This document shows, one piece after another, positions 1 to 34,021 of a stretch of 34,021 nucleotides of DNA. This DNA comes from a virus, in IMG/VR virus record IMGVR_UViG_3300042868_009320, positions 1 to 34,021 of that record, one strand, 5' to 3'. A program made the translations under genes and the position numbers. The notes beneath the pieces are model-generated. The model did no database searches. It saw only the letters and a list, made by a program, of their open reading frames with translations, and had not been told where the DNA came from. Numbering within the stretch: the first letter of the stretch is position 1; the number at the start of each line of letters is the position of its first letter.

Positions 1-289
1 GGAGATGGTACTTTAGCTGATTTTCCTACATCAACAGGTGGAGGTAGTTCGGTTTCTTATTATCTTAATACAAGTGTAAGTCAAGGTACAATAGGAGGGG
101 TTGCTTATAAACAATTAAGTAAAGTGCCTATTAGTGGTGCTGGAACTGATGTTACTATTTCAGCTAATGGTTACATAGCAAGTTATTTAACTGATGCTAA
201 TGACCCTGCTTTATTAGAAGTACCTGCTGGAAACTTTAATTGTGAGTTTTATTTTAGTGTAAACTCTAATGCTCACAATCCTTATGTTT
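1..289. repeat. Terminal direct repeat, left copy
   Basis: These 289 bases are identical to 33733-34021. The reading frame of the tail-fibre gene passes through both copies, so joining the ends gives one intact gene and a circle of 33,732 bp. A physical terminal repeat inside a fibre gene, far from the terminase genes, would be unusual. I therefore infer either circular permutation (headful packaging) or overlap left by assembling a circular molecule. Confidence 0.95.
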
Positions 290-3200
290 ATGCAGAAGTC
301 TATAAGTATGACGGAACGACTTTTACCTTATTAGGTAGCAATGTGTCTATACCACAATATTTAAGTAATGGAACTACATTAAGTCCATATTACTTTGCAA
401 TAGCCGTTTCTACTTCGGTTTTAACTGTAACAGATAGAATAGCAATTAGAATCTATGTAAATGTAGATGGTAAAACTGTTACTTTACATACCGAGAATAA
501 TCATTTGTGTCAAGTAGTTACTACCTTTTCTAAGGGTATAATTTCTTTAAATAACCTTACAAGACAAAATCAATTCTTTGGCACAGGAACAAGTGGAACT
601 GATTTTGCAATATCTTCAAGCGTAGCTACGCATACATTTAATTTGCCTGTGGCTTCGGCTACAAATACTGGTAAATTGAGTTCAACGGATTGGAGTACAT
701 TTAATGGCAAAGTTCCTTACACAGGAGCAACTGCAAATGTAGATTTGGGTGCATTTAGTTTAAGTGGAGATACAATTAGTGGAGTTGGTATTTTTTCAGT
801 TGGTAGTGGTACTCAAAGTGGATATATTGGTATAAAACAAGGAACTACATTTCTTGGTAATATTAGTGGCTATAATAGTATAAATGCAAATGCAACAAAA
901 TTTATATTAATATCAGATATAGGTTCAACAAATTATAAATCAGCAAGTTTTCAATTAAGTTCATTAACTAATAATACTGAAAGAACATTTACACTCCCAG
1001 ACATATCTGGAACTTTAGCACTTTTAGAAGGAAGCCAAACGTTTAGTGGAAGTAAGACATTTAGTAGTTCAATTAAAGCTGATTCAGGTATTTTATTAAA
1101 AAATGGATTTACCACTTACTCTAATGGATATACATCATTAGGTGGAGATATAGGTAATTTAATAATTAGTAGTTCAATTGGTGGAACACCTTATGATAAT
1201 GAATTTTCTTTTACATCATCAACATCTAATACATACACATTTCCTAATGCAAGTGGCACAATAGCACTTACTTCTAATTTATCTAGTTATGTTCCTTATA
1301 CAGGAGCAACTACTAATGTAGATTTGGGTGCAAATTATATAACATCTGCAACTATTGTGTTTTGGAAAGGAACAGGAACAGGATTAGGTAATATTGGTTT
1401 AGGTAGAATTGTACCATTAGGTCAAAATACTACTGGTCAAGGGAATATAGGTATAGGAGAAAGTTCTTTATTTTTTAATACTACTGGAAGCAATAATATT
1501 GCTATTGGAGTTTCATCTACTCAAGCCAATACAACTGGTATAAATAACATTGGTATTGGTCTTGGTTCTAATTCTAATAATGTTACTGGTTCTGGTAACG
1601 TAGCGGTTGGGGTAGGTTCATTAAATTTTAATACAACTAATTATAATACCGCAGTAGGTCATCTTTCATTGTATTTTAATACAACAGGAACTAATAATGT
1701 AGCAGTAGGAAATACTTCATTATATACAAATACAACAGGTGCTCAAAATACTGCATTAGGTGCTGCATCATTATATTATAATACTACTGGTAGTAATAAT
1801 ACCGCAATTGGTAATGTTGCATTACAACAAAATACGACTGGAGTAAATAATACCGCAATAGGTAGTTTTTCATCTTATTTAAATACCACAGGTCAAAACA
1901 ATACATCAGTAGGTGCAAGTTCATTAAGTGCTAACACAATTGGTCAATACAATACAGCAATAGGTAGTGCTTCGTTAAATGCAAATACTACTGCTTTTTA
2001 TAACACTGCTATTGGATATGCTTCATTAAATTTAAATACAACTGGAGAATCTAATGTTGCAGTTGGTGGTAGTGCATTAGGTGTTAACACAACAGGTCAA
2101 TATAATGTTGCGGTTGGTCGTTCTGCATCTAATGGTAATACTACTGGTAATTATAATACTGCTTTAGGTGGTCAAGCATTAGCAAATGTTACAACAGGAA
2201 GTCAAAATATTGCAATAGGTTACAATGCAGGTGGTGGAATTACAACAGGAAGTCAAAACACAATTATTGGTATAGTAACAGGTTTATCTTCAACATTATC
2301 TAATAATATTATACTTGCTGATGGAGCAGGTAACATAAGATACCAATGGAATGGTACTAATAATGTATTCACAGGAGCAGCTACATTCTCAAGTAGTGTA
2401 ACGGCAGGGGGTAAAATATTTACATCAGCAAGTGTTAATGATAATATACTTGAAGTAATAAATAGTGATACTACAAACGGATATGGTCTTTATGTAAGAG
2501 GTGGTGGAACTGCAACAAATAGATATGTAGCAAGATTTAAGAATGGTGCAGATAATGATGTAATGTGGATTGGTAACACTGGTAATGTAGGTATAGGAAT
2601 ATCAACAGGATTTAATGTTATATCAGGTACTGAAACAACTTTACAAATAGCAGGTGGCAATGTAGCATCTTTATACCTTAATAGTACAGGTTCAAATAAA
2701 TGGGCATTATTTGCTAATGCAAGTGGTAGTCTTGGTGTTTATAATTTAACTGCAAGTACTATACCTTTTACCATAGCATCCACAGGAGCAGCTACATTCT
2801 CAAGTGATGTAACAATAGGACCAAGCAATGGTAGTTTTAAAGGTTTTGGTCACTCAGTAAATGTAAGTTCAGTATCACAAGGTGGATTATTTCCTTATAG
2901 CGGAGTTACAGGAAGTGGTGCTGATTATTCACCTACATTATTTGCTGATGGTTCTAATAATTTATATTTCTGTGCTGGGGGGTCTACTGCTAAAAAAATG
3001 ACTATTACAAGTGGGGGTAGTGTAGGTATAGGAACTTCTGCACCTATAACAAAGTTACAAATAAGTAATGTAAGTGGTGCTGATTTACTATCATTTGGTA
3101 TATCGGATTATCAAGCTTGGGTTGGTGGTAAAATAGATTTACAAGGTATATCTTCTTTTGGTGCTGATATGGCATTTTACACTCATCCTGCAAATAGTAG

Positions 3201-3810
3201 CAATAATGCTACTGTTGTAGAAAGAATGCGTATTAAGAGTAATGGTACTGTAGGCATTGGAATTACAACAGGAACTTATAATGGTAGGTTTTGTATAGAA
3301 GGTGATGGCACTACTACAAGTAATGTGCATTTAGAAATGTCAACTGATGCAAATAGAAGTTATTTACAAAGTGCAAATAGAACATTTATAGCACTTGCAC
3401 CATTAACTATTGGTTCTTCAAGTATAATAATTGAAGCATTGGCAGGTTCTGGCAGTAGAACAGTAACGGCATCAGCAGACGGTACATTATCAGCTTCATC
3501 TGATTCAACTTTAAAACAAGAAGATAAAGAATATAAAATTCAAGGTCTTGCTGAAATTTTACAATTAAAACCAAGAGCTTATAAATGGTTAAGTGATATA
3601 GAAATAAGAGGAGAAGAAGCAACAACTGAAATAGGATTTTTTGCAGATGAAGTAAACCCAATTATACCAAGTGCAGCACCAAAAGGTAATGACAATTTAT
3701 ATGGTTTTTATGATAGGGCAGTTATTGCAGCATTGGTAAAAGCTATTCAAGAGCAACAAGCAATGATAACATCATTACAAGAGCATATAAACGAATTAAA
3801 AAATAAATAA
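1..3810 (+). CDS. Long tail fibre with S74 chaperone domain, 3' part (5' part at 33616-34021)
   Basis: This is most of a 1308-residue fibre; base 1 falls on codon 40 of the full protein, whose ATG is at 33616. In order it shows a domain of about 140 residues (about bases 127-546) that recurs in the neighbouring 32404 gene, fibre-type linkers with two YTGATxNVDLG blocks, seventeen tandem 16-17-residue repeats of the NTTGxNNxAIG type, more linkers, and a C-terminal intramolecular chaperone domain from base 3499. That domain starts SDSTLKQED, matching the Ser-Lys pattern of Peptidase_S74 self-cleaving chaperones of trimeric fibres. It ends in a predicted coiled coil. The role is host receptor recognition at the tail tip. 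The family assignment of the C-terminus is firm; trimerisation and self-cleavage are inferred. A GTG at 124 is internal, not the start. Confidence 0.9.
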   Translation, partial: GDGTLADFPTSTGGGSSVSYYLNTSVSQGTIGGVAYKQLSKVPISGAGTDVTISANGYIASYLTDANDPALLEVPAGNFNCEFYFSVNSNAHNPYVYAEVYKYDGTTFTLLGSNVSIPQYLSNGTTLSPYYFAIAVSTSVLTVTDRIAIRIYVNVDGKTVTLHTENNHLCQVVTTFSKGIISLNNLTRQNQFFGTGTSGTDFAISSSVATHTFNLPVASATNTGKLSSTDWSTFNGKVPYTGATANVDLGAFSLSGDTISGVGIFSVGSGTQSGYIGIKQGTTFLGNISGYNSINANATKFILISDIGSTNYKSASFQLSSLTNNTERTFTLPDISGTLALLEGSQTFSGSKTFSSSIKADSGILLKNGFTTYSNGYTSLGGDIGNLIISSSIGGTPYDNEFSFTSSTSNTYTFPNASGTIALTSNLSSYVPYTGATTNVDLGANYITSATIVFWKGTGTGLGNIGLGRIVPLGQNTTGQGNIGIGESSLFFNTTGSNNIAIGVSSTQANTTGINNIGIGLGSNSNNVTGSGNVAVGVGSLNFNTTNYNTAVGHLSLYFNTTGTNNVAVGNTSLYTNTTGAQNTALGAASLYYNTTGSNNTAIGNVALQQNTTGVNNTAIGSFSSYLNTTGQNNTSVGASSLSANTIGQYNTAIGSASLNANTTAFYNTAIGYASLNLNTTGESNVAVGGSALGVNTTGQYNVAVGRSASNGNTTGNYNTALGGQALANVTTGSQNIAIGYNAGGGITTGSQNTIIGIVTGLSSTLSNNIILADGAGNIRYQWNGTNNVFTGAATFSSSVTAGGKIFTSASVNDNILEVINSDTTNGYGLYVRGGGTATNRYVARFKNGADNDVMWIGNTGNVGIGISTGFNVISGTETTLQIAGGNVASLYLNSTGSNKWALFANASGSLGVYNLTASTIPFTIASTGAATFSSDVTIGPSNGSFKGFGHSVNVSSVSQGGLFPYSGVTGSGADYSPTLFADGSNNLYFCAGGSTAKKMTITSGGSVGIGTSAPITKLQISNVSGADLLSFGISDYQAWVGGKIDLQGISSFGADMAFYTHPANSSNNATVVERMRIKSNGTVGIGITTGTYNGRFCIEGDGTTTSNVHLEMSTDANRSYLQSANRTFIALAPLTIGSSSIIIEALAGSGSRTVTASADGTLSASSDSTLKQEDKEYKIQGLAEILQLKPRAYKWLSDIEIRGEEATTEIGFFADEVNPIIPSAAPKGNDNLYGFYDRAVIAALVKAIQEQQAMITSLQEHINELKNK
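1426..2292 (+). repeat. Seventeen tandem ~51-bp coding repeats in the tail fibre
   Basis: The repeat unit encodes NTTG, two or three variable residues, then (I/V/T)A(I/V/L)G and a Ser/Ala/Leu-rich end. I count 17 units of 16-17 residues. The pattern resembles the left-handed beta-roll repeats of YadA/Hep_Hag-type adhesin heads, which suggests a long trimeric beta-roll shaft. The copies have diverged at codon level, so this is not a recent expansion. Confidence 0.85.
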
Positions 3811-4124
3811 TGAAAACAATACAAGCAGTGGTATTTCCACTAAATTTAGGAACTGCAACAATTTTAAATGCTTATTGCATAAATGACAATTTAACAAATT
3901 GTGCTACTTTTTACTATTCACTATTAACTGATAGTCAAAGTCAATTACAACAAGGAAATTTAACTATGACAGGCACAGACTATGATGGTTGGGCTACAAA
4001 TGATTATGCTTATAATTGGGTAGCAACTCAAATAGATGTTACAATTACAGGCGATTATGTGCCTCCTGTTGTAGAACCAATAGTTGAGACTCCAATAGTA
4101 AGCGAAGAAATTATAACGGAATAA
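3810..4124 (+). CDS. Small acidic-tailed protein after the tail fibre, unknown function
   Basis: A protein of 104 residues whose ATG overlaps the fibre stop codon by one base (TAATG), which implies translational coupling to the fibre. The body is Asn/Thr/Tyr-rich with predicted beta strands, and the last 20 residues are Pro/Glu/Val-rich and probably disordered. There is no signal peptide or membrane segment. I do not recognise the family. Its position directly after the fibre suggests a fibre-associated or assembly role, but only by context. Confidence 0.7.
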   Translation: MKTIQAVVFPLNLGTATILNAYCINDNLTNCATFYYSLLTDSQSQLQQGNLTMTGTDYDGWATNDYAYNWVATQIDVTITGDYVPPVVEPIVETPIVSEEIITE

Positions 4125-4127
4125 TCT

Positions 4128-4135
4128 TATATTTG
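4128..4135 (+). promoter_or_regulatory. Extended late-type promoter -7 box (TATATTTG + TAAAAA)
   Basis: TATATTTG matches the Bacteroidota -7 consensus TAnnTTTG and is followed directly by TAAAAA, the extension shared with the sites at 20946, 25190 and 26576. It lies 15 bases before the ATG at 4151. No convincing -33 TTG is at the usual distance. It probably drives the lysis block. Confidence 0.6.
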
Positions 4136-4150
4136 TAAAAAATCAATACT

Positions 4151-4303
4151 ATGTTAAATCTATCAGACGAGAATCTAAAAGCATTAGAAGTTTATTTAAT
4201 TGAGGTTCCATTTAAGTATGCGAACCCAATTTTGCAAATATTAGCAAAACTTCATCAAGAGCAAAATCCTCAAGCTCCTGAAGCAGAGGTAGTTGAAGGA
4301 TAA
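4151..4303 (+). CDS. 50-residue hypothetical protein at the head of the lysis block
   Basis: The ORF has 50 codons: MLNLSDENLKALEVYLIEVP at the start, then a helical middle and a Pro/Glu-rich end. It has an ATG soon after the promoter-like box at 4128 and a stop codon overlapping the next ATG (TAATG at 4301-4305), so it fits the packing of the operon. There is no membrane segment or known motif. Short genes of this sort are common between fibre and lysis genes, and no function can be assigned. Confidence 0.65.
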   Translation: MLNLSDENLKALEVYLIEVPFKYANPILQILAKLHQEQNPQAPEAEVVEG

Positions 4304-4905
4304 TGAAATTCCTTAAAGACAACATCTTGTTCATAGCCGTAATACTCCTTGTGTTATGGCTATATTTTTTACTAAAACCTACCTACTTACCTAGAATTGG
4401 TAAGCAATTCGATACTTCTCAGTACAAAAAGATAGTAGAAATACACGATACTACGTACAAAACATTGTACGTTAATACGTACAAGAAAGGAAATGATATA
4501 CCATTCTATATCATTGACTCTGTACAGATTCCTGTACACGATACTTTATATGTATTAAACGACTATTATAAGGTCAAAGCCTATTCTGACACTATTAAAA
4601 AAGATTCTAATATCTTTGTAGTGAATGATACTATCAGCCAAAATAGGATTATTTCAAGGGGTTTTACAGCCAATTTAACCGAAAAAACCATAATTACGAG
4701 AGAATACTACGCTAGTAAACCGACTAATACCCTTTATTGGGGCATTAGAGGCTCATACAGCCCACTTAATGGCTTGGAAGTACTAAGTCCTTCCTTGATG
4801 CTAGGTGTCAAAAATAAGGCTCTAATAGGCTTTAGTGTAGATATTAATAAAAATTATAATATTGGCTACTCAGGTAGCTTGTATTTCAAAATCGGTAAAA
4901 AGTAA
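4303..4905 (+). CDS. Membrane-anchored protein with beta-rich C-terminus; spanin-like candidate
   Basis: A protein of 200 residues. Residues 8-24 form one strong membrane segment (ILFIAVILLVLWLYFLL), followed by an extracytoplasmic region with Asp/Thr/Tyr-rich beta-type sequence. The last 60 residues alternate hydrophobic and polar residues (LYWGIRGSYSP, then GYSGSLYFKIGKK), as in outer-membrane beta strands. It sits in the lysis block ahead of the holin-like and endolysin genes. An inner-membrane anchor plus a C-terminus that could meet the outer membrane would suit a spanin-like role. That is inference from layout; I do not recognise the family with certainty. Confidence 0.65.
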   Translation: MKFLKDNILFIAVILLVLWLYFLLKPTYLPRIGKQFDTSQYKKIVEIHDTTYKTLYVNTYKKGNDIPFYIIDSVQIPVHDTLYVLNDYYKVKAYSDTIKKDSNIFVVNDTISQNRIISRGFTANLTEKTIITREYYASKPTNTLYWGIRGSYSPLNGLEVLSPSLMLGVKNKALIGFSVDINKNYNIGYSGSLYFKIGKK

Positions 4906-4908
4906 TAA

Positions 4909-5214
4909 ATGGCTGCTAAAAAAGAATCAGGTATAGGGGTAAATCCCTTGCCTATATCGTTTAAAGATTTCGCTAAAAATCCAGTCGTAGGAACCTTATT
5001 TGTCGTTTTAATCGGCATTTCCTATTTGTACATAGACATCAAAGGCACTTTCAAGGATCAAATTCAAAGCCAGGAATACAGAATAACCAACCTAGAGCAC
5101 AAAGATTCGTTAAAGACTCAAGCTTTAATTGAGTGTAAAACAGCCCTAAGTGCTACCTCTACCAAGCTAGAAACTCTAGAAGATATGGGAGCTATTAAAA
5201 AATCAGTTAAATAA
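4909..5214 (+). CDS. Single-pass membrane protein with coiled-coil tail, lysis block
   Basis: A protein of 101 residues with ATG three bases after the upstream stop. A cytoplasmic-looking N-terminus (residues 1-28) is followed by a membrane segment at about 29-47 (VVGTLFVVLIGISYLYIDI) and a charged helical region likely to form a coiled coil. The shape is like small phage lysis accessory proteins (Rz-like or holin-associated), but no family motif is visible. The neighbours on both sides are membrane or exported proteins before a holin-like protein and an endolysin. Confidence 0.65.
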   Translation: MAAKKESGIGVNPLPISFKDFAKNPVVGTLFVVLIGISYLYIDIKGTFKDQIQSQEYRITNLEHKDSLKTQALIECKTALSATSTKLETLEDMGAIKKSVK

Positions 5215-5219
5215 TAGCT

Positions 5220-5555
5220 ATGAAATTAATAGTGTTATCCCTAATATCAATATTTACTTTAATAGGTTATGTCAATGTCGGAGCTGATACTGAATCTCCT
5301 ATAAAAAAGGAAGACAAAGAGTTCCAACAATTAATGGCTGACTTTAATAAGACACTAGAACATAATAAAAAGGTACAAGTACAAGCAGATGTTACTAAAG
5401 AGAAGCTAATAATAGCTACGACTAATAAGATAATAAAGCTGTCCAATGAGAATAAAGAGCTAAAAAACGAATTAAATGAAATTAAAGCAATTTTGGATTC
5501 TGTGTCTGTTGATACTGGTAGTTCATTCAGCTTATTGCCAATACCCAAAGGTTAA
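5220..5555 (+). CDS. Exported coiled-coil protein, first of an overlapping pair (i-spanin-like candidate)
   Basis: A protein of 111 residues. The N-terminus is a hydrophobic signal or anchor (MKLIVLSLISIFTLIGYV), followed by a long charged helix with Lys/Glu/Asn heptad-like spacing and a short C-terminus. Its last 80 bases overlap the next gene in another frame (5476 start). That layout, a coiled-coil protein overlapped by a second exported protein, recalls Rz/Rz1 spanin pairs. The second protein has no clear lipobox, so the analogy is tentative. Confidence 0.65.
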   Translation: MKLIVLSLISIFTLIGYVNVGADTESPIKKEDKEFQQLMADFNKTLEHNKKVQVQADVTKEKLIIATTNKIIKLSNENKELKNELNEIKAILDSVSVDTGSSFSLLPIPKG

Positions 5556-5880
5556 GAAGATTAACCAGGATTCTGTTGTTATAATGACCTTAGAACAAGG
5601 CAAGGAGATAAACAATACTTTTTTACACCTTAACAACAAGATAAACACACTAAGAGATTCGGTATTTTATTACAATAAATTCAAGATTAAATATGATAGC
5701 CTTAATAAAGAAATTTATCTTAAGCAAGATAGCTTCTATAATTGGAAGTGGAAATATGAAGCAAATAGAAACACTTATTACGCAAGAGAAGCCGAAGTTC
5801 AAAAAGACAAAAAATACGACTTCGCACAAAAGGTAATTTTAATAGCAATAATAGTTTTACAATTTCAAAGTATAAAATAA
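5476..5880 (+). CDS. Exported protein overlapping the upstream gene, C-terminal membrane segment
   Basis: A protein of 134 residues starting inside the preceding gene in the +1 frame (80-base overlap). It has a clear signal peptide (MKLKQFWILCLLILVVHSAY then CQ), a charged helical middle, and a hydrophobic end (VILIAIIVLQFQ) that could insert in a membrane. A Cys follows the signal region, but the residue before it is Tyr, so it is a poor lipobox. Its stop codon overlaps the next ATG. Context suggests lysis, perhaps the outer partner of a spanin pair. Function is inferred only. Confidence 0.65.
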   Translation: MKLKQFWILCLLILVVHSAYCQYPKVKKINQDSVVIMTLEQGKEINNTFLHLNNKINTLRDSVFYYNKFKIKYDSLNKEIYLKQDSFYNWKWKYEANRNTYYAREAEVQKDKKYDFAQKVILIAIIVLQFQSIK

Positions 5881-6089
5881 TGAGACAATTCTTTTGTGAT
5901 GAAACAGGTCAATTAAGTATGAAGCGTATATGTGGTTTGTTATGTGTAGTAACGTTATGCGTTACTATGTACCACAATAGTTTTAGTGAAGAGCATATAG
6001 CCCCTTCAGCAATTCTAGTAGAATCAGTAGCTTTGTTAGCGTTCGGATGTTTAGGTTTAACATCTGTAGAGAAAATATTTAAAAAATAG
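5880..6089 (+). CDS. Putative holin, two membrane segments
   Basis: A protein of 69 residues with two hydrophobic segments, at about residues 16-31 (RICGLLCVVTLCVTMY) and 42-60 (SAILVESVALLAFGCLGLTS), joined by a short acidic loop and ending in a basic tail (VEKIFKK). Size, two-segment topology and position directly before the endolysin are those of class II-like holins, which permeabilise the inner membrane at the end of infection. The start overlaps the previous stop by one base. The call rests on topology and context. Confidence 0.7.
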   Translation: MRQFFCDETGQLSMKRICGLLCVVTLCVTMYHNSFSEEHIAPSAILVESVALLAFGCLGLTSVEKIFKK

Positions 6090-6091
6090 TT

Positions 6092-6541
6092 ATGAAGTTA
6101 TCAGCACATTTTGCGTTATCAGAATTTACTAGAAGTGAATCGGCTAAAAGAGAAGGCTTAGATAATACACCTACAGCAGAACATTTAGAAAACCTAAAGA
6201 CACTTTGCGAAAAGGTGCTTGAGCCGATAAGATTACGTTTCGGCTCAATCAATATTTCTAGTGGATACAGGGGAAAGATGCTCAACCATTTCATTGGAGG
6301 CTCGGTAAGTTCAGATCATTGCCTAGGCCGTGCGGCTGATATAGATATGGATGATAGTGGAACAGGGGTTACTAATAAGGAAATCTTTGAATATATCAAG
6401 AACAATTTAGAATTTGACCAACTTATTAATGAATTTAACTACTCTTGGGTTCACGTTGGGTATAGACAAGGTGCAAATAGAAAGCAAGTATTAAATGCTG
6501 TAAAGGAAGGCGGTAAAACAGTTTATCATACTCATAAATAA
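6092..6541 (+). CDS. Endolysin, peptidase M15-type (VanY-like) zinc peptidase
   Basis: A protein of 149 residues matching the M15 D-Ala-D-Ala carboxypeptidase/L-Ala-D-Glu endopeptidase fold. SSGYR is at residues 56-60, SDHCLGRAADID at 74-85 supplies His76 and Asp83 (the H-x6-D zinc pair), and WVHVG at 119-123 supplies the third ligand, His121. It has the usual length of a single-domain phage peptidase and no wall-binding domain. It cuts peptide cross-links in peptidoglycan at lysis. There is no signal peptide, so release through the neighbouring holin is expected. Start is ATG two bases after the holin stop. Confidence 0.9.
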   Translation: MKLSAHFALSEFTRSESAKREGLDNTPTAEHLENLKTLCEKVLEPIRLRFGSINISSGYRGKMLNHFIGGSVSSDHCLGRAADIDMDDSGTGVTNKEIFEYIKNNLEFDQLINEFNYSWVHVGYRQGANRKQVLNAVKEGGKTVYHTHK

Positions 6542-6547
6542 ATTTCG

Positions 6548-6555
6548 TATCTTTG
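6548..6555 (+). promoter_or_regulatory. Promoter-like -7 box (TATCTTTG) before the HNH gene
   Basis: TATCTTTG fits TAnnTTTG and lies 18 bases before the HNH ATG at 6574. No good -33 element is visible and the TAAAAA extension of the late sites is absent. It may give the homing endonuclease its own expression, as is usual for free-standing homing genes. Confidence 0.45.
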
Positions 6556-6573
6556 TGGTCTAAATATAATATT

Positions 6574-7068
6574 ATGACTAAAATTAAAGATTACGAGAAT
6601 TATGAAATTAATGAATTAGGTGAAATCTGGAGTTTGCCTAAAAAAACTAGAAAAGGCACAAGATTAATTAAACCAACATTAAACCCAAGAACAGGTTATT
6701 TATATGTTGATTTATGTGGAAATGGCAAAATTAAAAAATTTACAGTCCATAGATTAGTTGCAATAAATTTAATACCTAACCCTAAAAATAAAATGCAAGT
6801 AAATCACATTAATGGTATTAAAAGTGATAATAGAAGTTGTAATTTAGAATGGGCCACTCATAGTGAAAATCAAAAACATTCAATAACATTAGGATTAAGA
6901 AGTGCAAAAGGAATAAAAAATTCACAAGCAAAATTAACGGAAGATGATGTTAAGTCTATTAGAAATTATAGCAATACATCATTAAAAAAAATTGCAAGTA
7001 TCTTTGGTGTGAGTATAGGAACTATTAGCGAAGTAAGAGCAAAAAAAACTTGGCAACATTTAGACTAA
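6574..7068 (+). CDS. HNH homing endonuclease (NUMOD4-HNH-HTH architecture)
   Basis: A protein of 164 residues from the ATG at 6574; an in-frame TTG at 6553 lies inside the promoter box and is rejected. The N-terminus (DYENYEINELGEIWSL) is NUMOD4-like. The central HNH_3 part has VHRLVA, then VNHINGIKSDN and NLEWAT, supplying the His-Asn-His metal and catalytic core. The C-terminus (TSLKKIASIFGVSIGTIS) is a helix-turn-helix that would bind the target DNA. This is the standard free-standing phage homing nuclease, inserted here between endolysin and phosphoesterase. It is a likely selfish element with no obvious duty in the phage cycle. Confidence 0.9.
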   Translation: MTKIKDYENYEINELGEIWSLPKKTRKGTRLIKPTLNPRTGYLYVDLCGNGKIKKFTVHRLVAINLIPNPKNKMQVNHINGIKSDNRSCNLEWATHSENQKHSITLGLRSAKGIKNSQAKLTEDDVKSIRNYSNTSLKKIASIFGVSIGTISEVRAKKTWQHLD

Positions 7069-7083
7069 CCAAAAACCCAACAT

Positions 7084-7791
7084 ATGTCGAAAAGCAAAAA
7101 TGTCCTTGTAATTGGCGACACACATTTTCCGTTTTGTCACCCCAAGTATCTTGACTTCTGCTATGAAGTAGCAAATAAATTTCAATGCTCAGAGTTTGTT
7201 CACATCGGTGATGAAGTAGACAATCACGCAATATCGTTTCACGAGACTAACCCTAATGGGGAGTCAGCTTCTAAGGAGGCTATTATGGCTATGCAACAGC
7301 TTAACATTTGGTACAAGAGATTCCCTAATGTAAAAGTATGTATCGGTAACCACTCAGCCCTACATAAAAGAAAGGCCATAGCGAACGGATTACCAGAACG
7401 TTTTATTAAATCCTATGAAGATGCTTGGGAAGCTCCTAAGGGCTGGAAATGGGCCTTAGAATGGGAAATAGATGGTGTTCTATATACCCACGGCACAGGT
7501 TCATCAGGACAAGCTGGTGCCATCAACAGAGCAAGAGATGCTCGTCAATCAACAGTCATTGGTCACATTCACTCCTTCGGTGGTGTGCTTTATAGTAGCT
7601 CAGATAAGGATATGATATTCGGTATGAATGTCGGTTGTGGTATAGATATTAACGCTTACGCAATGGAATATTCACGACCTTTCCCCAAACGACCCACATT
7701 AGGTTGTGGGGTTGTTTTAGATAACGGAAGAATTGCTATATTCGTGCCTATGCCATTAGGTAGCAAGATAATAAGGCTACCTAGGAAGTAG
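7084..7791 (+). CDS. Calcineurin-like metallophosphoesterase
   Basis: A protein of 235 residues with the full set of metallophosphoesterase motifs: GDTH at 11-14, GDEVD at 42-46, GNH at 88-90, THG at 135-137 and GHIH at 160-163. These bind two metal ions and hydrolyse phosphomono- or diesters; the substrate cannot be told from sequence. Many tailed phages of the Bacteroidota carry such an enzyme near lysis or packaging genes, and nucleotide or DNA-end processing has been suggested for the class. The ATG is 15 bases after the HNH stop. The gene ends at the first of two 15-bp direct repeats. Confidence 0.9.
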   Translation: MSKSKNVLVIGDTHFPFCHPKYLDFCYEVANKFQCSEFVHIGDEVDNHAISFHETNPNGESASKEAIMAMQQLNIWYKRFPNVKVCIGNHSALHKRKAIANGLPERFIKSYEDAWEAPKGWKWALEWEIDGVLYTHGTGSSGQAGAINRARDARQSTVIGHIHSFGGVLYSSSDKDMIFGMNVGCGIDINAYAMEYSRPFPKRPTLGCGVVLDNGRIAIFVPMPLGSKIIRLPRK

Positions 7792-7825
7792 ACAATTAAC
7801 AAACTCACTTTAGACAATTAACAAA
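7789..7825. repeat. Two 15-bp direct repeats, 22-bp period
   Basis: TAGACAATTAACAAA occurs at 7789-7803 and 7811-7825. The first copy includes the stop codon of the phosphoesterase. A 22-bp period is about two helical turns, so a dimeric protein could bind one face. It could be an operator or a relic of a small duplication. Confidence 0.8.
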
Positions 7826-7830
7826 TAAGT

Positions 7831-7872
7831 GTGTATCATATTGATAATCAATAAGGTATGCACTTTTTATTT
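7831..7872 (+). terminator. Imperfect hairpin with U-tract after the phosphoesterase gene
   Basis: An outer stem pairs GTGTAT with ATGCAC and an inner stem pairs TATTGAT with ATCAATA (7839-7845/7847-7853), separated by an internal loop and capped by a very tight turn. TTTTTATTT follows directly. This is consistent with a rho-independent terminator closing the lysis transcript. The inner part is a 7+1+7 perfect palindrome and could equally be an operator. Confidence 0.55.
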
Positions 7873-7889
7873 CTGTAATAATTAAAACG

Positions 7890-7897
7890 TAAATTTG
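7890..7897 (+). promoter_or_regulatory. Promoter-like -7 box (TAAATTTG)
   Basis: TAAATTTG fits TAnnTTTG and lies after the terminator-like hairpin and before the last plus-strand genes. No clear -33 TTG is present. If used, transcription would begin a few bases downstream, past the ATG at 7899. Confidence 0.35.
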
Positions 7898-7898
7898 T

Positions 7899-8060
7899 AT
7901 GGGCGAACAACATCCTGATGAAGTAATTAAGGCTCTAAAATTAGAGCAGAAATTATTAGAAGATAGACTGAAAGATGTAGCAATGAAACTGAGATTAATC
8001 ATTATTAAAGAGAGTGCAAGAGATGTTACTGCAAATCGAACAGCTTACGGAAGACGATAG
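7899..8060 (+). CDS. Possible 53-residue helical protein
   Basis: The ORF has 53 codons starting MGEQHPDEVIKALKLEQKLL, strongly helical and charged, with a basic C-terminus. Its ATG lies only two bases after the TAAATTTG box, so if that box is a promoter this start would be outside the transcript. It overlaps the following ORF by 38 bases in another frame. The heptad-like pattern of Leu and charged residues argues for real coding, the awkward start against. No function. Confidence 0.4.
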   Translation: MGEQHPDEVIKALKLEQKLLEDRLKDVAMKLRLIIIKESARDVTANRTAYGRR

Positions 8061-8289
8061 CTATGATTTAGAAGAGTGTACCGAGCAAAGTAATGCCTGG
8101 ATCAATATTCATTTAGTAGAATCTGTTACTGAAGATGATGAAGATGCTGACAGATGCTATGTATATATGCAATCACAAGACTTCTTCTATATTAATGAGA
8201 GCTCAGACTCTTTTATCAAGAGATATCAAGAGGCCTTATTCGGAACCGTTATAACAAGGTTCTACGATAAAACAAATAGGAATACTTAA
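8023..8289 (+). CDS. Small acidic hypothetical protein, last plus-strand gene
   Basis: A protein of 88 residues from the ATG at 8023; a GTG three codons earlier (8014) is possible. It is very acidic, with clusters such as TEDDSYDLEE and TEDDEDADR, has several aromatic residues, and no membrane segment or known motif. Strong negative charge is seen in DNA-mimic and inhibitor proteins, but that is only a compositional remark. It is followed at once by the convergent terminator pair. Confidence 0.6.
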   Translation: MLLQIEQLTEDDSYDLEECTEQSNAWINIHLVESVTEDDEDADRCYVYMQSQDFFYINESSDSFIKRYQEALFGTVITRFYDKTNRNT

Positions 8290-8321
8290 GAAGCTCTCTC
8301 ATAGTTGGTGGTTTTTGGTTT

Positions 8322-8355
8322 CACCCTCAGGTAAAAACTGGGGGTGTTTTATTAT
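8322..8355 (+). terminator. Rho-independent terminator of the plus-strand arm
   Basis: CACCCTCAG (8322-8330) pairs with CTGGGGGTG (8338-8346) over nine base pairs with one G-U, around the loop GTAAAAA, and TTTTATTAT follows. It closes the late transcript where the two arms of the genome meet. Confidence 0.85.
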
Positions 8356-8384
8356 AAAAAAGCCCCTCGTAGAAACGAGAGGCT
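8355..8384 (-). terminator. Rho-independent terminator of the minus-strand arm
   Basis: On the minus strand AGCCTCTCGT (8384-8375) pairs with ACGAGGGGCT (8370-8361) over ten base pairs with one U-G, around a TTCT loop, and is followed by a run of six or more Ts and then ATAATAA. It closes the replication operon. Confidence 0.88.
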
Positions 8385-8411
8385 TACCTTTATTTCAAAA
8401 AAACACACAAA

Positions 8412-8597
8412 CTACTTTTTCTTAAACTCTTGCATTGCGTAAGTTAACATACCAACTAAAGTTAATACGTATAAACTTCTAGTAACCCAATGCCATACAA
8501 GTGGATTAAACTCATTTACTATAAAAGCAAATGGTAAATAAACACCTGCAAACAAAACTAATAAATTAATTATAATTTCCTTGATATTTGTTTTCAT
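8412..8597 (-). CDS. Small two-segment membrane protein, unknown
   Basis: A protein of 61 residues with two hydrophobic segments, at about 8-28 (IIINLLVLFAGVYLPFAFIV) and 36-53 (WVTRSLYVLTLVGMLTYA), a basic N-terminus and a Lys-rich end (EFKKK). It is the last gene of the minus-strand replication operon, just before the terminator. The topology resembles a small holin-like or superinfection-exclusion-type membrane protein, but early-operon placement makes lysis less likely. No family recognised. Confidence 0.6.
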   Translation of the reverse strand: MKTNIKEIIINLLVLFAGVYLPFAFIVNEFNPLVWHWVTRSLYVLTLVGMLTYAMQEFKKK

Positions 8598-8606
8598 AAG
8601 AATAAG

Positions 8607-8858
8607 TTAAAATGGCAAGTCCTTTTTTGGCTTACCGTCAGCTACCCAAGTGTCTAGTTCGATGTAGAAACCTGCCTCACCTGGTTTAGCATCCTTTTTG
8701 TTTTTAATAAGAATGTTAGCCCAACCATTATTAGTTGCTGCAAAGTCATTCATTTTCTTTAAGTCATCAGGGCCGAAAGATACTTTCTTAAACTCCCCAA
8801 ATGCTGTCTTCATTGTAAAAGACCTTCCTAGGAAAATCTTCTCTTTAGTTACTGCCAT
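8607..8858 (-). CDS. Small protein ending in an SSB-like DLPF tip
   Basis: A protein of 83 residues, beta-rich by appearance, with GWANILIKNKKD and GFYIELDTWV in the middle. The C-terminus runs GKPKKDLPF. Bacterial single-strand DNA-binding proteins end in an acidic tail with a DDIPF/DDLPF-type tip that recruits DNA-processing partners. Here the last four residues fit, although the residues before them are basic rather than acidic. In a replication/recombination operon with an ERF-like protein and DnaB, a single-strand-binding or SSB-partner role is plausible but unproven. Confidence 0.6.
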   Translation of the reverse strand: MAVTKEKIFLGRSFTMKTAFGEFKKVSFGPDDLKKMNDFAATNNGWANILIKNKKDAKPGEAGFYIELDTWVADGKPKKDLPF

Positions 8859-8876
8859 TGTTTTTTGTTTTATTTA

Positions 8877-9074
8877 TTAAATACTATTGCTCTTTGATTC
8901 AGGCTTTGTAGCTGCTAAGATTTCTTTTAGCTTAGGCCTATGTTTCATATCTATTGCAAAGTCAATTAAGACTTGTTGTAAAAAGTCAAAAGTTTCCTGT
9001 GAGAAAACATCTTTGTTTTTCTTCACTGTTTTAGGGGCTTTTAATTCCTTGTTTTCTAATTCTAATTCTTCCAT
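8877..9074 (-). CDS. Small hypothetical protein, replication operon
   Basis: A protein of 65 residues: an acidic start (MEELELENKELKAP), a Lys-rich linker, then a helical stretch (QETFDFLQQVLIDFAIDMK) and a polar end. There is no membrane segment or known motif. It lies between the tiny basic ORF and the DLPF-tipped protein with short spacers, as expected for one operon. The amphipathic helix might mediate a protein contact. Function unknown. Confidence 0.6.
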   Translation of the reverse strand: MEELELENKELKAPKTVKKNKDVFSQETFDFLQQVLIDFAIDMKHRPKLKEILAATKPESKSNSI

Positions 9075-9085
9075 TTTGTTTTGTT

Positions 9086-9178
9086 TTAACGGCCTTGACC
9101 TCGGTAAACCTTCGGCTTTGGACTATGTTTATTAAATGATTTCTTAGCTGAACCTCGTTTTCTACTTCCGAAGCTCAC
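9086..9178 (-). CDS. Possible 30-residue highly basic peptide
   Basis: A GTG-started ORF of 30 codons beginning inside the end of the nuclease gene, in another frame (17-base overlap). The sequence opens MSFGSRKRGSAKKSF and ends KVYRGQGR; about a third of the residues are Lys or Arg, and Gly and Ser are frequent. It fills an otherwise empty gap in a tightly packed operon and would bind nucleic acid by charge if made. The non-ATG start and short length keep confidence low. Confidence 0.35.
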   Translation of the reverse strand: MSFGSRKRGSAKKSFNKHSPKPKVYRGQGR

Positions 9179-9521
9179 CTTTCTCGAATCGCCAGTCTTC
9201 ACTTTCGCCATCAGTATATATTTTAACTATTATAGATTCATCTCTTAGTTGTTGGCATAGCATTGCAGTCCCTCCTGCCATAGACAACTCTTCTAAGAAT
9301 ACCATCTGATCCTGAGACATTCTATCGCCAATGGCTTTTATCTCTGCACAAACAAAGTGACCATACTTCTTACTATAACCAATAATGTCAGGAACTCCTT
9401 TTCTACCTATGAAGGCTCTACCTCTAACTGCTAGGTTATTGTTTCTCCATACTTCGTTACCATTATCCTTAAGATACTCTAACATCATCTTTGTTAATTC
9501 ACTTGCTGATTGGTATGCCAT
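9162..9521 (-). CDS. VRR-NUC-type nuclease
   Basis: A protein of 119 residues from the ATG at 9521; a TTG two codons earlier overlaps a run of A/T and is less likely. It carries the PD-(D/E)xK pattern of VRR-NUC phage nucleases: GVPDIIGY at about 43-50, then AEIKA (Glu60 and Lys62), then a Gln (SQDQMVFLEEL) and the AGG that follows. Such domains cut structured DNA, and stand-alone phage versions sit with replication or recombination genes, as here beside dnaB. Resolution of branched DNA is a reasonable inference. Confidence 0.87.
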   Translation of the reverse strand: MAYQSASELTKMMLEYLKDNGNEVWRNNNLAVRGRAFIGRKGVPDIIGYSKKYGHFVCAEIKAIGDRMSQDQMVFLEELSMAGGTAMLCQQLRDESIIVKIYTDGESEDWRFEKGELRK

Positions 9522-9552
9522 TACCAAAATTACAATATATTATTAATATACA

Positions 9553-9918
9553 TTAATACCAGCGAATAAGTTCATCAGTTGGCATCTTAACATATTTTAT
9601 TTTATCCTTTACTTTTATCTCACCTATTCTCCAATATCTTCTAGCCTTTACTCGTAAAAACTCTGCTCGTATAAAAACTATTCTATCTCTTAGGTCTAAG
9701 TTAAAAGCAAAGAACTCTACTCTTTCATCTGATATGCCACTAGGCTTGCCATCGTTCTCATACTCTAGCAAAAAATAACCCTTCTTTAAAGCTTCGGTTT
9801 GATGTATGACTAAAACCTTAGTACTCTTAGCAAATATTCTTATAGCTTGGTAGGTACCATCTACAGCCTTAGCAGCTTCTATTTCAAACTTTCTTCTATT
9901 TCTATAGCCCTTGGACAT
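9553..9918 (-). CDS. Basic hypothetical protein after dnaB
   Basis: A protein of 121 residues, rich in Arg and Lys, starting MSKGYRNRRKFEIEAAKAVD and containing ERVEFFAFNLDLRDRIVF and KARRYWRIGEIKVKDK. Its ATG lies 17 bases inside the end of dnaB, so translation is likely coupled. No catalytic motif or known domain is evident. Basic charge and placement between helicase and nuclease suggest a nucleic-acid-associated role, but this is context only. Confidence 0.65.
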   Translation of the reverse strand: MSKGYRNRRKFEIEAAKAVDGTYQAIRIFAKSTKVLVIHQTEALKKGYFLLEYENDGKPSGISDERVEFFAFNLDLRDRIVFIRAEFLRVKARRYWRIGEIKVKDKIKYVKMPTDELIRWY

Positions 9919-11242
9919 AATCTTGGAAAGTCATTGTTTCAGGTAAAAATCTTAATGCTAGGTTTTTTGTAGCTCCGTGTCTATTCTTCTCTACCTTACA
10001 AACTACTAAATCACTAGGAGAATATTCTCTACCACCAATCTCAACTGACTCGGTTTGTTCGTAGTAGCCTGGTCGCATTAGCATTATAACAGCATCAGCA
10101 TCTTGTTCTATTGATCCTGATTCTCTAAGGTCAGATAACTGAGGCATCTTATCACCTCGTTCTTCTACTCTGCGTGATAATTGGGATAGGGCGATAATAG
10201 GTACTTCCAACTCTTTGGCAAGTGCTTTTAGGCTCCTACTAATGTAGGATACCTCTTGCTCTCGGTTTTGGTTTGACTTGCCAGTACCACTCATAAGTTG
10301 AAGGTAATCGATAAAGATAATCTTTATGCCATACTTCTGTTTAAGAATAGTTGCTTTGGCTCGTAGCTGGGTTACACTAATACCGCCCATATCCTCTATG
10401 TAGATGGGGGAAGTAAGTATCTTGTCGTCAGTTCGCATTAAGTGAACTTTTTCGTTATCGGTCAGTAAATTCATTCTAAGACGTTTTAAGGGCAGTTCAG
10501 AGCTGATTGACTCTAACCTTTCAACTAACTGATTGGAGCTCATTTCGAGGCTAAAAATGGCCGTAGCGATGCCTCCTTGGATTGCTATGTGGTAGATACT
10601 AGAAAGCATAAAGGCAGTCTTACCCATTCCTGGTCTAGCAGCTATGATAACAAAGTCAGGATCTACCCAACCGCAAAGGGCGTTATTAAGCTCCATAAAA
10701 CCTGTGTTTATGCCTAATAACTGACCACTTACAGCAGCATCACGACCTTCATTTAGCTGCATAATGATTTGGTCTATAGTCTTTTCGTATATATTACCAA
10801 ACTCTTGCAATCCCATAAGTTGTTTACTAAAGGTAGCTAGTGTATCATCAGTAGATTCAGCACCATCAAAGGCCGATACCTCCATTAATCTGCCCAAGGT
10901 TGCTAACTTTCTACGCTTGTATAATTCTATTACTACCTCTATGTGGGTGTTTAGGTGTGCAGTAGATACAACACTATTCGTAATCTTTGATAGGTATAAG
11001 GCTCCTACTTCTTCTGAGTGCTTATTATCTATAAGTCGTTGGAACACAGTACTTAAGTCTATTTGTATATTCTTATCATACATCTGCTTAATCGTTCTAA
11101 ATATTAGTTGGTGCCTTAAATCGTAGAAGATTTCTTCGTTTAAGTAGTTCACTACTAATGGCAAAGCTCTTTTATCTAGTAGAATAGAGCCTAGGATATT
11201 TTCTTCTAGCTCAAGGTTTTTAGGTAGGTTTATAACGTCCAT
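9902..11242 (-). CDS. dnaB: Replicative DNA helicase, DnaB family
   Basis: A protein of 446 residues, the normal length for DnaB. The N-terminal domain (LEENILGSILLDKRALP) is the DnaB_N collar and primase-contact domain. The RecA-like C-terminal domain has Walker A ARPGMGKT at 202-209, the SLEMSSNQLVERL stretch, Walker B KIIFIDYLQL at about 307-316, and QLSDLRESGSIEQDAD with the arginine finger region. It unwinds the phage DNA as a hexamer ahead of a (probably host) polymerase. The start overlaps the stop of the upstream initiator/loader candidate (TAATG), which fits joint expression of helicase and loader. Confidence 0.96.
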   Translation of the reverse strand: MDVINLPKNLELEENILGSILLDKRALPLVVNYLNEEIFYDLRHQLIFRTIKQMYDKNIQIDLSTVFQRLIDNKHSEEVGALYLSKITNSVVSTAHLNTHIEVVIELYKRRKLATLGRLMEVSAFDGAESTDDTLATFSKQLMGLQEFGNIYEKTIDQIIMQLNEGRDAAVSGQLLGINTGFMELNNALCGWVDPDFVIIAARPGMGKTAFMLSSIYHIAIQGGIATAIFSLEMSSNQLVERLESISSELPLKRLRMNLLTDNEKVHLMRTDDKILTSPIYIEDMGGISVTQLRAKATILKQKYGIKIIFIDYLQLMSGTGKSNQNREQEVSYISRSLKALAKELEVPIIALSQLSRRVEERGDKMPQLSDLRESGSIEQDADAVIMLMRPGYYEQTESVEIGGREYSPSDLVVCKVEKNRHGATKNLALRFLPETMTFQDYVQGL

Positions 11243-11865
11243 TATTTAAGCTTTATTTTAGTTGTTTGTGATACTTCAGTATTGAACTTTGATGAGTTTC
11301 TCTTCCAGGTTCTTATAGCTGCTTTCCAATCCTTCATAGGATTTTTACTTACTAGCCAACCCCTAGCTTCGTTCCAATCACAGAAATATTCACCATCTAA
11401 TTTAAACTCTATTTCTTTTGCGTAATCGTTTACTTCCTTAGGAGTTGGTTTAACAAATTTATTTTTATATGTATTAGTATTTGTATTATTATATGGTATA
11501 GGTGTTGCAGTTTTGTTAGATCCATTTTGCAATTCTGCAATATGGTTATTGCAATTATCTAAAAAGCATTTTTCATCTACAAAAGCATACCAACAAGTCC
11601 TATCATATCCACTTTTATTATAATTTTCTCTTAATATAACTTTTTGTATAACTAAAGAATCTAAAATACGTTTCATTTTATGTTCATTCCAATATGGAAA
11701 TATTTCACTAAAAGCTTTATAAGTGTTATATGTCCAAGTTCTATTTTCAATTAGATGCTTTTTATTAGCTTTATTCTTAATTATCCAAAATTGAAGATTG
11801 TTAATCACAATGGATTCTTCTATACCATATTTCAAGGCATAATCTGTGTTAAAGTGATGCTCCAT
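11242..11865 (-). CDS. Putative replication initiator / helicase loader
   Basis: A protein of 207 residues. The N-terminal half (HFNTDYALKYGIEESIVINN, then NRTWTYNTYKAFSEIFPYW and KMKRILDSLVIQKVI) is a winged-helix DNA-binding domain as in phage replisome organisers. A Thr/Asn-rich linker follows. The C-terminus (FCDWNEARGW, then PMKDWKAAIRTWKRN) resembles DnaD/DnaT-type tails of phage initiators that bring in DnaB. Position directly before dnaB with overlapping codons strongly supports that job. The exact family is not certain from sequence alone. Confidence 0.78.
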   Translation of the reverse strand: MEHHFNTDYALKYGIEESIVINNLQFWIIKNKANKKHLIENRTWTYNTYKAFSEIFPYWNEHKMKRILDSLVIQKVILRENYNKSGYDRTCWYAFVDEKCFLDNCNNHIAELQNGSNKTATPIPYNNTNTNTYKNKFVKPTPKEVNDYAKEIEFKLDGEYFCDWNEARGWLVSKNPMKDWKAAIRTWKRNSSKFNTEVSQTTKIKLK

Positions 11866-12223
11866 AATCTTCTAATATTTTTTCACAAAATTTATTAATT
11901 AAATCTAATTCATATGGATTCATCATTGTACATTTAAAAACTATTTTTTCAAATTCATATAATTGGTCATATTGTATTGTCCTCATCATTTCCTTTATTC
12001 TTCTTTGTGATAAAGTATGCTGATAATGGCAACTTGAACATAAAGTAAATAAAGATTCTTCAGGATATTCCCATACCTCTTTACCAAATTCATAATATGA
12101 ATGGTGAACGTGAATTTCTGTTTCTCTGTCACCACAACAAGTGCACTGAAAATCATCTCTTTGCATAATCTCAAGACGTTTCTTTTGCCATCTTGGATCT
12201 TTAAGTTTTTCTAAGTAAGTCAT
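11849..12223 (-). CDS. HNH endonuclease with Cys4 zinc site
   Basis: A protein of 124 residues from the ATG at 12223. The open frame continues 30 codons upstream to a GTG, but that part coincides with a hairpin-rich element and a promoter, so the ATG is preferred. CTCCGD at 27-32 and CSSCH at 62-66 give the zinc knuckles, and the HVHH stretch at 38-41 gives the HNH core. This differs from the NUMOD-type HNH at 6574, so the two have separate origins. It may be a homing nuclease or serve recombination. It overlaps the replication initiator start by 17 bases. Confidence 0.85.
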   Translation of the reverse strand: MTYLEKLKDPRWQKKRLEIMQRDDFQCTCCGDRETEIHVHHSYYEFGKEVWEYPEESLFTLCSSCHYQHTLSQRRIKEMMRTIQYDQLYEFEKIVFKCTMMNPYELDLINKFCEKILEDYGASL

Positions 12224-12313
12224 AAAAATAAAAAAGCCCGCAGATTTGCTGAAGTCCGTACACTCCAACGCCTCCTTGGGCAATAAGTTCTTAATGCTAT
12301 GTACGGATAGCAC
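12224..12313 (-). ncRNA. Candidate structured RNA or attenuator leader
   Basis: Read on the minus strand this stretch begins with a local hairpin (GCTAT, loop, ATAGC). Its TCCGTACA can instead pair, 8 of 8, with TGTACGGA about 50 bases later. A GCCC/GGGC pairing can form that excludes part of the rest, and the segment ends GGGCTTTTTTATTTTT directly before the HNH ATG at 12223. With the promoter box at 12316-12323 this has the order promoter, structured RNA, U-tract. It could be a free small RNA or an attenuator for the HNH and replication genes. An alternative is simply the 5' coding end of a longer HNH gene. Confidence 0.45.
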
Positions 12314-12315
12314 GA

Positions 12316-12323
12316 CAAATATA
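12316..12323 (-). promoter_or_regulatory. Promoter -7 box (TATATTTG) before the structured element
   Basis: The minus strand reads TATATTTG, a full TAnnTTTG match. It begins within the last codons of the upstream gene or right at its end. The start of transcription would fall near 12308-12312, at the foot of the first hairpin. A -33 TTG is not clear. Confidence 0.5.
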
Positions 12324-12551
12324 CTAAGATTTAGGTAGTATCCTAAAAGCCACTACTCTCTCTTTATCTAAGTGCTTGACCATAAACTTCTTTCTAGCAA
12401 TAGGGTTTAGTGACTCTCTAATGCTCTGTGCTGTCACTTTAGACTTTCTACTAGCTGCTGCTATAGATTTAAAATGAATCTCTTCCTTGTTGTCTATAAA
12501 CACCATTCTAACTGGTATATTATTCTCCATCCCCTTTATCTCTTGACTCAT
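12324..12551 (-). CDS. Small NUMOD1-like putative DNA-binding protein
   Basis: A protein of 75 residues. The centre (FKSIAAASRKSKVTAQSIRE) looks like the helix-turn-helix of NUMOD1-type modules, where a residue run such as S-IAAA precedes the recognition helix. The rest is beta-like and basic. It overlaps the upstream gene by 32 bases and ends just before the promoter and structured element that precede the HNH gene. It might be a detached DNA-binding partner of that nuclease or an independent regulator; both are inference. Confidence 0.6.
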   Translation of the reverse strand: MSQEIKGMENNIPVRMVFIDNKEEIHFKSIAAASRKSKVTAQSIRESLNPIARKKFMVKHLDKERVVAFRILPKS

Positions 12552-12825
12552 ACGGTTTAAAATGGTTTTTTAGCCCTTTTATAAATTGTTTGTTATTATA
12601 CTTAAACTCTCTTTTGACGAAGAACTCTTCATCGATTTCTCCTCCATCCATTGCGTTGGGATATACGAGAATGTCATCGTCGTAGAAGTTCCTAACCATA
12701 CCTGTGTCGTATAGTACGACTTTCCAAACTGTGTTTGTATCGCTTCCGTAATCAATCCAGGCGATTGCTTTTCCGTACCCAAGTGGAGTGTGAACATCGA
12801 TAGTATTTTTTAATTGGTGAATCAT
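12520..12825 (-). CDS. Hypothetical protein, replication operon
   Basis: A protein of 101 residues with an Asp/Gly/Tyr-rich beta-type body (GKAIAWIDYGSDTNTVWKVV, then GMVRNFYDDDILVYPN) and a basic C-terminal helix. The first part resembles small SH3-like barrels, but I do not recognise a named family. ATG overlaps the stop of the tiny membrane ORF upstream (ATGA), and its 3' end overlaps the NUMOD1-like gene by 32 bases. Function unknown. Confidence 0.62.
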   Translation of the reverse strand: MIHQLKNTIDVHTPLGYGKAIAWIDYGSDTNTVWKVVLYDTGMVRNFYDDDILVYPNAMDGGEIDEEFFVKREFKYNNKQFIKGLKNHFKPYESRDKGDGE

Positions 12826-12935
12826 TTTCTTATTAGTTCTTTAAGTTCTACTACTGCCATTGCAGAGCAATAGACAACAATAAAAACTGGTACTGCAATA
12901 AAAAAGAATTTTAACATCCCTATAGTTTCTTTCAT
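12822..12935 (-). CDS. 37-residue single-pass membrane peptide
   Basis: The ORF opens MKETIGMLKFFFIAVPVF and is strongly hydrophobic for residues 8-28, followed by a charged helix (VVELKELIRK). It starts one base after the upstream stop and its TGA overlaps the next ATG, so it fits the spacing of the operon exactly. Its small size gives no family. It could act on the host membrane or on another membrane protein; nothing more can be said. Confidence 0.55.
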   Translation of the reverse strand: MKETIGMLKFFFIAVPVFIVVYCSAMAVVELKELIRK

Positions 12936-12936
12936 A

Positions 12937-13404
12937 TTATTTCTTTAAGGATATTTTAAATGTGGTTGTAGACACTCTAGGTGCTGGGTGTACCATCTCC
13001 CCAGTCTCAGGATCTACCATAGGAGTGTTGATAGTTCTTAGCATCTTTTCCCTTTCCTTAAGAGCATACTTAAGTGATTCTACTTCGTTGTTAAGTTTAG
13101 TCCAAGCATAATCTTGGTCATAGATGTACTTAACTCCTGATTCAATCTTAGTAACCTCGCTACCTAAGACATCAGCCTTGCCACCAGGATACTTAGCTAA
13201 CTCATCTACTACGATTTCTCTAAGCTCAGTACGAACACCATCAAATAATTGTGCTATGGCATCCATACGCACTAATGTTTCAAGTGCACTATCGCCTGTT
13301 TCTTTAAAGTGTTCTACAATAGTTGTCTTGATTAAGTCATTGTTAAACTTACTTGGTTCATAGGTAGACAGTTCTACCTTCGGTAAAAATATTTCTGTAC
13401 TCAT
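12937..13404 (-). CDS. Hypothetical protein coupled to the ERF-like gene
   Basis: A protein of 155 residues, mostly helical with a coiled-coil-like stretch (TKLNNEVESLKYALKERE) and a Pro-containing, basic end (STTTFKISLKK). Its ATG overlaps the stop of the ERF-like gene, a pairing that suggests a partner in recombination, for example a nuclease inhibitor or a loader. No catalytic motif is seen. A Gam-like role was considered, but the sequence gives no direct support. Confidence 0.62.
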   Translation of the reverse strand: MSTEIFLPKVELSTYEPSKFNNDLIKTTIVEHFKETGDSALETLVRMDAIAQLFDGVRTELREIVVDELAKYPGGKADVLGSEVTKIESGVKYIYDQDYAWTKLNNEVESLKYALKEREKMLRTINTPMVDPETGEMVHPAPRVSTTTFKISLKK

Positions 13405-14078
13405 TATTTTTTTGTTTTACTTGTGAATGATTCTTTTTTAGACTTAAGCAACATAAGTAAGGCTTTATCGCCATCTATGTATTGCTTGTATCCGTAATAT
13501 ATATCTACTAACTCCTTATTTTTTGTGCAGTCAGTAATCTGCTTGATTAATTCTACTCTATCAATTACTACTTCTGCCATCTCTTCTACTTCTACCTCTT
13601 GTACGACAGGTTTTTTGGGTTCCTCTTTTGCAAAGTCCATCTCTTCAGCAGGCGTAGCCTCAAATCCAGCTGCTTTCATTAGCCAAGCAAGTAGGTTCCT
13701 ATAAGCCTTACCAATCGCCCTTGTTTGTGCCATAGATAAAATAGCATATTCATCAAAGTATCTCTTAGTTTTTTCGGCATTCGAGCATAAGGCAATGCCT
13801 GTAGCAACGAGCTGACCTGTAGTAATATTGCGTACCTCACAAGTCGCCATATATTTAATAGCAGTTTCATTGGATAGATCTTGAGTAGATGTAATAATTG
13901 GCATCAATCCTAGTGAAGCTCCAGCAAACTGCCATCCTTCCACATTAACGAATTGTTTACCTTGAATGTTAGACGATAAGCCTTTCTCTTTAATTAGCTT
14001 AGATAACTCTGTGCTTAGTTTAAGCATTGAGTCCTTGTTGATTAACTCATACGAAGGACTAGTTGTTTGTAGTTCCAT
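13404..14078 (-). CDS. ERF-like single-strand annealing protein
   Basis: A protein of 224 residues. The core (NVEGWQFAGASLGLMPIIT, then YMATCEVRNITTGQLVATG, then LSMAQTRAIGKAYRNLLAWL) has the pattern of ERF/Rad52-type phage annealing proteins, including the helix with MAQTRAIGKAYR typical of that superfamily. An acidic, Pro/Lys-rich linker follows residue 150, and a helical tail ends the protein. It would bind single-stranded DNA and anneal strands in recombination-dependent replication. Assignment to ERF rather than a related annealing family is moderately sure. Confidence 0.78.
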   Translation of the reverse strand: MELQTTSPSYELINKDSMLKLSTELSKLIKEKGLSSNIQGKQFVNVEGWQFAGASLGLMPIITSTQDLSNETAIKYMATCEVRNITTGQLVATGIALCSNAEKTKRYFDEYAILSMAQTRAIGKAYRNLLAWLMKAAGFEATPAEEMDFAKEEPKKPVVQEVEVEEMAEVVIDRVELIKQITDCTKNKELVDIYYGYKQYIDGDKALLMLLKSKKESFTSKTKK

Positions 14079-14262
14079 AGTTTAGATTTTTTGGTTGTGT
14101 TTCTTGATAATAATAAGCTTCTCTTGTAGGATACTTTTGCCATATAGACAAGATAGATTCCATTAACTCAAGATTAGCTTGTGAATAATTAATTTGGTGG
14201 ATAATCTTAGCGATGAATAATCGCTTTTCAGAATCATCCCATAGTGCGAATTGACTTAGCAT
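14059..14262 (-). CDS. Small hypothetical protein between DnaA-like and ERF-like genes
   Basis: A protein of 67 residues, helical (EKRLFIAKIIHQINYSQANL) with an Asn/Gln/Tyr-rich end. It overlaps the DnaA-like gene by 29 bases and the ERF-like gene by 20 bases, typical of the packing here. No motif or membrane segment. Function unknown. Confidence 0.58.
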   Translation of the reverse strand: MLSQFALWDDSEKRLFIAKIIHQINYSQANLELMESILSIWQKYPTREAYYYQETQPKNLNYGTTNN

Positions 14263-14629
14263 ACTTTATGTGTTTTTTAGTTGGTAAATTAAGTTTAAGT
14301 AAGAATCTAATCTCATCAAATTGCTCCTGGTAGATGTCATTAGTCTTTAGGTCTTGTTGGTGCATACGCAATCCGTGTAGGACAGTTGTATGGTCACGAA
14401 AAAATAACCTGCCTATTGAGGCTACTGTGGCCCCGACGTAAGTTTTTAGGATGGCATAGCACATATTCCTAGTAAGCACTAGAATGCGTGATCTATCTTT
14501 AGACAAGGCATCTTTGTACCTTACATTCATCTCCTTACATACGAACTGAATTAGTAATTCTCTATCAGGTTCTTCAAAGTTTAATATTCCTGGCATAGCG
14601 TAGTAGTGTATTTTATTCGGTGAAATCAT
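14234..14629 (-). CDS. DnaA domain-IV-like DNA-binding protein, no AAA+ domain
   Basis: A protein of 131 residues. Residues 71-88 read SIGRLFFRDHTTVLHGLR, a close match to the DnaA signature in which RDHTTV contacts the DnaA box. The helices before it (NVRYKDALSKDRSRILVLTR) fit the rest of domain IV. The ATPase domain and N-terminal domains of DnaA are absent. It may mark the phage origin, bind host DnaA boxes, or regulate transcription. The ATG at 14629 gives the full length; an internal Met at residue 12 is possible. Confidence 0.85.
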   Translation of the reverse strand: MISPNKIHYYAMPGILNFEEPDRELLIQFVCKEMNVRYKDALSKDRSRILVLTRNMCYAILKTYVGATVASIGRLFFRDHTTVLHGLRMHQQDLKTNDIYQEQFDEIRFLLKLNLPTKKHIKYAKSIRTMG

Positions 14630-14807
14630 ATATTTGGTTTTTTAATTCTTCTATCTTCTTGCGATAGAAAGCTTCTACAATCTCAATCATCTCTTCGTCA
14701 GCCTTGGCCAACCTAGTGCGAATCTTATAAGGTGTGTACCCTGTAATCTCACAAATCTTTTTTATATCGCCATACTTAAGCAAGGCACGATAGTCTCTAA
14801 TTAGCAT
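14613..14807 (-). CDS. Small helix-turn-helix candidate
   Basis: A protein of 64 residues: DIKKICEITGYTPYKIRTRL reads like a helix-turn-helix of the 'is-this-the-right-state' type seen in small phage regulators, followed by a long charged helix (VEAFYRKKIEELKNQIYD). It overlaps the DnaA-like gene by 17 bases and the preceding gene by 11 bases. It could regulate the replication operon; no family is certain. Confidence 0.58.
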   Translation of the reverse strand: MLIRDYRALLKYGDIKKICEITGYTPYKIRTRLAKADEEMIEIVEAFYRKKIEELKNQIYDFTE

Positions 14808-15039
14808 CTTTTAGTTTTTTATATAATTTATAATGTCTGTCAATGGAACGCATTGCTCCTTCAATCGATGTGAAATAATCACCTCTCCAATAGTAGAACT
14901 TATCTAGGGGTTTTTTGGAATCCCAATGGATAAACATACCACGATAGATGTAATCTTTTTTAAGCCTTTGGCCATCTATGGTTATCATAAAATAATCCTT
15001 AAGGCCTTTTTGTTTTAGATGGGCTGGTGTAGGGTGCAT
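14797..15039 (-). CDS. Small hypothetical protein
   Basis: A protein of 80 residues rich in Lys, Tyr and Asp (LDKFYYWRGDYFTSIEGAMR), predicted alpha/beta, no membrane segment and no known motif. It belongs to the head of the replication operon, with two bases between it and the gene upstream and an 11-base overlap with the gene downstream. Function unknown. Confidence 0.58.
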   Translation of the reverse strand: MHPTPAHLKQKGLKDYFMITIDGQRLKKDYIYRGMFIHWDSKKPLDKFYYWRGDYFTSIEGAMRSIDRHYKLYKKLKDAN

Positions 15040-15041
15040 AC

Positions 15042-15245
15042 TTATTCAATTATGGAGTAAATAGTTTCAGTTACCTCTTTGGTAGGCTTTAAAGATACTC
15101 CACTAGCAGCTTTGATAAACTTTTCGTAGGCACTATCTTTGTCAGCACTAATGGAACTATCTACATACTCGCCATCCTTTTCGGTATAGTATCTTACACC
15201 ACCTGTGATAGTATTAGTTTCTGTGATAAACTCGAATTTAGACAT
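15042..15245 (-). CDS. Small hypothetical protein
   Basis: A protein of 67 residues: a beta-type N-terminus (MSKFEFITETNTITGGVRYY) and an amphipathic C-terminal helix. ATG lies four bases after the stop of the gene upstream in the operon. No motif recognised. The pattern is compatible with a small regulator or inhibitor, but nothing in the sequence says which. Confidence 0.58.
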   Translation of the reverse strand: MSKFEFITETNTITGGVRYYTEKDGEYVDSSISADKDSAYEKFIKAASGVSLKPTKEVTETIYSIIE

Positions 15246-15249
15246 ATTA

Positions 15250-15465
15250 TTAGGGTTTTTGGGTTACTTTATTAAGTTTTTGGTGCCTTTGGAAATAAGA
15301 CTGAACTCCACTTGAATTGATTTGGCTCTGCATATTCTCATAATACACAGGATCAAGGAAGGTTTTTGATAGGTAGTTAAAATAGACTTGCTCACCTGGT
15401 GAGAAGTTTTTGCCAGTAAGACTACACTTGCAGCCATACTTAACGGTGATTAATTCAAATGACAT
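15250..15465 (-). CDS. First gene of the replication operon, small Cys-containing protein
   Basis: A protein of 71 residues from the ATG at 15465 (MSFELITVKYGCKCSLTGKN). The frame is open up to an ATG at 15552, but those 29 codons lie in the T-tract repeat array and read as low-complexity Lys/Asn/Thr, so the shorter form is preferred. Two Cys close together (CKC) and a PGEQVYF stretch hint at a small structured fold but not a complete metal site. Function unknown. Confidence 0.6.
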   Translation of the reverse strand: MSFELITVKYGCKCSLTGKNFSPGEQVYFNYLSKTFLDPVYYENMQSQINSSGVQSYFQRHQKLNKVTQKP

Positions 15466-15470
15466 AGATG

Positions 15471-15647
15471 GGGTTTTTGTTTTGTTTGACGAAGTTAAGG
15501 GTTTTTTGTTATTGTTAAGGATTTTTAGCAGGTTTTTTGTTAAGGTAATCATAAAAGATTTTTGCCTAACCTTGAGGAGTTTTTGCGTGTGGGATTTTTA
15601 GGGGATTTTTAGCAGGTTTTTGCCGAGGGGTTTTTGGCAGGTTTTTG
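15471..15647. promoter_or_regulatory. Phased T-tract array, probable curved DNA
   Basis: Eleven runs of five or six Ts, mostly flanked by G (GGTTTTTG, GGATTTTTAG), lie in 175 bp. Centres are near 15476, 15504, 15524, 15535, 15561, 15582, 15597, 15608, 15619, 15633 and 15644. Several spacings are about 11 bp and others about 21 bp, close to one or two helical turns, which is the arrangement that bends DNA. A 19-bp direct repeat (GGATTTTTAGCAGGTTTTT) occurs from 15519 and from 15603, 84 bp apart. It lies just upstream of the replication operon and may be its control region or an origin. Confidence 0.7.
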
Positions 15648-15845
15648 TCACTTTGAAATTTTGTTTCAATGGTTGCATAAACAACTAATGGCTTAACATT
15701 AATGTTTAAACTTTGATATATTTTATATAGGTATGCCAAATTCATATATGAATCAATTTTAAGGCTATTTTAAGCCCATTTACGGGCCTTTATTTTATTT
15801 TATGTGTCCTTGTATCAACTATTTTTTTTCGTGTCTTATTTCGTC
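15648..15845. other. Non-coding stretch with two perfect palindromes and a hairpin
   Basis: No convincing gene is seen between the T-tract array and the gene ending at 15846. AACATTAATGTT (15695-15706) is a 12-bp perfect palindrome, and ATTCATATATGAAT (15740-15753) is a 14-bp perfect palindrome. GCCC (15774-15777) can pair with GGGC (15784-15787), followed on the plus strand by CTTTATTTTATTTT. The palindromes look like operator sites for a dimeric regulator of the replication operon. Confidence 0.55.
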
Positions 15846-16052
15846 TTATTTTGCTAGATATTCATTCCAACCTTGCGACATATTTTTGTTTTGCTCCCAT
15901 TCTATGTCCGAAATAACATCTTCAATTTCGTTATCTGTTATTTTATTGGCTTTGTCCTTGCAACAGATAGTGCAAAAAATGGCATCATTAACATACAAAA
16001 CAAGCTCGTTTTTATGCTCGTTTAATTGGTAGCTACTAATCTTAAAATTCAT
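15846..16052 (-). CDS. Small hypothetical protein with Cys pair
   Basis: A protein of 68 residues, with NDAIFCTICCKDKANK in the middle and an acidic helical C-terminus (DNEIEDVISDIEWEQ). Three Cys in CxxCC could bind metal, but no second pair follows. It stands alone between the terminator of the amidotransferase unit and the region controlling the replication operon. Function unknown. Confidence 0.58.
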   Translation of the reverse strand: MNFKISSYQLNEHKNELVLYVNDAIFCTICCKDKANKITDNEIEDVISDIEWEQNKNMSQGWNEYLAK

Positions 16053-16076
16053 ATTATTGTTATTAGGTTATTATAT

Positions 16077-16107
16077 AAAAAAGCGCGCACCCATTACAGA
16101 TGCGCGC
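16077..16107 (-). terminator. Strong rho-independent terminator after the amidotransferase gene
   Basis: On the minus strand GCGCGCA pairs with TGCGCGC over seven G/C-rich base pairs (16107-16101 with 16089-16083), with a G-U possible inside. Six Ts follow at 16082-16077. It closes the amidoligase/amidotransferase unit. Such a GC-rich stem stands out in this AT-rich genome. Confidence 0.9.
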
Positions 16108-16123
16108 CCACATTAAACAAACA

Positions 16124-16858
16124 CTATTTTAGAGCGTACGCATACTCTTCATATTTAAAACAATTTTGGCACAAATAAATATCGTAAAAGTCATCATATT
16201 CGATATGCTCTAATTGGGTGACTTCTCCACAGCACTCGCAAGGCAATTCGTTTTCTTCTTCGTCTTCATCTAGTTCATTAATGCTCTTACTTGAATAGGG
16301 CTTCGCATAATAAGATAACGCACCTAAATATGACTTATTAGAGTACCAGGCGCCCTTATGCCAATTACCCGCGTTCTCATTAATGATATAGAAGTCTCCG
16401 TAACTATCTAAAAAGACAAATTTGTTATTGGCACCGATTGAAAATTCGATTAACTGCATTAATGAATCATTTTGCACAAAATTAGAAGGCAATCCCTTCA
16501 AAAATGTGTTATTATAAATTTGCGTGTCGTTAATCTTTGAATAAATTGGCACATCAATATCTAATATCCCATTATGGCAAAAGAAAATATCTTCATTCAC
16601 TTTGAATGGGTGGCAGTTTTCGTAATTGACTCCACCACTAGTGGCAATTCTAAAGTGAATAACAATATTTGTATTGAATTTGTCGGCTTCCCTCTTTAGA
16701 TCCATAAACTTCGCAAAGTCAGTTAATTCCTTTTTTACTATTACTTGCCCTTTATTGGCATACATAATGCCAGCTCCGTGTCCGTTACTATTCCAACAAT
16801 TTAATAATGTAGATTCCTTAATTTTTGTGCCTTTCGGCTGTATAGCTATAATACACAT
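16124..16858 (-). CDS. Class II glutamine amidotransferase-like protein with zinc ribbon
   Basis: A protein of 244 residues. The start MCIIAI places Cys2 as an N-terminal nucleophile after Met removal, as in GATase II enzymes. HFRIATSGG (68-76), CHPF (82-85) and HNG (95-97) are the ammonia-release and substrate-binding motifs of the family. A C-terminal addition with an acidic linker and CxCC (207-210) plus CQNC (230-233) looks like a zinc ribbon. The enzyme should release ammonia from glutamine for a partner synthetase. The gene directly upstream, three bases away, is an amidoligase, so the two probably work together on an unknown substrate. Confidence 0.85.
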   Translation of the reverse strand: MCIIAIQPKGTKIKESTLLNCWNSNGHGAGIMYANKGQVIVKKELTDFAKFMDLKREADKFNTNIVIHFRIATSGGVNYENCHPFKVNEDIFFCHNGILDIDVPIYSKINDTQIYNNTFLKGLPSNFVQNDSLMQLIEFSIGANNKFVFLDSYGDFYIINENAGNWHKGAWYSNKSYLGALSYYAKPYSSKSINELDEDEEENELPCECCGEVTQLEHIEYDDFYDIYLCQNCFKYEEYAYALK

Positions 16859-16861
16859 AAT

Positions 16862-18163
16862 TTATAAATTTTTTAGTTTAATGAATTTTTTTAGGTTAGA
16901 ATATTCGCACGAATTAGCAATATATTCCTTGAATGAATCAAGCGTAATTATTTTAGATTCCTTAGTAAACATATACAAAGCGTGTACGAACTCAATATTC
17001 TTCATAAAAGATTGAAAGTTCAAAGTACCACGGAATATGCGTACTTCAATAGTGGAATAATTTTGTAGATTAATTGCCACATATCTTGCTGAATTACCTT
17101 CTTTTTTCTTTGCTTTATACATTAGCGCGTTGTCGTCGTTGTCTTCTATGTTAGCCCATTGAACAAGTTTTTCCATTTTGCGTTGGCTAATTGCGACTAT
17201 AAAAGGCACATTTTCGGCAAAGAACTTCATAAATTTATATAATTGCCAGGTACCAAAGGCCTTTTTACTTATATGAATGTGCATTCCGCAAGTATTGGCA
17301 TTATAGCTATTGTAAGCGTTGTTAGATAGCTCATTCAAGGCACTTTCAAAGTCTTTTGCGCTGTGTTTAATGTAAGAGAATGTTAATGGGTGACTAACTA
17401 ACTCAAAGCCATTATTTAAACTTCCATCGTTCTTAAAATACCAGGCTTTATTCTCAATCTTTTTTGCCATATCCCCTCGGTTAGTTTCGCTTTTATCCAT
17501 TTTCTCGACTTCCAATTCAATACCAAAGAAAGGCACTTCCTTAGAATCATATGGCATTGAAATAAATTGTAAAATTGGCTTAAATGAATAGTTACGAATA
17601 ATAGAGCTGTTTTCTTTTTGCTCTTCGTCTTCGTCATACTCTTCATCTTCGGGTTCGTCGTGGTATTGGTCGTCGCATTCCCAATAATACACATCGTCTC
17701 TGTGTCTTAATTCTCCGTCAATATCAAAGACTAAATCGTCGTCGTTATCTATATATGCCATAGTATAAAAGTCGTCTCCTAATTGATAAATATCATTATT
17801 ACTATTGCAATTATCAATGTGAGTATAATATTCGCGCCTTCTATCATTCACCAGGACTGAATCACCAGTTAGTATATTGCATTCGTCTATATCGTCATAT
17901 CTATACTCGTCGTCGTCTTGTACTTCGTGGTACCATTCATCTTCAACCAATACGCAATCTTCACAATATGAATAAAAGTAATAAGATTCTCCATCAATCT
18001 TAAACGAACTTGAACCTGTTTCGACAATATCTTCATAATTAGTGGCCTTGCACTCTTCTTTGTATTCTTTGCGTAGATAACCTTCTTCTACTGACTTTTG
18101 TAATACTTGAACAATGATTCGTAATTCCTTAAATGTTTTTGTTTGTGTTAATGTGTTTTCCAT
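16862..18163 (-). CDS. Amidoligase-family enzyme (amidoligase_2-like, glutamine synthetase-like fold)
   Basis: A protein of 433 residues from the ATG at 18163; an in-frame TTG at 18199 overlaps the upstream ORF and is rejected. The C-terminal half has the amidoligase motifs: GIELEVE (214-220), NDGSLNNGFELVSHP (245-259), CGMHIHIS (292-299) and IEVRIFRGT (372-380). These supply the metal-binding Glu and His and the Arg of the COOH-NH2 ligase site. The first 195 residues are acidic and Tyr/Asp-rich, with scattered Cys pairs (CEDC, ECDDQYH) that may form small zinc modules. The family joins an amine to a carboxylate with ATP. Association with a GATase II supplies the ammonia. Target (peptide, wall or protein) unknown. 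Confidence 0.84.
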   Translation of the reverse strand: MENTLTQTKTFKELRIIVQVLQKSVEEGYLRKEYKEECKATNYEDIVETGSSSFKIDGESYYFYSYCEDCVLVEDEWYHEVQDDDEYRYDDIDECNILTGDSVLVNDRRREYYTHIDNCNSNNDIYQLGDDFYTMAYIDNDDDLVFDIDGELRHRDDVYYWECDDQYHDEPEDEEYDEDEEQKENSSIIRNYSFKPILQFISMPYDSKEVPFFGIELEVEKMDKSETNRGDMAKKIENKAWYFKNDGSLNNGFELVSHPLTFSYIKHSAKDFESALNELSNNAYNSYNANTCGMHIHISKKAFGTWQLYKFMKFFAENVPFIVAISQRKMEKLVQWANIEDNDDNALMYKAKKKEGNSARYVAINLQNYSTIEVRIFRGTLNFQSFMKNIEFVHALYMFTKESKIITLDSFKEYIANSCEYSNLKKFIKLKNL

Positions 18164-18164
18164 T

Positions 18165-18266
18165 TTACTTCTTTTTAAATGATTGAATAAAAGTGACAAT
18201 GAATGTGTAAAGAATGATACTAATTAAACTAACTAATATCAATTCAGCCAGGCTTATTACTTGCAT
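18165..18266 (-). CDS. 33-residue membrane peptide, amidoligase operon
   Basis: The ORF opens MQVISLAELILVSLISIILY; nearly all of residues 4-28 are hydrophobic, and it ends in FKKK. Its start overlaps the end of the other tiny ORF by ten bases, and it stops one base before the amidoligase ATG. The exact fit between neighbours argues for translation. A single membrane pass with a basic tail inside is predicted. It may place the enzymes at the membrane or act on it. Confidence 0.55.
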   Translation of the reverse strand: MQVISLAELILVSLISIILYTFIVTFIQSFKKK

Positions 18267-18367
18267 CTTGAATCGATTAATAGGTGAATAAACAATCTAC
18301 CTACAAAAGAAACAAAGAAGGCAAATAAGACTAATTGAAGGCCGAATAACATATCTAAATTTTCCAT
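18257..18367 (-). CDS. 36-residue membrane peptide, first gene of the amidoligase operon
   Basis: The ORF opens MENLDMLFGLQLVLFAFFVS and ends HLLIDSRCK, with one hydrophobic segment at about 6-31. It overlaps the next tiny ORF by ten bases in another frame. It is the first gene of the minus strand after the divergent region. Overlapping small membrane genes recall phage pairs such as holin/antiholin or small toxins, but no homology is claimed. Confidence 0.52.
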   Translation of the reverse strand: MENLDMLFGLQLVLFAFFVSFVGRLFIHLLIDSRCK

Positions 18368-18459
18368 AATGTGTGTGCCATTGGTTTTATATGGCGCTGT
18401 AATATTAGTCAATTAATCAATACAAAGTGCAAAAATGTAAAAAATAATTAAATTAATGT

Positions 18460-18568
18460 TATATAATAGTTCATATACTTATATAATACTTAGTACACTT
18501 AATCAATATATACTATATTATATATTGTATAATGTAGGATATAATACCTAATACATAGGGATATAATA
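18460..18568. repeat. Iteron-like array of five (T/G)ATATAATA repeats
   Basis: Direct copies start at 18460, 18480, 18538 and 18560, with one inverted copy at 18516-18524. Start-to-start distances are 20, 36, 22 and 22 bp, so most copies sit two helical turns apart. The surrounding DNA is almost pure A/T and would melt easily. This could be an origin (binding sites plus unwinding element) or an operator array. Chance repetition in AT-rich DNA is the alternative. Confidence 0.55.
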
Positions 18569-18761
18569 TACTAAATTGATTATAAGTATTAATAGGTGAT
18601 TTTTACTTTTGGCCTAAGCTTGCGTAAACTATCAATAAAGTAAAATACAATAGCTTTGCCTACGGAATAGGCTAAGAATAGGAGAGGGAAGGAGTCTTAT
18701 AATTTATATTATGTTAAATGGCAATAAGAAAAGAGGATATTCGATGTTGCAACGCTAAAGT

Positions 18762-18786
18762 CCCCTACCCTCTTGACCCCCTACCC
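18762..18786 (-). other. G-quadruplex motif with a doubled CCCCTACC element
   Basis: The minus strand carries four runs of three to five Gs separated by 2, 6 and 2 bases, a canonical four-run quadruplex motif. On the plus strand it is CCCCTACC twice (18762-18769 and 18778-18785). The same eight bases occur again at 19726-19733 between terS and terL. Such G-runs are rare in this AT-rich genome. Confidence 0.75.
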
Positions 18787-18917
18787 TATTTTTTCGTATA
18801 GAATTTTGGGAGCCTGCCTTGGGCCCTTCATTATTCTGATATAAAACAAAGACTTAACCATTTTTGACATTTGATTTTTTTTATTTTTCTATATAACACA
18901 TTATAAAAACCAATAAT

Positions 18918-19436
18918 ATGAATGCAGAGTTTAAAGACATCACTAAAGAAGCTTTTATCATAGCTTACAAGGAGAACTTCGGTAACATAACCATCTCTTG
19001 TGAATCAGCTGGGGTATCTAGGTCATCGTATAACGTATGGGTTAAGAATGATCCTGAGTTTGCTAGGAAACTAGCTGAAATAGAACCTGAGGAGATAATG
19101 CTAGACTTTGGTGAACATAAACTGATGGAGCGTATTGCTAAGGGCGATACGTTAGCTACTATGTTCTTACTAAAGACAAAAGGTAAGCGTAGAGGATACA
19201 TCGAAAGACAAGAGGTAGCTCACGAAGGTGATGTTGTTAAGCAGATTACTGTGAATGTCTTAAAGGCTAGTCATATTGAAGATGTTCCTAAGCTAGATGG
19301 TGATGAGAATATGCAACTAGAAGATAGTGGCTTTGTGGTTCCTGCTACTGAAGCTGCCAATATCCAAGATATACCACTTTACGAGTATGATAAGGAGGTA
19401 GATATAGAGAATGAAGCTGGAGAATACGAAGAATAG
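18918..19436 (+). CDS. terS: Terminase small subunit
   Basis: A protein of 172 residues. The N-terminus (AFIIAYKENFGNITISCESA, then GVSRSSYNVWVKNDPEFARK) is the helix-turn-helix of phage small terminases, and the helical middle (FGEHKLMERIAKGDTLATMF) matches their oligomerisation part. An acidic tail follows residue 125. The subunit binds the packaging site and hands DNA to the large subunit at 19796. ATG is preceded by an A/T-rich stretch without a Shine-Dalgarno sequence. A 359-bp gap rather than an overlap separates it from terL, which is unusual. Confidence 0.85.
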   Translation: MNAEFKDITKEAFIIAYKENFGNITISCESAGVSRSSYNVWVKNDPEFARKLAEIEPEEIMLDFGEHKLMERIAKGDTLATMFLLKTKGKRRGYIERQEVAHEGDVVKQITVNVLKASHIEDVPKLDGDENMQLEDSGFVVPATEAANIQDIPLYEYDKEVDIENEAGEYEE

Positions 19437-19795
19437 CTCTTAAATGGCATTTTAAGGCCAATACAGACACTTTCTACCATAGAGTAGTACTATCTATTCA
19501 AAATGACATAGAGTGTCTTAAATCGCTTCTAATTGCTTTTTATGGTATGTTTCACTTTAAGGCAACTTGTTACCAATTTGGTTACATTTACATTTGTTCG
19601 TACTAAAAAGTGTTATTAGCTTACATAAATCGGTAGTATTACTACTAATTCTTTATAAAAAGTAAACCTATACCTTGACTTTATCAATCAAAAGTAAAGC
19701 CAAAACTTGATTTTTATGATTGATACCCCTACCTTCCTATAAAACGAAAAGTATTAGCTTTGACTTGAGCAAACCAAAAATTTTAATTTATTTCT
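19437..19795. other. Gap between terS and terL; possible packaging-site region
   Basis: No gene is visible in these 359 bp. There is a perfect 9-bp inverted repeat (TATCAATCA at 19682-19690, TGATTGATA at 19717-19725), directly followed by CCCCTACC (19726-19733), the third copy of the element found before terS. ACCAATTTGGT near 19572 is a short palindrome. TACATTTG (19589) and TAGCTTTG (19755) fit the promoter -7 pattern. A pac or cos site recognised by the small terminase could lie here, as such sites often lie in or near terS. Confidence 0.55.
19755..19762 (+). promoter_or_regulatory. Promoter-like -7 box (TAGCTTTG) before terL
   Basis: TAGCTTTG fits TAnnTTTG, lies 33 bases before the terL ATG, and repeats the box at 18651-18658 exactly. 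No -33 TTG at the right distance is visible and the late TAAAAA extension is missing. Confidence 0.4.
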
Positions 19796-20932
19796 ATGGA
19801 AGTAACCACCAATGTCGTCTTTCAGGTATTAAACGAATCTAAGAAAAGAATTTCTGTGATGCAAGGAGGAACGAGGTCAGGTAAAACTTACAACGTACTT
19901 ACCTGGTTTATTGTAAAGCTCCTACAAGAGAAAGGGAAAACCTTAACTATTTGCCGTTCATCCCTACCAAGCATCAAAGGTTCCGTTATGAGGGACTTTA
20001 TCGAGATATTGTCTAAATATGGGCTATACTCAGAGGAAAAACACAATAAATCAGAGAATTTATATTTCTTAAATGGCAATACGGTAGAATTTGTCTCTAC
20101 CGACCAACCTCAGAAGATTAGAGGTCGTAAAAGGCATTATTTGTTTATTAACGAGGCAAATGAGGTGAATTACGAATCTTGGATGCAATTAGCCCTAAGA
20201 ACTACCGATAAAATAGTTTTAGACTATAACCCATCTGATTATTACTCCTGGATTTATGACAAAGTCATTCCTAGAGAAGATACTGACTTTACGATTACGA
20301 CTTATAAGGACAACCCATTTTTAGATAAAAATATTATAGCTGAGATTGAAAGGCTTAAAGATGCTGACCACGAATATTGGAGAGTTTACGGACTAGGAGA
20401 AAGAGCAATTAGTGAGGCTACGATTTATTCGCATTGGAGAAGAAGAAGAACCTTCCCTGAGGGTGGAGATGTGTTTTATGGCCTTGACTTTGGTTATAAC
20501 AACCAAACAGCCCTAGTAAGGTGTAAAAACTTTGATGGTGACATATATGTCGAGCAACTGATATATGATACTAAAATGTCTACTTCGCTTTTAATAGATC
20601 GTCTTAAGTCTATGGGCCTATCTCGTAGAGATGAGATATTCGCAGATGCTGCTGAACCTAAAACAATCGCCGAAGTAAACAAGGCAGGGTTTAATTTGAA
20701 GTCAGCTACCAAAGATGTGTTTGCAGGAATCAATAAGGTAAAATCTTTTCCACTATTCGTTAAATCAGAATCTTTGGATTTACTAGATGAGATTAAAAAC
20801 TATAAATGGAAAACAGACCACGATGGCAATACAATGGATGAGCCTGTTAAGTTTAGAGACCATTTAATGGATGCTATGCGATATGCTATATACTCAAAAT
20901 ATGCGAAAGCGAAGCGAGGTTGGATTGTTTAG
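19796..20932 (+). CDS. terL: Terminase large subunit
   Basis: A protein of 378 residues with the two-domain packaging motor. The ATPase has Walker A GGTRSGKT (24-31) and Walker B YLFINE (115-120). The RNase H-like nuclease has Asp231 (GLDFGYNN), Asp284 (FADAAEP) and Asp355/Asp359 (RDHLMDAMRY) as acidic metal ligands. This is the Terminase_3-type (PBSX-like) layout, at the short end for the family but complete. It cuts the concatemer and drives DNA into the prohead through the portal encoded next. It ends with a basic tail. Confidence 0.96.
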   Translation: MEVTTNVVFQVLNESKKRISVMQGGTRSGKTYNVLTWFIVKLLQEKGKTLTICRSSLPSIKGSVMRDFIEILSKYGLYSEEKHNKSENLYFLNGNTVEFVSTDQPQKIRGRKRHYLFINEANEVNYESWMQLALRTTDKIVLDYNPSDYYSWIYDKVIPREDTDFTITTYKDNPFLDKNIIAEIERLKDADHEYWRVYGLGERAISEATIYSHWRRRRTFPEGGDVFYGLDFGYNNQTALVRCKNFDGDIYVEQLIYDTKMSTSLLIDRLKSMGLSRRDEIFADAAEPKTIAEVNKAGFNLKSATKDVFAGINKVKSFPLFVKSESLDLLDEIKNYKWKTDHDGNTMDEPVKFRDHLMDAMRYAIYSKYAKAKRGWIV

Positions 20933-20953
20933 GCTAAAAATTTGTTACTTTTG
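20925..20953 (+). promoter_or_regulatory. Late promoter before the portal gene (TTG-N18-TACTTTTG)
   Basis: TTG (20925-20927) is 18 bases before TACTTTTG (20946-20953), the Bacteroidota -33/-7 spacing, and TAAAAA follows. It is one of the best promoters in the window. It overlaps the last codons of terL and would start transcription a few bases before the GTG at 20969, so head genes can be made apart from the terminase. Confidence 0.8.
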
Positions 20954-20968
20954 TAAAAATATCTTATA

Positions 20969-22372
20969 GTGAAGTTAACGGACATACTAAGTGCGGTGAA
21001 TCCTTTTAAACAAAAGGCAGCCACTAAAATAAAAACAACTCTTAATAATCCCTTCTCTGATTTTGGTGGTTTAATTGGCGGTAGAACACTTTACCCTAAT
21101 TTGAATTACGAGAAGTTCGTACAAGACTATGATAACAATAGCGAAGTCTATTCTATCATTAAACGTATATCTAAAACCATTTCAACAGTTCCATTTTACG
21201 TTTACAAGGTTAAGAACAAAAAACAACTAAATACTTACAAGGCAATGATGGCTAACGCATCTAGTGGTGCAGATGTGGCCAAAGCCGAGTTAGTAAGAAT
21301 TAAAGCAGTTGATGAGATTGCTGATAGCCCATTAAACAAATTATTAGAAAGACCTAACCAATACCAATCTTTATCAGAGTTATTAGAAAACATTGTAGGC
21401 TATAAGCTTATAACAGGCAACTCTTATATCTGGGCGAATAGATTGTCCAATGGTAAGGTTGCCGAACTAGTTGTACTCCCATCTCAATATGTAGCCATTA
21501 TCAGCGATGGTACAATCAATGGGGTTGAAGGATACTCTTTCACATTAGTTGGATGGGATCAGTTAGCTGCAAATGATGTAATTCACTTAAAATACTTCAA
21601 CCCTTACTTTAACACTAATGGTCAACAATTATATGGTTTGTCGCCTTTACAGGCTGCTTACCGAACTGTACAACGCAGTAACGATGCTAAGGATACCTCT
21701 GTAGGTATGTTGCAGAATCAAGGGCCTAAAGGTATCTTGTATGCAGATGAGTCAAATGACTTTGGCCCTGAACAAGCTGGTAAGTTAAAAGAAGATTTCT
21801 ACAATCAGTACGGAACTAAAAACAAGATAGTTCAAAACGCAGGACAAATTTTAATCGCTGGTGCTAAATTAGGCTGGGTGAATATGGGATTGTCTCCTGT
21901 AGACTTGCAGTTACTAGAATCAGAGAAGATTACACTTCGTGAGTTGTGTAATGTTTACGGAGTTAACTCTGCGTTGTTTAATGATCCTGATAACAAGACT
22001 TATAACAATATGAAGGAAGCTAAGAAGGAAATGCTTACACAAGTAGTACTTCCTGAATTAGTTTTAATTCGTGATGCGTTTAATAGATTCTTTGAGAACG
22101 AAATAGGACAAGGTTACTATATCGATTTTGATATTACTGTGTTCCCTGAACTACAAGAGGATATGAAAGAACTATCTGCTATCTTATCTCAATCTTGGTG
22201 GATTACTCCAAACGAGAAAAGACAAGCTATGCGTTATGATACTGTTCAAGACGATACGATGAATGAGATTTATATTCCTGCTGGTTACTTGCCAATAGCA
22301 GAACTTACAATGCTACAAGATCCTCGTAATGCTCAACAACAAGGAGATTATAATTTACCTCCAGTAAAATAA
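20969..22372 (+). CDS. Portal protein, HK97 family
   Basis: A protein of 467 residues starting at a GTG (MKLTDILSAVNPFKQK); no in-frame ATG is nearby. The sequence has the family landmarks: VYSIIKRISKTISTVPFYVY near 60-80, LLERPNQYQSLSELLENIVG, GNSYIWANR, a VIHLKYFNP stretch, and the C-terminal NEKRQAMRYD. Twelve copies form the ring for DNA entry, terminase docking and tail joining. The low-complexity acidic end is usual. It is followed without a usable ATG by the minor head gene. Confidence 0.93.
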   Translation: MKLTDILSAVNPFKQKAATKIKTTLNNPFSDFGGLIGGRTLYPNLNYEKFVQDYDNNSEVYSIIKRISKTISTVPFYVYKVKNKKQLNTYKAMMANASSGADVAKAELVRIKAVDEIADSPLNKLLERPNQYQSLSELLENIVGYKLITGNSYIWANRLSNGKVAELVVLPSQYVAIISDGTINGVEGYSFTLVGWDQLAANDVIHLKYFNPYFNTNGQQLYGLSPLQAAYRTVQRSNDAKDTSVGMLQNQGPKGILYADESNDFGPEQAGKLKEDFYNQYGTKNKIVQNAGQILIAGAKLGWVNMGLSPVDLQLLESEKITLRELCNVYGVNSALFNDPDNKTYNNMKEAKKEMLTQVVLPELVLIRDAFNRFFENEIGQGYYIDFDITVFPELQEDMKELSAILSQSWWITPNEKRQAMRYDTVQDDTMNEIYIPAGYLPIAELTMLQDPRNAQQQGDYNLPPVK

Positions 22373-22377
22373 TATGT

Positions 22378-23208
22378 GTGTCCAAAATCTTACAACCTTC
22401 TCAGCAGTTTAACCTGCAACAAAAGATTGCTAGAAAATCAATAAACGAATTTGCTCCTAAACTAAAGGAAGCATTGCAGTATGATTTTAATAAAGCAGCA
22501 GAGTTGGTACAAGAACTAGGAGCAGACCAAGTAGCTAATTTCAACAAGACATTTTTCGACAATAACAAAGTTTCCAATATTTTACGAACTTTGTACGAAG
22601 GTACAGGTGGATACACAGCGATGAGGTATCAAAAGATATTTGACAAGTATAAGAAAGACGAAGCAATAGATATAGATCCGCTAAATATCTTAGACGAGTG
22701 GTTAGCTTTTATGTTATCCTATTGGACAGCCATTAGTGGCCCTAAGATGTTTGGGATTCAGAATACAACGGATAACGAGATAGCTAGGATTCTTAATAAC
22801 GTGTTACAATACGGAAGAGATAACAACCTATCTAGAGATGAAGTGAATAGTTTGGCTATTCAGACTTTAAGAGAAGGAAAAATAAATAACGCAAGGAGTT
22901 TATTAATCGCAAGAACAGAAACTCATCAAGCTTTAAGTACAGGTGCGATGGGAGCAACAAGAGGAATTAATATACCTTTGCTTAAACAATGGGTTCACGC
23001 TGAGTATGTAGCACTACCTAGAGCTTGGCATCAAGCCTTAGATAGACAGACGAATCCTGATGATGGTGGAGTAAGAATACCTGTGAATCAACCATTCCTA
23101 GTAAACACTCCTAAATACGGTGTAATTGAAATGCAATATGCACACGATGAGAACGGTGGAGCAGTCAATAACTGCAACTGCCGATGTTGTACGGTGTATG
23201 TAGCTTAA
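22378..23208 (+). CDS. Minor head protein, Mu gpF / SPP1 gp7-like
   Basis: A protein of 276 residues from a GTG at 22378; the ATG at 22374 is in another frame and soon stops. The C-terminal part has the phage head morphogenesis signature: ARTETHQALSTGAMGATRG, then KQWVHAE, then WHQALDRQ, and finally the NNCNCRCC cysteine cluster. These proteins sit inside or on the portal vertex and assist head assembly or DNA ejection. The N-terminal half is helical. Position between portal and protease is standard. Confidence 0.87.
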   Translation: MSKILQPSQQFNLQQKIARKSINEFAPKLKEALQYDFNKAAELVQELGADQVANFNKTFFDNNKVSNILRTLYEGTGGYTAMRYQKIFDKYKKDEAIDIDPLNILDEWLAFMLSYWTAISGPKMFGIQNTTDNEIARILNNVLQYGRDNNLSRDEVNSLAIQTLREGKINNARSLLIARTETHQALSTGAMGATRGINIPLLKQWVHAEYVALPRAWHQALDRQTNPDDGGVRIPVNQPFLVNTPKYGVIEMQYAHDENGGAVNNCNCRCCTVYVA

Positions 23209-23218
23209 ACAAATAAAT

Positions 23219-23950
23219 ATGAGTAATTTTTATAACAAAAAGTCGATTGAAGGTTCTCCCATAGATATGGAAGACAATAGTAGAGTTATTACAGTCTACT
23301 ATTCTGCATTTGGTAATGTAGATAGCGATGGTGATATTATTACACCAGGTGCTTTTACTAAAACCTTAAAAGAGAATGGCCCACAAGCTAAAAACAGAGT
23401 ATGGCATCTAATGAACCACTCTACTGAAAAGCCTATTGCTAAGCCATTTGAAATGTACGAAGATGCGTATGGTTTAAAAGCAAGTGTTAAGATACCTAAT
23501 ACGACATTAGGCAATGACCTATATGAGTTATATAAAGAAGGCCATATCACAGAACATAGTATCGGATTTCAGACTATCAAGTCACAAGCGAAATCAGGGT
23601 ACAATGAAATCAATGAAATTAAATTGTATGAAGGAAGTTCCGTATTGTGGGGTGCAAACGCTAATACACCAACAGTTGGAGTTAAAAGTCAGATTAAGTC
23701 AACTCTAGTAGATGAGATGGGTAAAACCATTAAGTCTTTGAGAAATGGACACTTTACTGATGAAACATTCGAGCTGTTAGAACTTAAACTTAAACAATTA
23801 CAACAATATCTATCTGAGATGGAAGACGAAGAGTCAATCACACCTGAGCCAACCGCTGAAGAAGCATTGCCAACTGAGGAAGCTGATCCGATGATTTCTA
23901 TCGAGCTAGAGGTAAACAAATATTTACAATCATTTAAAATTTTTAACTAA
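23219..23950 (+). CDS. Prohead maturation protease, HK97 type (S78/U35)
   Basis: A protein of 243 residues. SAFGNVDSDGDIITPGAF (29-46) opens the herpes/HK97 protease fold. His63 or His67 in WHLMNH and Ser114 in EHSIGF are the catalytic pair. GSSVLWGANANT follows as in family members. The C-terminal third is acidic and probably a scaffold-like tail. The enzyme cleaves the N-terminal delta domain of the capsid protein encoded next. The capsid ATG overlaps its stop (TAATG), keeping the two in proportion. Confidence 0.93.
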   Translation: MSNFYNKKSIEGSPIDMEDNSRVITVYYSAFGNVDSDGDIITPGAFTKTLKENGPQAKNRVWHLMNHSTEKPIAKPFEMYEDAYGLKASVKIPNTTLGNDLYELYKEGHITEHSIGFQTIKSQAKSGYNEINEIKLYEGSSVLWGANANTPTVGVKSQIKSTLVDEMGKTIKSLRNGHFTDETFELLELKLKQLQQYLSEMEDEESITPEPTAEEALPTEEADPMISIELEVNKYLQSFKIFN

Positions 23951-25113
23951 TGGTAGAAGAAATTAAAAGTGCATTCGAAGGCATTAAATCCGAAGTAAAC
24001 GGAGCAATCGAAAGTGCGAAGGCTGATAATGCTAGTGCATTAGAAAGCGTAAAGGCTGAATTAGAAGCTACTAAAGCTTCAATCTCAGTTGTTAAGGATG
24101 AAATTGAAAAAATGGAAGCAAAACAAAATCGTGTTAAAATGAATCAAACAGAAGTAAAAGGGTTTAATGCTACCCTTGCTGAAGCTATCGAGAATAATTC
24201 TGATAGTTTAGCGAAATTAGCTCGTGGCGAACAAAAGCGTTCAAGCTTTATCTTGGATACAAAGGCAGTTGGTAATATGACAGAAGCGGTTAACCTTACA
24301 GGTGACATCACTCGTCAATATGCTAATCAAGTATATGCTTTACCTTCTCGTAAGGTGCATTTAAGAAGCTTATTACCAATCGGTAGTTTGTCTCAAGGTT
24401 TATTTACTTTCCCTTACGAAAGTGGTGGAGAAGGTGCTCCAGCAGCTCAAACTCAAGGTTCTTCTAAAGCACAAGTTGATTTTGACATTACAATGAAAGA
24501 TGCAGCTGCTCAGTATATCGCTGGTTATGTTCGTATCTCTCGTCAAATGTTAGATGATATACCTGCTATGACTTCTTTCTTACAATCTCGTTTGTTAGAG
24601 AAGTATTTAGTTGCTGAAGATGCTCAAATCTTAAGTGGTGATGGTACTGCTCCTAACTTACAAGGTATTTTACCAGTAGCTACAGCTGCAACAGGTGCTG
24701 CTACAGTAGACGTAGAGCAATTAGTTCAAGCTATTGCTCAGTTAGAAACTTCTAACTACTCTGCAACTGGTATCTTAGTTAACCCAACTGATTGGGCTGC
24801 TATTATGAACACTAAGAACTCAGGTTCTGCGTACTCTTTACCTGCTTCTACAGTTGTTACAACTGATGGTAGTGTATCTATCGCTGGTATCCCTCTTTAC
24901 AAATCAACTGCAATCGCAGTAGATAAGTTTGTAGTAGGTGACTGGTCTATGGGTGCTCAAATTATGCAGAATCAAGGTATCTCTGTTCAGTTCTCTGAAT
25001 TTGATGCTGACAACTTTACTAAGAATATGATTACTGTAAGAGTTGAAGCTCGTATCGCTTTACCTATCTATTACGCTGGTGCGTTTATTTATGGTGATTT
25101 CGGTAACGTATAA
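23950..25113 (+). CDS. Major capsid protein, HK97 fold
   Basis: A protein of 387 residues. The first 100 are highly charged and coiled-coil-like (residues about 1-65), the delta domain that acts as internal scaffold and is later removed. The mature part begins near the ITRQYANQVY region and contains LRSLLPIGSLSQGLFTFPYE, DILSGDGT-like ILSGDGTAPNLQGI, and the C-terminal RVEARIALPIYYAGAFIYGD typical of HK97-fold capsids. The cleavage site cannot be fixed from sequence. A strong terminator follows 30 bases later. Confidence 0.95.
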   Translation: MVEEIKSAFEGIKSEVNGAIESAKADNASALESVKAELEATKASISVVKDEIEKMEAKQNRVKMNQTEVKGFNATLAEAIENNSDSLAKLARGEQKRSSFILDTKAVGNMTEAVNLTGDITRQYANQVYALPSRKVHLRSLLPIGSLSQGLFTFPYESGGEGAPAAQTQGSSKAQVDFDITMKDAAAQYIAGYVRISRQMLDDIPAMTSFLQSRLLEKYLVAEDAQILSGDGTAPNLQGILPVATAATGAATVDVEQLVQAIAQLETSNYSATGILVNPTDWAAIMNTKNSGSAYSLPASTVVTTDGSVSIAGIPLYKSTAIAVDKFVVGDWSMGAQIMQNQGISVQFSEFDADNFTKNMITVRVEARIALPIYYAGAFIYGDFGNV

Positions 25114-25140
25114 ATTAATCTTTAATTAGATTTACAATAC

Positions 25141-25170
25141 AAGGGATAGCCTAGAAAGCTATCCCTTTTT
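25141..25170 (+). terminator. Terminator after the capsid gene
   Basis: AAGGGATAGC (25141-25150) pairs perfectly with GCTATCCCTT (25158-25167) around a seven-base loop, and the T run reaches 25170. It ends the capsid transcript. Its T run also supplies the -33 TTG of the next promoter. Confidence 0.9.
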
Positions 25171-25197
25171 GTTTACACTAAATTTTAACTATTTTTG
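25169..25197 (+). promoter_or_regulatory. Late promoter before the connector genes (TTG-N18-TATTTTTG)
   Basis: TTG (25169-25171) lies 18 bases before TATTTTTG (25190-25197), then TAAAAA. Spacing and boxes equal those of the portal promoter at 20925. It lies 15 bases before the ATG at 25212. Confidence 0.8.
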
Positions 25198-25211
25198 TAA
25201 AAATTAGCATA

Positions 25212-25757
25212 ATGCAGATACTAAGAGATGTAACTACTACAGTAGCCCCTTCGGCAACAATAGTTACCCTACAGACAGCAAAGGATTATTTAAGAGTAGA
25301 TTATAGCGAAGATGATACTTTGATTACTAACCTTATAGAAACGGCTAGAATCAGATTAGAGCAGTATGCTGCGGTAGCTATGACGGCTAGAACATTAAAG
25401 GTAGTAGCTTATGTAGATGAGTTTATAGAGCTTCCTTATGCTCCTATCAATAGTATTACATTAGTAGAATATTGGGATGGTGCTGCTTGGGTAGCAATGG
25501 TACTTGGAGATTATAGAGTTTTAGGTGATACTTATAAAAAAATTTATATGGTATCTCCACTTATGAGTGAATTTAGATTTACTTATACTTGTGGATATTC
25601 TACAACTCCTGAGTCTATGAAAACAGCTCTATTGAAGATGGTAGGTGATTTATATGAATACAGAGAATCAAGCGTTGAAAGCACTAAGCCTTCAGCCAAT
25701 TTAACAACTGCTTACGAATTAATGAAACCTTACAAAAGGGTAAGTACCTTCTTATAA
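25212..25757 (+). CDS. Head-tail connector, gp6-like
   Basis: A protein of 181 residues. TLQTAKDYLRVDYSEDDTLI near 20-40, then LIETARIRLEQYAAVAMTAR, is the signature of gp6-like adaptors (the LQTAKDYLR(V/I) start of the helical ring). APINSITLVEY and FTYTCGY follow as in the family. The protein forms a ring under the portal after packaging. The next gene overlaps its stop by one base. Confidence 0.9.
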   Translation: MQILRDVTTTVAPSATIVTLQTAKDYLRVDYSEDDTLITNLIETARIRLEQYAAVAMTARTLKVVAYVDEFIELPYAPINSITLVEYWDGAAWVAMVLGDYRVLGDTYKKIYMVSPLMSEFRFTYTCGYSTTPESMKTALLKMVGDLYEYRESSVESTKPSANLTTAYELMKPYKRVSTFL

Positions 25758-26077
25758 TGATAGGAAAATTAAGAAATAGAATAACGTTTAACAGCAAAAC
25801 GAGCGTATCTGATAGTGCTGGAGGGTTCGTGAACACTTTGGTATCTTATTATGTTTGCTGGGCTGAATTGGTCTCTAATACGAACAGTAGGACTAATGTA
25901 GCAGGTAAGGATAATATTAATGATAATGCTACATTTAGGATTAGATATACAAGTGGAAAGACATTTACTAATGCTCTTGTAATTACTTGGAAATCAAAGA
26001 CTTATATGATTAACTCTATTATAAACGAAGGAGATTTAAACCAGTATTATTTAATCGGTTGTTCAACTCTTAAGTAA
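25757..26077 (+). CDS. Head-tail joining protein, SPP1 gp16-like stopper family
   Basis: A protein of 106 residues starting MIGKLRNRITFNSKTSVSDS, with GGFVNTLVSYYVCWAEL and FRIRYTSGKTFTNALVITW: the small beta-barrel of phage head-tail stoppers. Proteins of this class close the connector after packaging and dock the tail. Order (adaptor, stopper, gp10-like, completion protein, tail tube) is the usual siphovirus one and supports the call. Confidence 0.87.
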   Translation: MIGKLRNRITFNSKTSVSDSAGGFVNTLVSYYVCWAELVSNTNSRTNVAGKDNINDNATFRIRYTSGKTFTNALVITWKSKTYMINSIINEGDLNQYYLIGCSTLK

Positions 26078-26553
26078 TGTTTTTAGAAGTAAAAGGTTTA
26101 AATAGTTTAAAAAAGAAGTTTGCTACTAGTTATGAAGGCTTTAAGTCTCATATTATATCAGAAATAAACGTAATGGTTGTAGAAATAGCAAAAGAAGCTA
26201 GTGCAGATGCAGCCGATTTACCACATTTAACCACAAATTCTTCATACCAAAGAACAGGCAATTTATCTAGGAGCATTAATGCTATCCCATTTAATGGGAA
26301 ATTTGCTGAAATAGTAGTAGGTAATTCGCTTGTTGATTATGGTGCTTATGTAGAATTTGGTACTGGTAGTGGGTTTGGGATTCCATCAAGGAAATATAAT
26401 ATAGCATCAAAAAATATAACACCTTATGCTTCTTTGTTTAGAGGCAGAGGCTTAAGGAATAGTAATATGCCATATAGATCATATTTATTTAATAATTTTG
26501 AAATAGGTTATACAAAGGCTTTAAAAAAAATAAGAGCCTTTAAAATGGCCTAA
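26077..26553 (+). CDS. HK97 gp10-like head-tail/tail component
   Basis: A protein of 158 residues. QRTGNLSRSINAIPFNG and VDYGAYVEFGTGSGFG are the hallmarks of HK97-gp10_like proteins, which take part in tail completion at the neck. The ATG overlaps the stop of the stopper gene. The C-terminus is basic with a run of Lys encoded by an A-rich tract (TKALKKIRAFK). Confidence 0.88.
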   Translation: MFLEVKGLNSLKKKFATSYEGFKSHIISEINVMVVEIAKEASADAADLPHLTTNSSYQRTGNLSRSINAIPFNGKFAEIVVGNSLVDYGAYVEFGTGSGFGIPSRKYNIASKNITPYASLFRGRGLRNSNMPYRSYLFNNFEIGYTKALKKIRAFKMA

Positions 26554-26575
26554 TTTAAATATAAATATATTTCGT

Positions 26576-26583
26576 TAAATTTG
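26576..26583 (+). promoter_or_regulatory. Extended late-type promoter -7 box (TAAATTTG + TAAAAA)
   Basis: TAAATTTG is followed by TAAAAA and then at once by the ATG at 26590. Transcription from it would begin at or next to the start codon, giving a leaderless message. No clear -33 TTG is at the right distance. Confidence 0.55.
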
Positions 26584-26589
26584 TAAAAA

Positions 26590-27018
26590 ATGAAGGACTG
26601 CGGATATACACTAAGGAAGGCTTATTTCGATAAGCTTGCATCGGCTTCTTACTCATTAAGTGTTTATGATACCATAGCACCTGATACTGTAGAACCGCCT
26701 TTTTTGATTATCAGCAGTCAAACACAAGTAGACAATAGTAATAAACAAAGCTTTAGTTTTGACGTTACTATTCAATTTGACATAGTTTATACGACCTTTA
26801 AAGCAGGTGAAGTAGGGCAGAAAACGGTAGATACTTATGCCAACGAATTATTAGGAATTATAGGTGTTAGACCACCTAGTTATCCTAATACAGCACCTGA
26901 TTTTAAAATAGTTACTTGTAAGGTTGGCTCTAACAATGCTACCTTTGACTATGTAAATGAAGTCTATGTGTTTAGAAGGGTAATAACAATGGATCATTTC
27001 GTGAATCAATTAACATAA
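26590..27018 (+). CDS. Tail completion / tail terminator-like protein
   Basis: A protein of 142 residues. The pattern YDTIAPDTVEPPFLIISSQT and FDVTIQFDIVYTTF, then the helix DTYANELLGIIG, is like DUF3168-type tail completion proteins that cap the tail tube at the head-proximal end. Place between gp10-like and tail tube genes fits. Family membership is judged from pattern and order, so it is moderately sure. Confidence 0.72.
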   Translation: MKDCGYTLRKAYFDKLASASYSLSVYDTIAPDTVEPPFLIISSQTQVDNSNKQSFSFDVTIQFDIVYTTFKAGEVGQKTVDTYANELLGIIGVRPPSYPNTAPDFKIVTCKVGSNNATFDYVNEVYVFRRVITMDHFVNQLT

Positions 27019-27035
27019 AAGAAAAATAAAATAAA

Positions 27036-27491
27036 ATGGCAACAACAAGTGTATTTAACGGAACTTCATTAGTAGTTCTAATTGGAACGGAAGTAATAGG
27101 ATTTGCTACTTCTTGTTCATTAAGTTTAGCTATAGATGCTCCAGATGCATCTACAAAACAAAGTTTAGGCTGGGCTGATGAAATTGGTGGACAAAGGTCT
27201 TGGTCTTTGACTACTGATGGTTTAGCTACAGTAGTACCTGGAACAGTTGCAACTTATGTAACTACAGCTGAATTGAATGCTTTAGCAATAGCTAGAACAG
27301 CAGTTACAGTTAAGTTTACAACAGTTGATAACTCTACAGTAGGTGGTGTAACTCCAGTTACAGGTGATGTGATTTATTCAGGTTCAGCATTTATTGAGAG
27401 TGTAGATATGACTGCTGATATGGAGAATCCAGTTACTTACTCAGTATCTTTCAAAGGAACAGGAGTATTAACTATCGCTACCAACGCATAA
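27036..27491 (+). CDS. Major tail tube protein, TP901-1-like
   Basis: A protein of 151 residues rich in Thr, Val, Ala and Gly. NGTSLVVLIGTEVIGFATSC opens the fold, RSWSLTTDGLA is the middle strand, and ENPVTYSVSFKGTG closes it, as in TP901-1/lambda-type tail tubes of long non-contractile tails. Hexamers stack into the tail. A longer protein encoded at 32404 repeats these landmarks around an inserted domain. No tail sheath gene is present, so the phage is a siphovirus. Confidence 0.9.
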   Translation: MATTSVFNGTSLVVLIGTEVIGFATSCSLSLAIDAPDASTKQSLGWADEIGGQRSWSLTTDGLATVVPGTVATYVTTAELNALAIARTAVTVKFTTVDNSTVGGVTPVTGDVIYSGSAFIESVDMTADMENPVTYSVSFKGTGVLTIATNA

Positions 27492-27514
27492 TAACCAACC
27501 AAAAATAAACCAAA

Positions 27515-27886
27515 ATGAGAGGACAATTTGAATTAACTCTTTCCGATGGAAAGAAGATACCGATGCGTTTTTGTACGTGGAGTCTTAAAAGATTCTGTCA
27601 ATTACAAGGCATAGGGCCTTCTGAAATAGGAGAAGCTTTAAGTGGCAAAGATTCACTTGATGCTATTGTTAACCTGATGAAATCAGCTGCAGAATACCCA
27701 TTGTATTCACAAGGAATTACTCCAAGTTTTACGGAATTTGAAGTATGCAATTGGATAGATGATATGGGAGGAATGACTGGAAAGAAGTTCCAAGATGTTA
27801 TGGCAGCTTTATCAGATAGTATGAATAGCGGTATAGAAGATAAGCCAACAAAGTCAACTAAAAAGGATGGAGTAAAAAAAAATTAG
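27515..27886 (+). CDS. Tail assembly chaperone, short form (gpG-like)
   Basis: A protein of 123 residues with helices (CTWSLKRFCQLQGIGPSEIG, then DSLDAIVNLMKSAAEYPLYS) and a Lys-rich end. It lies between tail tube and tape measure genes, the place of G/GT chaperones that wrap the tape measure. The end of the frame is GTA AAA AAA AAT TAG, so a -1 slip on A AAA AAA (27874-27880) joins it to the next ORF. Proteins of this sort differ greatly in sequence, and the call rests on position, size and frameshift. Confidence 0.82.
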   Translation: MRGQFELTLSDGKKIPMRFCTWSLKRFCQLQGIGPSEIGEALSGKDSLDAIVNLMKSAAEYPLYSQGITPSFTEFEVCNWIDDMGGMTGKKFQDVMAALSDSMNSGIEDKPTKSTKKDGVKKN

Positions 27887-27937
27887 AGTGGATTGACATA
27901 GAAAGATATACAATGGGGGAGTGCAAAGTGCTTCCCC
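27874..27937 (+). promoter_or_regulatory. Programmed -1 frameshift site with downstream hairpin
   Basis: Nine As at 27874-27882 hold A AAA AAA in the zero frame of the chaperone gene. A -1 slip continues KLEWIDIERYTMGECKV without a stop into the ORF at 27913. A 10-bp stem with four G-C pairs at the base and three wobbles (27915-27924 with 27928-27937, AAA loop) starts 34 bases after the slip site. That is farther than usual, so whether it stimulates slipping is open. Confidence 0.8.
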
Positions 27938-28188
27938 ATTTGTTTTGGGAGATGACGATGGCTGAGTTAGATTTTGTTTGGTATGGGTATAGACACGAAG
28001 AAGAGCAGCAATGGATAAGAACTAGATGGCAAACTACAATGCTAATTAATATCCAACTACCAAAAGGTAAGAAGGTTAAGCCTAAAGACCTTATTGAATT
28101 AGATTGCGATAATCGTAACTTTGTGAAGCCTAGAGTAATGACAGAAGATGAATTACAGGCTGTACTAAAAAAATATGGAAATATTTAA
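27913..28188 (+). CDS. Tail assembly chaperone, frameshift extension (gpT-like part)
   Basis: 91 residues if read from its own ATG, but the frame is open back to the slippery A-run at 27874 and the start MGECKVLPHLFWEMTMAELD lies in the extension. Most of it is probably made only as the C-terminal part of a fusion with the 27515 product, about 225 residues (27515-28188). WEMTMAELDFVWYGYRH is the type of sequence found in such extensions. It ends 12 bases before the tape measure ATG at 28201. Confidence 0.8.
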   Translation: MGECKVLPHLFWEMTMAELDFVWYGYRHEEEQQWIRTRWQTTMLINIQLPKGKKVKPKDLIELDCDNRNFVKPRVMTEDELQAVLKKYGNI

Positions 28189-28200
28189 ATTTAAAGGATA

Positions 28201-30456
28201 ATGGCAGAAGAATTATTACAGATTAGAGTCACGGCAGATTTTAAAGAAGCAGAAGGTGCTTTTTTACGATTAGCTAAAGTCGCTACTTCTTTTGAAGGTA
28301 CTATAAAAACTATAGCTGGAAATTTAAATAAAGATTTTAATAGAATTAATGGGATGGCTGAATTATTTGGCGATACAAGCAATGTCGTTAAAGATAAAAT
28401 GGAAGCCTTAAAAAGAGCAATGAATAGTCTTATGACTAGTGGGTTTCAAGCATTGAATCCAGAGGTTCAGAAATTAAAAAAACAATATGATGCACTTGCT
28501 GCTTCATTAACACCAATACCTAACAAATTAGACCAAGCTGGTGATTCATTAAAAAAATCTAATCAAAAATGGACAAATTTTGCATTAGTAATTCAAGATT
28601 TACCTTATGGATTTAGAGGTATACAAAATAACTTACCTGCTCTTATGGGTGGTATTGCAGGAATGGCTGGGCCATTCTATTTTGTAGGTTCAGCAATTAT
28701 TGCATTATTTACAGCTTGGGATCAAGGTTCTTTTAAAGCAAAAAATGCTATAGATAGAGTATCAGAAGCACATAAAAAAAGTACAGAAGGATTAACTAAA
28801 GGAGCAGATGCTCAATCAGCTGCATTAGTTGAGATGAGTAAAATGTCCGTTATTTTTAGTGGGGTTAAAGATGGTCTCATTACTGCAGAAGAAGCTTTAG
28901 AAGAATATAATACTACATATGGTCAGACTTGGGGTATAGCTACGAACGTTAATGAAGCAGAAGATAGTTTTATAAAAAAATCTAATGCTTATGTACAGGC
29001 TATGGCTCTAAGAGCTATGGCAAATGAAAAATATGCTCAAGCACAAGAAGCTTTTAAGACAGGTGCATTAGCTAGAGGTGAAGACCAAACGTCATTTTTA
29101 CAAAAGTTTGCAGCTGGATTAAGTGCATTAGACCAAGTTGGTATAATGACTTTTGATGCAGCTTCATTAAATAAATGGGCAAAATCATTTAGTAAAACAT
29201 ATGCTGATACGCAAACTGTACTAGTAAAAGATATACAAAATGAATCTGCTAGTTCATTTGATAAGCTTATGGCCCAAGGTAGAGAATTTGATAAACAGGC
29301 TAATAAAAAACTAAAAGATGCTGGGATTAAACCAACAACTGGGAAGAAAGGCAAAAGTTCAGATCAAATAATAAAAGAGCAAACAGCTAAAGAAAAAGCT
29401 GCTAATGATGCTCAGACAAAAGCATATATAGACACATTAGACGAAAGAGGCAAAAAAGAATATCAAGTTGGCTTAGATTTAGCTAATGAATTAACTGTAA
29501 TGAAATCAGCTGGATTTAGTGATTCAACTACATACTATGCTGCATTCAGGGCAAATATGGATAAAATTGCCAAGGAGTATGATGATAAAGAATATAAAAG
29601 AAACCAAGATAGTATAAATGCTAACATTGCTGCTGAAACTAAGTTTTACGATGATTCAAATAGGATTTATGATGAAAATCAAAAGAAAAAAGAAGCTGAT
29701 AGAAAGAAAGAATTGGATAGAGTGTTTCAAAACGAAATGGATGCTATCCAAAATAAATTATCTGCACAATTAAAAGGCAATAGAAAAGAACCATTACAAC
29801 AAGCACAAAATTATAATGAAGCGATTGGTAGTCTTATAATAATGGGTATGAAAGCTGGTACAACAGCTGAACAAATAGAAAAATTACAAGATAAAATAAA
29901 TAATCTAAATTCTTCAGCAGCAGGGACAGCTGCGGCATTTACTCCAATAGCAGATATTTTAAATAATTTAGCCACTAACACTTTAGTTGAATTTGGTACA
30001 CAAATAGGAAATTTATTAAGTGGTGGAAAATTTGCTTTAGATGGATTCTTAGGAATGATTGCGAGTGCATTAATTCAAATAGGAACACATTTAGTAATGG
30101 TATCAAAATTATTTATAGCTGTTGATGCATTATTTGCAAGTGGAGGTAAATTAGCTTTTTTATCTATTCCAATCGGTATAGCAGCAATCGCTGCTGGAGT
30201 TGCTTTAAATAGTGTAATTTCTAAAAAACAAAAAGTTAAAGCGTTCGCTGATGGTGGTATTGTTAGTGGCCCTACAATGGGATTAATAGGAGAATATCCT
30301 GGTGCTAAATCAAACCCTGAGGTTGTTGCTCCATTAGATAAATTAAAAGACATGTTAGGTAGTAATGGTGGTGGACAATTTATACTTAAAGGCCAAGATT
30401 TAGTATTGGCTATGAATAGAAGCGAGTCATCATTAAAACTTAGAAGAGGCATATAA
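28201..30456 (+). CDS. Tail tape measure protein
   Basis: A protein of 751 residues, mostly helical, with ATG at 28201. Coiled-coil stretches at both ends of the middle (YKRNQDSINANIAAETKFYD, then KKKEADRKKELDRVFQNEMD) and hydrophobic segments (GIAGMAGPFYFVGSAIIALF near 160, IPIGIAAIAAGVALNS near 685) are typical of tape measures, which set tail length and enter the host envelope. By the usual rule of about 0.15 nm per residue, the tail should be about 110 nm. It is the second longest gene after the fibre. Confidence 0.93.
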   Translation: MAEELLQIRVTADFKEAEGAFLRLAKVATSFEGTIKTIAGNLNKDFNRINGMAELFGDTSNVVKDKMEALKRAMNSLMTSGFQALNPEVQKLKKQYDALAASLTPIPNKLDQAGDSLKKSNQKWTNFALVIQDLPYGFRGIQNNLPALMGGIAGMAGPFYFVGSAIIALFTAWDQGSFKAKNAIDRVSEAHKKSTEGLTKGADAQSAALVEMSKMSVIFSGVKDGLITAEEALEEYNTTYGQTWGIATNVNEAEDSFIKKSNAYVQAMALRAMANEKYAQAQEAFKTGALARGEDQTSFLQKFAAGLSALDQVGIMTFDAASLNKWAKSFSKTYADTQTVLVKDIQNESASSFDKLMAQGREFDKQANKKLKDAGIKPTTGKKGKSSDQIIKEQTAKEKAANDAQTKAYIDTLDERGKKEYQVGLDLANELTVMKSAGFSDSTTYYAAFRANMDKIAKEYDDKEYKRNQDSINANIAAETKFYDDSNRIYDENQKKKEADRKKELDRVFQNEMDAIQNKLSAQLKGNRKEPLQQAQNYNEAIGSLIIMGMKAGTTAEQIEKLQDKINNLNSSAAGTAAAFTPIADILNNLATNTLVEFGTQIGNLLSGGKFALDGFLGMIASALIQIGTHLVMVSKLFIAVDALFASGGKLAFLSIPIGIAAIAAGVALNSVISKKQKVKAFADGGIVSGPTMGLIGEYPGAKSNPEVVAPLDKLKDMLGSNGGGQFILKGQDLVLAMNRSESSLKLRRGI

Positions 30457-32402
30457 TGGCATACGGACAAAAATACTCAGTAACATTTGCTACAAGAGCA
30501 GATAAGAATGTCGAACTAAAGATATGGCAAGATCCCTATACAGGGGCTATTATAGACCTTCAAGGAGTAGGAGTAAACCTTGAGTATATTCCTAACTCAG
30601 ACGATCCGTATGAGCCTATATTTGCTTCACAATTAGGTATATCTATAGACTTTACAGATGACCTATCTAATATTATTAATTTTACTGATATAGACGATAG
30701 GTTTAACTATGTAGAAATGTACGTTGATGGTGTTATTCAATGGGTAGGATTTATCATTAATGATAATGTTCAAATCTCTTATTCTACAGGTAGAAAGATA
30801 GCTACCTTTAATGCTGCTGATGGATTAGGTATGTTAAAAGACATACCATTTGTACCAATAACTAGTACAGGGGTAAATGATGTATCCTCATTACTTAATA
30901 TACTAAGAACTTGCTTTAACGCTATAGGATTTAAAAACAATAGAAACACAGTTACTATGTGTTCTTATTTTGCTAATGGTATGTCTGATAGAGCGGTACA
31001 GTCATACAACGATACATTTACGCAAACCTTTATGTGTTATAGGAATTTCTTAAAAGACGAATATACTTATACTAATTGCTTAGACATTATATCAAATATT
31101 GCTAAGTCTTTTGGATGTAGAATATTTCAGGCTAATGCTAAATGGTGGATTGTGGCAGTAAATGAGTTTGCTGAAACAAATGCTTATTATACAGAATACA
31201 ATACAAGTGGAGCAGTAGTAAATAATGGAGATGGTAATTTAATAAATACTTCATCTACAATACAACCTTATTCAACAAATACATCAGGTTTATACTTTAT
31301 TGATAATAGTCAATTAAAGATTCTTAAAAAAGGATTTTATAAGATTATAGCAGAAGGCGATGTAGAAATTGCTGAGAATTATATTCCTAATGGTAACTTA
31401 TTAGAGAATGACACTATAGAAGCTGAATATTGGACTAGAGGCTCAACAGGAAGTGCAACTTGCTTATTATTGCAAAACGCAGTACCACCCTTAGATTATT
31501 ATTACTTTGAATTACAAGCACCAACAGGAACAGCAGAAGTTTTCTTAAACACTTCTTCTAATGCTTATGTAACACAATCAGATGCCCTTCAATTAAATAT
31601 AACAATAGGGGCTGGATCAACAGCATCTATTATTGGTTTTATAGACATATCTATTAATACTGGTTCTACTATTTATTATTTAAACAATAATAAACAATGG
31701 CAAACTACATCAACATCTTTTTCGGTATTTAACCCAACCACAACTGGCCCTGCACAAGATTTTGTATTAGATTTAAAAACAGCAATATTTCCTGCAAGTG
31801 GTCAATTAAGTTTTAAATATAGAATATCAGGAGGTATTCCTTTTGTTACACTTACTAACTTTGTATTAAAGATTAAATCATTTATATCTAATTATAACCT
31901 AAGTGGTACATTGGTAGAAAATGAGCAATATACTAATACAATATCCTTCCCTTATGGATCTACTGGTTCACAGTCTTTATACCCATCTTGTAAAGGAGCA
32001 TTGTTAAGAGCTAATAATACTGTGCCTGCAGGATATTCTGTGGCAGCAGATTGGTATAGATATGGCGTAGATGTTGGTGCTGGAGAGTTTTTTACATTGT
32101 CAGAATTATTAGTACAACAATACATAAACACTTACGGACAAAACATTATTAATTTAGATGCATCAGTAAGTAGTTTTTATACTGAAAATGCTACCTATCC
32201 AATACTTAATGCAGCTAAGCTTATTTTTGCAACAGATACAGATCCTGCATCAATAAATGTTAGTGCAAAATCATATATGTTAGGTAATGCTACAATAGAC
32301 TTGCCTAGTGACCAAACTAACTTAACATTATTGCAGATAAGTAATACTGAAATAGTTTGCACAAAAGTAAATACATATTCACCTCAAACATCAACTTTCT
32401 AA
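30456..32402 (+). CDS. Distal tail / baseplate hub protein
   Basis: A protein of 648 residues, ATG overlapping the tape measure stop. The N-terminal 230 residues (LKIWQDPYTGAIIDLQGVGV, then VEMYVDGVIQWVGFIINDN) look like the Dit/Tal-type hub parts of siphovirus tips, including a C-terminal FGCRIFQANAKWWIVAVNEF beta pattern. The remainder is Thr/Ser/Asn-rich beta sequence as in carbohydrate-binding tail domains. The call is from order and pattern; the family is not recognised exactly. Confidence 0.72.
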   Translation: MAYGQKYSVTFATRADKNVELKIWQDPYTGAIIDLQGVGVNLEYIPNSDDPYEPIFASQLGISIDFTDDLSNIINFTDIDDRFNYVEMYVDGVIQWVGFIINDNVQISYSTGRKIATFNAADGLGMLKDIPFVPITSTGVNDVSSLLNILRTCFNAIGFKNNRNTVTMCSYFANGMSDRAVQSYNDTFTQTFMCYRNFLKDEYTYTNCLDIISNIAKSFGCRIFQANAKWWIVAVNEFAETNAYYTEYNTSGAVVNNGDGNLINTSSTIQPYSTNTSGLYFIDNSQLKILKKGFYKIIAEGDVEIAENYIPNGNLLENDTIEAEYWTRGSTGSATCLLLQNAVPPLDYYYFELQAPTGTAEVFLNTSSNAYVTQSDALQLNITIGAGSTASIIGFIDISINTGSTIYYLNNNKQWQTTSTSFSVFNPTTTGPAQDFVLDLKTAIFPASGQLSFKYRISGGIPFVTLTNFVLKIKSFISNYNLSGTLVENEQYTNTISFPYGSTGSQSLYPSCKGALLRANNTVPAGYSVAADWYRYGVDVGAGEFFTLSELLVQQYINTYGQNIINLDASVSSFYTENATYPILNAAKLIFATDTDPASINVSAKSYMLGNATIDLPSDQTNLTLLQISNTEIVCTKVNTYSPQTSTF

Positions 32403-32403
32403 T

Positions 32404-33579
32404 ATGGCATCAGCAATTAACGGAACTAATATAGTTTTATATGAATATGATAGCAACGCTATCTACTACTTTAATGGAGGTACTGCACAAGGTACTTTTG
32501 ATAGTATTGTATGTAAAGAATTAAGCAGAAGTCAAGTAGGTGGAACATCGGTTACATTTACTAAAACAGGGGCAGGAACAATAGCTTCGTTTATTACGGA
32601 TGCTTTAGATCCTGGTGTAACTACGATACCAGCAGGAACTTGGACTTTTAGTGCTTATTATTCTATTCTAACTGCCTTTGCAGGTGCTCAGGTACAGTAT
32701 GAACTATATAAATACAATGGTAGTGTAGCTACCTTGTTGTTTACATCGGCAGCAACGACCTTAACAGCCACATCTACGACCTTGTATACTACGGCAATGA
32801 CAGTTACTCAAACAACTATAAGTGCCACAGATAGGCTTCTAATTAAGGTTAATTACGCAGGTACAACAACCAATCAAATTACTTTATTTACTCAAGCTAG
32901 TAATCTAGCTCAAGTAACTACAACTATACCACTAGGAACCCCAATGGGGGCTTCTACAAGCTGTACATTTGAATCATCTACTGAACAAGTAGAAGTAACC
33001 TCACAGACATCAGCTTACTTCAGAGAGTTTAAAAATGACGTTACATCTTGGAGTGTTAATTGTGATGGGTTTGTAGCCTTAAGTGGTTACTCTTATCTTG
33101 CTTTAATGCAGAAACAATTAGATAGAGCTTCAATAGAGGTAAAGTTTTCTATAGACAATGACAACGCAGATGGTAGTGATACCTATGGTTATTCGGTAAT
33201 TAGTGGAACGACTAATATTACTTCTCTTAGTTTAAGTGCACCTGTAGAGGGTGCATCTACCTATTCTTTATCTTTGCAAGGAACTGGAGCATATTCAATA
33301 TCAGGAACACAGGTTATAGATGGAGGATTGGTAATAGCAACAGGAGGTTTAACTATTATGAAACAATATGATGCAACAGGTGGTGAGACTTCTATAACTT
33401 GGACAGATACAATAGGAAAGACTTGTTTATATGTATCAAGAGGTGGTTTAGATGTAAGAGAAATTTCTACAAGTGGAACGCCAACAGGAGATCAGATAGT
33501 ATTTATAAGTGCGACAGGGGTTGTAACATTTGGTAGAGCTTTAGAAGCAGATGAATTCATAAGAGCCCTTTTTCAATAG
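32404..33579 (+). CDS. Tail-tube-like distal tail protein with an inserted fibre-type domain
   Basis: A protein of 391 residues. Residues 1-23 (INGTNIVLYEYDSNAIYYF) and 181-298 (GASTSCTFESS, TSWSVNCDGF, TYSLSLQGTG) follow the landmarks of the major tail tube protein at 27036. Between them, residues 46-174 repeat a domain found at the N-terminus of the tail fibre: IASFITDALDP, IPAG, YELYKYNG, ATDRLLIK, ITLFTQ. So a receptor- or sugar-binding-like domain seems to sit in a tail-tube fold. The C-terminus is beta-rich. Likely a tail-tip protein that decorates the tail end or joins the fibre. Confidence 0.75.
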   Translation: MASAINGTNIVLYEYDSNAIYYFNGGTAQGTFDSIVCKELSRSQVGGTSVTFTKTGAGTIASFITDALDPGVTTIPAGTWTFSAYYSILTAFAGAQVQYELYKYNGSVATLLFTSAATTLTATSTTLYTTAMTVTQTTISATDRLLIKVNYAGTTTNQITLFTQASNLAQVTTTIPLGTPMGASTSCTFESSTEQVEVTSQTSAYFREFKNDVTSWSVNCDGFVALSGYSYLALMQKQLDRASIEVKFSIDNDNADGSDTYGYSVISGTTNITSLSLSAPVEGASTYSLSLQGTGAYSISGTQVIDGGLVIATGGLTIMKQYDATGGETSITWTDTIGKTCLYVSRGGLDVREISTSGTPTGDQIVFISATGVVTFGRALEADEFIRALFQ

Positions 33580-33615
33580 TAAATAATTAATAAGACTAGT
33601 TTAAAATATATATAG

Positions 33616-34021
33616 ATGAGTAATCAATTACAAGTATCAGGGGAAGCAAAGATTAGGACAATACAAGGCCCAGTAGTAGCTAATAGTGGTGTAATAACTG
33701 CCTTAGATGGTGATGCTTCTCAATATGTTAGAGGAGATGGTACTTTAGCTGATTTTCCTACATCAACAGGTGGAGGTAGTTCGGTTTCTTATTATCTTAA
33801 TACAAGTGTAAGTCAAGGTACAATAGGAGGGGTTGCTTATAAACAATTAAGTAAAGTGCCTATTAGTGGTGCTGGAACTGATGTTACTATTTCAGCTAAT
33901 GGTTACATAGCAAGTTATTTAACTGATGCTAATGACCCTGCTTTATTAGAAGTACCTGCTGGAAACTTTAATTGTGAGTTTTATTTTAGTGTAAACTCTA
34001 ATGCTCACAATCCTTATGTTT
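33616..34021 (+). CDS. Long tail fibre, 5' part (continues at 1-3810)
   Basis: The gene starts at ATG 33616 (MSNQLQVSGEAKIRTIQGPV) and runs off the window end; the same frame continues at base 40 codons in, that is base 1. The first 80 residues, with SQYVRGDGTLADFP, are of the sort that attaches fibres to the tail in phages of the Bacteroidota. A Gly/Ser hinge (STGGGSSVS) precedes the domain shared with the 32404 protein. Full length across the junction is 1308 residues. Confidence 0.9.
   Translation, partial: MSNQLQVSGEAKIRTIQGPVVANSGVITALDGDASQYVRGDGTLADFPTSTGGGSSVSYYLNTSVSQGTIGGVAYKQLSKVPISGAGTDVTISANGYIASYLTDANDPALLEVPAGNFNCEFYFSVNSNAHNPYV
33733..34021. repeat. Terminal direct repeat, right copy
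   Basis: Identical to bases 1-289 over its full length. It shows that the sequence closes on itself with a unit length of 33,732 bp. Confidence 0.95.

Follow-up and report, generated by a model that had tools for sequence, protein, structure and literature searches.

A one-way array of YAAAAAYC units heads the replication operon of uncultivated phages and may be read by a free-standing DnaA domain IV protein

The low-affinity arrays of the E. coli origin oriC (R5M-tau2-I1-I2 and C3-C2-I3-C1) are composed of DnaA sites that lie 2 bp apart and face one way (PMC4451416), and E. coli DnaA tolerates gaps of only 2-3 bp (PMC11317965). Close sites are also found in promoters that DnaA regulates through double DnaA boxes upstream of replication genes (PMC11317965). 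A DnaA-like DNA-binding domain can further control transcription in a virus-like element, as is the case for GafA, which activates the Rhodobacter gene transfer agent; GafA is larger, has several domains and contacts the omega subunit of RNA polymerase (PMC9638019). Direct repeats before start codons have been described, from Bacteroidetes among others; these TAACTGA heptamers are proposed to play a role in translation (PMC4679880). Free-standing DnaA domain IV proteins occur in many viral contigs, and no stated role for them was found in listings of the open-access literature, nor any description of the array presented below or of any other phage DnaA domain IV box array.

The DNA analysed here, called the window, is a 34,021-base virus record from IMG/VR. 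No named phage gave a DNA match to it or a protein match to the first gene after its array, and the DnaB and terminase matches in named phages are all below 60% identity. Since Bacteroides and Flavobacterium phages are among the best terminase matches listed, the host is likely to belong to the Bacteroidota. The features used below are as follows.

15473-15647, minus strand: array of 11 units, YAAAAAYC on the transcribed (minus) strand and RRTTTTTR on the plus strand (unit profile from 105 distinct arrays, flank table)
15579-15647, minus strand: dense core of the array, six units at 11, 14, 11, 11 and 15 bp (of 113 arrays, 28 have a core of six, more than have any other size)
15473-15564, minus strand: tail of the array, five units at 25, 12, 19 and 29 bp (comparison with relatives)
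15653-15688, no strand assigned: inverted repeats TTGAAA..TTTCAA and GTTG..CAAC adjoining the array, candidate operators (read from the sequence; upstream palindromes are enriched in the relatives as a group)
15250-15465, minus strand: first gene after the array, of 71 aa; its ATG, as read in the sequence, is at 15465
14234-14629, minus strand: free-standing DnaA domain IV protein of 131 aa, the proposed reader of the array (Pfam, phmmer, AlphaFold)
11242-11865, minus strand: replication initiator, PHROG replication initiation / DnaD-like (PHROG match; N-terminal domain swapped among relatives, array constant)
11505-11558, minus strand: weak candidate iterons ATAATTGCAA, AGAATTGCAA and AAAACTGCAA at 22 and 22 bp, inside the initiator gene just before an AT-rich stretch (repeat search against shuffles)
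9902-11242, minus strand: DnaB-type replicative helicase (protein match)

Eleven T5-6 runs, all in one orientation, lie between 15474 and 15646, and each has a G within the two preceding bases and a G or A after it. An earlier note on this DNA had reported eleven such runs in 175 bp, mostly flanked by G on one side and too specific to be mere AT-richness, and each part of that description has held. When all 177-bp windows are compared, the maximum of eleven T-runs is reached at the array only, no other stretch comes close, and A-runs never exceed five. The repeat of 19 bp at a distance of exactly 84 bp is likewise present (GGATTTTTAGCAGGTTTTT at 15519 and 15603), and the array does lie directly upstream of the replication operon, as had been said. 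An alternative, longer reading frame of the first gene (15250-15552) would begin within the array. A TAATTTTA-like motif in the tail is a candidate promoter element. A search for TAnnTTTG promoters upstream of the arrays gave no positional peak. The palindromes that had been remarked on nearby stand beside the array in part of the relatives: upstream of the arrays, TGTTNNAACA occurs in 11 of 49 and an AGTTG..CAACT repeat in 10 of 49, against 0.2 and 0.01 in shuffles. Palindromes of the forms TGTTATAACA / TGTTTAAACA and ATTAGTTG-N6-CAACTAAT stand 23-69 nt ahead of the array; farther out, mostly at 78-133 nt, there are G[GC]CTTAAAA repeats (both for instance in L004, L010 and L042). Further up in the window (16081-18199), a class II glutamine amidotransferase-like gene adjoins an amidoligase-like gene, and this pair is followed by a strong terminator on the minus strand (16081-16109).

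The exact 19-mer is present in 81 viral stretches, and 138 distinct arrays were collected by means of this 19-mer, protein searches and a looser DNA pattern. Orientation, palindromes, conservation and flanks were counted in 136 of the 138, L322 and L372 being excluded because their downstream reading frames are spurious. The transcribed-strand unit YAAAAAYC is found at the head of the replication operon in many uncultivated phages, with 5-13 units per array and 1255 units in the forward direction against 5 in reverse (136 arrays). In 105 distinct arrays the commonest spacing is 11 bp, followed by 13 and 17 bp, with 19 and 26 bp close behind; 15 and 25 bp are also common among the wider spacings. 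The flanks of the A-run depend on each other, T-A5-C being seen 8 times where 49 are expected. In 1,998 pairwise comparisons the A-runs differ in 1,168 of 59,381 cells (2.0%) and the spacers in 19,617 of 135,075 (14.5%), so that A-runs change 7-fold less, a contrast that is somewhat inflated since A-runs are themselves the detection criterion. The spacing pattern of the tail is retained even where a gene has been inserted between core and tail (e.g., L171 and L159). The first genes after the arrays are unrelated and fall into 18 families (counted before two were dropped); the array precedes such different genes and is therefore a portable element. A simple satellite repeat was considered and rejected: the genome stretches (at least 118) are mostly equally spaced, whereas the phage arrays keep their units and vary their spacers.

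Seven genes recur in every one of the 60 array loci that extend 5 kb or more downstream (in the window 14797-15039, 14613-14807, 14234-14629, 14059-14262, 13404-14078, 12937-13404 and 12324-12551), and the gene for the DnaA domain IV protein, DnaA_C, is thus in the operon of 60 of 60. Within the stretch searched, the initiator is found in 58 and DnaB in 46 of these loci. In total, DnaA_C is encoded by 96 of 128 array loci, and in the other 32 the sequence runs out at most 2,284 nt downstream of the array. In a set of loci fetched through array DNA only, DnaA_C is found within 3,155 nt of the array in 86 of 128 irregular viral arrays; for the 42 without it, the downstream side is at most 2,496 nt, and one of them, L354, looks satellite-like. 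DnaA_C lies near none of 26 genome arrays and near 1 of 10 satellite-like viral arrays. The protein encoded at 14613-14807 (64 aa) seems from its sequence to consist of a helix-turn-helix and, after it, a coiled coil.

For the phages that share the window's operon, here clade 1, this linkage is by itself synteny, and it is a second clade that bears the weight. Three of the 86 loci (L364, L373 and L376) belong to other phages, in which a divergent DnaA_C gene, oriented opposite to the array, lies at a distance of 138-610 bp from it. A fourth locus, L446, found by protein search, is arranged similarly. Of ten early-operon families of the window, DnaA_C alone occurs in all four of these clade 2 loci; the families of the small helix-turn-helix protein (60 of 60 clade 1 array loci) and of DnaB are in none of the four. 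Next to its array and DnaA_C gene, L446 also has a long tandem repeat of about 30 bp (720-1145). A prospective set of 25 loci, at least three of which are contigs already in the collection, was then fetched by the DnaA_C proteins of L373 and L376 alone. An adjacent array of 7-10 units is present in 20 of them (shuffles give at most 5), and in the remaining 5 the best cluster has at most four units. All 20 arrays are on the strand opposite the gene; relative to the DnaA_C gene start, 7 lie about 120 bp upstream and the other 13, just past the gene, about 525-683 bp downstream. They show 17 distinct spacing patterns and a minimum spacing of 9 bp. Among 97 distant viral DnaA_C loci with at least 3 kb upstream, 22 lack an array on the gene strand; in two of these, L373 and L376, it is found on the opposite one. 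The majority of the more distant DnaA_C loci lack an array of this kind.

The product of 14234-14629 belongs to the DnaA domain IV family, as judged by profile, predicted fold and DNA-contact residues. Pfam Bac_DnaA_C matches it with 54.6 bits (cut-off 31.5) at residues 25-88, which is the sole Pfam match above cut-off in the 131 residues, and neither a domain I as in a full DnaA nor an AAA+ domain III, with which DnaA oligomerises, was found in it. The AlphaFold model (mean pLDDT 77.8) superimposes on DnaA DNA-binding domains with a TM score of 0.91 on the target and an rmsd of 1.1. Across an alignment of 15 family members reaching down to 30% identity, R46, R54, D79 and T82 do not vary. The phmmer alignment to E. 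coli DnaA domain IV (1j1v) places R46 and T81 opposite R399 and T435, where the residue numbering of 1j1v is taken to be that of E. coli DnaA. In the E. coli protein, R399 contacts the minor groove and T435 a base (PMC9638019). The residues for base contact resemble those of ordinary DnaA, yet the array unit differs from TTATNCACA. Nor is the window enriched in TTWTNCACA boxes, of which it has 3 where 5 are expected.

We consider it reasonably probable that the units of the T-tract array serve as a row of boxes for this phage-encoded protein, and the DnaA-like protein to which the earlier note had pointed now looks like the right partner. Judging from the arrangement of the locus, the array most likely controls the operon that encodes the DnaA-like protein, autoregulation being the first choice and a role as origin the second. 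The box would be the 8-9 bp unit YAAAAAYC(C), many copies of which lie 11 bp apart in one orientation, and the gene for the binder would be the one about 0.85 kb further down the operon. The minor-groove arginine of the protein might sit on the A-tract, and its DHTT helix might face the flanking C. Protein copies would occupy neighbouring boxes, and the degree of filling would set transcription of the replication and recombination operon, including the protein's own gene. Binding, cooperativity and the direction of regulation are what we infer here.

Among the systems mentioned above, the low-affinity arrays of oriC appear by analogy to be the closest model. Both have short one-way sites, the commonest spacing in the phage arrays equals a 9-mer plus 2 bp, the clade 2 minimum of 9 bp likewise suits 9-mer boxes, and the proposed reader has the DnaA domain IV fold. 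The phage unit YAAAAAYC is, however, not TTATNCACA-like, the units are more numerous, wider gaps are frequent besides the 11-bp spacing, and the reader lacks AAA+ and is found in a phage operon. Membership of the oriC-type DnaA boxes is not claimed because the unit is not a DnaA box, the gaps vary, and the protein is without AAA+. The double-box promoters differ in unit sequence, in the number of sites and in that the phage encodes the protein itself. For GafA, no comparable array is described in the excerpt used (PMC9638019). The TAACTGA repeats differ in that the phage array consists of spaced units linked to a DnaA-like gene.

The earlier note had proposed strong DNA curvature, and curved DNA from phased T-tracts could in principle be the functional feature. 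The curvature was predicted by a wedge model, in which a phased control was bent and an unphased control was not. Relative to the window, the array is at the 99.7th percentile at 61 bp, and only at this scale does it stand out; at 125 and 177 bp it is at the 91st and 86th percentiles, which is ordinary. The T-tracts form two sets about half a turn apart, so that their phases cancel (resultant R = 0.22 at 10.5 bp, matched or exceeded by 80% of spacing permutations). The run spacings along the array are 28, 20, 11, 26, 21, 15, 11, 11, 14 and 11 bp, and the idea of one or two helical turns fits the values 11, 11, 11, 11, 20 and 21 but not 14, 15, 26 and 28. Spacing patterns are conserved in relatives, although not as multiples of the helical repeat, and in 101 relatives the phasing is close to random (mean R 0.323 against 0.282). 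Nor does the 84-bp interval gain significance as eight turns: among loci with two exact copies of the 19-mer it is kept in L049 only, apparently a near-identical sequence, and the others have 63, 73, 74, 83, 124 or more than 1,400 bp. Because of the ordinary percentiles at 125 and 177 bp, the two opposed tract groups and the near-random phasing, curvature is not the conserved feature, and it is very improbable that it is the functional one. Still more improbable is that the DnaD/O-like initiator (11242-11865), which shares the operon and has the role of an initiator, has its iterons in the array. If it were, the array sequence should follow the DNA-binding domain of the initiator; instead, at least five types of N-terminal domain occur alongside one unchanged unit, with swaps even between phages whose DnaB is 98-99% identical (L171, L068 and L101), and on this exchange the idea is rejected. 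Initiator genes with exchanged N-terminal domains and type-specific iterons are found in the window, L167, L042, L068, L179 and L117. Several initiator types have three near-perfect direct repeats of their own, 20-24 bp apart and ahead of an AT-rich linker within the gene (e.g., TATTCGGAAA three times, AGAAACTTTA three times). In the window (type A) the candidates are weak, with 5 mismatches summed against a mean of 8.9 and a minimum of 6 in ten shuffles, and types E and E2 have none above shuffles. By likeness to the layout of the lambda origin, these iterons with their AT-rich linkers are probably the real origins. More distant DnaA_C phages (L442 5680-5725, L447 6440-6490) have GGGCACAGCAA as a direct repeat every 11 bp, apparently within an initiator gene; the repeat contains CACA like a DnaA box.

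These intragenic repeats make it less likely that the array itself is the replication origin, at which the DnaA-like protein would fill the boxes and open adjacent AT-rich DNA before a helicase is loaded. One-way boxes at 11 bp are seen in oriC as well, the AT content rises from about 66% in the surroundings to a maximum of 77% at 100-150 bp into the array region, a strict pattern matches 13 of 20 near-complete records in one place each, and the clade 2 array of L373 and L376 sits between a gene for 832-835 aa and DnaA_C. The GC skew, which the earlier note had named as a check for an origin, on the other hand does not switch at the array, and its sign changes (about 8.4 and 18.3 kb) coincide with changes of gene orientation; the protein has no AAA+ domain, and several initiator types own iterons even if those of type A are weak. 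Taken together, we regard the array as origin as unlikely, if worth keeping in mind. A reading in which the array acts in the 5' leader RNA, as CAAAAACC repeats forming a Rho utilisation site, a site for S1 or another RNA-binding protein, or a translation enhancer, is more doubtful. In clade 1 there is indeed a likeness to a rut site: no other 78-nt stretch on the transcribed strand of the window has as strong an excess of C over G as the core, and rut rules ask for a C every 11-13 nt (PMC6407284). Clade 1 units moreover lie between the palindromes and the start codon, the last often 2-10 nt before the ATG, and the array RNA is less folded than the upstream sequence in 26 of 27 cases. On the other side, clade 2 units are on the strand opposite the DnaA_C gene and often downstream of it, the A-runs are more conserved than the pyrimidines, and in 25 of 27 cases the array is slightly more folded than its own shuffles are on average; in the window z is -0.57, which gives no signal of leader RNA structure, and an Rfam search of the window gave no match. 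RbpB was considered as an RNA reader and dropped. Recognition in DNA is more likely than recognition in leader RNA, because array and DnaA_C stay together while orientation and position relative to genes differ between the clades.

With a recurring directional array linked to DnaA_C genes, these proteins have a concrete candidate target sequence, and their function becomes testable. The pairing also bears on how far the assembly of an orisome needs the AAA+ domain. It is quite possible, though we put this forward tentatively, that phage regulators consisting of DnaA domain IV only are a widespread family with a box of their own, YAAAAAYC, and that on an array of such boxes they may form an orisome-like complex without AAA+ that would switch on, or start, phage replication.

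Follow-up and report, generated by a model that had tools for sequence, protein, structure and literature searches.

A tail-tube paralogue with an inserted jelly roll and an XD-type C-terminal domain: a probable modular tail-tip adaptor in uncultured phages

The window analysed here is the complete IMG/VR record IMGVR_UViG_3300042868_009320, with a length of 34,021 nt. It contains a perfect 289-bp terminal repeat (1–289 = 33733–34021), and therefore the record is probably complete or nearly so: it is terminally redundant, with a unit of ~33.7 kb. The tail genes are found on the + strand in this order: the major tail tube protein (MTP, 151 aa, 27036–27491), two small ORFs, the tape measure (28201), a 648-aa protein in the position usual for Tal (30456–32402), the 391-aa protein we will call TT (32404–33579) and a tail fibre. 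The fibre gene is split only because of where the record is cut. It is a single 1308-aa ORF, which runs from 33616 through 34021 to 3810, across the terminal repeat. Its start (33616–34021, +, N-terminus MSNQLQVSGEAKIRTIQG) continues at window position 1, and the remainder (1–3810, +) has YadA-like 17-residue repeats and a Peptidase_S74 end. These repeats are tandem 51-bp NTTG...NxAxG units, found at 1426–2254 upstream of the Peptidase_S74 chaperone end, and they are similar to the repeats in the head of trimeric adhesins of the YadA type.

The 648-aa protein located between the tape measure and TT matches the virion structural protein family phrog_23570 (1e-11). It has homologues in Cellulophaga and Flavobacterium phages, and the phi18:1 homologue has been detected by mass spectrometry. 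A PDB sequence search gave no match for this protein, so "Tal" is used here as a positional label only. TT itself is conserved in 80+ viral contigs. Where the flanks are kept, its neighbours are the Tal-position gene on one side and a fibre gene on the other. No isolated phage with TT was found in this analysis, and the search of bacterial genomes gave no relatives of either TT or MTP.

TT is made of a tail-tube core, a domain inserted in this core and a C-terminal domain. The core comprises residues 1–17 (32404–32454, +, INGTNIVLYEYD), which form the first strand of the tube fold according to the alignment with the MTP and with an insert-free orthologue (L173), and residues 179–300 (32938–33303, +), which form the rest. 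Residues 181–298 match Pfam PF06199 Phage_tail_2 (32.3 bits, curated cut-off 23.8) and the major tail protein family phrog_1407 (2e-15). The MTP product matches the same two families, and a PF06199 search of the whole record finds exactly two places: TT and MTP. Profile-profile comparison of TT with the MTP family gives a probability of 97.8% (E 1e-12) over TT residues 179–299. The TT profile also matches the monocin tail tube in the PDB (8qhs, E 7e-6). In an orthologue reduced to a bare core (L197), the PF06199 match is continuous from residue 6 to 142, with 47.4 bits.

AF2 models the core of the TT monomer with low confidence (pLDDT about 34–55), so the assignment of a tube fold to this region is based on sequence profiles and on secondary structure: the strand-strand-helix-strand order fits the tail-tube fold. 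Monocin tail tube chains appear among the Foldseek results of the whole TT model (prob 1.00, E 2e-3), in a list whose top ranks are dominated by the insert and which says little about the core. A previous reading of this DNA, made from the sequence only, had proposed that the ends of TT follow those of the MTP. The families in common and the profile-profile match agree with this proposal, while the core model is too poor to serve as a positive test of the fold. Neither of the two results which would have spoken against that reading was obtained: a predicted structure lacking the tube fold, or two domain copies lacking profile similarity. The sequence-only reading also took a TYS..GTG motif as the end of the protein. 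This is not the case: about 95 more residues follow, and they include a third part which that reading did not see and which is a better clue to function.

The family relationship between the TT core and the MTP might suggest that TT is a minor tail-tube subunit, located within the tube, whose jelly roll decorates the tail shaft. The C-terminal domains of gpV, the SPP1 frameshift product and the lactococcal TpeX extensions decorate the tail shaft in this way. Tail tube proteins with outward domains and with inserted domains are known (PMC8718954; PMC6669499). We consider this explanation rather improbable. The TT gene comes after the Tal-position gene, beside the fibre, and in the core tree the TT cores form one clade of their own, far from the MTP clade. 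Other results against this explanation are given below, together with the C-terminal domain and the covariation of the different parts.

Several orthologues at the same locus lack the insert: L173 (234 aa), L157 and others (230 aa), and the bare core L197 (146 aa). Alignment with these orthologues places the insert between INGTNIVLYEYD and GTPMGASTSC, which are strands one and two of the tube fold, and so in the turn joining them, a type of location which the sequence-only reading had raised. The insert covers residues 18–178 (32455–32937, +), about 160 residues instead of the 129 estimated previously. The insert-free L173 and the insert-bearing L079 have 79% identity over 212 residues of core plus C-terminal domain, and the core tree requires at least 3–4 gains or losses of the insert. 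The inserted domain would point outward, since in lambda the beta1-beta2 loop contacts the Ig domain on the outside of the adjacent subunit (PMC8718954), and six domains of 160 residues would be too large for the tube lumen. In one locus (L182) the insert-free TT gene is found twice in opposite orientation, at 2495–3187 (-) and 4143–4835 (+), possibly an assembly inversion.

Dit is another tail protein to be considered, its N-terminal domains have the tube fold. TT could be a Dit-like distal ring (an "evolved Dit") with an inserted carbohydrate-binding module (CBM), placed between the tube and Tal and not beyond Tal. Evolved Dits do bear inserted CBMs (PMC7291167), and no other Dit-like gene was recognised between the tape measure and the fibre. 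On the other hand, TT matches only MTP families and not Dit families, its insert is found in the tube domain while those of evolved Dits are found in the galectin domain (PMC7291167), and a gene located after the Tal-position gene would be in an unusual order for Dit. We therefore regard this explanation as unlikely.

The insert is homologous to residues 56–218 of the adjacent fibre (49–537, +), the only place in the window where the shared domain of the fibre is whole. The sequence-only reading had noticed that the middle of TT matches the fibre. Between TT residues 21–178 and fibre residues 59–218 the identity is about 33%, with E about 1e-18 in blastp and E 7e-23 in the genome search. This likeness is not due to chance, because a profile built from TT inserts alone reaches fibres at up to 3e-44. 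In the AF2 models, pLDDT is mostly 78–93 for the insert of TT and averages 82.5 for the fibre copy. The two models were made separately from partly overlapping input alignments. Their strands agree, and in both the best fold match is to the jelly roll at the C-terminus of CocE/X-Pro dipeptidyl peptidases (PepX_C), with Z 16.1 for TT and 15.8 for the fibre. Other jelly rolls, CBM6/CBM35 (8.2–8.7) among them, score far lower, with Z 8–10.

The TT and fibre copies have no match in Pfam, so that no CBM family can be assigned. The insert has no sequence match to PepX_C in Pfam or the PDB, no hydrolase domain is found beside it, and tblastn of the fibre domain against deposited phages gave no match. 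Most likely the insert would serve for weak binding of glycans or for contact with surfaces, as a module which fibre stems also use; the suggestion of glycan binding comes from the fold similarity to CBM6/CBM35.

In a tree of 124 copies of the domain (a quick tree with midpoint root), a branch with 100% support divides the 42 TT copies from the 82 fibre copies. The fibre form is widespread, with 572 stretches in the viral collection. Many phages in which no TT was detected have it in their fibres, behind other N-termini, and its depth in the fibre varies: about 56, 104, 114, 230 and 376. The sequence-only reading had proposed that one domain was copied between neighbouring genes. A recent copying event within this lineage might be expected from the clear homology of adjacent genes, but the two copies are only about 33% identical within this genome, and the branch separating them and the abundance of the domain in fibres without TT make such an event hardly credible. 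In five loci (L151, L154, L165, L181 and L186) a closely similar jelly roll is found in fibres with a different N-terminus (KKINQLAT...), and these loci have a different structural module and no TT. These loci point to a wide exchange of fibre modules.

The presence of the same domain in adjacent genes might also suggest that the jelly roll of TT binds that of the fibre, and in this way holds it. This is very improbable: 37 of the 55 distinct insert-bearing TT loci detected with the TT query are followed by fibres without the domain, and insert-free TT does occur before fibres which have it. The varying depth of the domain in the fibres and its covariation with the fibre N-terminus, which is no better for the insert than for the core, also argue against such a pair. 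The missing co-occurrence makes pairing between inserts an unlikely means of fibre attachment. We have also rejected the domain as the anchor of the fibre, because its depth varies, the N-termini differ and it is found in phages where no TT was detected.

The third part of TT, residues 301–391 (33304–33576, +), consists of a linker and a C-terminal domain (CTD). AF2 gives a pLDDT mostly between 76 and 92 over residues 321–391, and in the model this region has the XD jelly-roll fold, similar to T4 gp10 D2/D3. VIA-align of TT residues 317–391 gives Z 9.1 with residues 123–191 of 9d84_B (chain B of the B2 gp48/gp49 complex) and Z 8.5 with residues 265–332 of 7rej_A (CBA120 TSP4). In both cases the rmsd is 1.6–1.7 A over 65–66 residues, with 23% identity. 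An insert-free TT also shows a weak tblastn match (E 0.3) to the XD region of phi G17 gp78, a homologue of B2 gp49 and of the XD region of TSP4. A CTD profile scores 19.6 bits on residues 123–196 of this protein, again the XD region, in a search of this one protein, to which the E-values refer. The identity of the CTD is thus based on the fold search and on the weak phi G17 tblastn match. No family was found for the CTD in Pfam or PHROG, and its profile has no meaningful match among PDB sequences. Matches of CTD queries from other members to other proteins, with E 0.05–1, have been disregarded. In CBA120 TSP4, the XD2 and XD3 domains bind TSP2 and TSP1, according to analytical ultracentrifugation (PMC8825819). 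By analogy, the CTD of TT may dock a fibre trimer, in agreement with its covariation with the fibre and its loss together with one fibre type.

All four combinations of insert and CTD are found on the same tube core among the relatives of TT. The insert without CTD is found in L194–L196 (300 aa), and neither of them in the bare core L197 (146 aa). Both modules have therefore been gained and lost independently. These four CTD-less loci, some of which are close relatives, are in all cases (4/4) directly followed by a 121–122-aa protein of the phrog_1084 type and a fibre starting with MINLTVVEDN, instead of the MSxQxQ fibre. TT with a CTD is directly followed by a fibre which starts with MSxQxQIxGxxKxR or MAQLVLxNILAGSGNV. 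In three loci (L198–L200) which contain both cassettes the CTD is retained, because an ordinary fibre intervenes before the cassette with the 121–122-aa protein; the link between CTD loss and fibre type is therefore based on the four loci above. In these loci the order is first fibre, a 160–185-aa protein, the 121–122-aa protein and then, where the contig reaches it, a second fibre. A CTD of the fibre-docking type, missing along with that fibre type, would not be expected in a minor subunit within the tube.

Covariation of pairwise distances over 93 loci allows a comparison of the different parts, with row permutations which ignore shared ancestry. The Tal-position protein follows the TT core (rho 0.48–0.54), but the insert only gives rho 0.07–0.15, even though in gene order it lies between the Tal-position protein and the core. 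The difference between core and insert is 0.39–0.41 (bootstrap 0.33–0.47), and the effect holds on 32 thinned combinations, with 0.41 for the core and 0.00 for the insert. The covariation of the core with the Tal-position protein also argues against a location of TT within the tube. For the fibre N-terminus, rho is 0.69 with the CTD, 0.47 with the core and 0.43 with the insert (93 loci). The CTD value could be inflated by the linkage of neighbouring genes, and after thinning its excess over the core is no longer firm, with a 95% interval of -0.02 to 0.42.

Taking these results together, we favour TT as a tail-tube paralogue which works as a modular adaptor at the tail tip, with an XD domain for docking the fibre and an optional jelly roll facing outward. 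We assign this reading a probability of about two thirds. The tube-fold core would form a distal ring adjoining the Tal-position protein, encoded just upstream. The next gene downstream encodes the trimeric fibre, whose N-terminus would be docked by the XD-type CTD. The PepX_C-like jelly roll, which interrupts the core between strands one and two, would be an accessory on the outside of this ring, which would carry the host-recognising fibre at the tail tip. The sequence-only reading had suggested a tube paralogue recast as a tip or decoration protein: the recasting is very likely, and of the two roles we infer that of tip adaptor.

Precedents exist for each part of TT separately. The core belongs to the same sequence family as the PF06199/phrog_1407 tail tube proteins, such as monocin MttP (8qhs) and gp36 and gp44 of Flavobacterium phage 11b, both phrog_1407. 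Phage 11b is a precedent in gene order: a second member of the tube family, gp44, is found right after the Tal-position gene, as in TT. Nevertheless, gp44 (170 aa) has no insert and no room for a full XD-type CTD. We have also considered gp60 of phi18:1, which has the same position as TT, it does not belong to the tube family.

Regarding the insert, both evolved Dits and CBM-decorated lactococcal MTPs (PMC6669499, PMC7291167) combine, like TT, a tail structural protein with a beta-sandwich module which may bind host sugars. The lactococcal CBM is BppA-like, and its place is the galectin domain of the Dit or the C-terminal end of the MTP (PMC6669499, PMC7291167). In TT the module is a jelly roll of the PepX_C type, placed in the turn which follows the first strand, with fibre docking proposed in the same chain. 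A beta-sandwich domain inserted in a tail-tube fold is also known: "domain2" of the YSD1/chi MTP (PMC8718954). It is placed between alpha1 and beta4 of a major tube protein, instead of between the first two strands of a putative tip paralogue, and no link with a fibre domain is described for it in that work, unlike the TT insert. The insert shares its jelly-roll fold, but no detectable sequence similarity, with the PepX_C-type C-terminal domain of CocE/NonD hydrolases (Z about 16) and with CBM6/CBM35 (Z about 8.5).

The CTD resembles XD2/XD3 of CBA120 TSP4, T4 gp10 and B2 gp49/G7C gp66 in its predicted fold and, weakly, in sequence. Those domains are found in fibre, spike or wedge proteins, while in TT a tail-tube core bears one as a C-terminal fusion. 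We have found no report of such a fusion in the open-access literature. TT would thus unite two building blocks which are usually apart: the tail-tube fold and a docking domain of the gp10 type.

The natural series formed by the bare core, the core plus insert, the core plus dock and the core with both allows the role of each module to be probed. It also suggests a natural form of fibre exchange, in which dock and fibre move together and the core keeps its match to the upstream protein. More tentatively, and with a likelihood slightly under even, TT might be a plug-in hub across a large group of uncultured relatives of Flavobacterium and Cellulophaga phages. On a single scaffold, a module for host contact after the first strand and an XD module for fibre docking at the C-terminus would come and go independently, and the fibre type would be exchanged when the 90-residue dock and the fibre gene are swapped as a unit.

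A final observation refers to variation in the core. Two haplotypes are found with the same type of insert, CTFESSTEQ... and CTFSTSVDQ... (L045, L051, L068 and others, compared with the window). The CTFSTSVDQ... haplotype is only found with two groups of the upstream protein (20/20), a sharp signal of recombination inside one gene.
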